From the NCBI GenBank assembly GCA_028753945.1, contig JAPNXP010000001.1:12948501-13012500 (forward strand): 64,000 bases of DNA, given 5' to 3'. The notes under the pieces were generated by a model that was given only the letters and a program-made list of their open reading frames with translations, was not told where the DNA came from and made no database searches. Shown one piece after another: positions 1-64,000 of the stretch. Source of the stretch: Hexactinellida sp. DTS-2022 (Eukaryota > Porifera > Hexactinellida). A program made the position numbers and the translations under genes. Each line of letters opens with the position of its first letter. The stretch's first letter is position 1.

Positions 1-106
1 AAAAAATTCGATTTGACTATTAAGAATTTAAGACGTATGAGTTAGACTACATTATTAATTTAATAAATAAATATACAACATTCCTATATAACACTCCTTT
101 CACTAG

Positions 107-3100
107 GGAGGTTCGGGATTCCCAGGTGCCCCTGGCAGACCGGGATTCAATGGACAGAAGGTACGGTTATACAACAGCCCCATTATTCCCTGTGTGTATC
201 TATTTATAACTACTCTGTAGGGAGAATCAGGTAGACCTGGCCAAACAGGAGTAGACGGATCCCCGGGACCCCCTGGATACTTTGTTGTAAGTTAGGCACT
301 CATAGTAATACTATGAATAGTATAGTATAATAAATATTATAATATTGTGTTGCTTACTATAGTACAATAAACTCCCGTTATAACCACAGTAATACTATAG
401 TAGTATAGTGAACTCCCGTTATAACCAAGTTGGATATAACGAAATGACCGCTTATAATTAAATGGATATTTCACCCAGAGCGCCAAATGCATAATTATTA
501 TCCGCTTATAACGAATATCCGGATATAACGAATGAATTTACAGGTCCCAAGCACTTCGTTATAACGAGAGTTTACTGTTTAATTCATGAATTCACATAGG
601 CTGATGGTACTGGACAACTCAAGGGACCAGGTCTGCAGTTGAACATTCCCTGTCAAAAGGTACAGATTCTGACAAGCGTATTAAACGTAGCATGTTTAGA
701 TACATAATAACATTATTATATCTGTAGGGAGAAACAGGTTCAAAGGGACCCACAGGATCCCAGGGATCTAGAGGGCCTCCAGTAAGTTCATACATCATAT
801 TAGCACTTACTTATACATCTGTACATATACTTATACAGCAGTATATATATACAGTAAAACCTACCAAAGCGGCACCTCCGAGTAGCGGCAACCTCCGAGA
901 AGCGGCACAAAATCATTCTCCCGATGGGTGCCGCTTTGGGAGGTTTACCTGTATATACAACTGTCCATATATTCATACACTGCATATTTACTTATACTAT
1001 GCTTGTGTTGGATATTTGCTTATACATCATACTACTTACTTATACTACATCTATACATATATTCATACACTCTACTATTTATTTATACAGCAGTATATTT
1101 ACTTATATGTACAACTGTCCATATATACGTATACACATAATAACTGCTTGATTCTTAATCTATTACTATAGGGACAACCTGGGTCAGAGGGACCACCAGG
1201 AGATCAAGGATCCAGAGGTTTTCAGGTAAATTGAAGCATTCCAATACCACTTCATGTTGTTATGCAGGGTAATGACTTTAACATGTAATAACAGGGTTTG
1301 AGAGGATTATCCGGTCAAGTTGGAAATCAAGGAGACATTGGACCTCAGGTAAGTACACTCTGTTCTCTCTAATAGTCCACCAGTGGGCAAATGGCCAAAA
1401 GTGGACTATTAGAGAACATGGACTATTACAAATAAATAAATAGTTGATTTGGACAAGTAAACAAGTGGAATATTAGAGAAAACAGATTGTATAGTGAATG
1501 CAGGTTATCAATTGCATTGCTATTGTTAGGGACAACAAGGGAGACAGGGAGTACCAGGCCAACCAGGACCTCCAGGAAATATCGTAAGTTATATTATAAT
1601 AGTTAATAAAAATATGTAGGTCTAATTGTTTGCAAAATACAGTAAAGTTCGCATAATAACAAATCGCATTTTGCAAGAAATTTTCTGGTTATTGGTGAAT
1701 ATTACTATGCAAACTCTACTGTATTTGAAATAGTAATTGAATAAACTTAGTAAATATTATTTAACAAACAATCCGAAAAATAGTTTATCAGGAATACAAC
1801 TAGTATTTATGTAGCACATTTCATTCCCAATCAGTATATACAATAATTAGCAACTTTATATGTAGACGGTCTATTTCTAGACGGTCTATAAAAGCCCTAC
1901 AAACTAAACAAAAAATTTGTAGACTGTCTATAAATTTGTAGAACAAAAGCCCCTGCTCTCAATGGGCAATACTATTGTATATGTAAGAAAACCTGGTCAA
2001 GAAATAGACGGCCTATAAATAAGTTATTTCTACAAGAATTAACCATTAATTGTATAATATTTAGGGAGGACAAGGCTCGAGAGGTCGCCCCGGAACATTT
2101 GGCGCAAAGGGTCCGCCTGGGAACCCAGGAAATACCGGAGCAGCAGGGACCTCAGGAGAGTTTGGAGAAAAGGTATGTAAGGAGTAGTAACAGATGCACG
2201 TACAGTAGAAACCTGTTTTTCTAACTACTGTAGAACCTCGTTAAGACGAACACCAACTGACTGTAAAAATTTGCTTTATCCGGAGTTTGTATTAACCGGA
2301 GTAATATCCAATGAATAGCCGTTGTAGAGACCTGAATTTGTGGAATTGTTTGTTCATATTATCCGGAAATTCGTATAAACCGTGTTCGTGCTAACGAGGT
2401 TCTACTGTAATCGTTTTTTTCTAACTAAGATTTAGTCTAATGTGTTAGAAATTCCAATTTTGTTGTATTTCAATCGGTTTATTCTAACTATGTATTGGAT
2501 TTTTATTACCTTATTCCCACGCAAAGAATTGGTTAGAAAAAACCGAATTCGACTGTACTCATATATTAAGAACCGTTCAAACGTTACGTTGACCCATGGT
2601 ATTGTTACATGACGTTTGAACAGCCAATAGTTGTTACGATTAACTGAATTGTCTGTGTAGGGCGAGAAAGGAGAGGATGGAAATGTAGGATCGACAGGAG
2701 AACAGGTAAGTACCACATGTTGCACGCCATTAATTGTGAGTTATATTTAATCGCAAATTATGTAGGGTGAACCAGGTCCATTCGGTCCAACCGGCCCCTC
2801 AGGATTCCAGGGCATCAGGGGACCCCCAGGCCCCCCCGGTCCGTTCGGAGAGAAAGGAGAGAAGGGAGAGTTCGGCCCTACAGGGGCGCCAGGAAACTCA
2901 GGAAACTCCGGAACACCCGTGAGTTGAACTTAACTACTCATCCTATGTATAACCGTATTGCTTCGGATAATCGCCCGGCGCTTATTGTTTTCGTGAGCCA
3001 AAATTATCCAGAAATATTTTTGAAAATCAAGAAAATAATATCTAGGTCGTTTGTTAAGATACTCACCAATAGTATACATACCGAAGTGGCAAAAAATTAA

Positions 3101-6100
3101 TAGAATTACAATGATTCCAGTGATAAACTAATATGTTTAAATTCTATCATGCCATACAAATGTCATTTTTATTGACCCGGCGCTTATTCGGGGAATTCCT
3201 AATTATTAGTAGAGGGGCGCTTAATTTGGTGCCAGGTGTCTGGCATTACTTTCTGTAGAAATCCCTGCTTGGGTTGCGTACAAATTTTACATCTTTATAA
3301 AATTCCGCATCATTTAATTATACCGATTATGTATTATAGCTAACACCTTTAGGGTGCACTAAAAATTATATCTCATAATAAAGTGCCGGCCAAGATAATC
3401 TTAGATAAACCCCTGATTAGTAATTATGTTTAACGGGAATTCCAAAAATACCTTAGTATTTTGGGATTTTCTCTATGTCTATGTTCCAAAAATACTTTTA
3501 TCATTATTATCTCTGTATTTTCTCTATGTTTACCTGTACTGTGTAGGGTATATTGGGACAATCTGGAACTGAAGGCGACAAGGGAGGAAAGGTATGTTAA
3601 CCATCTATATACCTGTAGCCCCTGTAGGGTATGGCTATGACATTGTTAATGTATTGTCTCGTGTAGGGAGAACAAGGATCCGGCGGTCCAACCGGCCCAT
3701 CAGGCAGAGACGGGACACCTGTAAGTACTTAGTACATTAGTGTGCCTGAATATATCCGTTCCACTAAATATGATTACACAAATATTATAATTCCCTAGGG
3801 TACACAAGGTGACGAAGGTGGCAAAGGTTCTAAAGGAGAAAAGGTATTAATACTATAACATGCACCATAAGAGCTAACTCTACAGTATATTACGTCATAT
3901 GTCTATAGGGCCCTACCGGTAGAGGCGGGCCAGTCGGAATACGCGGACCTCCAGGAGAGAAGGTAAGGATAGGCACCCGCTGAATACCTCTCATTAGAGG
4001 CGTTAAGGCTGTATATAGGTGTGGCATTATGTACTACAGTGGATGGCGGTTATAAGAACATCGTAGGGAACTGCATACAATGTTCTTATAACCGGTGTTC
4101 TTATATCCGATATCTACTATAGTATAGTATTATAATCACTAGTAGATTTGTTGGGCACAAATTTTTGGATGCGGCATATGCCATAAGTGCCGCACTTACA
4201 TACACCTGACTTTGTTAGCAACATTACATTGAAATTAGATTGTGCAGCATTAAGTGTCAGTAATAAACTGACATTGCTGACAATGTCGTACAGTATAACC
4301 TGTATAATTCGACCCTCTATAATCCGGGATTCAGCAGAACCGACACTTTATTCGGACTATGCATTATAACTTACATAATCCGACAATTTGGCAATCCGAC
4401 AATTTTCCATATCCCAACGGGTGTCGGATTAGACAGGTTATACTGTATTATAATTATACATATTTGTTGTACGTTAAACCTGTATATAGGGTGCAAGAGG
4501 ACCATTTGGGCTCCTGGGACCTAAAGGCGCAAAGGTAAGTGTACCCCCGAGTATTCAGAGATTGTATTACTTGTATATCAATATTCCACAGGGGACAGAA
4601 GGTATTGAAGGGGCCAAGGGAGATAGGGGAAATAAAGGGAGTCAGGTAAGTAGAAACGCTGTGCATTAATTATATGCCAGTGATATCTATTCTACTTTTG
4701 TAGGGAATATTCGGAGAAACCGGAAGGCCAGGGAGAGATGGCTCTACTGGACCTAGAGTGAGTTATGATAAATACTAAGTTTATAATGCGATAGTCAAGT
4801 TGTAGCTAAATACTCAGTATAGGTTTAGACAAATGTGAATTTTAATGTTAGTAAAATGTGTAAGTAGTATGTTTGCAAATCAAAGTTGTAGAAAACATAT
4901 TTACGTATGATACGTACATCTAAACATGTAATAACAGAGAATATATTAAGCTAGTATTTATATAATTAAATATTCTAATGATTTCAAATGTTTCAAAGAG
5001 CTTATTAGAACTGTACAATGTTAGCCATTCATAATAAGTCGATTATGTAAAATAATTTTCAACATATATATATTTTGTTACCTATTTTATTTTAAATAAA
5101 TAAACAAGCTATACGTTTATTATACAAATTATTACAAACCACTAAATATAACACAGTATAAACTAACAACTATAAACAACATACTATATAATTATCACAG
5201 TATAAACAACACTATATAACACAGTATAAACTAACACACTATACAACAACAGTATAAACTAACACTACATAACAACAGTATAAACAACACTATATAACAC
5301 AGTATAAACTAACACACTATATAACAACAGTATAAACTAACACACTATATAACAACAGTATAAACTAATACTACATAACAACAGTATAACTAACACACTA
5401 CATTATAGGGTCAACCAGGAGTAGCAGGTCCCACAGGCAGCCCAGGTACCTCTGGAAGAGACGTGAGTTATCCTACTAGCATACACACATTATGACACCT
5501 CATAAGTTATAACTGAATACCCACAGGGACCTCCGGGAGAACAAGGGTACACAGGGAACCCAGGCTCTAAGGGATCCAGGGGACAGAACGGAATAAGAGG
5601 AGCTCTCGGACCGAAAGGAGATCGTGGTTTCAAGGTATGTAGATAGGAATGTGATTATGTACAGTAGTGTTCGCATAATAGCAAATTAGCAATATTGCTC
5701 TATTAGCAAGTTATTTCTTTCCCAAAGCAAGCAAGCATTTAATGTAACAAGCAAATTTAGTGCAAAATGCGACTTGCTATTAGGCGGGTACCACTGTAAA
5801 TAGGAATGTGACTATTTTAGAAATAAAGTAGAACTCGGGAATGGAAAATAAGTATGTATTATCCGAGTGTATGTACTAACCAAGTTTCCCCTACATATAA
5901 ATACATACTGCTTTATAAACTTGTTAAAAAAATTGTGGTACTTTATAACCTAATCTACAGTACTGTTTCATATTATTTCCTATAGGGACCCCCGGGCAGA
6001 GCTGGCGACCAAGGACCAGCCGGTTCATTGGTGAGTGCTATTCGTGCTATTAGCTCATAGTTCAATTTGTTGTTATTGACATGTGTGTCGTGTTATGTAG

Positions 6101-9100
6101 GGAGAGAGAGGTTCTAGAGGCAACCAAGGGGCACAAGGATCCGAAGGCCTAAAGGTATGTCAGCTAGTTACATTAACAATCATATGCTAGCTTACAACCG
6201 AATAACCGAATTGACTTAACCCATAGACGGCAGGGGCTTTTGGTCTACAAAATTTATAGGCGGCATACAACTTATTTGCTTATTTTGTATAGGTTATTAT
6301 AGACCGTCTATACACTGTCTAGTATCTACATACTTTGTATAAGCAAGCTCATATTAAGATGCTATATTGTATAAGGATATTAATATGCTATATTGTGTGT
6401 AGGGTGACAAGGGTGTGTCAGGAACCAGAGGATCGCAAGGAGAAGCTGTGAGTTAATCCTATACACAACAATGATAGCAGTTAGCCATTACACCCCTGTA
6501 TGTATTATGCACATGTGTAGGGACCTAAGGGTGTGTCAGGCACCACCGGAGAGCTGGGGCCCCCGGGGCAGAGCGGAGACACCGGGGAACAGGGGTCCAA
6601 GGGGGCAGTCGGGGAGAGAGGAGAATTCGTGAGTTCTGCTCAGTTAATAGCAACAACCCTATAGGATAGTTATTAGTTATACTAATCTCAATAACCCTAT
6701 AGGGCAGGAATGGTGTGGACGGATTGCAAGGCTCCACAGGTCCCAAAGGAGACAAGGTAAGCTATAGACAGTATGTAGTAAGGAACTGATATACCATATT
6801 GCTTTTAATAAGCGCACCAGCTCTTATTGTATTCGTGTGCCATATTTATCTTGAATTATTTGAATACCCCCAAAACTATATTTGGCGTGTTCTAATGGTT
6901 CTCAGTGACATTTAATATACAAAATAAATGTTATGACACTCCAGAGTCCAGTTAGTAACTATCATGTGTATTAATTTTACTATACCAATGTCATTTTAAT
7001 TTACCTGGCGCTTATTCGAAGCAATAAGTAAACGCAATACTGTAAATAGGATTTAATACTACAGTGGGTTCGGGTAATAGCAAGTCACATTATTGGGCGA
7101 CATTTGTTTGCAAAATCTAACTTCTATTAAATGAAAATAATTAATTTAATTAATTAATTAACTTTATTAATGAATTAATTAACCCGAATGAATCATTTAT
7201 TGTTTCATTAACTGTACTATTATAATGACAATATAGATTGCTATTAGGCACACACTATAGTTGCTATAACTTAATGTCTAATAGGGTAACAAAGGAGAGG
7301 GTGGCGCTCTAGGGAGCCAGGGAACCGAGGGCAGACCAGGCGTGGTTGGTATAAACGGTAGTCCGGGGCTACAAGGCACTGACGGACTGAAAGGAAATCT
7401 GGGACCCCAGGGCCCAGGGGGAGTGAGAGGACCACCGGTATGTTGCAAGTAATATACAGCTAACATACGTTAATTCGAACACTCAAGGGAAAAAAAATTT
7501 GGTCGAATTATCGAATTGATATTGTATGGGAGGGGCTTCCAAGGGAAAAATAAATTTGTTCGAATTAACAATTGTCGACTGTAGATTCAATATAATACTT
7601 ATACAGAGCTGAGTATTTTCTAATACGTAGTCAAAGAGCCAGGCTTACTCTAAATGACATTTTTTTACTATAAAAGTGACCTTTGTCAGTGCTTTCATTA
7701 ATACAGTGAACCCCGGAATAGCGGCCACTCCGATATTTCGAGCACTTTTTAAAGTCCCGTTTGAATTCAAATATTAGATATTAACATTAAAGTATTTCAC
7801 AATTACGGCGGGCCACTCCTAAATTACGGTCATTTATCGGTACCGATGGTGACCCTAATTCCGGGGTTCCACTGTATTAGAAACACGAGCTCTGTATAAG
7901 TTACCTCTAAATTAGATAATATATTTATTATCAATTTATGATTAGGGAGAGCTAGGGGCTACAGGTGTCTCTGGACCAAAGGGACTACAGGTTTGTTACA
8001 CGAATAGACCAATAAGCTTTACGACCGGATTGCTAACACTCCGCTGTATAGGGAGCTACCGGTAGAGACGGAGAGACAGGCCTCTCTGGGTCACAAGGCC
8101 AGCAGGTAAGCTACTATAGCTGCGCAACCGGTGCATAGGAATGTGTTAATGTGTCTGTAGGGAGAGAGAGGCGTAGCGGGCTCAGTGGGAGAGAGAGGAA
8201 ACACCGGATCTCTAGGGGTTTCGGGCAGCCCCGGTGTGAATGGGAATCTGGGAGAAATAGGGCTTAAGGGAGACAAGGGACAGAAGGGGAGAGAAGGAAA
8301 CCCAGGAGATTTAGGAGAGAGGGTAAGCACACTACGCTATTCGTGTTTCTATAGAAACTATACAGTGCAACCCAGTGTATTATACAGTCATTTGTATGGA
8401 CGCTCCTAATCCTGGTCTCATCCAATGTTACGGTATAGGAGAAGATTCCAAATTTTCGCGCTCCTAATTAAAATTTTCCTAATCATACTCCAAAAGGAGT
8501 GTCTCGCGTCCTGGATAATTCCTTAGTGCACCTTATTCTGAACTGTAGAATATCTTAACTTGTTTGACTGGTCCAAACGAGTTCGGATAACCAAGGTTGC
8601 AGTGTAATTAGATTGATTATTTCAAAATAAATTATAAGAACTGAGATTAATGCACTTGCATTCAATAGGGTTCTGGCGGGGCTCAAGGCGATGCCGGCAC
8701 AAGAGGGAATGACGGACAACCTGTGAGTTTATAAACTAACGCTTTTATTTCCCGATTTAACGCTCGATGCTATTCTATAGGGAGAGCCAGGGGTACAAGG
8801 CTCACCAGGATTACAGGGTACAAGAGGAGATAACGTAAGTCAGCATTCCTGAGCAACGGTTGGTTACTAGCATGGATGGTGTAGCTAACTACTTGTCACA
8901 TAGGGACCTCAAGGTGTTAAAGGAGATCAGGGTGTGCCAGGATCAAGCGGTACACCGGTACGTTAATAATACCATCTATAACAGGGTTCCCAACTGGGAC
9001 CGCGAGATATAATTAAAATAAATTTTTATAGCGAGATATTTGTAAATTGTATTAATATTTCTTGGGGTGAGCAAAAATGTTAGTAATACAGGTTTAATAT

Positions 9101-12100
9101 GTAGTACGTATAAACATAGTTTTGCTCTTTCTGTCATAATTTAGTAGTATTTTCTAAAGTATGTGAATTACGAGCTTAGCGAATGATTGTATATTATTTA
9201 ATGGGAGACCGCAAGACGTTCCCAAATTACCATATAGACCAAAATGCCATTATTTCAAAAAAGTTTGGGAACCACTGTCTATAAGTTATATATTACAGCG
9301 TAACAGTATAATTATGTTGTTGTATTTCATAGGGTGGCACAGGTGTTGGCGGACAGTCTGGAAGTGATGGGCCCAGAGGAGATGAAGTGAGTACTAAAGT
9401 TAGGCTATTTGTATCCCATGTGACGCATGCACTGTTGTAGGGAGTTAAAGGATTTAAAGGCTCAGAAGGAGTTACAGGCCCGTCGGGAGAAAAGGTAAGT
9501 ATTCCAATATACATTTTATAGTTATAGCCGTTAAAACCTTCGTAATGCAACATTTCAGAAATTTGACACCCTTGCTATGTCACGCTTCTTTTTTAATACA
9601 AAATACAATTACAAAAAGGATGGTCTGTCACACGTTAGTCATTGGTTACACATTGGTTAACCCCTGTCCCCTGAGAAGCGTCTTAACGTTTGAACTTTTC
9701 CCTTTCAGGCCACAAGCATTCTAACTAATGTAATTAGACATGCTGCAAACAAGCAATGTGTTTACAGTAAATATTGGATTTAACCACATCGGCTTTAGCG
9801 ACAAATCGATAATAACTACTGTTTTCGCTTGCCCAGAGGTCGGTAGCCGTATTTGAAGCCATTTCGGATATACCTAGTGGCCTATTAGCCTGCCAAAACG
9901 AGTGTCGTTAAATCCAATGTTCAATGTACAGTACACCCTGGGGACCAGCAAAAATGTTCACTTTTGAGAGTTGTTCTCTTTTCAAATCAATGGGAAAATT
10001 TTGGGGGGAGAAAAAGTGTTCATAATTTGGAGTTCATTTCTTGAAGGTGTTCACTTTTTTCACTGTTCACTTCAATACTGAATTACAGTAGAACTCAATT
10101 TCAGTAGAACCCTTTAATACGAAATTCCGATTAATATGAACACTATTTCAGTTCCTTTCAAAGCTATTACAATACAAACTACTGTATATTGGTTCCAATG
10201 TATACTGCATTATTATCCTATAACCGCTAGGGATCACCTGGAGCGGAAGGGTCCCCAGGAAACCAAGGGTTGATCGGTAGCAACGGCGAGACCGGCGCTC
10301 TCGGGGCAGACGGGCCGTCTGGGCCCCCCGGCGAGCAGGGAGATACCGGATTCACTGGCAGTGACGGAGACTCCGGACAGAAGGGAGAGAAGGGGGGACA
10401 AGGGGTACTGGGGCCCACGGGACTCAGAGGACAACTCGGAGATACGGTAAGAACACATTAGTCTTTTTAGTGTACCGACAATATAGCTGTAGTTATACGT
10501 AGTTCATAATACAACATCTTTAATAAATACTTCACCAAACTACTGATTAAGATACTATCATAAGTCTGTGTTATTTAAAGTGGTGTTCGCTTAATTAATT
10601 AACAGCAATTGCTCTATTAGCAAGCTATTTCCGGAGATTTTAATGTTAATTTTGTTCCTCTAATAGCAAATTCGCCTATAAACAAGCAATTTCGTACAAA
10701 AATGTGAACACCACTGTAGTATGATCCATTAACTCACACAGCTAACACAGCTAGCTAACACAGCTAATATACTAGGCTCAGTACCTAATGACATTCCCAC
10801 TGTAGGGCCCTGGCGGCGCCAAGGGCGACACCGGCCCGAGAGGGCCTAACGGGGCATCAGGAGCCCCCGGGACCCCAGGAGCGCCAGGACCGCTCGGCGA
10901 GGGCGGAGCTACCGGACCCCCGGGCCTACCGGGCCCTGCCGGGTCGGACGGAGACAGGGGAAATACAGGAGACCCAGGAGCCAACGGACAGCCGGGAGAT
11001 GACGGTATTCCAGGGGACTACGGACCCAAGGGTTTCAAGGGTAATGGGGGGCCCTCGGGACCACAGGGATCTAGGGTAGGACACTAACCATTATAAGCGT
11101 AAGGGTAGTTAGGTATTGCGTTATGCTGTTTGTTGTAGGGAGATCGTGGCTCAACTGGTGATGATGGCCCTAAGGGCGGAAAAGGTGCAAAGGTATGGAA
11201 CTGGTTGAATCAGTGATATATACAGTGAGCTCTCGTTATAACGAAGTGCTTGGGACCTGTAAATTCCTTGTTATATCCAACTTCGTTTTAATGGGAGTTC
11301 ACTGTATACCGTATTTCTTCGAATAAGCGCCGGGTCAATAAAAATTACATTGACATGAAAAAATTAAAACACATTAGTTGATCACTGGAGTGTAATTCCA
11401 TTGATTTTGGCAACTTCGGTAAGTATACTGTCGGTGAGAACCATTAGAACCGACCTAGATATAATTTTCTGGATTTTTCAAAAAAAATTCAGGATAATTT
11501 TTTGGCCCACGAAACAACAAGCGCCGGTGCGCTTATTCGAAGCAATACATTATACCTAAGTTATGTTGTACTACTTGTATTGTCTTGTTATTATAATTAC
11601 TACTATAATGTAGGGAGCAATAGGACCAGTTGGCCCCAATGGACCCTCGGGTGTTCAAGGAGAGAACGTAGGTTATCTGTTGTCACTGAGAGTATACTCT
11701 CTCTAATCGTATTGTATTGCAACATAGGGAGTACAAGGAGTGAAGGGAGATTCGGGATTCGCAGGTACCAAGGGCGAATCGGTAAGAACACACTCTTATG
11801 CATAACGGTATAATCTATTATATGTGAATATCTGTAGGGCGTAAACGGTGTTCAAGGAGACAAGGGTAATCGTGGATCATCAGGACCACCTGTAAGTTAA
11901 CGTTAGAAAGTAGAAAGTGAAATATGTTTAATCGCATGTGATTGTTTAGGGCCCGGGTGGACCCGATGGTAACCAAGGAGAACAAGGAAACAGAGGACCC
12001 AAGGTACCTATAATGCTATGTACAGTATAACCTCGTTAGTACCAACACCAGGGGACCGTCGAAATGCGTTTGTCTTATTCGGAATTCGTTTAACCAATTC

Positions 12101-14785
12101 ATTTGTTTTGAAAAGGTTTTAAACGAAACTGAAATACATAGCGTACACGAATTTTATCAACAATGTTCGTACTAACGAAGTTCTAGGTATATTAACCGTG
12201 TTCGTACTAACGAGCGTATAGTTATAATATGAATTTGTATTAACCGTATAAACTGTAGGGAGAGAGAGGAGACTCTGGTATCTATGGACCAGTCGGACTT
12301 CCAGGCAATGAAGTAAGAATCAACTATTAGAATGTCTAGACTCTAGAGTCAGATAGTTAGCTTGTATAACTTATTATAGGGACCCCAAGGCGACCCAGGA
12401 TCCTCAGGCAGCAGTGGGCAGAGAGGAGAACAGGTGCGTACTGACTAAACTGAATACTGGATTAACTGAACATAGACTATATTTAACTGACTACTAGATT
12501 AACTGAATATGAAGTTATTACAGTGGATGCCGGTTATAAGAACATCGTCACAAGACTGCAAATAATGTTCTTATAACCGGCATAACTTATCTAGGGGTAT
12601 ATGGCAACTGTTTTCCAGTAGAATGTTCTTATATCCGGATGTTCTTATAAACTGTGTTCTTATATCCGGCATCAACTGTATACAGTAAAAGTAACCGATG
12701 TTACAGTGGATATAATGATATAATGGATGTAGTGATAATTTGGCCAAAAATCTCATGTCCCCCCCCCGTTACAACTGTACCCATTATGTATGTATGTACT
12801 GAGTAGGCAGTTAGTATAAATACTGCTACGCTACTTTAGGGACCTCAAGGCTCTCCGGGAGAATTAGGCGCTACCGGGCCACAGGGGACAGATGGGCTGA
12901 ATGGACCTCCCGTAAGTTAATGTGCTAGCAAACGTATTGTGAGTTGCAACTGTATTGATTAACGCTTTGTTTCTCTAGGGATCCACAGGAGATCTTGTAA
13001 GTTAATAGTAACAAGTATAAACCCATGGAATGCAGATATTAGTTACTGATTGAACATTATTTAACGAGTTATAATACAAACTAAGTACTCACTACTAACG
13101 ATATTTAACTCAATTTAGGGTCCAACTGGTTCAAAGGGAGATCGCGGGCTACAGGTAAGTACATACAGCAACACTACACATATTGGTATCATTCTTATTC
13201 TAATACATTTGTTGTTTAGGGAGTAGCGGGACCTCCTGGACCGTCCGGAGTTGCTTCGGTAAGTACGGACTTGTTCGTTGAATGCAGTGAATATTTATCA
13301 TTGATTAATTGAAACCATTGAAACTACAACTTATATTTAAGACAATACCTTAGCTGTAATTTAATTTTTATCTTACTACTTCATAGGATGTAGAAAAAAA
13401 ACTGGAATAATTATATTATTGATTGGTAGTCTTATCAAACCCACATTCAAAAATTTTGGTGGGGGGGGGCAGTGTATTATGCATCCATTTGTAAATACGC
13501 TCCAAATCCTGGTCTGATCCAATTTTCATACGTCTAAATATCAAATTAATGTTACGGTATAGTTGAAGATTCCAAATTTTCGCGCTCCTAATTAATATTT
13601 TCCAAAAATCATACTCCAAAATGAGCGTCGCTATCATAGAACTAATATGCACACTTGCCAGGAATAAGATTTACGACAAACTCTACGCTAGGACTCTGCC
13701 CAATCATCCGGAGGGTCTGGCGACAAAGGAGACCTGTACGCGGGTATAACGGTTAACCAGGATTGCATGACAGAGCTAGTGAGGAACCTAGCCAGCAACC
13801 AGGGCAACCAACTGGGCGTTATAAATCGGGTCATACAGGCTCTCGTTGTGAAGGACGGACAGAGCAAATGCTCTGCATTCAGGAGCTGTGCTGACCTGCA
13901 TGATGTGCAGGCCGTTTCTAGGAAAGTGTTTGTGGATCCCAGCGCTTCTGCCGGGGGAATAAATGCATACAGGTCATACTGCGACCAGACCAAACTGAGA
14001 TGTACCGAGCTCGTTAGATCAGAGGTAAATACCGATTTGTTTATACATATACTGTAATATCTAATATGTAGATAAACACTAACTAACTTACTAACAAACA
14101 AACAAACAAACAAACAAACAAACAAACAACTAACTAACTAACTAACAAACAAAATAAACAAACACATATTAATTGTCCTGTCAGAAGTTTTATAAACCAT
14201 TTTGCGTATTATTATAATTTTGTTGAATAAGTTTAGCAGAACACAGAGAAACACCTGTTGTATGCTAAAATTAACTTCCATTCTCACACAAATGCTATAA
14301 CTAAATGACTCCGGTTTAATAACAATAAGTACAATAAGTACATTTTCAATGTCCTTATTTAAACTACGTGTATTACAACACGGTATTATCAATACCAATA
14401 AGTACACTTTAAAGTTCATTCCTTAATGAATATATTTTCACCTATTACACACGGTACTACCAACTAGATCGATATCGGGAAGTACACTGTGCAGAAGAAG
14501 TATCTCCTGCTGCTATCGAGTAACTACACCCGAGACGGCGACATAGAGTGCCACTCCCCTATAGAGAGTTTGTCGACAGAGAGTTTCAACGGACAGGTAG
14601 AAATATCTCAGGGCAAGATAGTCACTAGGGTAGATACCTGTGCCAGCCTCACACAGGCTATTAATGGGCTGGGCTGTGATAGGGAGGGAAGGAAACAGTT
14701 CGTAATCAGTGCACAAGCCTACATCGTGCCTCGTATAGCTAGGTGTGTCAAGCTTGATAACGGAAAAGAAACTTTCTGTCCCTAA
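107..14785 (+). CDS. Fibrillar collagen alpha chain, 5'-partial, 48 exons
   Basis: This encodes a secreted extracellular-matrix collagen chain that would trimerise and assemble into fibrils. Exons, all phase 0 with GT-AG borders: 107-160, 221-286, 600-659, 728-781, 1172-1225, 1295-1348, 1530-1583, 2065-2172, 2661-2705, 2766-2918, 3547-3591, 3667-3720, 3799-3843, 3909-3962, 4490-4534, 4592-4645, 4704-4757, 5409-5462, 5527-5634, 5986-6030, 6101-6154, 6403-6447, 6521-6628, 6703-6756, 7285-7437, 7946-7990, 8052-8105, 8161-8322, 8669-8722, 8781-8834, 8904-8957, 9333-9386, 9441-9494, 10231-10446, 10806-11075, 11139-11192, 11614-11667, 11728-11781, 11838-11891, 11950-12003, 12259-12312, 12380-12433, 12840-12911, 12979-12996, 13119-13154, 13220-13258, 13692-14024, 14468-14785. 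Helix exons begin with a complete Gly codon and are multiples of 9 bp (mostly 45, 54 or 108), except the last (39 bp). From 728 to 13258 the Gly-X-Y run is unbroken and sums to about 1017 residues, close to the ~1014 usual for fibrillar collagens. Signal peptide and N-propeptide start lie upstream of the window. Confidence 0.95.
221..659 (+). other. Break between minor and major collagen helix (N-telopeptide-like exons)
   Basis: Exon 221-286 carries six Gly-X-Y triplets, then GYF and a lone Val. Exon 600-659 is in frame but not collagenous: it reads [20 protein letters not shown]. Exon 728-781 then starts the long perfect helix. The position, some 1017 residues before the end of the helix, is where fibrillar collagens have the N-telopeptide between the minor and major helices. 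The two lysines could serve as cross-link sites; the single Cys is unusual. The intron 287-599 contains a TTATAACG-type MITE. Exon 600-659 rests on good splice sites and an open frame, not on homology. Confidence 0.6.
405..577. mobile_element. MITE, TTATAACG family, in collagen intron
   Basis: The ends are inverted copies (AACTCCCGTTATAACC and a TTATAACGAGAG-type right end) starting near CAGT. Related copies lie at about 11223-11304, 36226-36474, 37983-38142, 58575-58757 and 63556-63740. The terminal sequence and TA flanks suggest a non-autonomous pogo/Tc1-mariner-like element. The left end is slightly degraded, so the boundary is approximate. Confidence 0.6.
852..951. mobile_element. 100-bp MITE with GGAGGTTTACCTG ends, in collagen intron
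   Basis: Near-perfect terminal inverted repeats (CAGT/GAAACCT-type left end, AGGTTTACCTG right end) are flanked by TA. A second copy of exactly the same length lies at 46227-46326, and a longer one at 29612-29796. The TA flanks and CAG terminus fit a pogo-like MITE. It lies in the intron between the exons at 728-781 and 1172-1225. Confidence 0.7.
1640..1721. mobile_element. Short MITE (GTTCGCATAATA family) in collagen intron
   Basis: CAGTAAAGTTCGCATAATA at the left is matched by the inverted TATGCAAACTCTACTG at the right, with TA flanks. Longer relatives are at 5662-5796, 10578-10716 and about 59694-60335. All share a TTCGC(G/T)TAAT subterminal motif and a body reading 'tagcaa' on either strand. 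Confidence 0.6.
2203..2555. mobile_element. Nested MITEs: CTGTTTTTCTAAC element split by an ACCTCGTTAA element
   Basis: The outer element starts CAGTAGAAACCTG and ends in the inverted AGAAAAAACCGAATTCGACTG with TA flanks. It is interrupted at about 2228-2407 by a second element with ends GTAGAACCTCGTTAA and ACGAGGTTCTACTG, also TA-flanked. A second, left-truncated outer copy is at about 35104-35256, and a second inner-family copy at 56879-57243. Two pogo-like MITE families were therefore active at different times. Confidence 0.65.
4037..4128. mobile_element. MITE, CAGTGGATGCCGGTTATAAG family, in collagen intron
   Basis: Inverted ends (CAGTGGATGGCGGTTATAAG and CTTATATCCGATATCTACT) follow a TA. 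Other copies are 12521-12678 (another collagen intron) and 56959-57137, where insertion at TA can be proved against an empty site. The family is a pogo-like MITE. Confidence 0.65.
5145..5403. repeat. AT-rich minisatellite in collagen intron
   Basis: This is a run of imperfect units of about 27 bp built on 'acagtataaactaacac' and 'tatataacaac', ending a few bases before the acceptor of exon 5409-5462. The array occupies the pyrimidine-tract side of the intron, so length changes here could affect splicing; that is inference. Confidence 0.75.
5662..5796. mobile_element. MITE (TTCGCATAATAGCAAA family) in collagen intron
   Basis: CAGTAGTGTTCGCATAATAG at the left and GGCGGGTACCACTG at the right are imperfect inverted ends with TA flanks. 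The interior alternates 'gctattag' and 'ctattagcaa' in both orientations, so it can fold. The family is the same as 10578-10716. Confidence 0.55.
7704..7874. mobile_element. MITE with CAGTGAACCCCGGAAT ends in collagen intron
   Basis: The ends CAGTGAACCCCGGAATAG and ATTCCGGGGTTCCACTG are inverted copies flanked by TA. The intron runs between exons 7285-7437 and 7946-7990. This is a pogo-like MITE of a family seen only once in the window. Confidence 0.65.
10578..10716. mobile_element. MITE (GTGTTCGCTTAAT family) in collagen intron
   Basis: The inverted ends read GTGGTGTTCGCTTAATTAA and TGTGAACACCACTG. The body contains 'gctctattagcaagc', as in the copies at 5662-5796 and 59694-60335. Confidence 0.6.
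11223..11304. mobile_element. Short MITE (TTATAACGAAG) in collagen intron
   Basis: An 82-bp element with ends CAGTGAGCTCTCGTTATAACG and AATGGGAGTTCACTG sits in TA flanks. It is an internally deleted relative of the element at 405-577, and includes the same 'gcttgggacctg' block. Confidence 0.65.
12521..12678. mobile_element. MITE, CAGTGGATGCCGG family, in collagen intron
   Basis: CAGTGGATGCCGGTTATAAG at the left and TTATATCCGGCATCAACTG at the right, with TA on both sides. The interior has further inverted 'gttcttata' motifs. It shares its ends with the 56959-57137 copy. Confidence 0.65.
13470..13627. repeat. Interspersed repeat in last helix-COLFI intron
   Basis: The block from 'cagtgtatta' through 'atgttacggtatag' to 'tcatactccaaa' also occurs at about 8370-8510 (another collagen intron) and at the window end, 63884-64000. 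No clear terminal inverted repeat is visible. It is a dispersed repeat of unknown class. Confidence 0.6.
13692..14785 (+). CDS. COLFI C-propeptide of the collagen (last two exons)
   Basis: Two exons (13692-14024 and 14468-14785, stop TAA) encode about 216 residues after the triple helix. This is the fibrillar-collagen C-propeptide, which selects and registers three chains in the ER before helix folding. The first exon has a short Ser/Gly-rich telopeptide-like start, then CADL, a FVDP block and a following Cys-Asp, matching the C-DL...IDP...FC pattern of COLFI. The second starts IDIGKY, contains LLLLSSNYT followed by Cys (the equivalent of the conserved LLS...C stretch, with a possible N-glycosylation site) and ends in a Cys-Pro close to the stop. 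I count ten cysteines, five per exon. The Cys usually found just after the DP motif appears to be absent. The 443-bp intron between them holds a CTAA/CAAA simple repeat. Confidence 0.9.
14086..14155. repeat. CTAA/CAAA simple repeat
   Basis: A pure tract of 'ctaa' and 'caaa' tetranucleotides lies in the intron that separates the two COLFI exons. It opens artificial reading frames but codes for nothing I recognise. Confidence 0.85.
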
Positions 14786-15350
14786 ATTAACTACTCTGCA
14801 TTTTAATTAATTTTATTTTGTCAATTTGTATATTATTGTATTACAGTGTTTGGTGTTTAAGGAAGGATTTGAGGTGTTATGTGTTTGTAATAACTTTCGC
14901 ATTTGTTAACCTGAGTAGGTTAATTATCTACTTGTCAATTTCAGTAGAACGTTTGTGTACAGCTTAATTAAACTTATTAATATTTGTATCTGTCAAACTC
15001 TATTAATAACTGTGGAATATAGTCTGGGTACAAACAATACTGTAGATTGCTAATTTACTGAAAGAGCCAACTAAATGGGTTTCTAATTGTTAAACAATAG
15101 AACAGATATTAAATACAAATGTTAAGTTTGGCCATCATGTAGGATATAACTCGGTTAATACGTATCTGGGTAAGTCTACATATTATAGAGGTGTTTGCAT
15201 ATTAGTTTTAGAAATTACTCTAATAGCAATTGCTCCAATACTTGTAGCAATAAGGCTGCATTAACTAACAAATTCATGGAAAATGAGACTAGCTATGTCA
15301 GCCATTTCAACAAGGATTCCGCGAATATTTTCAAAGGTAATAGTTGTAAA

Positions 15351-15639
15351 TAGTGTTGTAAGGTCGGAAAATTTCCTAGGAAATTTCCAAAAAATTACCA
15401 AATTTCCGGAAATTTACATGGAAAAATTATTATATATACCTAGTTTTTTTAATTTGATAAACCATATCTATAATGTAGAGTTGTTACTGTGCGCTTGTTA
15501 TTTTTCCTCATGACAGTCTAACTTAAGTAGCACAAAAATTTCGGCAATTTCAAACAAAGTTCCTAAGCATAATATGAAATATGTAATCTATCCAGAAATT
15601 TCCATAGAAAACAAAATTTTTGGAAATTTTACAACACTA
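15351..15639. mobile_element. hAT-like MITE with 8-bp target duplication and empty site
   Basis: The 289-bp element has inverted ends TAGTGTTGTAAGG / TTTTACAACACTA and is flanked on both sides by GTTGTAAA. The duplicate locus near 54170-54180 has a single GTTGTAAA and no element, so the duplication is target-site-derived. A related copy at 20171-20344 plus 21431-21524 is split by a Helitron. The interior is AAATTTCC-rich and palindromic. Confidence 0.85.
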
Positions 15640-15890
15640 GTTGTAAATACGTTCCAGGAACTAACAAATACAGTGGAACTTCGTTAGAACAGCACGGTTA
15701 ATACGAACACTACTTCAGTCCCCCTGAATTTGGCCACTATACTAATAGTATAGTGGGCACAGTAAAAAAATACAAGTTGATGTTTATGTCTCTCAAACAA
15801 ACAATAATATAAGTATCGAAAACATGCATCTACAATAAATATTGAATAAAATAATGTAATAAATATGAAAAAGTTCGCGAATAATATTAT

Positions 15891-17124
15891 CTAAAAGAAT
15901 TGCAGTTTGTGAGAAGCTTTCACATCAACAACAACAACAAGTCCCTCCTTGTTGATGTCTATGCCTTTAGGAAATTGGAACTCTCCAGGTCCTGTCCCTT
16001 CGTGTCCAATGGTACCGACAAGTTGTACCTCTCTGTTGAACACTTTAACATTATGAGCTCCAATGTCACTAGTTATAATTTTCCAGTGTCTGTCCAGACA
16101 GAAATAGCTAACTCCAATCAGCTGTTCCTGTGACACAATCGAATGAATGCATTAGGTTCCCATCTCTGGAGAATGATTGGACAGGATAGGAGCACTCATC
16201 AAATAAGACTATAAATAGAGAGGGAGCTAATTTTAGGTCCCATATTCTAGTGTCCTCTGTTATATGTGGAGAGTTAAGTGGAGTCATATCGACAGAGCTC
16301 AAATTCTCAACACTAAAATGAGATATGCTATTAGAATCATACATTCCTACATACAGTGTGTTTGTGTCAACTGACAGACCACGCATAAGATACTCTGTTT
16401 CAACACGACACAGAATATCCCCAGACACTTTATCTAGCTTGCAGATACTACGTGGATAATCACAGCTGACAAACAGGTGATGGAGTGAGACAGTTATGGA
16501 ATTAGGAAAAGTCATTCCGTGTGGCTCAATTGTTCTAGAATAATTGCCTTCTTTGCTAAACACCTGAATCCTATTAACAACATAATCGGACACAAATATA
16601 TCTCCATTGTCTCTGCCTATTGATAGACCATAAGGAGTATCTAAATCCATTTGTCCCTCTCTTTTATTGACACCAGATCACACTGGGTTGTGTCTGTTCA
16701 AGTAGGATACACCCTCACACAAGCGACACAATCAAGCCATGCCACCTTCCAACCACCCGTCATGCTACTCGAGCCACACAGATGGAATCCGATCCACCGT
16801 CGCTTCTAGTCACCGTATCTTCTCGTCCAACTCTCGGGACACATTTACTAGAGTCTCATTGAGCTCATTGTGTTGGAGATTGTGTGACGCATCAGCTTTG
16901 GTCACTTTCAACTGATTCAGCTTCACCTGTCTATCCTCCACTTGTGTCTCTGCCACACGGACCACTTCATCCAGCTGTGCCACCAGTTCGAGGTGTCTGC
17001 CACGTAGCACTTGGAAATAATACTCGAATCGGACACGTAACTCCTCTTTCGCTATTAAAACTTCCCCTCGAATTCGTTCCAGCTCTCTGGCTGTCTCTTC
17101 TCGCATGTCAGTTGCCATTGCCAT
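15891..17124 (-). pseudogene. TRIM-like coiled-coil/NHL-repeat pseudogene, copy 1
   Basis: The intact ancestor would be a cytosolic protein with an N-terminal coiled coil (MAMATDMREETARELERIRG onward, about 110 residues) followed by an NHL-type six-bladed propeller; motifs such as IQVFSKEGNYSRTI, VKVFNREVQLVGTIG and GPGEFQFPKGI are typical NHL strands. No RING or B-box is visible upstream. Three lesions are seen by comparison with copy 2: AGA to TGA at 16810-16812, TGG to TGA at 16678-16680, and a 4-bp tandem duplication near 16141-16149 that shifts the frame before the last propeller blades. The start at 17124 directly follows an acceptor-like AG, so earlier exons may have existed. A programmed function is unlikely. 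Confidence 0.8.
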
Positions 17125-17512
17125 GAAACCTAACTAGTTATAAAAATATATTTACATGAGTTTACCCATTTTTTGTCAACAGCAACAACAACAATACGCG
17201 CAATTGGCAAACAATTTATCATATTGCATAAGTATTTTATAGTTTCATTTTAATTTGAAACTCAAAAAATTTCCTTTGAAAACTAAAACAACAAATGTCA
17301 AACAGTCAAGTTATTTCATTATGAACATTTAAGGGACCAAAAAAGTGTTCATACTTGTAATTTCACTCCAAAAATTTTATGAAATAATAACCAATTTAAT
17401 GTAGAACCCAATTAACCGGTATTAACAGAGTCTAATGTATCATACAAATATATATATACAATATGTGTAAAAAAGTGATAATAATGACTTCACAAACAAT
17501 AAAGAAATAAGT

Positions 17513-17640
17513 TTATATCTCAATTGGAGAAAGCAAACGTTTCCTTAGTATCCTGGCAAGATCTCTTCTCCCTAGTGTCCCGAATAGACTTACGAACTCA
17601 GTTTCCATCCCAGCTCTTATAGCGTCTATTCGACTCTCGG
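17513..17640 (-). pseudogene. C-terminal exon remnant upstream of the NHL pseudogene
   Basis: On the minus strand an open stretch reads ESRIDAIRAGMETEFVSLFG and on to RKRLLSPIEI before a TAA at 17513. The last part is conserved in copy 2 (about 56199-56255). Extending upstream meets an in-frame TGA just before HNPATDIKYSE. The family is not recognised; conservation between the duplicates suggests it was once coding. Confidence 0.35.
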
Positions 17641-18430
17641 AATACTTAATGTCCGTAGCCGGGTTATGTCAGAACTCTACGGCAATGCTCTGCTGCGGGA
17701 AATGGGCACACAAGGCTTTCTTCAGAGCTCAAAAGAGTCTTAGGGGCGGACACCCCGGCTTAAAGGAATGGTCCCGAAAACAGGGCCGAATTAAACACAG
17801 AAATTTTAAACCCCATTTACGGCATTAATTAATCCCATTATTTAAAAATTTTCTCCAATCAGACGCAGAATTTAATGCTGAAAAAAAATTGAGGGTTTAG
17901 TATAACATTTTATGAGTTAAGGACCAGACAAATTTTGAAAGGTGTTAAAAATGTGTTAAAAATGTATCAAAAATGTTTTAATCAGAAATCGTAACCCCAG
18001 GTGAAAATTTGACTGTCACTGCACCTTCATGCCAAGTTTCAGCCATCAACTAAAAAGAAGTGTCCTGGGCACCGTTTACGGAGAAAAAATCTAGAATAAT
18101 CTATACTATTAATAGACAAACCTTTATGTATATATATTTGTTTGTATGTTCCAAGTTGATTGAAGAAACTGGACGGTTTCCAACAATAAATAGTGCCAGA
18201 ATCTATCAAATGAGACGCGAAGTGTCCAACCGTCGCTAAGCTACCGTGACCGTATTTCGTTAAAATTTCGAAGAAAGTTTTCTAACAGTTTTACTGAATC
18301 TTATTTCGAGGAAATACAGGAGATTGGCAGCACAATTATGGCACAAACAAAACCCAATTTGAAAATTCGTGCACTGTGAAAAGGTGTAGAATTGTATTCT
18401 ATCGAATGCATTTATATGCATTCGATAGAG
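17641..18430. other. Intergenic repeats
   Basis: No gene is supported. The stretch 17795-18080 ('ccccatttac', 'gaccagacaaatttt', 'ggtgttaaa') is repeated at about 24700-24975. At about 18106 an A is followed by TCTATACTATTAAT, which resembles the 5' end of the Helitrons below. From 18352 an inverted repeat begins ('cgtgcactgtgaaaagg') whose other arm is at about 18777-18811, around the inserted hAT element. Confidence 0.5.
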
Positions 18431-18770
18431 CAGTGGTTCTCAACCTTTTTGTTACCGTGGCCCACCGAGGGTACTGCAGTTAAAACCGTGGCCCACGATA
18501 CATTAGCATTACAATACTAGTATTTTACTCTAATAAGTTACTGGTAATAATCAAGAATGTTTAAGGTGTTTACAGAAAATCTTTATTGCGAAATTAATGC
18601 GAGCATTGGCATTGTACATCTTCCATCAAATGTGAAATATGAGAGTGCAATAATGATCTATTAATAATTCTAGAGTTCATTTATTTTTATAAGTACTAAA
18701 CATAAAATTTTGAACACTAGCCCATGGCTCACTGAAAATAAGTCCATGGCCCACAGGTTGAGAAACAGCG
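18431..18770. mobile_element. hAT-type MITE (CAGTGGTTCTCAACC), 340 bp
   Basis: Terminal inverted repeats CAGTGGTTCTCAACCT and AGGTTGAGAAACAGCG are flanked by a perfect 8-bp duplication, CGATAGAG (18423-18430 and 18771-18778). The TIR is of the Charlie-like hAT type. It lies in one arm of a palindromic repeat. Confidence 0.85.
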
Positions 18771-20344
18771 CGATAGAGAATACAATTCTACACCTTTTCA
18801 CAGTGCACGATATATAGTATATTCAGGCACTATTTATTGCTACTATTGTGATGTTAAACAGGTGTAAATGAGTCCAACTAAAATGTAATACAAATCGTGA
18901 CCCCCCCCCGTAATCCATGATACATCCAGGGGCGGCACACCCGATACGGCTGGTGCGGCGAGCGCCGTACCACTTTTCAGAGTGTTCCGGCGTCGCCGCA
19001 CCACTTCAGGATGGCCAGCTTTGCTGTACCACCTCTATCTGTTCGAAATTAAACAATTAATTGACAACTTATCCAATTAATGATTTTATGATCGTTGAAC
19101 CACACTCAAATACCTGGTGTTGAACCGCCGGACAACATTAGAATACTGTAAAATTCTCCGCCGTACCACTTTTCGAAAGGACGTGCTGCCCCTGAGTCAT
19201 CTATAATGAAAATTTGGGCTCTTAGTAAATAAAACTCAGTTCCTTGGAGAGGATACGGACCAACTAATAACTAAAATAACAAAGCAGTAATTCAATACTG
19301 GGGGATTTATACAAAACTATAATCGGCACAGTAAAGAAATTATAAATGTATAAAAATGTAAAAAGAAGCTACAAGATACCGTTAACCAACTGATAGAAGA
19401 GAGGAGTTAGTATAAACTTAACGGTGTGCTGTGGGAAATATCGGATGGGGAATGTGTTAAAGAAAAACTAACAGAATTAACCTAAACAGCTGTGACGTAA
19501 CTGAAACTACAGTCGACTCCGCTTAATAGAGTCACCTCGGGGCAGGTGGATTTGCCCGATTAAGCGGAGAAATATATTAACCGAAGATATTTTAAGCCAA
19601 AATGTAATTCCGTTCCATAAATCCTGCGATATCACATTAACAAGATTAATATAGGTCGCTAATAGCATAAATACTCTAGTTAGCAATTCAATGCATTTGT
19701 CCCGTTATACAGATATCTGATTCTATCAGTTATTTACAGCTATTCGTTCCGCTACGAGAGTTTTCATACCTTTTATCAGCACTTAACGCACTCGCTTATA
19801 TTTCAAACAGAATACAGTAGACCTCGTTAATAGGAACAACAGGGATAATCAAAATGTGTACTCTTATCCGGAATTCGTATTAATTAACTTAAATAGAAAA
19901 TGTTACTCAGGCCCGCAACACTATGACATTTTTCCATTGTGGCCCGCGCTCTAAAAAGTTTGGACACCTCTGCTGTAGAGAATGGGCTGTAGTGTCATTA
20001 TGTATCATTGGGGGTTTGTTATGGTAGTATGTAATCTCATTGGGGAGTTGTTAAACACCCATACAGTGTATCCGTTAATGTTTAACCGCTAAGAAAATAT
20101 AGGAGACAAAATAAATTATTTTATACGAGCCCTTCGGTCTAGGTCGCTTTGCAACGGATCTGTACTACGTAAGTGTTGTAAAATTCGAAATTTTTTGTTT
20201 TCTATGGAAATTTCTGGAAAGATTACATACTTCAAATTATGCTTAGGAACTTTATTTGAAATTGCCAAAATTTTTGTGCTACTTAAGTTGGACTGTCATG
20301 AGGAAAAATAACAAGCGCACAGTAACAACTCTACATTATAGATA
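18771..20344. other. Intergenic repeats between hAT element and Helitron
   Basis: No gene seen. At about 18927-19195 a sequence with inverted ends AGGGGCGGCAC / GTGCTGCCCCT resembles another hAT MITE. A fragment with CGACTCCGCTTAAT ends (pogo-like) begins near 19511. The block 19975-20150 is repeated at 60537-60700. 20171-20344 is the left part of the TAGTGTTGT element that the Helitron interrupted. Confidence 0.5.
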
Positions 20345-21430
20345 CAAGCTGCTCGCCCGCGCTACGCGCGTTCTTACAACTTGCACTCGGGCCTGTGGCC
20401 CTCGCTTGTATTTAAAACAGTTGTATTTTTAAATACATACTCCAATAGACTCAATGCAAATTGAGTAATGTATGTGCATGATTGAGCTCAAACTGATTCT
20501 AGGAGCCTATAAAAATGTCGGTTATGTAACGAAAAATTAACAAAATTATATACCCCCTCCCTACATCTCGCTTTTTGCCATTTTGTAATAAAAAAGGACG
20601 GGCTGTAATACTTACCCCTTGGCATTACTTAAAATTCAACGGCCTTATGCACAGGTTCATTATATTACGGGAAATCATATGAGTAATATTTAGGTGACCG
20701 CTAGTGACACACATAACAGTAATGCTATTGTTTCAGAGTAGGGCTGTGCCCCCCTAAGCTGTCTATTTATCCATGGGCCCTAGGGCCTACGCCTAGCCAT
20801 AGGTATATACGTATAAGGACAGAAAATAAATTGGGAATACTAATCAGCGCCTGTATTGTTGAATATTTATGCTAATTAGAACTTACAATTTTTTAGATAT
20901 TAACGCATGATCGTGTATATTAATGAACCGACTCCAAATAGAAATTAATTAAATATCACTAAGGAACTGTACAACTCTGTGGACCCCTGACTTTGGGCTG
21001 TGGAGAAGTTATTGAATTGATTGTTAATAATCAAATAGACACAATGGAATGTTAGAAATGTATGGGTAGACAGAGTGAACACAATAACTGATTGGATGAA
21101 TGAACTTCCTCTAGACCAATTAAATCACAGTCTCAGATAGGCATTCTATAACGCACACTTGACAATTGATAGAGAGACTGAAATCCTTTTATACGAATTG
21201 AATGCTAGCTGCTAATCCATACTGGAAAACCCTCGAATTTAATAGGCTAAAGTTTTGTCACCTTTAGGGAAGGGAAGATGTTATTTTTTTTCTTAGATAT
21301 TAGAACTTGTTCCTAGAAACAATATCTTCCACCCCCCTGCCAAATTTCAAGTCTGTAGCTCTTACCAGTTCCTCAATCAATTCCGAACAAAAAAACAAAC
21401 AAACAAATCATTGTGATTTAATATATAAGA
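20345..21430 (-). mobile_element. Non-autonomous Helitron, 1086 bp, precise empty site known
   Basis: On the minus strand the element starts TCTTATATATTAAATCAC and ends GGGCGAGCAGCTTG. It sits exactly between A and T of 'aaacca|tatctat', a sequence present uninterrupted in the related MITE at 15351-15639 (about 15457-15470). There is no target duplication. Near the 3' end are two perfect hairpins with three-base loops, GGGCC/GGCCC and CGCGC/GCGCG, and the last 11 bases can also pair (CGAG-CAG-CTTG, one G-T pair). No Rep/helicase ORF is present. Part of the body (20346-20755) is repeated at 22247-22625 and 61404-61833. Confidence 0.8.
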
Positions 21431-21624
21431 TGGTTTATCAAAATTAAAAATCTAGGTATATATAATAATTTTCCATGTAAATTTCCGGAAATTTCCTAGG
21501 AAATTTTCCGACCTTAACACTAGTGCTACGCACCTCAAGTTAAAGGCATTCCTCTGCTCTCCATGGAGGATGTTATATAGTTCCCTTTCTACCATTTCCA
21601 TAGTTTAAGTTGTTTACCTATAAT

Positions 21625-21792
21625 CAGGGCCGTAGGAAGCGCCCCCCGAACCCCCCGACCGGGGGGAGGCCCCGCATTTAGGGGGACCCATAATTTCATA
21701 TAACAAAACGATATTACTTATTCATTCCTATGTAGGGCCCCCTGAAGGGGTCCGGGAGGGGGGGGGGCCCAGGACACATAGCTACGGCCCTG
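21625..21792. mobile_element. hAT-like MITE (CAGGGCCGTAG), 168 bp
   Basis: Inverted ends CAGGGCCGTAGGAAGC and ATAGCTACGGCCCTG are flanked by a perfect 8-bp duplication, CCTATAAT. The same host sequence without the element is seen at about 61193 and in each 142-bp unit at 62.4-63.3 kb. The interior is G-rich. Similar ends occur at 32768-32953. Confidence 0.85.
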
Positions 21793-23463
21793 CCTATAAT
21801 ACCCGTTAAAAGTTAATTTGTTTACCTGTTTTTTGTAAACAACAACAAATATTAATTAACATTATAATTTCAAAATTTGTAAATGCGAAATTCGTAATCA
21901 GCATACTTGTTTACCTATAATATAACATTTGGAAGTTAGTTAATATTTCAATTATACATGCGGATTTTATACCCCCATCCAGGGTGTTATCCAGGCGTGC
22001 TGGGCGCGCCTAAAGGAGCGTAATTTGGCAGGATTTTATCTAGGCGTACAAAAATCGATTATAGGCCTGCTCCCATAGACTCTGCTCCCATAGACTTTAT
22101 ACAAGATGACTAATTCTAGGCGTACAAAATGAAAACTGAACGAGCTCTAACAAAATCTAGGAGCGGGGTAATTTTTTCCTGGATGAAAGCCTGCCCCCAT
22201 CACTTTAATTAATACAATCCGGACAAACAAACACACAACAATCGAGTTTTAATAATTCACACACATGCCTTTTCAAATAAAATACCGATTATATTTAGAG
22301 ACGTACCAATGCAAATTTAGTAATGAATGTATGTGCATTTAATATTGAGCTAAACTGAATCTAGGCGCCTATAAAAAAAGTGTGGATTTATGAAACGAAA
22401 AATTAATAAAAATTATATACCCCCTCCCTACATCACGCTTTTGCCATTTAGTAATAAAAAGTACGGGCTGTAACACTTACACCTTGAGCATTACTTAAAA
22501 TTCAAAGATCCTATACACAGGTTGATTATATTATGTGGAATCATATGGGAAATGTTTAGGTGACCGCTAGTGACCCACATAACAGAGATGCTATTGTTTC
22601 AGAGTAGGGCTGTGCCCCCCTAAGCTAATTATGGACAGGGCCGGACTAAGTATGTTGAGGACACTAAGCTAAATGAGTGTCCGAGGCCCTACCCAATGAG
22701 TTTTATAGGGTGTAATTAAAAATCTCGGTGAGAGGAACTGTCAAGGAAATTTTGGTACCCTTGGAAAATTGGTCCGGTGGGACCATAATTTTCATGGAAA
22801 TTTGGTCCTTCTGTGAAAAATTGGTCCCTCTGAGGTTTGTGCTTATTTGGTTACCGTATTTACTATAATTTTAGCCTAGGCGATCTTTCGCAATATTGGA
22901 CTAAAAAAATTATGAGTAAGCCTGTGACTGGAAAATTGGTCCCGAAAAATTGGTCCGAGACCAAAATTTGATGGAAACTGGTCCTAGGACCATTTTTCCA
23001 TGGAAAAATTTGTCCCCCGGACCACTTTTTGCGGGACCAATTTTCCAGTGACAGAACCAAGGATAGTAATTTCGCTTAAAAAAAATCAAAAATTGCAGCC
23101 GGTGCCGACGCATGTTCCTTTGGTGGCACTATATTTTGTTGGTGGTTTATTGATAGTGCCTCCAAAGGAACATGCTGTCGGCACAGGCTGCAACTTTTGA
23201 TTTTTTCGCCAACTCATCAACGCCTCAAGGTGTCAAGAACCATTTGTTAATTGGTCCGAGTCACAAGGAACGGTAGATAAGTTTGAAGTTTGTTTCTATC
23301 ATAAACCATCTTGAGTTTGATGCCATTCATTCATTATATATTGATAATAGATTATATTATTAGTTATTTATTTTAGCAATGTTATCCACGGTGATTTGAG
23401 TAAAGTCAATAAATTCCATATATTATTTGATTTGATTTTATCCATTGTATAGTAATACTACAA
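21793..23463. other. Repeat-derived intergenic DNA
   Basis: Contains Helitron-like sequence (22200-22625, matching 61360-61830), a GGTCC/GGACC-rich palindromic block (22740-23060) in which AAAATTGGTCC recurs in both orientations, and a hairpin around 23100-23195 ('tgttcctttggtggcac' and its inverse). A relative of that hairpin is at about 46075-46170. No gene supported. Confidence 0.5.
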
Positions 23464-23471
23464 TTAAATAG

Positions 23472-24585
23472 GGGGACGCTGCAATTGGTCGACTTTTGTA
23501 GGTTTGCAATTGGTCGACTATTCTAAGGTATGCAATTGGTCGACTATTCTAAGGTATGCAATTGGTCGACTATTCTAGGGTATGCAATTGGTCGACTATT
23601 CTAGGGTATGCAATTGGTCGACTATTCTAGGGTATGCAATTGGTCGACTATTCTAAGGTATGCAATTGGTCGACTATTCTAAGGTATGCAATTGGTCGAC
23701 TATTCTAAGGTATGCAATTGGTCGACTATTCTAAGCTAAGGTATGCAATTGGTCGACTATTCTAGGGTATGCAATTGGTCGACTATTCTAAGGTATGCAA
23801 TTGGTCGACTATTCTAAGCTAAGGTATGCAATTGGTCGAGTATTCTAGGGTTTGCAATTGGGCGACTATTCTAAGAACTATTTTAAGTGGAGTTTTTTCA
23901 CTTGTATCTTTACAAACTATTATTACTATGCACATTGACACACATCATAACCCAGCTAGGGTGGTTTCAATGGCATTCAACAAATTACAATGATAATGGA
24001 TAACACCTAGGGCTACGGTGACACTGAGATTTTCCCCTAGGCTCCATACCATCACACTTAAAATTGCCTGCTTTTATCCCAAATCCATATATGACAATTA
24101 GAAAAGCGTACGTTTTCAATAAGATGCATATAACACACTTTTAAAGACGATTCTTTTTCACTATAATCAATACAAGTCAATTAGAAAGGAAATTCTTTCC
24201 ACAAGTATCCATACTAGTCAATTAGAAAGCGATTCTTTTCACCTTTTTCCATCAAAAAATGTCAAAATGAAATAGTCGACCAATTGCATACCTTAGAATA
24301 GTCGACCAATTGCATACCTTAGAATAGTCGACCAATTGCATACCCTAGAATAGTCGACCAATTGCATACCTTAGCTTAGAATAGTCGACCAATTGCATAC
24401 CTTAGAATAGTCGACCAATTGCATACCTTAGAATAGTCGACCAATTGCATACCCTAGAATAGTCGACCAATTGCATACCCTAGAATAGTCGACCAATTGC
24501 ATACCTTAGAATAGTCGACCAATTGCATACCTACAAAAGTCGACCAATTGCAAACCTACAAAAGTCGACCAATTGCAAGCGCGCC
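23472..24585. mobile_element. Fold-back element with 26-bp tandem-repeat arms, 8-bp target duplication
   Basis: The left arm is 15 head-to-tail units of GGTATGCAATTGGTCGAC plus TATTCTAA; the right arm is 12 units in inverse orientation; about 390 bp of single-copy DNA lies between. The outermost units differ (they carry CTTTTGTAGGTTT) and match across the two arms. Outside, TTAAATAG is duplicated at 23464-23471 and 24586-24593, which defines the borders. This has the design of fold-back transposons, here probably moved by a hAT-class transposase. It has no coding capacity I can see. Confidence 0.85.
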
Positions 24586-24593
24586 TTAAATAG

Positions 24594-25287
24594 AAACCAG
24601 CTGGAATTTATAAGTTAAATCAATTTAATTATCGCAAGTTGAAACAATGGAATTAGATTTAACAGTTTTACTGAAACTGAAGTGTGAGTAAACAAATAAA
24701 TTTAACTCCCATTTATGGCAGAAATTAAACCCATTATTTAAAAAATTTCTTCTCCCATCAGACGTAGAATTTTATGGTGAATCCAATGGTAAAATAGAAA
24801 TTGGGGTTTAGTAAAACACTTTTTGAGTTATGGACCAGACAAATATTGAAAGGTGTTAAAGTTGTGTCCAAAATTAGTTAATAAAAAATCGTAACCCCAG
24901 GTGCAAATTTGACGGTCCCATCGCACCTACATGCCAAGTTTCAGTCCAACAACTATAAAGCTCTGGCCAGGGCACTGGGCCACTATACTATAGTATAGTC
25001 GGCACAGATAATAAAGTATAGTCGGCACAGTAATAATAAACATTAGCTTATCTCTTTGAAAAGATTTGTTTTGAAGATTTTTTCGAATTAAGCGGAGTCG
25101 ATTGTAATTATCTTATAGCTTATCATCTACTAGTTCCATTGTCTTGAAATACTTCAATATTACAACACTCTCCAAATAAAAATGAGCACACAAACAAACA
25201 CAAATATTTTTGCATAAATATTAGGCACCAAATATTATATGGGATATAGTAGGCATTACTTCCAAGAAATATAAAATAACGGATGAA
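24594..25287. other. Intergenic, 3' flank of the membrane-protein gene
   Basis: 24700-24975 repeats sequence from 17800-18080. A pogo-like right end (AAGCGGAGTCGATTGTAA) is at about 25090-25110. The last 100 bases before the stop at 25288 are plain AT-rich DNA. No gene supported. Confidence 0.45.
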
Positions 25288-26406
25288 TTAATTATTAATT
25301 AATAACTCTTCTAAGTCCTTATTTGCAGTAGTATACTGTATTTTCTTTGTGCCATAAATAAACTTATGAATATGTTTAATCCAATTACAGATTGTGACGA
25401 ACACGAATGACGACAGGATTATTGACAGTGATAGAAAGAGAATAACTTTGCCAATCAATTCCGTATATTGAATAACTTTCAACAATGTTTCAACAGCTTC
25501 TTCAGTTTGGATAACATCGTTTAACGAACTGAAAAAATTAAACGGGAAATAACAGTCTCCGTAGAGTAGTATACTGGTGTAAACCGCAGTAAGATCAATT
25601 AAGACCTCTCCTAATATTAAGAATAGATATGCGCATGTTATAATATTAATAGTGTGCTTGCAGTATTTGTACTGTTTCATTTCTTCCTTGTTGGAACCGT
25701 GTTGTGTGAGACGCTCCAAAGCTCTCTGGAGCAAGGCACATTTGAATCGTTTGGAGGTGCGAACAAATATATAGAGATATGTGAGTACAATAATGAAGAA
25801 CAATACGGTACTAATAACTGTGGTGTATTGTATAAACCCAGTTAAGATAATGACTGTACTTAACAAGGTGGTTATAATTAATGAAAGCCGATAATTCAAT
25901 GAGTTGTACGGTTGTTTGATTTTTTTAATACGAATAATCAGATAATTCATTAAACATACACTGAGGGCAAGTACAAATAACTCAGCAGATCTCGCTATTC
26001 CACTAAGTCCATTTAAGAAAGGAATTTCCGTATATACAATATTAATTTGATTCAGTGCAGGCTTGTGATAACTTGTGCAAACAGTAAATGGTAGCTCGAG
26101 TGTATTATTACTTGCTTTATGGTAGGTAAGACAATGATAAATGGAATCTGATGTGAAGAATACTATCCCAGCAATGATCTCAGAAAAAGTGATCAAAAGT
26201 AATAGAGTATTTTTCCATATTTCAGTTTCATAATGATAATAAAATTGTTTGTTTAAATAACCTGAATCACCTGAGAGACATCTCGCTACTCCTCTCTTGT
26301 ATTTTCTGCAGCAATGGATTCTCCTGGCGAAAACAAACCCCCAGTATCCACTGAATATTAGGAAAATAGATAAAAACACTGAATTTATGATAATTGCAAG
26401 TATCAT
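25288..26406 (-). CDS. Multi-pass (about 7 TM) membrane protein, unknown family
   Basis: An uninterrupted 372-codon frame from ATG at 26406 to TAA. Hydrophobic segments are seen at about residues 2-27, 66-90, 138-158, 173-195, 197-215, 253-282 and 314-341, which suggests a seven-helix plasma-membrane protein. The loop after TM2 contains two cysteines and an Asn-Asn-Thr sequence (possible glycosylation). Basic loops (KKIKQ, RTSKRFK, KEEMKQYKYCKH) would be cytosolic. There is no DRY or NPxxY motif, so it is not a standard rhodopsin-type receptor; a lineage-specific receptor or orphan GPCR-like protein is possible. A single-exon gene in a repeat-rich stretch and intact, hence probably functional. 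Family not recognised. Confidence 0.65.
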   Translation of the reverse strand: MILAIIINSVFLSIFLIFSGYWGFVFARRIHCCRKYKRGVARCLSGDSGYLNKQFYYHYETEIWKNTLLLLITFSEIIAGIVFFTSDSIYHCLTYHKASNNTLELPFTVCTSYHKPALNQINIVYTEIPFLNGLSGIARSAELFVLALSVCLMNYLIIRIKKIKQPYNSLNYRLSLIITTLLSTVIILTGFIQYTTVISTVLFFIIVLTYLYIFVRTSKRFKCALLQRALERLTQHGSNKEEMKQYKYCKHTINIITCAYLFLILGEVLIDLTAVYTSILLYGDCYFPFNFFSSLNDVIQTEEAVETLLKVIQYTELIGKVILFLSLSIILSSFVFVTICNWIKHIHKFIYGTKKIQYTTANKDLEELLINN

Positions 26407-27151
26407 TTCAAAATATATTATAAATCATATTTATTGAGTCTTTTATACGAAGATGTGAATCCTGACTGCTTACATAAAATGGTGAGTATTACACATATGT
26501 AGTCGGGTAAAGTTTTATTGTAATATAACACTCCCACATAGCGTACAATATTACTTGCTGCTTACTTGACTTGTTTGCTGTATTATGTTACAGTCTTGGT
26601 TAGCTTTCAGTGAGCACATATCGAACATACAATATAGAATGAACTCTAACTAAAGGATAATTGTATCTTTCGAAAATTATATTTCAACTTTTAAAATATT
26701 GCTGACAAATAGTTGAATCGTTCCCGTTCTTTATCTGCAATTTCAAACCTTTAATTTATTTGAATAATATTGCTATATTTATGCAAAATTTAAAATTAGT
26801 ATTGAGTTAGAATCACACTTATTTTCTATTATGATTCACTTAAATACAAAAACGAAATAAAGGTAAAATAAATGTATTATTGTGATCATTCTTAGAAACT
26901 TGACAAAATATATAACAATATATAACTTACTCAGACGGAGGGACTCGTATACTTTTGGCAGGCCCCACAGCGACGGTGAGTAACCCTAACACTCCCTACA
27001 GACATTTCACAGAATCAAAAATTCATAACCCATGCAGTATATATTAGTAACCTACGTAGTATGAACCCACTGGTTCCTGGGATCCTCAAATTCTTGTGGA
27101 TTAAGGCTAAAACATACTTGCCAATCAGTTACCTATTTGAGTCATACCCTT
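26407..27151. other. Intergenic, upstream of the membrane-protein gene
   Basis: AT-rich sequence containing the presumed promoter side of the 25288-26406 gene. I see no clear TATA/initiator arrangement, repeat or reading frame. Confidence 0.4.
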
Positions 27152-27159
27152 GTATAGGG

Positions 27160-27697
27160 GAATGGCGGACACATCGTCGCTGGACATTTCGTCGCCGGAC
27201 ATTTCGTCCCGGACATTTCGTCGCTTGGACATTTCGTCCCGGACATTTCGTCCCGGACATTTCGTCGCTTGGACATTTCGTCGCTGCATAGTCAACATCC
27301 GCTATCTTGAATGTCTGTTAATTCAAACTAAGACCGAAGAATAAGTCCATTGGTTCATTAAGTTGTCATTAATAGATCACTTCTACAAAAGCCTAAAAAA
27401 ATCCATTGTTAACAATTTTTTTTAAATCACAATTAAATTCAAGCTCTTATTCTTTAAATCTTTTCTTCATTCAATACTGAAGTTTCCAATCTCGTATATG
27501 TTCATTTATATTCTATATGAATCATGGTTATCATACACTCAACATCCAGTCTTTAGTCTTTAGGGCATATCAAAATCTGTTCAAGAAGTTTGAGTTAACG
27601 GACATTCGAGATAGCGGATGTTTACTATGCAGCGACGAAATGTCCAAGCGACGAAATTCCGGCGACGAAATGTCCGGCGACGATGTGTCCGATTACC
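27160..27697. mobile_element. Long-TIR element with GGACATTTCGTC subrepeats
   Basis: The left arm (27160-27330) holds seven 'acatttcgtc'-type repeats followed by 'gctgcatagtcaacatccg'; the right arm (27595-27697) is its inverse with fewer repeats. GTATAGGG flanks both sides (27152-27159 and 27698-27705), an 8-bp target duplication. The middle is about 260 bp of unique AT-rich DNA. This is a second fold-back-style element with tandem repeats in the arms, unrelated in sequence to 23472-24585. Confidence 0.7.
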
Positions 27698-27705
27698 GTA
27701 TAGGG

Positions 27706-28262
27706 CTCCTATTTCCCCTGTACATTGGTCGTTCCCTGTACGGTTGGCAGGTATGATAAAAGAGAGCATTTCCCAGGGAGCTTAAAGGCAGTATCTAATC
27801 CTGAGTTCAAATAACTATAAAACTTCATACTACATTATGGAATTTGAAGCTTATATTCGTGTAGGCAATCTTAGATATAAAGTCTCCAACGAATATTTAA
27901 TTAATCACTAATAATGTAGCGACTTTAGTTTCTGATATTATTAGAAGCTAATCAATTTATCTACGTCAACCGGGGGTCCGCGAAATATTTTAAGGGGTCC
28001 GCCGCGGATATCTATCACGATAATAGTAGTATCATATTATTTAAGATGTTTTGGGTCGCTTAGTATATGTTTTGGGTCGCAAGATATTTTTTAATACAAC
28101 CAGGGGTCCGTTAATTTGAAAAGGTCGAGAACCACTGACTACGTGGTATAAATAATAATTTAATGAAAATATTGGTAAGACACGGGCAGCTCCCAGAACC
28201 GGCACCCTCATTGGTGTAAAGTCAAGCCAATACGTGTATGTTTCATTTAACCAAAATAGTTA
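27706..28262. other. Intergenic with degenerate hAT element
   Basis: About 27965-28140 begins CAACCGGGGGTCCGCG and ends AAGGTCGAGAACCACTG, a decayed relative of the CAGTGGTTCTCAACC hAT MITEs. No gene supported. Confidence 0.45.
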
Positions 28263-28555
28263 CGAGCCCTTCGGTCTCGGTCGCTTTGCGACAGATCGAT
28301 GCTCGCACCTCAAGTTAACGGCCGCTATGCGGCCTTACTCCTCACTAAACTATTGATTACATAGCTAGTAATATTTGTCATAATTATTTACTTATAATAC
28401 CCGTTTACTTATAGTACCCATTGAAAACTAACTTCTGGGTTGATTTTGAATTTTCATTAATTTTGTTTACCTATTTGTGTAAACAACAATAAATATTCAT
28501 ATTAGAAATTTGTATCAATGCGAAATTCCAAATCAGCATACTTGTTTACCTATTA

Positions 28556-30497
28556 CATAGACTACTTTAATTAAGGACTGTAGGCTGCCAGCTCGGGTCC
28601 TGGAACTTGGGTCCATTGTGTCTTATTGATATCTCGTAATCCGCTAATGCTAGACACAGGAAATGTATTATTGTCGTATAGGAAGTCATATTTTGGGAGT
28701 CCAATGGTCATATTGCCTTATCTCAAATATTTGTGGAATGTGAGTTTTGCGGTTTTCACACCTTTTCCATATATGGTAATAATCTCAAATTCTCGACTTC
28801 AGTTAGAGTTAGGCATAAGAAATGTATTATAATCGATTGGGAAGTCACATATAAGGAAGATATTGCCATATTGACTATCACTAATTTGCAGTACTCGACA
28901 AATTAGGTGGTTTGTTGCCATTAGCCACCAAAATTCTTTCTTAAGCCACCAAATTTTGCCTTTGGAGGCTTAACTAATCCACTATTGTGGATTATTTGAC
29001 CATGTGTAGATTATATTTTTTGTTGCATTATTTGTTATTAATATTAGTGTTGTTTTACGGCATCAGAAGTTTCTTAAGCCATCAGTGGTTTGTTAAACCA
29101 GCCATTGTTTACCGATTTAAATCGGTAGGAGGTCCAAGTGGCTGCTTTCCACCTTTTACACAGTCGCCCAAACACATTCAAATTGTGATTCACGAAGAAA
29201 AATTATCTTCGATCTTTGAGACTACCTGGATTATTTGGCATTGCCTCAATCCACCTATTCCGTTCATTTTAATCAGTAAGAAAACGGAGTATAAACTATT
29301 GCCCACCTATCTAATTATACCCTGCACAATACTTTGGCATAATTCGTATCCTGATGTCAGTCTCTCAGAAGCTTTAAGTTGCGTGAATACAACTGATAAA
29401 CATAATACTTATAAAGTTAAAGAGCTGAACTATTAATAATCAAAGGTGGTTCAACAAATGTCAATAGTCAGTATTAGTCAAAAATCCATGACTAACATAA
29501 TTTCCTAAATTTACATATCGATTCTAAATAATCATTCGGCTATTTTATAATCTCTACTCATAACATATGTACGTATACTATACTATCAACAAATTTAACC
29601 ATATAAATGTACAGGTAAACCTCCGAAATGCGACACTTTTGGGAGCAGCGCTTGTGCCGGATATTCGGAAGTTGTCGCATATCGGAGGTTGCCCCCGCAT
29701 GCATTATTTATATTGGAAAGTCAATCAGGAGAATGGTTTGTGCCGTATCTCGGAGGTTGTCATGTTTCAGAGGTGCCGCTTTTAGAGGTTTACCTGTATA
29801 CCTTGTTTGTTGTTTGTTTATGACAAGTTTTAGTGATGTATCTGTTTGCTATTTATAATAATAAACTATGATACTACGAGTTATTAAACTAATTACTGCA
29901 GTAATTAAACCATCACCTCACTTTTTATGGTAGCTAAAGAATAAACAATGGCTGGTTTAACAAACTACTGATGGCTTAACAAACTTCTGATGCCGTAAAC
30001 AACACTAATATTAAAAACAAATAATGCAACAAAAATATAATCTACACATTGTAATATAATCCACAAATGGTGGATTAGTTAAGCCTCCAAAGGCAAAATT
30101 TGGATGGCTTAAGAAAGAATTTTGGTGGCTAATGGCAACAAACCACCTAATTTGTCGAGTACTGCTAATTAGTGATAGTCAATATGGCAATATCTTCCTT
30201 ATATGTGACTTCCCATTCGATTATAATACATTTCTTATGTCTAACTCTAACTGAAGTCGAGAATTTGAGATTATTACCATATATGGAAAAGGTGTGAAAA
30301 CCGCAAAACTCACATTCCACAAATATTTGAGATAAGGCAATATGACCATTGGACTCCCAAAATATGACTTCCTATATGACAATAATACAATTCCTGTGTC
30401 TAGCATTAGCGGATTTCGAGATATCAATAAGACACAATGGACCCAAGTTCCAGGACCCGAGCTGGCAGCCTACAGTCCTTAATTAAAGTAGTCTATG
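28556..30497. mobile_element. 1942-bp transposon with ~557-bp inverted arms
   Basis: The arms 28556-29113 and 29942-30497 are inverted copies, starting CATAGACTACTTTAATTAAG. ACCTATTA is duplicated on both sides (28548-28555 and 30498-30505); the uninterrupted host sequence is seen at about 63322-63330. The loop (about 830 bp) holds a 149-codon frame starting in the arm at 28987 with no recognised domain, and a TA-flanked MITE at 29612-29796. The 8-bp duplication suits hAT- or P-class transposases; the element is probably non-autonomous. Confidence 0.85.
29612..29796. mobile_element. MITE with GGTAAACCTCC ends, nested
   Basis: CAGGTAAACCTCCGAAATGC at the left and TTTTAGAGGTTTACCTG at the right with TA flanks. 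It is a longer member of the family at 852-951 and 46227-46326, and lies in the loop of the 1.9-kb transposon, itself inside a Helitron: three levels of nesting. Confidence 0.7.
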
Positions 30498-30675
30498 ACC
30501 TATTATAACATTTGTTTACCAATTATAACATTTGAAAGTTAGTTTATATCTCATATACAAATGCGGTTTCCATTCCCCCATCACTTTAATACGATCCGGA
30601 CAAACACACAAATAAACAAACACACACACAAACAACAATCGAGATTTAATAATATGGATATAACTAATACATATC

Positions 30676-30975
30676 TTAAATTATCCACAATCCGTGAAAA
30701 GCATCAGTTTTTAATTTATGAATGAATATAGAAAATATGGATAGACACTTTGGGAATGCACATGTACTAGCCATAGTATTTCTGTGATCCGACAAATTCC
30801 CAGTTACGGGCACCCTCCGGACGACAGTACCCAGAGTGTATTGAGTGTATTGAGTGTATTCCCAGCTGGGTCGAAACAGAAGACAGTGGAGCAATTCCAC
30901 TCCCGAAGAGATGCAGAGCCACTTCTGCGAATATAAATTAATGCATTTGTGACTCGAGTCCAATGCTACTACCAC
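30676..30975 (-). CDS. Hypothetical small ORF (99 codons)
   Basis: The open frame has coding-like base composition compared with its flanks (for example SSGVELLHCLLFRPSWEYTQ and TLGTVVRRVPVTGNLSDH) and a three-fold 'TQYTQYT' stretch from a short tandem repeat. No family recognised and no paralogue seen in the window. It may be a decayed exon. Confidence 0.2.
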   Translation of the reverse strand: MVVALDSSHKCINLYSQKWLCISSGVELLHCLLFRPSWEYTQYTQYTLGTVVRRVPVTGNLSDHRNTMASTCAFPKCLSIFSIFIHKLKTDAFHGLWII

Positions 30976-31219
30976 ACCGTCTGGGTCAGTTTAACGTATT
31001 TAGGTTTCTTTAGTTATCCAATACCATTGCTATAAATGTATTGCAGTTCTATGGAGAATACAGACTATATTGCTGCTGCTATCTGCTGTTAATACTCTCC
31101 GTAACAGTCGATGCATAGGCAGTTAGGCGAGTTCAACTGTCCGTCTGTTGAACACACAGTATCAGCTCTCTAATTAGTTCGTAGCTGTTAATTGAAACTG
31201 TAGCAGAGTATTTAACCCT

Positions 31220-31417
31220 GTGTCCGTAACGAAGATGTGCTCTTTAGTTAATCCATTCCCCATGTGTGAGCAAGCGTTTCCCGTCCGAATCTACAAATGC
31301 ACTACCCAGCAGAGGAGACTACCTGAATGCGTATATTATCCCAATCTGCAAAGTAATGAGCTTATTAGCCTCATCTATAGCTACATGATGAACACACTCA
31401 TCAAGAGCAACGCGTGA
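31220..31417 (+). CDS. Hypothetical small ORF (65 codons)
   Basis: From the second ATG the frame reads MCSLVNPFPMCEQAFPVRIY and ends LIKSNA with a TGA. The GC level and codon use are higher than in the flanks. 15-70 bases after the stop lies 'catcaggagggtaaccctcg', also found at about 53289 beside the Gag-like fragment, so this may belong to a decayed retroelement or to a duplicated exon. No family recognised. Confidence 0.2.
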   Translation: MSVTKMCSLVNPFPMCEQAFPVRIYKCTTQQRRLPECVYYPNLQSNELISLIYSYMMNTLIKSNA

Positions 31418-31499
31418 TGAGTAGTGGTTTCGTTCCATCCCAGGAACTCATCAGGAGGGTAACCCTCGACCACATTTCTGTTACCAGTGTACCACAGGG

Positions 31500-34400
31500 A
31501 CTAGACTGGTGCACACTGGTGCACTCCTGTCAGCAGCTATGCCAACTGGATTGAGCTCTTTATTACAACTATCCTCTCTCCAGCGGTTAGGATAGGTTAC
31601 GTCTTGAGGGAATAGTTGGGATCTGACACTCTACGAGCTTCCCGAATTCTCGGATAATGATTTGAGTTTCGGTATCGTTGACATTTGAATAGCGGATATG
31701 GCAGCCTGGTTGGTGTCTTCAACTGTTCCAAACCCTATCAATCAAAATAATATCAACTATAGGTAGTAATATTATACTACCTATAGTTTACACAGACAAG
31801 GAACAGAATGTAAATGGGTCATATGTCTCGGAACCAAGACCCATCTTATTCATGTCCCACTCTACCATAGACGTATTATGAAAAGTTATTGCTTTAAATA
31901 TCCTGGATTAGCATTTAGGAGCACTGAATACCTTGAATATCTCTATAGCCAGTGATAACAAACAAAGAGTTTCTTGTGGGGAAGATTTAGCTAAAATATG
32001 CTTCATGATCCATTGTTTCCTATAGAACAGTATTATGACTTGCAATTAATTAACTATGATAATAGACCTTGGATAACTGTAGTAGATTATAATATATGTA
32101 GTTTGTCTATACATTTTATAGCAATACCACGGAACTAACTATACATAACACAGTACACCACTTATCTGTGAGGTAATTACTTGACTACTACAGGGTACTT
32201 GGTAAGGTACTTATATATTCTTGTATATTTGTTTGTGTGTTTGTTAAGTGATGAGGGAATAGAAACCTCATTTATAATTTTTGATAGAGACTAAGTTCCA
32301 AATGTTATAATAAGTAAACAAAGTATGCAGATTTCGAATTTCGTATTTACAAATAAATAATGTGTATATTTATTGTTGTTGTTTACAAAAATAGGTAAAC
32401 AAATGAATTAAAATTCAAAAAAATTTGGTGTACAGGGATTTAGGGCAATGTACAGGAGAAAACCCCATACAGGGATATGACTATGAGGTGGGCAGGTATG
32501 TGTCTGACATTGTTTCTTAGGTTGGATAAGAGTTCTGGGGGGCGATGTAAGATCCCCCATTTGGGTCCAGGAGGATGGATTGTAAAGGCAATATGTAGTC
32601 CTGAGATCGAATAACTATAAAGATCCATACTATACTATTAAAGTTAAATTTAAAATTTATAAAATATAAATAGTTCGCCAGAATGTCAGCAGTGTATAGT
32701 TACTTGAATAATACATTTTTTTAGACAATATTTCATTAAAAATTATTGATTTATCAACTGTCTGAATCAGGCCTGTAGCCAGAAAGCGATAGTGAGTGGG
32801 GAAGCCAGAATTTTAGGGGGGGGGGGCTGAGTCTCATATAGCATGAAACCCTATGTATATTCAACGGAGTTTAATTGGACATTAAGAATCCTCAGGGGAC
32901 ACAATTCTGTATGGAGGCCTCATCCCGCCTAGACCCCTTGGCTACGGGTCTGCTCTGAATACAAAGTATAAAGCACTGTCTCTATAGCTTGTTATACACA
33001 CCAATAGATAATGCAAGCAGTATACATACACAGTTGAGTACAGTACATGAACTGATTTTATACATGGAATCTCATAAGAGATATATTCAATAATTTTTTG
33101 CATTATACAAACATATTCAAATCATTATAAACAACTAAATCTATTCATTGTAAACAAATAAAGACTGATATTTTATAATTTCTTCATAATCAAATACTTT
33201 AGAAAGTTTGCCAATACGTAGATGCAATAAAATTGACTTTAAAACGAATGCTGCATAAATAGTTCATATAAACAGTAATTAAGTTAGCAACTAGAATAAC
33301 TAAAGATCAAGAAATACCAAACTACATAACTTATTACATAATTAATTGATTAAACATTTTGAAAGATTATTAGAGCAATTTGGTTTAATTGTAAATAAGT
33401 AACTTTGGTTAAGTCTAAGGTTACAATGGAATATGCATAGAGACTTTCCTATAATTAGTCTCATATTGCATCTATCTATAAATAAGCTGATTTAGTGGCT
33501 CTATACAATTCTACTCAACTTATACTATTTCATAATAACTGTATTATTACTTGAAGATATTTGTATAAACTCAGAAATTAACCTAATTTCTACAATCAGT
33601 GAATTGTCCATTTATCAAGTCAGTATTTAGTATTTAGCAAACAATTTATTTTGTTAGTTTAATAATTTCTTTATCATAATATCTGTTGTTAGGAAACTTA
33701 TCCATATTTGAAGAATCTCAAAAGGAATTTCTTATATTCAGAGATACTTCCATTATCAACGAATTACCGTGAGTTGTCTTACTTAAATTTTATAGAATTT
33801 GAACATGTATTATACCAGAAAATGCGGACATTTAATTTTTATACATAAATTTCAATAGATTATTTTCTAATTGATGATGATAGTATTCATATCATGTTAT
33901 TCGAGATTTTCGAGATTAACTGTAAATCTCGAATAATTTTAAAAAATCACGTTTTAGAGTGTCGGTATGTGTATAATTTTACTCAGGTAGCTGAATGGAG
34001 TCGAATGAGGGGTCACTTGATTAAGTGGGAACACAATTTGATAATGGGATTTTTACACATTCCTAAGACATTCCAGCGTTGCTATGGAAAAATTCTTCCA
34101 AATAAATATGGACATGTGATATATCAAATTGCTGGAAATTTAACGCAGAGTACCAATATGGTGATAATATGTTGATTGGAGCTGATTTGAGAAAGTTAGC
34201 TCCAGAAATGTCAGCGATTTTCTATGGAAAATCAGAAACTGCAAACGTGTAAAATATTTTCCTCACGGGCTTTGGCTTGCAACTTTTTTTCTATGTGTAT
34301 TTGGGTCCAGAAGAAGACTCTAGTGTAGAAATTGTTTGGTAACAATTTTTTTCAAGGTTTTGAGTTAAAATTCCCTAACTATAGAGGCATAATTACATTT

Positions 34401-35100
34401 GGTGATGCTTCAATATAAAACTATAATAAAGGATAAAAATAACAAAATTTTGAATTTTATTTATAGAGGTATATATTAAACTCCTTAACTTTATAATGAG
34501 TTAATTAAATATAGAATTTCTGATCATTATGAGCAATTATAATATACAAATTCTGATTTCACATTAGAATTCCACATAGTCGGATTACTCTAGGTACTTA
34601 ATTTCAAATAATCACGATTATTTACTGAGATACAGCCATATTACCATTTGTGCAACTTATGCCACTTCATGGATTTTGGCTGAAATGACATGAAATCATA
34701 ATATTATTTAATTTATAACTACCTTGTTATAGAAAATTAACGCGCCATGAAATTTAGGCGAAGGAAATTAACGCACCATGAAATTAACGCGAATTGGAGA
34801 TGAACATTTTCAAATACATGAAATTAACGCGAATAATTTTTTAGAAAAGATTTCCTGGATATTATCCATATTAAATCCTATTTATTGTGCTCAAATAGGC
34901 TTCCAATCTACTTGATAGACACGGTATATCCTTTCAACCTAGTTGCACATCTGAAAATATGTAGCTCGGAAGTTTGTCCATCCATTGTACAATTTTTCTA
35001 AATAGCTGGAAATTAAGGTCATTGAAATTATCGCGAAGGAAATTAACGGGATTTGGAGAAATTCGCGTTAATTTCATAGCGCGTTAATTTCCTATAATAA
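31500..35100. other. Gene-poor AT-rich stretch
   Basis: No gene supported. Contains a hAT-like element at 32768-32953 (ends CAGGCCTGTAGCC / GGCTACGGGTCTG, flanks TCTGAAT), a truncated Helitron-like piece at about 32220-32410, and at 34730-35100 a cluster of inverted 'gaaattaacgcg' and 'cgcgttaatttc' motifs bounded by 'cttgttatagaaaatt' and 'tttcctataataagg', probably another MITE. The frame at 33894-34175 has no recognisable domain. Confidence 0.45.
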
Positions 35101-35258
35101 GGTAATCATTTTTTTCTAACGAACTATTTATTGTAAATGTGAAAGAAATTCCAATTTTGTTTTGTTATTAATCGTTTTATTCTAACTATGAAATTTTTCC
35201 TGCTTTATTTCAATGCAAAGGATTGGTTAGAAAAAACAGGTTTCGACAGTACTATATA

Positions 35259-36086
35259 TCTATATTATTAAATCTCGATTGTTGTGTGTTTGTTTGTGTG
35301 TGTGTGTGTGTGTGTGTTTGTTTGTCCGGATTGTATTAAAGTGCGGGGGGAATAGAAACCGCATTAATATATGAGAGATAAACTAACTTTCAAATGTTAT
35401 AATAGGTAAACAAATGTTATAATAGGTAAACAAGTATGCTGAACACGAATTTCGCGTTTTTAAATTTCTCATATTAATATTTGTTGTTGTTGTTTACACA
35501 AAATAGGTAAACAAATTAATGAAAATTCAAAATCAACCTAGAAGTTAGCTTCCAACGGGTATTATAGATAAACAAGTATGCCGAACACGAATTTCGCGTT
35601 TATAAATTTCTCATATTAATATTTGTTGTTGTTGTTTACACAAAATAGGTAAACAAATTAATTAAAATTCAAAATCAACCTAGAAGTTAGTTTTCAACGG
35701 GTATTATAGGTAAACAAGTATGCTGAACACGAATTTCGCGTTTAAATTTTCTAATATGAATATTTGTTGTTGTTGTTGTTGTTGTTGTTTACTCAAAATA
35801 GCTAAACAATTTAATGAAAATTCAAAATCAACCTAGAAGTTAACTTTCAATAGGTATTATAAGTAAACAAGTGTGCTGAACACGAATTTCGCATTTATAA
35901 AATTCTAATATGAGTATTTGTTGTTGTTGTTGTTGTTTACACAAATAGGTAAACAAATTAATGAAAATTAGATAGCTATCTACCATTTCCATGGTAGAAA
36001 ATGTGAGGAGTAAGGCCGCTCAGCGGCCGTTAACTTGAGGTGCGTAGCACCGATCTGTCGCAAAGCGACCGAGACCGAAGGGCTCG
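35259..36086 (+). mobile_element. Non-autonomous Helitron with internal tandem repeats, 828 bp
   Basis: Starts TCTATATTATTAAATCTCG after an A, has a GT microsatellite, then about four units of a ~142-bp repeat (recurring 'aacaagtatgctgaacacg'), then 3' hairpins GGCCGC/GCGGCC, GGTGC/GCACC, GTCGC/GCGAC, and a terminal one ending GGGCTCG before a T. The layout (Helitron-type ends, microsatellite, core tandem repeats) resembles the pearl/HINE group of animal elements. No ORF. Confidence 0.8.
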
Positions 36087-36225
36087 TATTGTATAAGCTA
36101 TAGCTATAGTATAAGAATATTCTTTCACGCTATAAACGAATATATTATCTCGATCCAAAAGTATTATTATATAAAGAGTATCCACTTAAATCTACATTGT
36201 ATGCTTAAACCAGGGAACTGTATAC

Positions 36226-36474
36226 AGTCAACTCCCGTTATAACCAAGTCGGATATAACGAAGTACCTCCTTATAACGAAGTCGTTCAATGGTCCGGAAA
36301 TCCTTCTATCTTATTACATTATTAAAACTTCGGTTACAAAGAAATGATTATAACGAAATTCCGCTTATTACGAAGTCATTTTATCCCATATAGCCTCTAA
36401 GCTATTGATTTAACTCCGCTTATAACGAAATGAAACTACGGTCCCAAGCACTTCGTTATAATGGGAGTTGACTG
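36226..36474. mobile_element. MITE, CAACTCCCGTTATAACC family
   Basis: ACAGTCAACTCCCGTTATAACC at the left is matched by CGTTATAATGGGAGTTGACTG at the right, with TA flanks. It is the longest complete member of this pogo-like family in the window (compare 405-577 and the right-truncated copy at 63556-63740). Confidence 0.7.
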
Positions 36475-39400
36475 TATACAATTGTGTCTCTGCTCTTAGG
36501 GCTCTAATAAACAGTTCGCTTAGTAGAATAGGGAAATAAAAGAATCAATTAGGTTAAATTGGGACGATATTCAGCCTGTAGTTAAAATGAATTCAGCATT
36601 GAGCGAAATAATAGCAAATATTTCAAAAGGTATTAATGAATAACAAAAAAACTACAATATTTTCGTGCGACACTTGTTGTGATAATAATACTTACAATCA
36701 GAGATGGTCCATTAGAAGATTATTAACATTAACCGTTTGAATATATAGTAATATTATAAACAAGAAAATATACTATCAATAGGCCAATTTTGTTCAATTC
36801 AAGTTATCATTAAAATATTTAATGCGAAAACTCAAAACTGTCTATTGAATTTTCTCTTACAAATCTGCGGTATCATTTTTGATGTGGATGTATTTAATAT
36901 AAAAATGAGGAAAAGCGGCGCACTAGTTTTTGTTGTACAACTAATTTCGGCGAGATTAAATTATTATTTGATGATAAATTAAGTATGAAGTGGTGCTCAT
37001 TTTTCGCTGTTGAAGTCGCTACTAACTTCACACTCGTATTCCTCCAATTTATTCAATTAGTTATAATAAAGGCTCATACATTATAGCAAGTATAATTACT
37101 TATACTACAGTGGATTCTAGTATTATAAGAACAATGTGCGACAATACAATCACACAGAATATACTTTATTATTATCTCACTGAAACAACAATGGCGTCGA
37201 TTTGCCAAATATTGGGGAGCGTTTTTAGTTGTGTTTAACTGAGTCGCGAAAATAATTGTAGCCTAGTAGCGAATTGATACCACGACCCAAAATTAACAAC
37301 ATTCCACAAAGTTTAACAACGTTTCACAATCCACAGGTTCTTTTGCATGTTGTATATCATTTTCCGTCACTAGATACCATATTTGGGGGTTAGGACGAAT
37401 ATATACTCTCGCCCCTAACTTGAGATTGGGAGCCGACTGCCCTCTGTGATTTCTGGATCTACGCCTTGCCCTGAAATGTTTTGCCATTGAGCTAAGTAAG
37501 TAACTGCTAATTTATAGTAAATAAAGACACGATTTGTTCTATAATTATTCTCTCCAACAACTAGTAACAATACTTGTCGGTTGAATTAACAAAGATCCGA
37601 TTCCCAGGGATAGCATTATATAACCGGTATCCACTGTATTGCATATCTAGTTGTGATGAAATAGTGCGGACTGTGTATCTTTAGTGTTGTCAGACCATGG
37701 ATAGTAGTGTATAATATGAGAAGCAACATAAACAATTTATTCCAACGATAATAAAGTTAGTAAAACTACACTAACCGACACCAAGATTATTTGAACAACA
37801 GAAATATTACTTCTTGCAACGTAATACCGGCTGTTAACTACTCTGAAATGACTTTAAATATCTTGCTATAGTTTTAAATTTAATAACTTGTGATTTCAGA
37901 TATTTTTATTTATAAAGTGGCATAAGTAGCATAACTCTACCTCCATAAGAAAATGTCAGCACAGCTATGATTTTTAATTTTACAGTGAACTCTCGTTATA
38001 ACGACTTGCTTGGGACCTGGAAATTCCTTCGTTATCTCCGGATATTAGTTATAAGCGGATAATAATTTTAATGCATTTAGTGCTCTGGGGGAAATATCCA
38101 TTTCGTTATTTCCGACTTGGTTATAACTGGAATACACTGTTTTTGTATATCAATTTATTATAAGATAGCATAACAAATGCAGGCCCGTAGCACGCCAAAA
38201 TTATTGGTGCGGCATAGTGACGTCACCATATTTATTATAGACATACATTAATATTTTGTACTTTATACGTGCTTTTACTCTATGTTTTAAGTTTCTCAAC
38301 TAAGGGAAATACAAAAAATACATAATATACTAATAAATTTATACAGTCTTTATTGAAGTGTAGCAAGAGTTGCTATTTGCTAAATAATCTAATGGTTACA
38401 AATACGATATATTTTAATTGTACCGAACAGTTTGGCGGAGCAGCAGCACCTATGCCACACCTGTGGCAGTTGTGTTTACCAATGCCATCATGCCGCTCCT
38501 ATAGTTGTCGGTGACTTAAATGTGTTCTCAAATATATGTGTGGTCACCAAAATTATTGGTGCAGCCATGGCCGCACCTGCCGCACCTGCTCCTACGACCC
38601 TGAAATGTGTTATACAATAATTAGTGTGTATGCCAGGCTTGTACCGGGTCAAGATTTCATGACCCGGTGACCCGGCTGATCCGGTAAGTAGGTATACAGT
38701 GATCAGCGATACCTTAGAAGTTTCAATTGAAGAACTATGTCTCACAAATGTTGCCATTATCGGAAATTCCTATTGGCCGTCATAACGTCATAGTAGTTAC
38801 ATGCATTAATTTGTAAGGGAATTAAAATTTATACTTAACCGATATTTCCCCATCATGCCTTATCTGTTTCGGCGACTGATTTGGAGGATTGTTTGTTTGT
38901 TGAAAGTTGTATTTTATTTCAAAGCGTTATCCTATCAGCCATACTTGATTGCTTTTAAGTAGTTGCAGTTCTTTTCATCTTATCATTGGGATTTGGCACT
39001 CTACGTACCTCCCACGTCTAAGATCAGCACTAGCTATAGTTAAATTCCCATTTACTATATATATCGTTCAAATTTAATATAGTGCATCATATTATACTAG
39101 TGACACTTTATTATTGTGATTCACTTAATAAAGGGCCGTATATGACAGTGAGAAAGCCAAAAACATAGAAGGCCGAAATATATATATTGATTCTATTTTC
39201 AGCCAAAGTTTCACTCAAATCAACAGCCACTCGAACTTTCTAGTGGCTACCATATACCGTATTCACTCGAACAATCGCCCTCCTCCTTAAGGGATATAAA
39301 ATTAAAATCCAAAATAATTGCTAAATAGTCCTGAAATTAACTAGGTAACTTGGAAAACCCGAAAAAAATTCTCATACAATACCAGATGAGCACTGAGGGG

Positions 39401-39898
39401 AATTGTTTAACAGGATAATAGTGCTTTAAGTATTTCCTCAAATAGCAAATAGGAGCAAAAATAGCAAATAGCAATAAATACGCCTAATAAATTAATTTAA
39501 ATCTACGTATATGTATTGGACAAAGAGGGTCGTCTTATGCTCGAATATATGTCAATAAATCACAGATATATTTGTTATGTAGGCTATTGATTAAGTGTAA
39601 ATGAATTTTTGATGTTGTGTAAAATGAGACGAAATATATCAAAAATGGATTAGAAGCTTCTGGTAGAAAATATTAGATAATATCCAAAACCCGATCCTAG
39701 TTTGTAAAGTGATCTACAATCCGATCACAATCCTTAAAAAAGGTTATCTATAAAAATCATAGATTGAAAACTCTTATGCCCCATGTGTTATGAGTAAATA
39801 TTATTATCACATTGGTCATAGACCACCTTTTGAGTATGTAGACAAGAATTATCCTAACTCTATTTTAACAAACGCTTTATTTGTGTAGAATTCCGTAA
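36475..39898. other. Intergenic, 5' side of the NLR gene
   Basis: A CAGTGGAT-ended pogo-like element of about 530 bp spans about 37114-37639; a 64-codon minus-strand frame inside it (37293-37487, starting MAKHFRARRRSRNHRG) has no recognised domain. A TTATAACG MITE is at 37983-38142. About 38182-38610 has inverted ends GGCCCGTAG / CTACGACCC and a repeated 'aaaattattggtgc'. The promoter of the NLR gene should be in the last few hundred bases; 'tttgtgtag' just before the ATG could be an acceptor for a 5' UTR intron. Confidence 0.45.
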
Positions 39899-42800
39899 AT
39901 GGCAATCGAAGAGCTCTCTGCCTTAACGGAACTAACCAACAAGTTAACATCCGAAGAAATAATACAAATCAAGAATGAAATTGGTATCCCAGAAGGATTG
40001 TGTGAAGATATAACTCATAAATCGAATTTCCTAATCGCAATGAAACAATGGAAAGGTAGAGACGCCTACAAGTTCTATCTGGCCCTACAGCACATCCGAC
40101 CCGACTTGTCAGCAATAGCTTGTGATGTGAAGTGGCTATGCGCCTCATCCCCAGTAGAAACCGAATTCCAAGAGGAGGAACTGTCAATCAAAACTCTAAT
40201 CAATCTACTGAGAGATGAAATCCCTATGGATAAATGGTCGATAATATACATAGCTCTGATAAATGAACCAATTGAGAATATCAGTTTTGAGATGGCTATG
40301 AACAAACTGTTGGAAAACGGATTTATTAAGAAAGACCTGAGAAATCTAACAAAGATTCTGGTGGGAATCCAAAGAAATGACGTGGTTGTACAATTGAAGG
40401 TCTACATCACTTTATTCTCGAAAATGCAGGAAGGGGAGTTTGAAAGCAAATTTAAGCGAGAGATCGGAATTCAGGAAAAAGAATTGAAAGAATGGGAATC
40501 CAATCTCAAGCTATTCTCTCTATTTCAACATGGAAAAGTCAAGGAGATGATGGGCTCAGACAAATATGCGAGTCTAGCTGATGTGTATATCGACTTGACA
40601 ATATTGAAGGAAAAACCACAGGAAATTAAATTAAAAGACGAAACAACCTATAATGAAATAGCAATGTTGAGGAGGATTGCGAGACAGGGTGGTTGGAAAA
40701 AGACAGTTGATTTCACCGAGGAAATAGTGACATATGAACGTACTAAACCAGAGATTTGGTGCATTATCGGGAATCCAGGATGTGGGAAAACGTTTTTGGC
40801 AAAGCGAACGGCACTGCGATTTAGTAGCAGCGAATTAGTCGGCATTAAATATTCAATCTCCATTCCTTGCCGCAATACCGATTGGCACTCCATGGAAGCA
40901 ACACGTTATGAAGTGGGAAGCAAAATAGATTCCGAATTTATGCAAAAATGGTTGGTGCTAGGGTTACCCATGGGATCCAGTTGGTCAAACGATTTAGCAA
41001 AGCATCTTAACCAATCAGATGGAGAGGGACTCCTCTTAATAATAGACGGCATGGATGAATTCACCAAGAGGGTTCCATTCAAAGACACGTTTGTATGTTT
41101 GCTACTGAAACGACAAACGCTAATAAGATCCACGATTATTGTCACCAGTCGCCCCGGTGCATGGACTCTCATCTCCTCTACACACACACTGAAAATAGAC
41201 AGATATTATAAAGTGCTAGGATTCTCGCCAAAGAATAGAAATCTCTATTTCAAAAAACAGATAACTAACAAAAAGAAATTAACGGAATGCTTTAACCTAA
41301 TGAACAGACATGATGAGATGAAGCAACTATCCCTAATACCCGTAAACGCATTGTTATTCGCGGCACTACTGAAAGGAGAGGATTCTACCTCCATTAATAC
41401 GCTAACCAAGCTCTACTACGAATTAGTACTGTACATGATCAGGAGAGAATTAATAAGAATGGGCCTAAAAGAGTACTCTCGAGTCTCACGCATTTCAAAC
41501 CTCCACACAGACATACTAGCCTGCCTGCATAGAATAGCATTCATAGCAATCCTCGGAGTGGCAAACAGAGATCTGGTATCGGAAGAGACAGTGACTCTCA
41601 ATTTGGGACAGGAAGAATACCCATGCCAGTGCTTAGGTCTAGCTCACGAGCACTACCGAAAGGAATCCGTCGGACTTATGAAACAAGTGTGGACATTTGT
41701 CCACCTGACTATGCAGGAGTTCGTATCTGCTCTCTATTTGGAACACACTAGCTGGATTAAGCAGTGCTACAGTGTTAGGTATATTTCCCACTCCGAGGCT
41801 AACTTATCTCTGTTCCGAATGGTAGTCAGGTTCCTCTGTGGACTCCTGTCTGATAAAGCAGCTGCTCTTCTCTCCATCCTATACAGGTACCTGACTCCTC
41901 AGCCCATTCAGATGATCGATATGCCTATGAGCTATCAACTTGACTACAGTGATTTGTATCACCATGAAGGTTGGAATCTATTCACCAAAATCTATTTCCA
42001 ATTAGCCTCGATTTTGTATGAAACTAACACAGATTCAATACCATTTTGGTTCAATAACTTCAAACAACACTTTCCGATGCCAGTGTATCTGTATGTACGA
42101 GAATCCGTCTCTCCTAATGAATGGATTTGTTTTATTCAGACTCTCAAACTCGTTCGTCGAATTCAACTCATTTACATCGATACTAGTTATATCAATCCGA
42201 CTCAATTCAAATCTTTAATACAGGAAATGGGAATTTTTTCTATTAATTTATTAATTTTGCGCTTCCAAAGGTAAGATTCCACTAAGGTCCTATCATATAC
42301 CGAAAGTATTAGAGAGACGGGAATTAAGTCTGACACTAAGGTTAGTATTGAGCTACACTACTGTAATTTCAGTGCTGAGAAAGATGTTATTCTTTTTCCT
42401 GCAACAACCAATCAGATTATAGACAGCTTGAGACTATATAGGAATGAATATTCACACACAGCTCTTCAGGAATTAACCAATCTATTCTCCGCTATTCATT
42501 GCTTTTATGTTTTTGAATCTGATAATAATTACGACACTATGGTACCAGCTCTGTGTCAGGCGACACAATTAAGAGTATTACACCTCTATGAGATTCCTTC
42601 TGAACTCATTCCTAGCCTAACAGCTGTGCTACCTCAGTTCTCTAAGCTGCAAGAGATTGCATTCGATAATGCCTCACTGCTACCTGCAATTACTCATCTG
42701 TCAAATCTAACTTATCTACGAATACAAGATCGTAAAACAGAAGACACAACTCTCTGTGATTATTTGTTGCAGATTATTAAATGGAACAGACACTCATTAA

Positions 42801-43252
42801 GAGGAATGGTATTTTGGTATTTGGACATAATTGGATTGAATATTTGGAGTTTGCTTCTCAATTGTTTGGAACTTTGCACTAATTTAGTTCAGCTGAAGCT
42901 ATATGAGATTATTCTACCATCTAATGACGTCACTCACTGGAGTAGCGCTGTTAAACAAATGAAGTCTTTAGTTGAATTGGAATTATTTTATGTCTCCCTC
43001 TACGAGACAGGGTTATTATCTCTCTGTGAAGGCCTGATATACCATCCTGCTATTAGGAGTCTAAAGCTAGGAGACTGTGAGCTGACTTCTCTATCTTGTG
43101 AGCCTCTAGCTAACCTAATTCCAACTGTCTCACAGCTGGAGACACTGAGAGTCAATGGACTATCTGAACCTGACAGAGATCCTATCTCATTACTCAAGGA
43201 AACAGCTGATGAGTTTGGTATTGAGCTTAAGCTAGAGCTTAAGTTGTATTAA
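39899..43252 (+). CDS. NLR-type receptor: death-fold domains, NACHT, LRRs (2 exons)
   Basis: Exons 39899-42270 and 42373-43252 are joined across a 102-bp GT-AG intron (donor AAG|GTAAGA, acceptor TTTCAG), giving 1083 residues. Residues about 5-80 look like a DED-type death fold (LTSEEIIQIKNEIGIPEG, then IRPDLSAIA); about 95-170 may be a second one (LLENGFIKKDL). The NACHT ATPase follows: Walker A GNPGCGKT at 291-298, Walker B LLLIIDGMDE at 378-387, TSRPG at 416-420. The second exon has a few weak leucine-rich repeats (LVQLKLYEI, LVELELFYV, IRSLKLGDC). Such proteins are cytosolic sensors that oligomerise on ligand binding; sponges have expanded families. The ligand and partners are unknown. The gene is intact, with a MITE 60 bp after the stop. 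Confidence 0.85.
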
Positions 43253-43312
43253 CTTCTCATCTCTGCTAATAAGGTTTGTATTCACTTTATTATCTGTTAA
43301 TATTGTCTACTC

Positions 43313-43742
43313 CAGTGTGGACCATGGGTCAACATTGGTGACCCATGACCCATCTGACCCATCGGCTTTGTGACCCATGACCCATTGACCCATTGACCCA
43401 TGACCCATGACCCATCGAGTGACCCATTGACCCATCAAGTAACGCTTTGACCCATCGTGATTCCATTGACCTTTTTAAATATCTAAACTTTTATGTATAC
43501 AATCCGACTTATAATAAACATATGATGCTTGTCAATCAATTAATTTTGGTAGACTTCTAATACCAAAGAAATACCCTGTAATGTTTCTTGGTTAATTTGA
43601 TTCGTACTAGTATAACTGGACGAACATCGAAATTCCAAATAGGTCATGGGTCATGGGTCACAGAGCCGTGACCCATGACCCATCGATTTAAGTGACCCAT
43701 CTGACCCATGACCCATGACCCATCGACCCATGGTCCACTCTG
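43313..43742. mobile_element. hAT-like MITE with GACCCAT subterminal repeats
   Basis: The 430-bp element starts CAGTGTGGACCATGGGTC and ends with its inverse (GACCCATGGTCCACTCTG). The target duplication GTCTACTC is perfect (43305-43312 and 43743-43750). Both subterminal regions carry many 'gacccat' heptamers, in direct and inverted order, a pattern expected of transposase binding sites. It lies just past the NLR stop codon and inside an older CTCCGCTTAAT (pogo-like) fragment. Confidence 0.85.
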
Positions 43743-43750
43743 GTCTACTC

Positions 43751-44955
43751 CGCTTAATCGAGTTTCGCAGGATAATTGACAAGATTAAGCGGACGTATAC
43801 TGCTAGATTATGGATACGTACATATTGTTTGCACAGTGATATATAAATACATTTAAGGACTTGACACAATTAATCGAATATAGACCCTCTTAAATGAATA
43901 TTTTTAGCCATTACTTTGCCAATTAAGCAAAAGCTTTTCCAAGAATAACGTATTTAGACTCCAATAACATAATTTTGACCCTTTTAACCAAAATATTTGC
44001 TTCTATTTGCATGACTTGGTTCCTAAAATGAACCTATTAAGCGGTTGACACCATTAACCACAGAATCTTTTTGTATTTGTTTACTATCATTATCTTTGTT
44101 ACTATTTATATAGTTTGTTGTTGTTTACAACATTATATACCGAATTCCATTTGACTCTAAGTGATATTTAACTTCCACTATCAGTTCCATAAGAGCCATT
44201 AACCACTGCATCTATATTTACCTAACAACTGCTATACAGATAGTTATTAGCCACTTGGTTAACCACTCCCTCTGTTTGATACCTTCTCTGTCTCCTCTAG
44301 ACTACACCTCGTATTCCTCTCCTCTCCAGTCTCCCTCTCGTTCTCATCTGTTTATTCGTATTTGCAACTAACTTTAGTGTTTATTGTGTATTATCTTGTT
44401 TATATTTATCAATAAACACTCTCTCAATTGAATTGTGTTCGATCTTACTGAGTCTACTGTAATGCAATAGCTTAACTAAACCTTACTTCTACATGAAATC
44501 AGCTCACATTTTAATTCTACTTATAATTCGAGCAAATCCCTAATATAGTATCTGTTTTGTGGCCTAGAGGCGAATTATTTGCATTTTTTCTCCAAGTATA
44601 TATTGTAGGGACGGCTAGGTGCTTTTATTTAATCTGTGAATTTATTGTCAAATACAAAACAGCTTCCTTATATGTAGAGGGTCTATTTCTAGACTGTCTA
44701 TAAAAGCCCATACAAAGTAAGCCAACAATTTGTAGCACTTCTATAATTTTGTAGATCAAAAGCCCCTGCCGTCTATGGTAATACCATTTGTGTCAAGAAA
44801 ATCTGCCTAGAAATAGACGAAGTTATTTAAATATCTTACATCTACATCATAACCTTACAGTACAAATTCTCAGTTGTTTCGTTATTTATAATTAACTATG
44901 TTTTCTTCATATGAGAATCTAAATTACAGCTGGCCGATAGCATGGTCCATGCATG
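43751..44955. other. Intergenic
   Basis: Begins with the rest of a CTCCGCTTAATCGAG element. At 44660-44825 is a 'ggtctatttctag...actgtctataaaagccc' repeat also present at about 1862-2030 and 6225-6325 (collagen introns). A pyrimidine-rich tract is at 44285-44350. No gene supported. Confidence 0.45.
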
Positions 44956-46071
44956 CAGTGGCGTAGCTTCATTTTCATTGAATCAGGGACCCAATGTCTA
45001 GGATCCTCCAAGGGTTTCCACTCATGCAGATATACTTCAATCATACTTCATAATAACAGTTATGCCAGGGTTCCGCAAACTAGGTTTTTCAGGCCGCATG
45101 CGGCCTAAAACAACCCTATGTGTGGCATGATAGCCCAATGGAAAGTTGTATCATGTGTGGCCTTTATGCACTTTTTGCTTAGAAATTAGTATAGTTCTAG
45201 TATTACAACAACATAATAGTAATGTGATAAATTTCGAAAAAATTTCTCGATATTGTTTGCGGCCTGAGGAAAATTTTGCTAAGATTATGTGGCCTGATAT
45301 AAATGAAAGTTTGCGGAACCCTGAGTTATGATATTTGATAATTATTTGTTTCTAATACATACAGTGGAGTCTCCGAATAAGGGACACGTTGGGGGAATGG
45401 CTTCTGTCCGTTGTAGACAGTTGTCCGTTTCTCGGAGACTGGTCCATAACTATTACATGCATGGTAATTTAAATCCGTTCCAAGAGGGTTGCCCCATGGG
45501 CGTAGCCAACCAAAATTTTTTGGGGGGCCCAAAATTTTTTGGAGGGGCCATTATTAGATGTGTCATTACAATAAAGTGAGCGAAAGCTCAATCTAGCCTT
45601 ATTTGGGGGGGGGCAGGCCCCCCCAGGCCCCCCTATGGCTACGCCCATGGGTTTCCCGTTATAGAGGGATTGTCCTGTTGAAAGTCAGAATTTCTACCGT
45701 GGCAGAATTCTGACATGCAACAGTCCGCTTCTCGGAGTGTCCGTTTTGAGTGACTCTACTGTATAACTATTTGTTTGTCAGTTATCAATTTATAAAATTA
45801 TATTTTTGCTTCATAGCAACATTTCTTTGGGACAACTTGAGTAAAATATGAGGAGAGTTTATGTTTCTGGCTATGCAAAACGAGTAAAACAAATACAATT
45901 TATCAACCTATGCATTTTGTCTAACAGTGATGTCAAAATTCGGGGAAAGTAATTTCCGAACCCAAAATTTATCCAGATGCATGCACTCCTTAAAATTTAC
46001 ACTTCAATTTGAACTAGTGGGGCCAGGCACATACTTTTGAATCGGGCCCCGAAACCTTAGCTACGCCAAGG
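44956..46071. mobile_element. Nest of hAT- and pogo-like MITEs
   Basis: The outer ends CAGTGGCGTAGCT (44956) and AGCTACGCCAAG (about 46070) are inverted. Inside are an element with ends AGGGTTCCGCAAACTAGG / AGTTTGCGGAACCCT (about 45065-45325) and a TA-flanked element with ends CAGTGGAGTCTCCG / GTGACTCTACTG (45364-45762). The latter is itself interrupted by a G-rich element with ends GGGCGTAGCC / GGCTACGCCC (about 45498-45650). The outer target duplication is not clear. Confidence 0.6.
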
Positions 46072-46200
46072 CATGGAGGCACTATCTTTTGGTGGCTACT
46101 GTTTGGGATATTCATAGTGCCTCCAAGAAAAATGCTGTCGGCACAGCTGCAATTTTGGATTTTTTCGCCATGTCATCATCACTATGAAGGTGTTAAATTG

Positions 46201-46661
46201 TAGGGCTGAAACGAATATACCGAATACAGGTAAACCTCCCAAAGCGGCATTTCTGAGTAGCGGCAACCTCCGAGAAGCGGCACAAAATCATTCTCCCGAT
46301 GGGTGCCGCTTTGGGAGGTTTACCTGTATTCGAATATTCGTTCGAAATGATTGAACAAATATTCGTTCGTTTCCAGACGAATTCGTTTCTAAACAGATAT
46401 TCGTTGACTACTTTTGGACAACAACATGACTTTTGTTTAGCTTGGAGAGATTGTAAATATAAATTCCTACCTAAACTAGCTGATTATTAGTTAACTTGTG
46501 TCTATTATTAAACATTTGTAACATTAATAAAAACCTATTTTCCAATGTATTTTGTGTCTTGAATTTGTTTTAATGCTTAGTCATCCAAACGAACGAATAT
46601 TGGAATATTCGTTCGTAAAAAAGGTTCGTTCGTTACATTTAGAATATTCGTTTCTGCCCTA
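46201..46661. mobile_element. hAT-like MITE (TAGGGCTGAAACGAAT) with nested 100-bp MITE
   Basis: Ends TAGGGCTGAAACGAATA and TATTCGTTTCTGCCCTA are flanked by a perfect 8-bp duplication TTAAATTG (46193-46200, 46662-46669). Multiple 'gaatattcgttcg' motifs lie in the arms. A TA-flanked 100-bp MITE (46227-46326) is inserted near the left end. The element 63744-63890 shares 'accgaatac' motifs. Confidence 0.85.
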
Positions 46662-46669
46662 TTAAATTG

Positions 46670-47549
46670 TTTCAGAAAGGTGTTTCAGAAGGCAACGACC
46701 TTAGTGTGGTGGAAGTTTCGTTTCAGCTCACTTCATTTAGAGATATCTAAATTTCAGTGGAATATGATAGGTGATGAGTCAGCATTTTTTCGGTGCATGT
46801 TAGGTGTTCACCCAACTTCAACCAACACATTCGAAAGATAAAATTCAAAAAATGTGAAAACACACTTTGTGGTCGATGTCATCATTATCTCAAGATGTTA
46901 AGACCCATTTGTAGAGGTGTTACATGGCGTATCGAACAATTGATAAATTGGAAGTTTATTTCGATCTTGTATCATCTCTGAGATTAAAGATTACGGTGAC
47001 CCTTGTCCAATATTTAGCCTGGACAGTCCAGTTTTTTTACAATTATTGTGCGATGTCCAGTAATTTTCTAAATTGTCCAGGTTTTTTTGCAGTCATTTTA
47101 ATTATAATCCAATTGTCTCCGATTCGTTCATATTAAACTAATAGTGTCCAGTTTTTTATAACCAGTGTCCAGGATTGTCCCAAAATCCTCTGGTCACTCT
47201 ATTAAAGATATTTCGCTAATTAGTATAAATTGTTGTTAAAACTATTCATAATTTAACACCAATTTCATTGTCAGCTTTGCTATCCGTGTGTTGCTTGTCG
47301 TCCACACGTGGTACCAGTTCGTCATTGGTTAATCTACGATGTTTTTGCCGGCACTTTATTATGGAGGGAAAAATTTGTACGGCACCCTAGAAATGTTAGC
47401 CAAAATAAATAATCCGTATATAATTCAATGATGCGACATTATCTGAAGGAGGTAAAATTTGCACGGAAGTCAAACAGGGGTTTATTTGGGATTTATGAGC
47501 CAGAAAATCTGGCAGACACCTCACACCAAATTAAGTGCCAACCCGGCAC
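46670..47549. other. Intergenic
   Basis: 46980-47200 contains repeated 'gtccagttttttaca' / 'ttttataaccagtgtccag' blocks with 'gtccag' in several copies, probably a decayed MITE ('ggtgacccttgtcc' at the left, 'tctggtcactct' at the right). Nothing else recognised. Confidence 0.4.
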
Positions 47550-47990
47550 CTAAATAGAATCATACTGTAAGCACTTTTTCACCTCAACCGAGGCATGGCT
47601 GGCACCTAGATAAAGCGATGTGGTTCGTGTTGCCAACCTTTTATTCAATGCTAGGGAATCTCCAATCAGTTTGGCTCCAACTGAACTCACGCCGTTAAAT
47701 CGAAGGAAGATGTTAGTGATACGAACGGAGTTTGCTATGTAGCTAGAAAAACGTTCCATACACAGATCTGTAACTCTGCAAATAGTTAAATCCAGTTTGG
47801 TTAAGTACTGCAGGTGTATCAAGCTGCTAGTTAGTTCGTGTATCTTGTCATCTCCCATTAGGCATTCTACCTGGAGAGCGGGGGCGGTTGGGTCGAGGAG
47901 AGAAAGGTCGTTTCTCCCGTTAATCATTATAGATTGGAGGAAACCTTTATGCGAATCCTTAATGGAAGGAAGGCTATGCTTACCTGCCAT
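47550..47990 (-). pseudogene. NLR-type leucine-rich-repeat fragment
   Basis: A 146-codon frame resembles the LRR tail of NLR proteins: LQYLTKLDLTICRVTDL and IFLRFNGVSSVGAKLIG followed by LALNKRL fit the ribonuclease-inhibitor-like 28-residue repeat. There is no NACHT domain within the next kilobase on this strand. It is opposite in orientation to the NLR 4 kb away and not closely similar to its LRRs. It is either a 3' exon of a decayed receptor or a gene remnant; an intact small LRR protein is less likely. Confidence 0.5.
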
Positions 47991-48400
47991 AACTAATAAA
48001 CTCTATTCCATGGTATAATTAAATTCCCAACTTTCCATATACGTACGTGTATATACTATTATTAAAACTCGATTCTTGTGAGTTTATTTGCTTGCTTGAA
48101 TTGTATTGAAGTGATAGGGAATAGAAACCGCGTTTTTATTTGAGATAGAGACAAATTACCAAATTTTAATAAGCAAACGAGTACGCTTTTGCATTTACAA
48201 ATACTATATTATGAATACTAGTTATGTTGTTGTTTACTAAAATAGATAACCAAATTACGCAATTACAGGAACTTCATATATTAAATCTCTATCTTATTCT
48301 TAGATATTTTAACCAAACAACAAAATATTAACCATACGTATTCGCAATTTGACAATACTAAATTCAACATCAGATACTATCGATCCACTACACTTTAAGG

Positions 48401-48525
48401 CAGCAATTCCCAACCTTTTTAACCCTGGACCCCCTATAGCAAATATTAGACATTTGTGGACCCCCTCCCCCATTGTCCATAATACAAATTTTGAGATATT
48501 GTGGACCCCAGGTTGGGAAACACTG
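48401..48525. mobile_element. hAT-type MITE (CAGCAATTCCCAACC)
   Basis: Inverted ends CAGCAATTCCCAACC and GGTTGGGAAACACTG, flanks CTTTAAGG and CTTTAGGG (7 of 8 identical). It is 3' of the NuMA-like gene remnant, which it may have cut off. Confidence 0.7.
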
Positions 48526-49809
48526 CTTTAGGGACTGTAAGTAGTATACTAAGTACTCCAAGGAATATAATGAATTATAACATAATTGTTGATTATAGTT
48601 AGATGTACAATGAAGGGAGTGGGAGATCTTAGATTTATTATTGCGCGATACTCTAGGTGCTAAAGCGGGCTTCAGGTTGGTATTTGTATCTTTCTTAGCG
48701 ATAGCGCCATCCGACCTGCCGAGATCAATCTCAAACGCGAGTGCTTTCTTCCCAGTTGGTGCTCCGGCTCTGCGGAGTACACAGGAGTCCGGGGCTTAGA
48801 ATGACCAGGGATTTGTAACGAGCGCGTGATTGTAGGAACCCCCACTTAGTTCGCTGTGACGCATATTCACTTAAAGTATCCGGAGATCTGTTTACGTCTG
48901 CAACCCCGGTGAACTGTTTTGAGCTCGTGAACCTGCCAACATTCGGTCTTTCCCTTTCAATGAGATGTTGAGTCTTCGTGTCTCTGATTAATTCTGTGGA
49001 TGACTTCTTTTGCTCTATTTTTAGTTGATTTTCTGCAAACTGCAGCTGTACGTTCAGAGAGCGGATCTGCGAGTGTAGAGAGTAGCGCTCGCACTCTGCA
49101 TCGTCCAACATTTCAGACAAATCAGACAAATCATGATTTGTCTCTCAGACAAATCAGGTCGTTGTTAGTGTCCTGGATAGAAAGTACGGTCGTGTCCAGC
49201 TCAGTAGCGCGACGCTCCACCATTTCGTTTTCTCGCTCTACATTTTCGAGACACAGCTCCAGTCGTTGGTTCTCTGTGGAGAGGGTGGTGTGGCTAGATA
49301 TTTGCGAGTGAAGCTCCAGCTTAAGAAGGGAGTTTCTTCATTCAGAGACGCGACTGTCTTCTTTGAATCTTCCAGCTGAGTCTTGTATTTTTCGAATTCG
49401 ATTAACTTGCCTTCTAGCCGCAGTGCGTCTGCCTTGGTTTCGAAGTACCGCTTGCAGAGCTCCTCTCTCCCTCTCCGCATCGTGTCCAGATCCGAGGTGA
49501 CCCTCTTCAGTTCAAATACTAGCTGGTCGCGCTCGCTGGCTTTGGGAATATACTTTCTAAGTTCGTTGGTTTCTTCTTCCAGATTTCTAATTTTGACGAG
49601 TAGCGCAATCTCGTCACATCGATCTAACATACTCTCTCCTTCATCCACAAGAATCTCGTCAACTTTTGATTTCGTCAGGGCCGCTAGGTCGCCCTCCAGC
49701 TGTGCCATATTTCCTGTGACCTGTTCCAGCTCCTCTTGCAGCTGCTGACTCCCCTGACATAGGATTTCTGGCGAGGCCTGTTGCTCCAACACTCTCTGTT
49801 CGAGACAAG

Positions 49810-49896
49810 ACAGAAAAGTCTTGTCCCTGACATAGGATTTCTGACGAGGCCTGTTGCCTCGTCAGAAATCCTATGTCAGGGACAAGACTTTTCTGT
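49810..49896. repeat. Perfect inverted repeat, 41-bp arms, 5-base loop
   Basis: 49810-49850 and 49856-49896 are exact reverse complements. About 34 bp of the same sequence also occurs as a direct copy at 49751-49784. Removing roughly 90 bp here restores a continuous coiled-coil frame on the minus strand (EKSCLEQRVLEQQ), so the palindrome is a secondary insertion in the coding sequence. Confidence 0.9.
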
Positions 49897-50416
49897 TTCA
49901 AGCTGGAATATTTTATCCTTTTCGGGATTCAGCTCAAGTTGTAACTCCTCAGCATTCAGTAGCAGCATCTGATTTCCCTTAGCAGTGCTGGCTAACTCAT
50001 CAGTCATGTCCTGCAGGTGTTCACACCTGTCCTTGTATCCACTCAGCGCAAGCACTTCCTTCTTGAAAGAAGCGTTTTCCCTTTCCAGCAATTGTGTCTG
50101 TTGAAACAATGCAACCTTTTCATCTTGCAGGTCACTCATTTCTCACGCATTACACTCAACTCCCGACAGCCCAATTCAGACTCTTCTAATTTATCCAAGT
50201 TTTCAATTAGTTCGTTTTCTTTCTCCTGGCACAACTTTCTGAGCATGTGTATTTCCTCCTGCTGCTGATTCACCTTGTGCTGCAGTTGGCACAGCTCGGT
50301 CACCTTAGCGGGCGTGTGACGGCTGCTGTCCGGCCGTCTCAAGGAGCGCTTTATTTCCGGTTGGTTTATCCATTTGAGAGCCGCAGGAGAGTCGAACCCA
50401 TAGTACCTGTCTGTCA

Positions 50417-50515
50417 CCCCGCTATACGATATCCCTGTCCCCGTAAACAGAACTCAACAGGATAGCCTATCCTGTTGAGGTCTGTTTACGGGGACAGGGA
50501 TATCGTATAGCGGGG
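50417..50515. repeat. 99-bp near-perfect palindrome, 49-bp arms
   Basis: 50417-50465 and 50467-50515 are reverse complements with one mismatch and a one-base centre. The right arm encodes SPLYDIPVPVNRPQQDR of the NuMA-like protein; the left arm is its inverted copy and brings in a stop, after which the coding line resumes at VTDRYYGFDSPAALKW. Confidence 0.9.
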
Positions 50516-51511
50516 ATACACATTTTATAACCGGTTTGCCCAGTGTGACAAGGTCAGGGGAGGAGATTAGTGGTGGGGTTACCGTCTTTAAGGGATCGGG
50601 TAGTTGTGTAAACATAAAGTGATCAAATTCTTCTACCGCAGAATCGTTACTAGGCTCCAGGTCTATATCAATAACCAAATCACGAATAGTTTCGATCTGC
50701 TTACTGCCAAGTTTCTTGAACATTTCTTGAATCAGTTTACCAAGTGTGACCTGTACTTCGATATCCAAGTCGAGGATTCTCTGAATGATGAGTTCGTTTG
50801 GCTTCTGCTGCACTGCGTAAGCGAGGAAGGTGAGCAGCAGTTTTGTAAACTCGCGTTCGCAGCCTGAGAGCAGACCGGTCAAAGAGATGGCCTGGTCCAT
50901 GGGGAAATCGAAAAACTCGGATAGAGTAGCCAGTATTTTCGAGAAGTTTGCTTCGTGATCTGGGATAGAACTCCCAAACTGCAGACTCTTGATAGCTGAA
51001 TCATTCTGCAGAAGGGAATCTGGAAGGACAGTCTTGTCCGGGGTTGCAACTTCTAGGCAGTCTATGAGTAATGTGGAATCAGAGAGATCAGTGATAGAAG
51101 AGATCAGCTGTTTAGAACTGATATTCTCAAACGTATTGATCCAGCTCAGAAGACTTTTGTACCATTTCAGAGCTCGAATATCTTTAGAAAATTCAGACAT
51201 TGTTTGGGAGGAAAATCGCTTGTTTGTAAAGAATGAGATTTTACACTTAGTCAATATTATGGTCCAATTACAAAATGCCACAAGTTTAAAATGCTAACAA
51301 AATGTGATTATACTCATGATAATTACTAGTGTTACGTACTAACTAGAATGGTACTTATAAGAATAGTATCAAAGAGAGTAATATAATATAGATAACTGTC
51401 GTCTAAAATAATAGAAGTGGATAAATCTCGAAAAATACATGAAGGAATAAATAAATATTGACTATCAGACCGTCTCTGGGTAGGAAACTAATGGAAAATA
51501 AAACAACAATT

Positions 51512-52352
51512 TCAAGTCTCTTCGAGAGCAGCAATTTCCTCTTTCGAAGCCAGCTTCCCAGCTAGCAGCATCAACAGCTGTTCGATCTTCTGAGTGCGCT
51601 CCTGTAGATCGTCACACTGGCTCTTGACTCCAGCCAGCTGTTCCCTGATCTGGTAAGTCTCTTCCGCGATCTCTTCCAGCTGGGTGGGCTCTTGTACCAG
51701 TGCCGAGCGGATCTTCTCGCAAGTGAGCTTGTTCTCGAATAGGAATGGAAATATTTTGAATTTTATGAGATCCACAAAATCCAGGTGGTTTGGCTTCAGG
51801 TGATTAACAGCTAGGATGAACATCTTCCTCAGTCCATACGGGAGCTTGCTCTCCGTGTTCAGCACAAGCACAACCTGCATCTCGAAGCGCTTTAGCTCTG
51901 CGTTCTCCTGCACGCCCTTTATGTCGTCTACAGCCAGACCGACTAGCAGGTTCATTAACAGAATAGGCATCATGACGATGAATATACTCTCGTACTCAAA
52001 CACGCCTGTGGTCATTGTGAGGGTTTTCAGCAGAGACTTGAGAGGGTTGCTGAAAGCGTAGCAGCCCCTCCCGTCCTGCAACAGCGCCATGTAGAACGCC
52101 ATGCCAAACGCCATCAGGAAGAAGAGAGCCATGACCACAATCTTAAGGAAAGTGAATAGAATGTCCACGTACATTAAAATGTAGATACCTATAAGAGGGA
52201 ATCTCTTCATGGAAACACAGAAGATTATCCAGGTTAGGAACACGGCGAATATGCCACACTGCCAGGGCCAGATCTGTCCTACCCCATACACGGTCCCTAC
52301 GCGTCGCTGTATTGAAGTCTCTAGGCCTAACTCGCGGACTGTGCCTATGTTA
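51512..52352 (-). CDS. TRPA-type cation channel, C-terminal part only
   Basis: From an acceptor-like CTTCAG near 52353, the frame covers late transmembrane segments (WQCGIFAVFLTWIIF), the S4-S5 linker (ILMYVDILFTFLKI), S5 (MALFFLMAFGMAFYMAL), the pore start (NPLKSLLKTLTMTTGVFEYE), S6 (MPILLMNLLVGLAVDDI) and the post-S6 helix (KGVQENAELKRFEMQV). It ends in a coiled coil (EIAEETYQIREQLAGV...). These match TRPA channels, which are plasma-membrane sensors of irritants or temperature. The ankyrin repeats and S1-S2 are not found upstream: that stretch holds a Gag-like fragment. Between ESIF and the S6 motif some 25 residues usual in TRPA1 seem to be missing. Therefore either the last exon of a gene with distant 5' exons or a truncated copy. 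Confidence 0.75.
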
Positions 52353-52369
52353 AGGACTGAAGGCCAGGA

Positions 52370-53192
52370 TCATTTCATTGGTGTATTTGCTAGCTTTACT
52401 GATAGTATCACAGATAGTTCGGATTCGAAGTGGCGCTGGGATATTTGCATGATGCGACTCTTGCTCCCGCTGAACTTCTTCCTTTGGCAATTGCTGATAC
52501 CATGTCCCTTGCCTCCACAGATGTGGCAGCATCTCTGTGTACAGTAGCGCCAGAAGTGATCTCGCCACATATGTAACAGCTCGTCGGGAGTTGTGGCAGA
52601 GCTCTGTATGCTGACCTCTCCTGTCTCGCCTCTGTTGGGTGTATGCTATAGTTTCCCGGGAGCATCCGGTTCTTCTTCCCGTCGGAAACAGGCGGTTCTG
52701 TGGTGGACTGGCCGATAGAGAAGCTACCTTGACGATTCGCTCTGCGTCTCGACTTCCTTTGTCCAGTGCGTGTCCGCGGTCGTTCAGTTCTCTTTTTATA
52801 TCTATCAGTAGTTTCCTGCTAGCGGCGCCTCCAAGATCGCTGTCAGTTTCGACCACACTGCACCCTTGATTTTCTATTCACATCACGCGGGACTATCAGA
52901 GAGCCACAAACTTCAGGTCGACGCCTGCTTTCGCTGCCAAACGCTTTGCTTTGAAGTATAGGTGGTCGATAGATTCGCCAGGTTGCCAGGTGGCCAGCAG
53001 AGGGCTTGCCTGGAGCTATATTGGTCCATTGGCGGATCCAGAGTAGCGGCGAGTGCCTCACTAGCAGTAGCTGCGGTCTTCACGATCTCGCGAACGCACT
53101 CTCGGTCTTCAAAGGTGCGGTTTACGTATGCAGGTGTTACGATATCCCTGCTCTTCAGGAATCCCTGCTCCTCAAGAAGCTCTTATATATGA
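52370..53192 (-). pseudogene. Gag-like retroelement fragment with CCHC zinc knuckles
   Basis: At 52487-52528 the minus strand encodes a CX2CX4HX4C zinc knuckle (CHICGGKGHGISNC), followed by QRKK; just upstream a CYICGE in another frame suggests a first, damaged knuckle. Further upstream a frame of about 85 codons (EEQGFLKSRDIVTPAYVNRT...) and two overlapping frames alternate, showing several frameshifts. Zinc knuckles of this kind are typical of Gag proteins of LTR retrotransposons. There is no LTR, protease or polymerase nearby. A host CCHC protein is possible. It is not capable of making a full product as it stands. Confidence 0.45.
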
Positions 53193-53576
53193 GAGCTTCT
53201 ATTGTTAGATGAGGCCACGCCCCAGTACGGAAAGACGCTCTTTCCGACCCCAACTCATAGGGATGTTATGTCAGTTGTTTCGTCCCATTGCAGGGACTCA
53301 TCAGGAGGGTAACCCTCGACCAAGTTCCGTACCAGTGCGCACACCGGCAACCCGTTCGTACTTCCGGCGATCCGAGGGAACGGTGCCCGTACTGCCAACT
53401 ACCCAGGGCTCCTCCCAACCCTTAGGTATCCTGAGTACCAGGGATATCGTATGCAGGTAGCATTTGCAGCACGCTTTTCTCATCTTGATTCGTATCGCTT
53501 CCGTGCTCGCTTCGAATATTACGAGCCAATCGGATATGCGCTCCTTTTCGGCGAGAGGGGGAACTGTCGAGTGAAT
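53193..53576. other. Coding-like debris
   Basis: Relatively GC-rich with short open frames on both strands (for example VPVRTPATRSYFRRSEGTV on plus). 53289-53315 repeats 'catcaggagggtaaccctcg' from about 31449, so the two sites share an unrecognised element. No product assigned. Confidence 0.3.
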
Positions 53577-53676
53577 AACTTTGGAATATGGTCTGGGTAC
53601 TAAACAATACTGTAGATTGCTAATTTACTGAAAGATCTAACTAAATGTGTTTCTAATTGTTAAACAATAGAACATA

Positions 53677-53935
53677 CCGTATTTCCTTGAATAGTAGCCC
53701 CCCTCGAATAATCGCCCCCCTTGAATAATCGCCCCCAAAAAATAGGTCCGAATTATTTTTTGACACCGCCTAGAATAACCGTTGATATCAAATAAGCGCC
53801 TCCCTACAATTATTGACTCTCTCAAATGATTATATTCCACAAATATTCGCCATTCTCGAAAATTATAACATTTTCTTGGGGCTAAATGTGGCTTGAAATC
53901 AATAATCGCCCCGGCTACTATTCAAGGCAATACGG
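53677..53935. mobile_element. MITE with CCGTATT(T/G)C...GAATA ends, present in one duplicate only
   Basis: Ends CCGTATTTCCTTGAATAG and CTATTCAAGGCAATACGG are inverted, with TA flanks. The other duplicate (about 15111) reads straight across. The interior has several 'gaataatcgcccc' motifs. Related copies are in collagen introns at about 2951-3200, 6797-7030 and 11309-11550. Confidence 0.8.
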
Positions 53936-54436
53936 TATATTAAATACAAATGTTAAATTTGGCCATCATGTAGGATATAACTCGGTTAATATGTAACTGG
54001 GTAAGTCTACATATTATAGAGGTGTTTGCATATTAGTTTTAGAAATTGCTCTACCAATTGGTCCAATATTGTAGCAATAAGGCTCCATTAACTAACAAAT
54101 TCGTGGAAAATGAGACTAGCTATGTCAGCGATTTCAACAAGGGTTCCACGAGTATTTTCAAAGGTGAATAGTTGTAAATACTTTCCAGGAACTAACAAAT
54201 ACAGTGGAACCTCGTTAGAACAACACGGTTATACGAAATTCCGGTTAACACGAACACTACTTCAGTCCCCCTTAACTGGCCGACTATACTAATAGTATAG
54301 TCGGCACAGTAAAAAAAAAATAGAAGTTGATGTTTGTGTCAAACAAACAATAATAGAATTATCGGAAACATGCATCTACAATAAATATTGAAGAAAATAA
54401 TGTAATAAATATGAAAAAATTCGCGAATAATAATAT

Positions 54437-55684
54437 TTAAAAGAATTGCAGTATGTGAGAAGCTTTCCTATCAACAACAACAACAACAACAAGTCCCTCC
54501 TTGTTGATGTCTATGCCTTTATGGAATAAGAACTCTCCAGGTCCTGTCCCTTCGTGTCCCAAGGTACCGACAAGCTGTCCCTCTCTGTTGAACACTTTAA
54601 CGTTATGAGCTCTCATATCACTAATTATAATATTCATGTGTCAGTCCGGACAGAAATTGCTAACTCCAATCAGCTGTTCCTGTGACACAATCGAATGCAT
54701 TAGGTTCGATTCCCATCTCTGGAGAATGATTGGACAGGATAGGGACACCTTTCAAACAGGACTATAATAGAGAGGGAGCTAATTTTAGGTCCCATAGCCT
54801 AGTGTCCTCTGTTATATGTGGAGAGTTAAGTGGAGTCATATCGACAGACCGCAAATCCTCAACACTGAAATGAGATATGCTATTAGTATCACACATTCCT
54901 ACATACAGTGTGTCTGTGTCAACTGACAGACCAGATATTTCATACTCTGTTATAATTTTTAACACGACACAGAATGTCCCCAGACACTTTATCTAGCTTG
55001 CAGATACTAACTGGACTAACACAGCTTGGCGAACAGGTGATGGAGTGAGAGAGTTATGGAAATAGGAAAAGTCATTTCTTGTGGCTCAATTGTTCTCGAA
55101 TAATTTCCTTCTTTGCTAAACACCTGAATCCTGTGAGTCCATGTATCGCGCACATAAATATCTCCATTGTCTCTGTCTATTGACAGACTAGAAGGAGTAT
55201 CTAATTCCATCTTTCCTATTCCTCTACTGACACCAGACCACACTGGGTTGTGTCTGTTCACGTAGGATACACCCTCACACAAGCGACACAATCCAGCCAT
55301 GCCACCTTCCAACCACCCGTCATGCCACTCGAGCCACACAGATGGAATCCGATCCACAGTCGCCTCTAGTCTCCGTATCTTCTCGTCCAACTCTCGGGAC
55401 ACATTTACTAGAGTTTCATTGAGCTCATTGTGTTGGAGATTGTGTGACACCTCAGCTTTGGTCACTTTCAATTGATTCAGCTTCACCTGTCTATCCTCCA
55501 CTTGTGTCTCTGCCACACGGACCACTTCATCCAGCTGTGCCACCAGTTCGAGGTGTCTGCCACGTAACACTTGGAAATAATACTCGAATCGGACACGTAA
55601 CTCCTCTTTCGCTATTAAAACTTCCCCTCGAATTCGTTCCAGCTCTCTGGCTGTCTCTTCTCGCATGTTAGTTGCCATTGCCAT
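54437..55684 (-). pseudogene. TRIM-like coiled-coil/NHL-repeat pseudogene, copy 2
   Basis: The frame is open from ATG at 55684 for 222 codons, through the coiled coil, a short W/C-rich linker (WLEWHDGWLEGGMAGLCRLC) and the first NHL strands (IDRDNGDIYVRDTWTHRIQV). Copy 1 has stops inside this part, so copy 2 shows the ancestral join. It then breaks at about 55020 (small insertion, LFAKLC then stop), resumes in fragments (NSISHFSVEDLRSVDM at 54.8 kb), and has AGA to TGA at 54641-54643 before the last strands (VKVFNREGQLVGTLGHEG). These lesions are not shared with copy 1. The cysteine-containing linker is not a RING or B-box. Probably non-functional, unless the 222-residue N-terminal part is used. 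Confidence 0.8.
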
Positions 55685-55966
55685 GAAACCTAACTACGGT
55701 AGTTAAAAATTATATTTACATGAATTTAAACCTTTTTTGTCAACAATAATAACAACAACAACATTACTTATTTGAAAGTCAACAAATTCCTCTTGAAAGC
55801 TAAAACAAAAAGTGTCAATACAGTCAGGTTCTTTCATTATGAACATTCAAGGAACCAAAAATTGTGTTCATAATAGAGAGAATTGTAATTTAACTCCAAA
55901 AATATATGAAATGTTAACTAATTTAATGGAGAACCTAATTAACCGGTGCATTAACAGAGTCTACTG

Positions 55967-56099
55967 CAGTGGATCTCAACCTGCGTTCCGCGATCCAAAA
56001 GGGGTCCGCGGACATCTTTGGGTTTATATTGCGGAAAATGGCAGGGGGTCCGCGATCTCCTTAAATTGGACATAGGTGAAAAAAGGTTGAGAACCACTG
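55967..56099. mobile_element. hAT-type MITE in the duplicated locus, 133 bp
   Basis: Ends CAGTGGATCTCAACC and GGTTGAGAACCACTG with perfect target duplication GTCTACTG (55959-55966, 56100-56107). The paralogous site at about 17430 has one copy of the target ('agtctaatg') and no insert. This inserted after the segmental duplication. Confidence 0.9.
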
Positions 56100-56255
56100 G
56101 TCTACTGTATCATACAAATATTATATACACAATATGTGTAAACAAGTGATAATAACGACTTCACCAAACAAGAAGGAAATAAGTTTATATCTCAATTGGC
56201 GAAAGCAAACGTTTCCTTAGTATTCTGGCTAGATCTCTTCCCCCTAGTCTCCCGG

Positions 56256-56878
56256 ATAAACCAAATTGGTTGCCTTAATACCCTCAAATTTTGGGAACCT
56301 TGATAAAACACGACTTTTTTCGGGGGTTCTGGGGGAAAAATGCGAATTTTTCGGGAAATCCCCTAAAAAAAATCCTTAGAGAGAAGACTGGTGAAAGGGT
56401 GCAAAATTATATTCTCTATCGAATGCATATAAATTGAATATTCGGGCACTATTTATTGTTCCTGTTGTGACATTAAACAGGTGCCAAAATGTGTCCAAAC
56501 AAATTTAATAAAAATCGTGTCCCCAGGTGCACATTTGTAACCCATGAGACACCTATCCAAAAATTTGAGCTCTTAGGTGAAATTAGAAACTCCGTTTTGT
56601 GGAGAGGATAAGGACCAACTAATAACTAAAATAATAAAAGTGATTCAAAACTGGGGGATTAATACAAAACTCTAATCGGCACAGTAAAGAAAATGTATAG
56701 ATTCAAAGATTATTGGGTTTAAGAATAATTTTATTCGGAGTTATCTTGCTTTATTTGAGTAGCCAGAGGGAATTATATTCAGTCAATCCTCTGGTTACCC
56801 TAGCTTAGCATTGACAGCACTACGGGTGATGTGTCTCTGCACTTAGTATCGGATAAAGCGAACCAGAGAGCTAACATA
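56256..56878. other. Intergenic repeats
   Basis: Contains diverged sequence shared with 18370-18410 and 18780-19340 ('tattctctatcgaatgcatat', 'tcggcacagtaaagaaa'). No gene supported. Confidence 0.45.
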
Positions 56879-57243
56879 CAGTAGAACCTCGTTAATACGA
56901 ATACCAACCGACGGTAAAAATTTGTTGACTTTATCCGGAGTTCGTATTAACCGAAGTACAGTGGATGCCGGTTATAAGCACATCGTCGGAAACTGCACTT
57001 AATGTGCTTATATCCGACATGTTCTTATAACCGACATAAATTACATAGGGTATATATATATGGCAACCGTTTTCCAACATAGTTGCTTATATCCGATATG
57101 TTCTTATAACCGGTGTGCTTATATCCGACATCTACTGTAATACCCATTGAATAGCCATTGGAGGGAACTAATTTTGTGGAACTGTTTGTTCGTCTTATCC
57201 GGAAATTCGTTCTAATCGTGTTCGTACTAACGAGGTTCTACTG
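56879..57243. mobile_element. pogo-like MITE interrupted by another pogo-like MITE
   Basis: The outer element has ends CAGTAGAACCTCGTTAATACG / CGAGGTTCTACTG with TA flanks. The inner one, 56959-57137, has ends CAGTGGATGCCGG and CCGACATCTACTG. The uninterrupted outer sequence is seen at about 2298-2320 ('accggagtaatatcc'), and shows that TA was duplicated on insertion. Confidence 0.85.
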
Positions 57244-58571
57244 TATATGAACTGGCCTATAGAGGGATATGTAGGGTATTACTTCTGAATAAACAGAATA
57301 TGAATGAAACCTGGGTAATGAAGACTCAAGCCTTCGCATTGCCCTATGGAGAGGCGGTTAAACTAACGAATATTCCTCCTAAGTACCTGTTAGACAGTTA
57401 GAGGAAGCTTATAACAATAAGAAGAGTATTGAACTGAGCTACTATTCAAATCGAGCAAATACTGAAGTAGTAATCCAAGCAGTGTTTTTTTTAAGGCAAA
57501 TTAGAGGCCCAAAATGGGCTTCTAATTTCTCTCAATGGGCCTCTAATTTTTAACGTGCTAAGTACTCAATATCATGAAATGTAGAGTGAGAGCCTCTAAT
57601 TGTTGGGGTGAGGGCCTCTAATTGTTGGTAGGGCCCTCTAAGCAAATCCTTAAAAAAAACACTGAATCCAAGCCAGTGGTTTTCAACCGGGGTTCCGCGG
57701 GATTATTGGCAAATCGATGTAAATACATCGGAGACTCATAATAGTCAATCGAAAATACAATCTTTAGCAGCTTATTGACTATCAGACCACGAATAAAAGA
57801 AATATGCAAAAGTAAACAATCACAGATCTCACATTGAAACTGTACTTGACAATACGGTACTAGATAATAAATAAATAAATATAATTAAATTTGTTATAAA
57901 TATATTTGTAGAGGAATTAGAAGTGTAGGGTTCCGCGTGCTGCCACAAACAACTTAGGGGTTCCGTAGTACAAAAAAGGTTGAAACCACTGCTCTAAGCT
58001 AACTTATCATAACAGCTCAAGTCTAACGTACTTATATGTTTAGCTGCCAGCCGATATATTAACATTATCGCTACATTATTCTAACTACCGTAAATAGTGA
58101 TATTCCCATAAAATAGATATACAGTCAGGTTCTTTTATTAAGAACATTCAAGGGACCAAATTTGTGTTCATAATAGAGAGACTTCATAATAAGCGAACTC
58201 CACTTAATACAAACCCTATGTAAGTTGTTAAATTGGGACCGTAGGATTTGTTCATAATAAAAAATCTTCATATTAAGCAAACGAAATCTTGTTCATAATA
58301 AGCAGACCTGACTGTATTAAAGCAGATTAATTATTTTCCATAAATGAATTATATTACAATAAATGAATTATTTCTCATAAATGAATTATATTAAGTAAAT
58401 GAATTATATTTTAATATTTATAAAGTAAATTAATTATTTCCCATAAACTATTATCTAATGATGATTGTAGTCTTAACTTACAATGGATATCACAAGATTA
58501 ATATAGGTCGCTAATAGCATAAATACTCCAGTTAGCATGGATTCCCTGGTGTTCGTACTCACGAGAGTTTG
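57244..58571. other. Intergenic with MITEs
   Basis: A hAT-type element lies at about 57673-57994 (CAGTGGTTTTCAACC / GGTTGAAACCACTG, flanks 6 of 8 alike). At 57488-57650 is a block of repeated 'ggcctctaatt'. 58121-58316 has ends CAGTCAGGTTCTTTTATTAA / GCAGACCTGACTG with TA flanks. No gene supported. Confidence 0.55.
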
Positions 58572-58574
58572 CTG

Positions 58575-58757
58575 TACACTAAACTCCCGTTATAACCAAG
58601 TCGGAATAGCGAAATAACCGCTTATAACGAAATGGAGATTTCCCACCAGAGTACTAATGCATTAATTAATATCCGCTTATAAGTTATAACGAATATCCGG
58701 ATATACCGAAGGAATTTACAGATCCCAAGCACTTCGTTATAACGAGAGTTCACTGTA
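58575..58757. mobile_element. MITE, CTCCCGTTATAACC family
   Basis: Left end ACTAAACTCCCGTTATAACC, right end TTATAACGAGAGTTCACTG; TA flanks. Same family as 405-577 and 36226-36474. Confidence 0.6.
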
Positions 58758-59132
58758 TTCGATAACTGTAGTTATGTCAAAGGAATAATAAGTACAGTAG
58801 AACCTCGTTAGTACTGTTGTAGGACGGCTTACTAACTCTATTACTATAACCATAATTAACCATGGATACTATCTATCCATGACGGTCTTTGCTATGGCTT
58901 CAGACTTTATACTTCATATTACACATACACACTTATAAGTTAATAGCAACATGAGAGAGTATCGAAATTTGTTCTACTTATCAGAAATTAGCATTAATTA
59001 ACAGGTATCATTATGTAATAAAGGAGCTTTGAAGAGAACAAAAACAGCGTTAGAGTTGAAAGTAATTTCGTATCAATAGAGTTTGTACTAACGAGAGTCA
59101 ACTGTATTACTCAGTTATTCATTATAAGCATA

Positions 59133-59521
59133 CATGGGTTCAATTCCGATTTAATTCCCTGGATTCCCAATCTTAATGGGATTCCCTGATTTAATTCCCA
59201 GTATCAGTCTTTCAAATTCGGAATTCCAGAACTTAAGTCCCATTCCCTAAGATAGGACTTAAGTCCCATTCCCATTCCCTAAGATAGGACTTAAGTCCCA
59301 TTCCCATTCCCTAAGATAGGACTTAATTCCCAGTCGCAGTATTTCAAATCCGGGATTCCAGGACTTAAGTCCCATTCCCATTCCCTAAGATAGGACTTAA
59401 GTCCCAGTCGCAGTATTTCAAATCCGGGATTCCAGGACTTAAATCCCATTCCTATTCAGAATGGGATTGGGATTTTAAATATAAATCTTAATTCCAGTCC
59501 GGACTTGAACCCATGTATGAA
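59133..59521. mobile_element. Palindromic-ended element with TCCCATTCCC tandem repeats
   Basis: Ends ATACATGGGTTCAATTCCG and CCGGACTTGAACCCATGTAT are inverted. The interior holds four to five tandem units of about 32-38 bp around 'ccctaagataggacttaag'. No target duplication was found. Class unknown. Confidence 0.6.
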
Positions 59522-60083
59522 ATTTATAAGTACAGTAAACTCCGCTTAATTGTGTAAACCTTTCACAGGATTTACGGAACGAAATCAGTTTGTCAAGCAA
59601 TATATACTTTCGTCAAAAGGATTTCTCCGCTTAATTACATCCTACATACCCGATTCAAAGGAACCAAATTAAAAGCGGAGTCGATTGTATATACAGTGGT
59701 GTTCGCGTAATATAAAGCCGTATTTTGCATGAAATTTGCTTCTTAATAGGCGAACTTGTTATTAGAGAAACAGAATTAACATTAATGCTCATTTGGAGAC
59801 TGAAAATAACCAGGGATTTTCATGAGTCATAGAGTCAAATGACTCAAGAAAGAGTCATCAAATGATCGAGTCCATGGTTTCATCTATACTCCCCCTCAGG
59901 ATATAGCCCCCCCCTGAAATTTTCTTTTTGAGAAAAAGGACCACCCTGAGATTATTTCTGACCACCCTCTCAGGAGGGGGCTTAATTAACTAAAGCGAAA
60001 TGTAAATTACCCCCTCCCCCCCCCCCCCCGACTTCAATTGGATTTCGTTAACCCCTCCCAGAGGTAAAAGTCCAGATCTAGAT

Positions 60084-60228
60084 CAGTGGTTCTCAACCGG
60101 GGGTGCGGGAAAAGAGTACAAGTTCTGTTTATAGTAAACAATCAACGATCTTACGTTTACCAGGGGGTGCGAGAGTTGATTTTGAAAGCTGAAGGGGTGC
60201 GGAAGTTTAAAAAGGTTAAGAAACACTG
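60084..60228. mobile_element. hAT-type MITE, 145 bp
   Basis: Ends CAGTGGTTCTCAACCGG and GGTTAAGAAACACTG, perfect 8-bp target duplication ATCTAGAT (60076-60083, 60229-60236). It lies inside a larger GTGTTCGCGTAAT-ended element (about 59694-60335). Confidence 0.85.
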
Positions 60229-60335
60229 ATCTAGATCAATGAAATGGCAATCAAAATGACTCGTTAAAAGCCCTGAAAATAACCTGCTAATAGAGCAATT
60301 GCTATTAGGTGAATACGGAACACCACTATACTCCT

Positions 60336-62097
60336 CAGGCCTGATCACTCTTACGTCACTGGTTAGGTCGGTACCACTTTATAACTGAGTCTACCTGATG
60401 TCCTTTGTCCCTCCAGTTAGCAATAATATCCCCTGGTATAGGAGCTAGCGAAATAACGTGTCCATGAGGAGATGTGTATTCTCTAAGCTGGTTGCGTCAG
60501 TAGAACGAGTAGAGCGAGGCTCCCTATAGCGTAGCTGTAGAGAATGGGCTGTAGTGTCATTATGTATCATTGGGGGTTTGTTATGGTAGTATGTAATCCC
60601 ATTGGGGAGTTGTCAAACACCCATACAGTGTATCCATTAATATTTAACTGCTAAGAAAAAATAGGAGACAAATAAATTATTCTATACGACACCCCTTCGG
60701 TCTAGGTCGCTTTGCGATCTACGCACCTCAAGTTAACAATTTAACAATTACGCTTTGCGACGTGTCTGTGCCAGGGGTGGCGCCAGGATTTCCCCGATAG
60801 GGGGGGCTAAATAGAGGGACGCGAACACCTGCTCGTGTAAACTTTCCCCGACGGGGGGCAAAGGTTCCCCGACGGGGGGGCTATTGCCCCCCCTGCATCC
60901 CGGCGGCCCAATCCGCCCCTGCTAGTGCTACACTCCTCAAGTTAAATACTTTCCTCTTCTCTCCATGGAGGATATTATATAGTTCTAGGGCCGTAGCCAC
61001 TGGTCAGGTTGGTCAGGTTTCAACCTGACCACTTTTAGTTGGTTGGACAGGTTAACCTGAACCCTTGGCCCTGTTGGTACTGTATCCAGCCCGGTCTAAC
61101 CTGACCACTTTTAATTGGTGGCTACGGCACTGAGTTCCCTTTCTACCATTTCCATAATTATAAGTTATTGACCTATAATACCGTTGAAAGTAAATTTGTT
61201 TACCTGTTTTTGTAAACAACAATAAATATTAACATTATAAATTTGTAAATGCGAAATTCGTAATCAGCATACTTATTTACCTATTATAACATTTGGAAGT
61301 TAGTTTATATCTCAATTTAATATACATGCGGATTTATACCCCCATCACTTTAATTAATACAATCCGGACAAACAAACACACAACAATCGAGTTTTAATCA
61401 TTTAAGCTGCTCGTCCGCGCTACGCGCGTTCTACAACTTTCACTCGGGCCTAGGTCCCTCGCTTGTAATTTACACACATGCCTTTTCAAATAAAATTCCG
61501 GTTGTATTTATAGACGTGATGCAAATTGAGTAATGAATGTATGTGCATTTAATATTGAGATCAAACTGAATCTAGGCGCCTATAAAAAAGTGTCGGGTTA
61601 TGTAACGAAAAATTAACAAAATTTTTATACCCCCTCCCTACATCACGCTTTTGCCATTTTGTAATAAAAAGGACGGGCTGTAACACTTACCCCCTTGAGC
61701 ATTACTTAAAATTCAAAGGCCCTATACACAGGTTCATTATATTACGGGGAATCATATGGGTAATGTTTATGTTACCGCTAGTGACCCACATAACAGTAAT
61801 GCTATTGTTTCAGAGTAGGGTTGTGCCCCCCTAATAGCATAGGCGTAGGCTCCGGCCAGGGTTGGTGAGGCCATGGCCCTACCAATAATTTGTCAAGACT
61901 CAAGAGCCATCATCTTCTATTAAGTGTGATGCAAGTTAGCATAAATGGCCCTACCAATCCTGAATCCAAGCTCAATGGCCCTACGGCCCCTACCAATCCC
62001 AATTCCGAGTCTACGAGTATGAACAAGTATGTTGAATTCGAATTTCGCATTTACAAATTGCTAATATGAATATTTACTGTTGTGATTTACAAAAATA
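60336..62097. other. Repeat mosaic related to 20-22.6 kb
   Basis: 60537-60700 matches 19975-20150; 60930-61400 matches 21530-22250; 61404-61833 matches 20346-20755. About 61000-61132 is an extra insert with ends GGGCCGTAGCCAC / GTGGCTACGGC and internal inverted 'aacctgaccactttt', absent from the 21.58-kb copy. 60830-60900 has repeated 'ccccgacgggggg'. No gene supported. Confidence 0.6.
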
Positions 62098-63484
62098 CGA
62101 GCCCTTCGGTCTCGGTCGCTTTGCGACAGATCGGTGCTACGCACCTCAAGTTAACGGCCGCTGTGCGGCCTTACTCCTCACACTTTCTACCATAGAAATG
62201 GTAGAAAGGGGCGTTATGATTTTGAATTTTTTATTAATTTGTTTACCTATTTGTGTAAACAACAACAACAACAACAAATACTCATATTAGAATTTTATAA
62301 ATGCGAAAATCGTGTTCATCATCTTGTTTACCTATTATAACCCGTTGAAAGCTAACTTCTAGGTTGATTTTGAATTTTCATTAATTTGTTTACCTATTTT
62401 GTGTAAACAACAACAATATTCATATGAGAAATTTTTAAACGCGAAAATCGTGTTCAGCATACTTGTTTACCTATAATACTCGTTGAAAGCTAACTTCTAG
62501 GTTGATTTTGAATTTTCATTAATTTGTTTACCTATTTTGTGTAGACAACAACAAAAAATATTCATATGAGAAATTTTTAAACGCGAAATTCGTGTTCAGC
62601 ATACTTGTTTACCTATAATACTCGTTGAAAGCTAACTTCTAGGTTGATTTTGAATTTTCATTAATTTGTTTACCTATTTTGTGTAGACAACAACAACAAA
62701 TATTAATATGAGAAATTTTTAAACGCGAAATTCGTGTTCAGCATACTTGTTTACCTATAATACCCGTTGAAAGCTAACTTCTAGGTTGATTTTGAATTTT
62801 CATTAATTTGTTTACCTATTTTGTGTAAACAACAACAACAAATATTCATATGAGAAATTTTTAAACGCGAAATTCGTGTTCAGCATACTTGTTTACCTAT
62901 AATACCCGTTGAAAGCTAACTTCTAGGTTGATTTTGAATTTTCATTAATTTGTTTACCTATTTTGTGTAAACAACAACAACAAATATTCATATGAGAAAT
63001 TTTTAAACGCGAAATTCGTGTTCAGCATACTTGTTTACCTATAATACCCGTTGAAAGCTAACTTCTAGGTTGATTTTGAATTTTCATTAATTTGTTTACC
63101 TATTTTGTGTAAACAACAACAACAAATATTCATATGAGAAATTTTTAAACGCGAAATTCGTGTTCAGCATACTTGTTTACCTATAATACCCGTTGAAAGC
63201 TAACTTCTAGGTTGATTTTGAATTTTCATTAATTTGTTTACCTATTTTGTGTAAACAACAACAACAAATATTCATATGAGAAATTTATAAACGCGAAATT
63301 CGTGTTCAGCATACTTGTTTACCTATTATAACATTTGTTTACCTATTATAACATTTGAAAGTTAGTTTATATCTCAATATTAATTGCGGTTTCTATTCCC
63401 CCAATCACTTTAATACAATCCGGACAAACAAACACACACACACACACACACACACAAACAACAATCGAGATTTAATAATATAGA
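62098..63484 (-). mobile_element. Helitron with 142-bp tandem array, 1387 bp
   Basis: On the minus strand it starts TCTATATTATTAAATCTCG after an A and ends AAGGGCTCG before a T. Next to the 5' end is a CA microsatellite; then 62.3-63.33 kb is an array in which 'cagcatacttg' recurs at 62455, 62597, 62739, 62881, 63023, 63165 and 63307, exactly 142 bp apart. The 3' end (62098-62180) has four short hairpins in a row with three-base loops. No ORF for a Rep/helicase, so it is non-autonomous; it has the same design as 35259-36086. Confidence 0.85.
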
Positions 63485-64000
63485 TGTAAAAGAATTTAAA
63501 AAATTCGTTGTACTAAATTTAGTGTGTCACAACTAGTCAGGTTTTTTGTGATATACAGTCAACTCCCATTATAAACAAGTCGGATATAAGTAACGAAGTA
63601 CTTGCTTATAACGAAGTCGTTTAATGGTCCGGAAATGCTTCTATCTTATTACATATTAAAACTTCGGTTACAACTTACAACGAAATGGATATAACGAAAT
63701 TCCGCTTATAACGAAGTCATTTAAATCCCATGATATAGCTTCTAAGCAAGGTTGAAACCGAATACTGATATATTTGGTTGAACCGAATACTATTTTCCGA
63801 ATAGTTGTTATTTGGTTGCCAACCTGATATCACTATTCGGTATTCGGTCTCCCGACATAATATTACCAGTATTCGTCTTCGGCAGTGTATTATTCAGTCA
63901 TTTATAAATTGCCTAAATCACAAATTAATGTTACGGTATAGAGAAGATTTCAATTTTTGCGGTCCTAATTAATTTTTTCCCTAAATCATACTCCAAAAGG
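63485..64000. other. Window end: MITE fragments
   Basis: 63556-63740 is a CAACTCCC(A/G)TTATAA element lacking its right end. 63744-63870 has repeated 'ccgaatac' motifs like those in 46201-46661. 63884-64000 is the start of the 'atgttacggtatag' repeat also found in two collagen introns. No gene. Confidence 0.5.

Follow-up and report, generated by a model that had tools for sequence, protein, structure and literature searches.

Canonical Helitrons (Helitron1), and bat Helraiser and Helibat with them, combine an HUH-Rep and PIF1 transposase with a 5'-TC end, insertion at A|T and a subterminal hairpin. In the published accounts covered, this hairpin is a single palindrome of 16-20 bp located approximately 10-15 nt from the 3' end, and the terminus of Helitron1 is CTRR. 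In the reconstructed element Helraiser, the 3' hairpin serves as a terminator of transposition, as its deletion lowers efficiency and raises read-through, and the element without the hairpin still moves, less efficiently (PMC4778049). Replacement of the stem keeps approximately 90% of the activity, while a change in the loop together with the pair at its base acts like the deletion; the loop changed was one of three bases (ATT), and it is the loop and the closing pair that matter there (PMC4778049). The role of the hairpin is disputed: in the parts of the reports covered, a later paper interprets the Helraiser hairpin data as indicating little effect (PMC6544945), and little evidence for such a role was described for maize and rice Helitrons (PMC2575219).

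Like the elements analysed here, HINE, DINE-1 and Helentron elements include short non-autonomous copies that carry a microsatellite and, centrally, tandem repeats, and an OTU domain is present in some relatives. HINE-Mo, with a palindromic subterminal inverted repeat (subTIR) and a 3' palindrome, has two 3' palindromes (PMC4067079, portion covered). The Fusarium elements FoHeli1 and FoHeli2 (Helitron2 group) carry the 5'-end hairpins CAGCC-GAA-GGCTG and AGTCC-GAA-GGACT, i.e. C-GAA-G triloops like those found here, with which they have the core CC-GAA-GG in common (PMC5148889). From chemistry, GNA mini-hairpins containing two G-C pairs or more are known to be extraordinarily stable (Tm of 78 C for GCGAAGC) and nuclease resistant, and their core of G-C pairs closing a GNA loop is the same as that described below (PMC4686876). 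The same core is found in the 3' part, GTTGCGAAGCAAC, of the phage N4 P1 promoter oligonucleotide (PMC12633501). Unlike the hairpins in this study, neither of these two is a transposon end. The N4 hairpin is resistant to single-strand binding protein.

In this study, we analysed a window of 64,000 nucleotides (C1:12948501-13012500) of a 112 Mb genome, together with genome-wide copies of the element at window positions 62098-63484. These elements are Helitrons with a serial array of mini-hairpins at the 3' terminus, mostly three to five when imperfect ones are counted, and the hairpins mostly combine a G+C-rich stem with a three-base loop closed by a C-G pair, on the strand bearing 5'-TC and CTCG-3'. 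The original prediction had suggested that such a terminus was undescribed, and no multi-hairpin Helitron 3' end was recognized in the literature searched, a scope outside which Repbase and most subscription papers lay and which leaves absence unproven.

The element at 62098-63484 and its Helitron context

Read on the minus strand, the element takes the form A|TCTATATTATTAAATCTCG...CGAGACCGAAGGGCTCG|T. Its 5' side consists, in order, of A|TCTATATTATTAAATCTCGATTG, a CA microsatellite and the 142-bp repeat array (Table 1), and its 3' end is GGCCGC-ACA-GCGGCC GTTAACTTGA GGTGC-GTA-GCACC GATCT GTCGC-AAA-GCGAC CGAG-A-CC-GAA-GG-G-CTCG|T. At least 63 stretches across the genome match this element. Three copies with TC...CTCG ends and A|T insertion had been proposed for the window (62098-63484, 35259-36086 and 28263-30658), and both coordinates and ends proved correct by sequence. 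The four hairpins named for the 62098 end were all located, the terminal one being imperfect (an A.G mismatch between the CGAG stem and CC-GAA-GG). These hairpins had been assigned to all three copies, which do have their ends in common, but the GGTGC hairpin of the 28263-30658 copy is damaged, with one loop base missing and a G.T pair. The claim that 20345-21430 follows the same design with other stem sequences was confirmed, its 3' end being GGGCC-ACA-GGCCC ... CGCGC-GTA-GCGCG ... CAGCTTG|T. By eye, the 28263-30658 copy also contains a large inverted repeat (approximately 28540-30490, arms of several hundred bases), and open frames at 39899-43252 of the window resemble a NACHT-type ATPase with leucine-rich repeats.

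Table 1. Features of the window; positions count from its first nucleotide
Feature	Position	Strand	Details	Basis
Non-autonomous Helitron, end type 3a	62098..63484	-	5' TC at 63484, 3' CTCG at 62098, A|T insertion	Sequence
M4, terminal imperfect hairpin	62098..62114	-	CGAG-A-CC-GAA-GG-G-CTCG; contains the 3' end	Sequence, DNA folding
M3 hairpin	62115..62127	-	GTCGC-AAA-GCGAC	Hairpin scan, DNA folding
M2 hairpin	62133..62145	-	GGTGC-GTA-GCACC	Hairpin scan, genome count, DNA folding
M1 hairpin	62156..62170	-	GGCCGC-ACA-GCGGCC	Hairpin scan, DNA folding
Upstream AT-rich hairpin	62184..62207	-	TTTCTACCAT-TTCT-ATGGTAGAAA; loop of 4 bases; missing in some copies	By eye
142-bp repeat array	62217..63330	-	7.8 copies	
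Helitron copy, end type 3a	35259..36086	+	M1 36014-36028 (loop TCA), M2 36039-36051, M3 36057-36069, M4 36070-36086	
Helitron copy, end type 3a	28263..30658	-	M4 28263-28279, M3 28280-28292, M2 damaged, M1 28320-28334	
Helitron copy, end type 3d	20345..21430	-	TC...CTTG	
Type 3d hairpin of the 20345-21430 copy	20358-20370	-	CGCGC-GTA-GCGCG	
Type 3d hairpin of the 20345-21430 copy	20389-20401	-	GGGCC-ACA-GGCCC	
Type 3d terminal stem of the 20345-21430 copy	20345-20351 paired with 20377-20383	-	7 bp	DNA folding
Decayed 3a-like 3' end	20126..20215	-	Altered M3 and M4 retained, T next	
Hairpin from a decayed type 3d end	61416..61428	-	CGCGC-GTA-GCGCG	

The genome contains 151 matches to Helitron_like_N. 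Open frames of 1902, 1640 and 1453 codons (two pieces each) matched Helitron_like_N, PIF1, Pif1_2B and OTU in Pfam, the OTU domain setting these transposases apart from those of canonical Helitrons. The three transposases, A1, A2 and A4, are 62.0 to 63.2% identical in pairwise comparison and have HUH, two tyrosines and Walker A in common; no Pfam match to an endonuclease domain was obtained for any of them, and no encoded relatives were found in viral_contigs or genome_contigs. In the A1 copy at C1:2899280-2909992, a type 3a end lies on either side of the 1902-codon frame, and one A4 copy on C1, of type 3d, sits inside a type 3a element, joined to it at A|T without duplication (by eye). Among 67 distinct 3' ends of types 3a-3c, a set that includes decayed ones, 66 were followed by T and the exception is truncated, and all 12 listed type 3a 5' ends (11 distinct copies, one stray match left out) were preceded by A. 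CTCG|TC head-to-tail junctions were detected at 13 places with up to three mismatches, including seven exact ones, against none in the control, and this genomic footprint matches the head-to-tail junction described for Helraiser circles in the covered part of that report (PMC4778049). As A|T insertion alone would not yield them, these junctions point to rolling-circle products. The predicted Helitron identity is therefore supported by the HUH-Rep and PIF1 fusion, the A|T insertion without target duplication and the head-to-tail junctions.

The 5'-TC of Helitron1 is present, but the 3' terminus is CTCG (types 3a-3c) or CTTG (type 3d) instead of CTRR, and these elements are therefore not strictly canonical Helitron1. 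Moreover, the hairpin located 13 or 17 nt from the 3' end is one of a row, and the last bases themselves lie within a hairpin, unlike the single subterminal palindrome of canonical Helitrons. HINE/pearl elements, put forward in the original prediction for comparison, are in our judgement the wrong choice, because the autonomous partners here lack a match to an endonuclease domain and insertion is at A|T, not at the TT or T-rich target of HINE, DINE-1 and Helentron elements; no subTIRs were seen by eye. Of the asymmetric terminal inverted repeats of Helitron2, only one correspondence, of CGAGA in M4 with TCTCG on the 5' side, was recognized by eye. As described in the part of the report covered, FoHeli1 and FoHeli2 have one hairpin per end, tied to such repeats, with TNAT|T insertion and an ATTTT terminus (PMC5148889), in contrast to the 3' run of hairpins, A|T insertion and CTCG/CTTG terminus found here.

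A second Rep-helicase group (B; L036, L037, L040 and L041 on C11 and C1) is Helentron-like, with many frames of approximately 1700 codons, an OTU-like end and a region resembling an endonuclease (domains by eye). No run of G+C-rich triloop hairpins was found in the fetched flanks of group B elements, their exact ends not being located.

End types and conservation of the hairpins

Four end types (3a, 3b, 3c and 3d) were found on the three transposases. Hairpins of all four retain perfect or near-perfect pairing, with two or three perfect triloop hairpins in each of four representative ends, one per type. Type 3a ends accompany A1 in three copies (L010, L021 and L018) and lie downstream of the A1-like L013; no end was present in the fetched stretch of the A1 copy L016. 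Type 3b was found with A2 in L022 and at ten other sites that were fetched (L101-L110, of which one is truncated), its modules being GGCCGC-GCA-GCGGTC, GGCGT-GAA-GCGCC (AAA in L022), GTCGC-AAA-GCGAC (loop GAA in L015, where M1 is missing) and then M4. Type 3c has an extra 11-bp hairpin, M2b (ACAAAAGTCGC-GAA-GCGACTTTTGT), and a degenerate M2; an A2-type 5' end of this type lies beside L015 (by eye). Type 3d accompanies A4 in three of the four copies inspected, the fetched stretch of the fourth having stopped short. That A2 carries type 3a ends was considered and rejected on comparison of the copies, L022 being type 3b. In L014 with L031 (C1:13948263-13956500), an A2 body is followed by a type 3a 3' end that perhaps belongs to a fused or nested element and not to A2 itself.

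Genome-wide, the exact GGTGCGTAGCACC occurs 941 times (reversed control, 0), and the terminal 31 bases with up to three mismatches occur in 3136 copies (control, 0). Among the first 100 listed of the 941 sites, 66 match an anchored Helitron-end pattern; 31 of the other 34 were fetched, and all 31 lie at a Helitron end with the same module order (by eye). An origin of the GGTGC hairpin as an independent repeat, raised in the original prediction as a possible objection, is thus unsupported in the sample examined.

Three perfect triloop hairpins (stem of at least five) are present in the last 90 bases of the 62098 end, and a type 3c end of 150 bases likewise has three, numbers that none of 5000 dinucleotide shuffles reached in either case, while the two hairpins of the 20345 end and of the type 3b end were equalled by 23 and 26 of 5000 shuffles, respectively. 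When the 62098 end was folded as single-stranded DNA, the minimum-energy structure comprised the four named hairpins and no others (z -3.5, compared with -3.0 for the complementary strand), and type 3c gave z -5.1 (complementary strand -5.6). Folding was weak for type 3b (z -1.4, with M2 drawn with a five-base loop; complementary strand -1.4) and for type 3d (20345 end, z -1.7; complementary strand -1.0). The scores of these latter two types are unremarkable, and folding of the complementary strand is nearly as good.

The loop letters are conserved as C-RNA-G, mostly GNA, on one strand, a regularity absent from the original prediction. On the element strand (5'-TC...CTCG-3'), C-G closes nearly all modules, the exception being M2 of type 3b (T.G), and the loops are GTA, GAA, GCA or ACA/AAA. 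By module, the loops are ACA/GCA/GAA in M1, GTA/GAA in M2, GAA in M2b, AAA/GAA in M3 and GAA in M4, with variation in single copies, and ACA/GCA followed by GTA in type 3d. In the type 3a end of 62098 itself, two of the four modules have ACA or AAA, not GNA, and a hand count of M3 loops in exact terminal blocks (the first 100 of those listed) gave 49 GAA and 51 AAA. The closing C and the loop G form a CpG, so that ACA and AAA would be one transition away from GCA and GAA. Ten of ten perfect triloop hairpins (one representative end per type, some homologous) were C-RNA-G on the element strand, compared with four C-RNA-G and no C-GNA-G among 41 other G+C-rich triloop hairpins on either strand of the scanned stretches, a set that was stem-filtered and lists some hairpins on both strands.

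The original prediction had taken variable stems around a loop of fixed size as a sign of selection on structure. This variation holds between end types, but inside type 3a most copies have one stem sequence, and the proposed covariation proved weak. In an alignment of 49 ends of types 3a and 3b (44 distinct; 25 of the 39 type 3a rows selected for exact M2; decayed or truncated ends, namely 6 of the 31 fetched unanchored sites and others among the 67 distinct ends, excluded), 97.0% of 967 cells pair, a level reached by none of 500 shuffles. Two-sided changes were detected in 3 of 22 pairs, a count reached by 79 of 500 shuffles and exceeded by one slid control (4). Chief among them is a T-A pair of 3a that is C-G in 3b (9 sequences), and a two-sided G-C to A-T change in M1 falls at CpGs. 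For type 3c, 31 loci were examined, of which 6 without M2b and 3 with shifts were excluded; in the remaining 22 ends (19 distinct, M3 preselected for GAA in 11), 99.1% of 532 cells pair (0 of 500 shuffles), and a single two-sided change in 28 pairs, A-T to G-C in M2b of four sequences (three distinct), was matched by 202 of 500 shuffles. The shuffles in both alignments ignore relatedness. Compensation inside type 3a was sought in the alignment and with genome-wide anchored patterns (100 listed of 762 and 100 of 692 matches): no Watson-Crick compensated pair was found, either in 21 variants of M2 among 97 full-length of 100 listed copies or in the 19 listed copies of 100 in which M3 carries a substitution. 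Most two-sided changes are probably single events. Since two-sided pairs are few in types 3a, 3b and 3c, and the stems of type 3d are wholly different at the same loops yet paired, the structure is kept between end types and rich covariation is absent.

Readings of the hairpin array

We consider it reasonably likely that the array acts as a serial, reinforced termination signal for rolling-circle transposition, with loop and shape read on the displaced strand, because in Helraiser the loop and closing pair mattered and the stem sequence did not. Rep would nick at TC and PIF1 would peel off the TC-bearing strand; on emergence of the 3' end, the mini-hairpins would fold in vivo in cis on the displaced strand, signalling that the end has been reached, and Rep would then cut after CTCG (or CTTG). 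Hairpins in series would lower the odds of missing the end. Recognition would be chiefly through the loop, the closing pair and the hairpin shape, and stems may therefore drift while still pairing. The hairpins may, in addition, shield the free 3' end and withstand single-strand binding protein.

More tentatively, each C-GNA-G mini-hairpin may be a separate, exceptionally stable and strand-specific stop unit, of which the loop and closing pair are read, not the stem. Such units would fold despite coating with single-strand binding protein, and their series would suppress read-through and protect the 3' end, while stems would be replaceable and palindromes would sometimes flip or be rebuilt. 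If this holds, end types could diverge and yet stay readable to the transposase. It would also mean that evolution has put GNA mini-hairpins to use in a mobile element of a eukaryote. The genome supplies natural ends by the thousand in which several hairpins have one loop type and different stems, and comparing them could show which of the modules can be dispensed with and whether it is the loop or the stem that is read. They could also show whether capture of flanking DNA declines as the number of hairpins rises.

As a counterpoint to termination by the array, ends with a TTC-loop M2b, module-poor ends and the degenerate M2 of type 3c exist among natural copies. The main rival reading, which we regard as unlikely, is that an ordinary terminator is formed by no more than the final one or two hairpins (M3/M4, or the GTA hairpin of type 3d), those upstream being passengers that arose by duplication or end joining. 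From M3 to M4, the sequence hardly differs between types 3a, 3b and 3c, while the upstream modules are variable or lost; among 20 sampled GAA-type ends, one (L137) has M3 and M4 only, behind unrelated DNA, one (L140) lacks M1, and in three (L143-L145) no separate M2b-to-M3 stretch is present, which reads as a deletion between the two GTCGCGAAGCGAC copies. In addition, the core of M2b is the same as that of M3, and M3 and the 3d GTA hairpin lie 17 and 13 nt from the end, at or close to the canonical 10-15 nt. Passenger hairpins are, however, difficult to reconcile with the pairing and loop type that M1 and M2 keep across types 3a and 3b, and with the order of ACA/GCA then GTA, which recurs in type 3d with other stems. 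The irregular copies (L137, L140, L143-L145, L131 and L134) indicate that not every module or loop is required for a copy to exist.

Two of the 20 sampled GAA-type ends, L131 and L134, have the M2b loop TTC instead of GAA in an otherwise identical palindrome, i.e. an inverted (flipped) hairpin common to both copies, and in L139 a new long palindrome was assembled from neighbouring sequence. Such changes, which resemble hairpin-templated events, suggest that the palindromes may now and then be processed as hairpins, and they are what would be expected if imperfect palindromes had been perfected by mutation, through template switching or cruciform processing, and not by selection for a signal. 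We consider this origin improbable, as copies gather one-sided, unrepaired changes and such a process would not conserve C-RNA-G on one strand.

It is highly improbable that the hairpins act in RNA, as a transcript-stabilizing or transcription-ending structure 3' of the transposase gene: although the GNA-loop strand is the sense strand of the transposase, the array extends to the final base of the element as DNA, follows the frame at a distance of approximately 1.5 kb for A4 (in L025) and 3.7 kb for A1 (in L010), and is retained in short copies without such a frame. That the hairpins are independent palindromic mini-elements inserted into Helitron ends is scarcely credible, since all the fetched unanchored sites are Helitron ends of one module order, even though C-GAA-G hairpins do occur elsewhere in dispersed repeats.

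Related hairpins and neighbouring Helitron ends

Searches for more end types by a GTA loop with other G+C stems gave 39 matches (22 in the reversed control), and by a GAA loop 84 matches (58 in the control). The module run was present in none of 20 fetched GAA-loop sites, most of which came from a few other dispersed repeats, and C-GAA-G hairpins therein are not recognizable as Helitron ends. L111-L115, L122-L124 and L128 represent a different dispersed repeat with a hairpin of the GGGGC-GAA-GCCCC type (TCCAGGGGC-GAA-GCCCCTGGA in some); several of its copies have a neighbouring C-rich/G-rich hairpin and are not recognizably Helitron ends. L129 (C12:5833515-5833740) contains AAAGCGACCTACGAGC-GAA-GCTCG, which looks like M3/M4 in a remote or decayed form.

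Another Helitron's 5' end was observed directly after the type 3c 3' end in L091, L093, L097, L098, L099 and L134, and in L096, L136, L139, L140 and L143. The other Helitron's 5' end is cut at an A|T in these junctions, CTCG|TATTATTAAATCTCG or CTCG|TATATAAAAAGAGG, a frequent arrangement, as though such 5' ends were preferred targets. In L095, the junction CTCG|TCTATCTAAAAAGAGG is head-to-tail-like.
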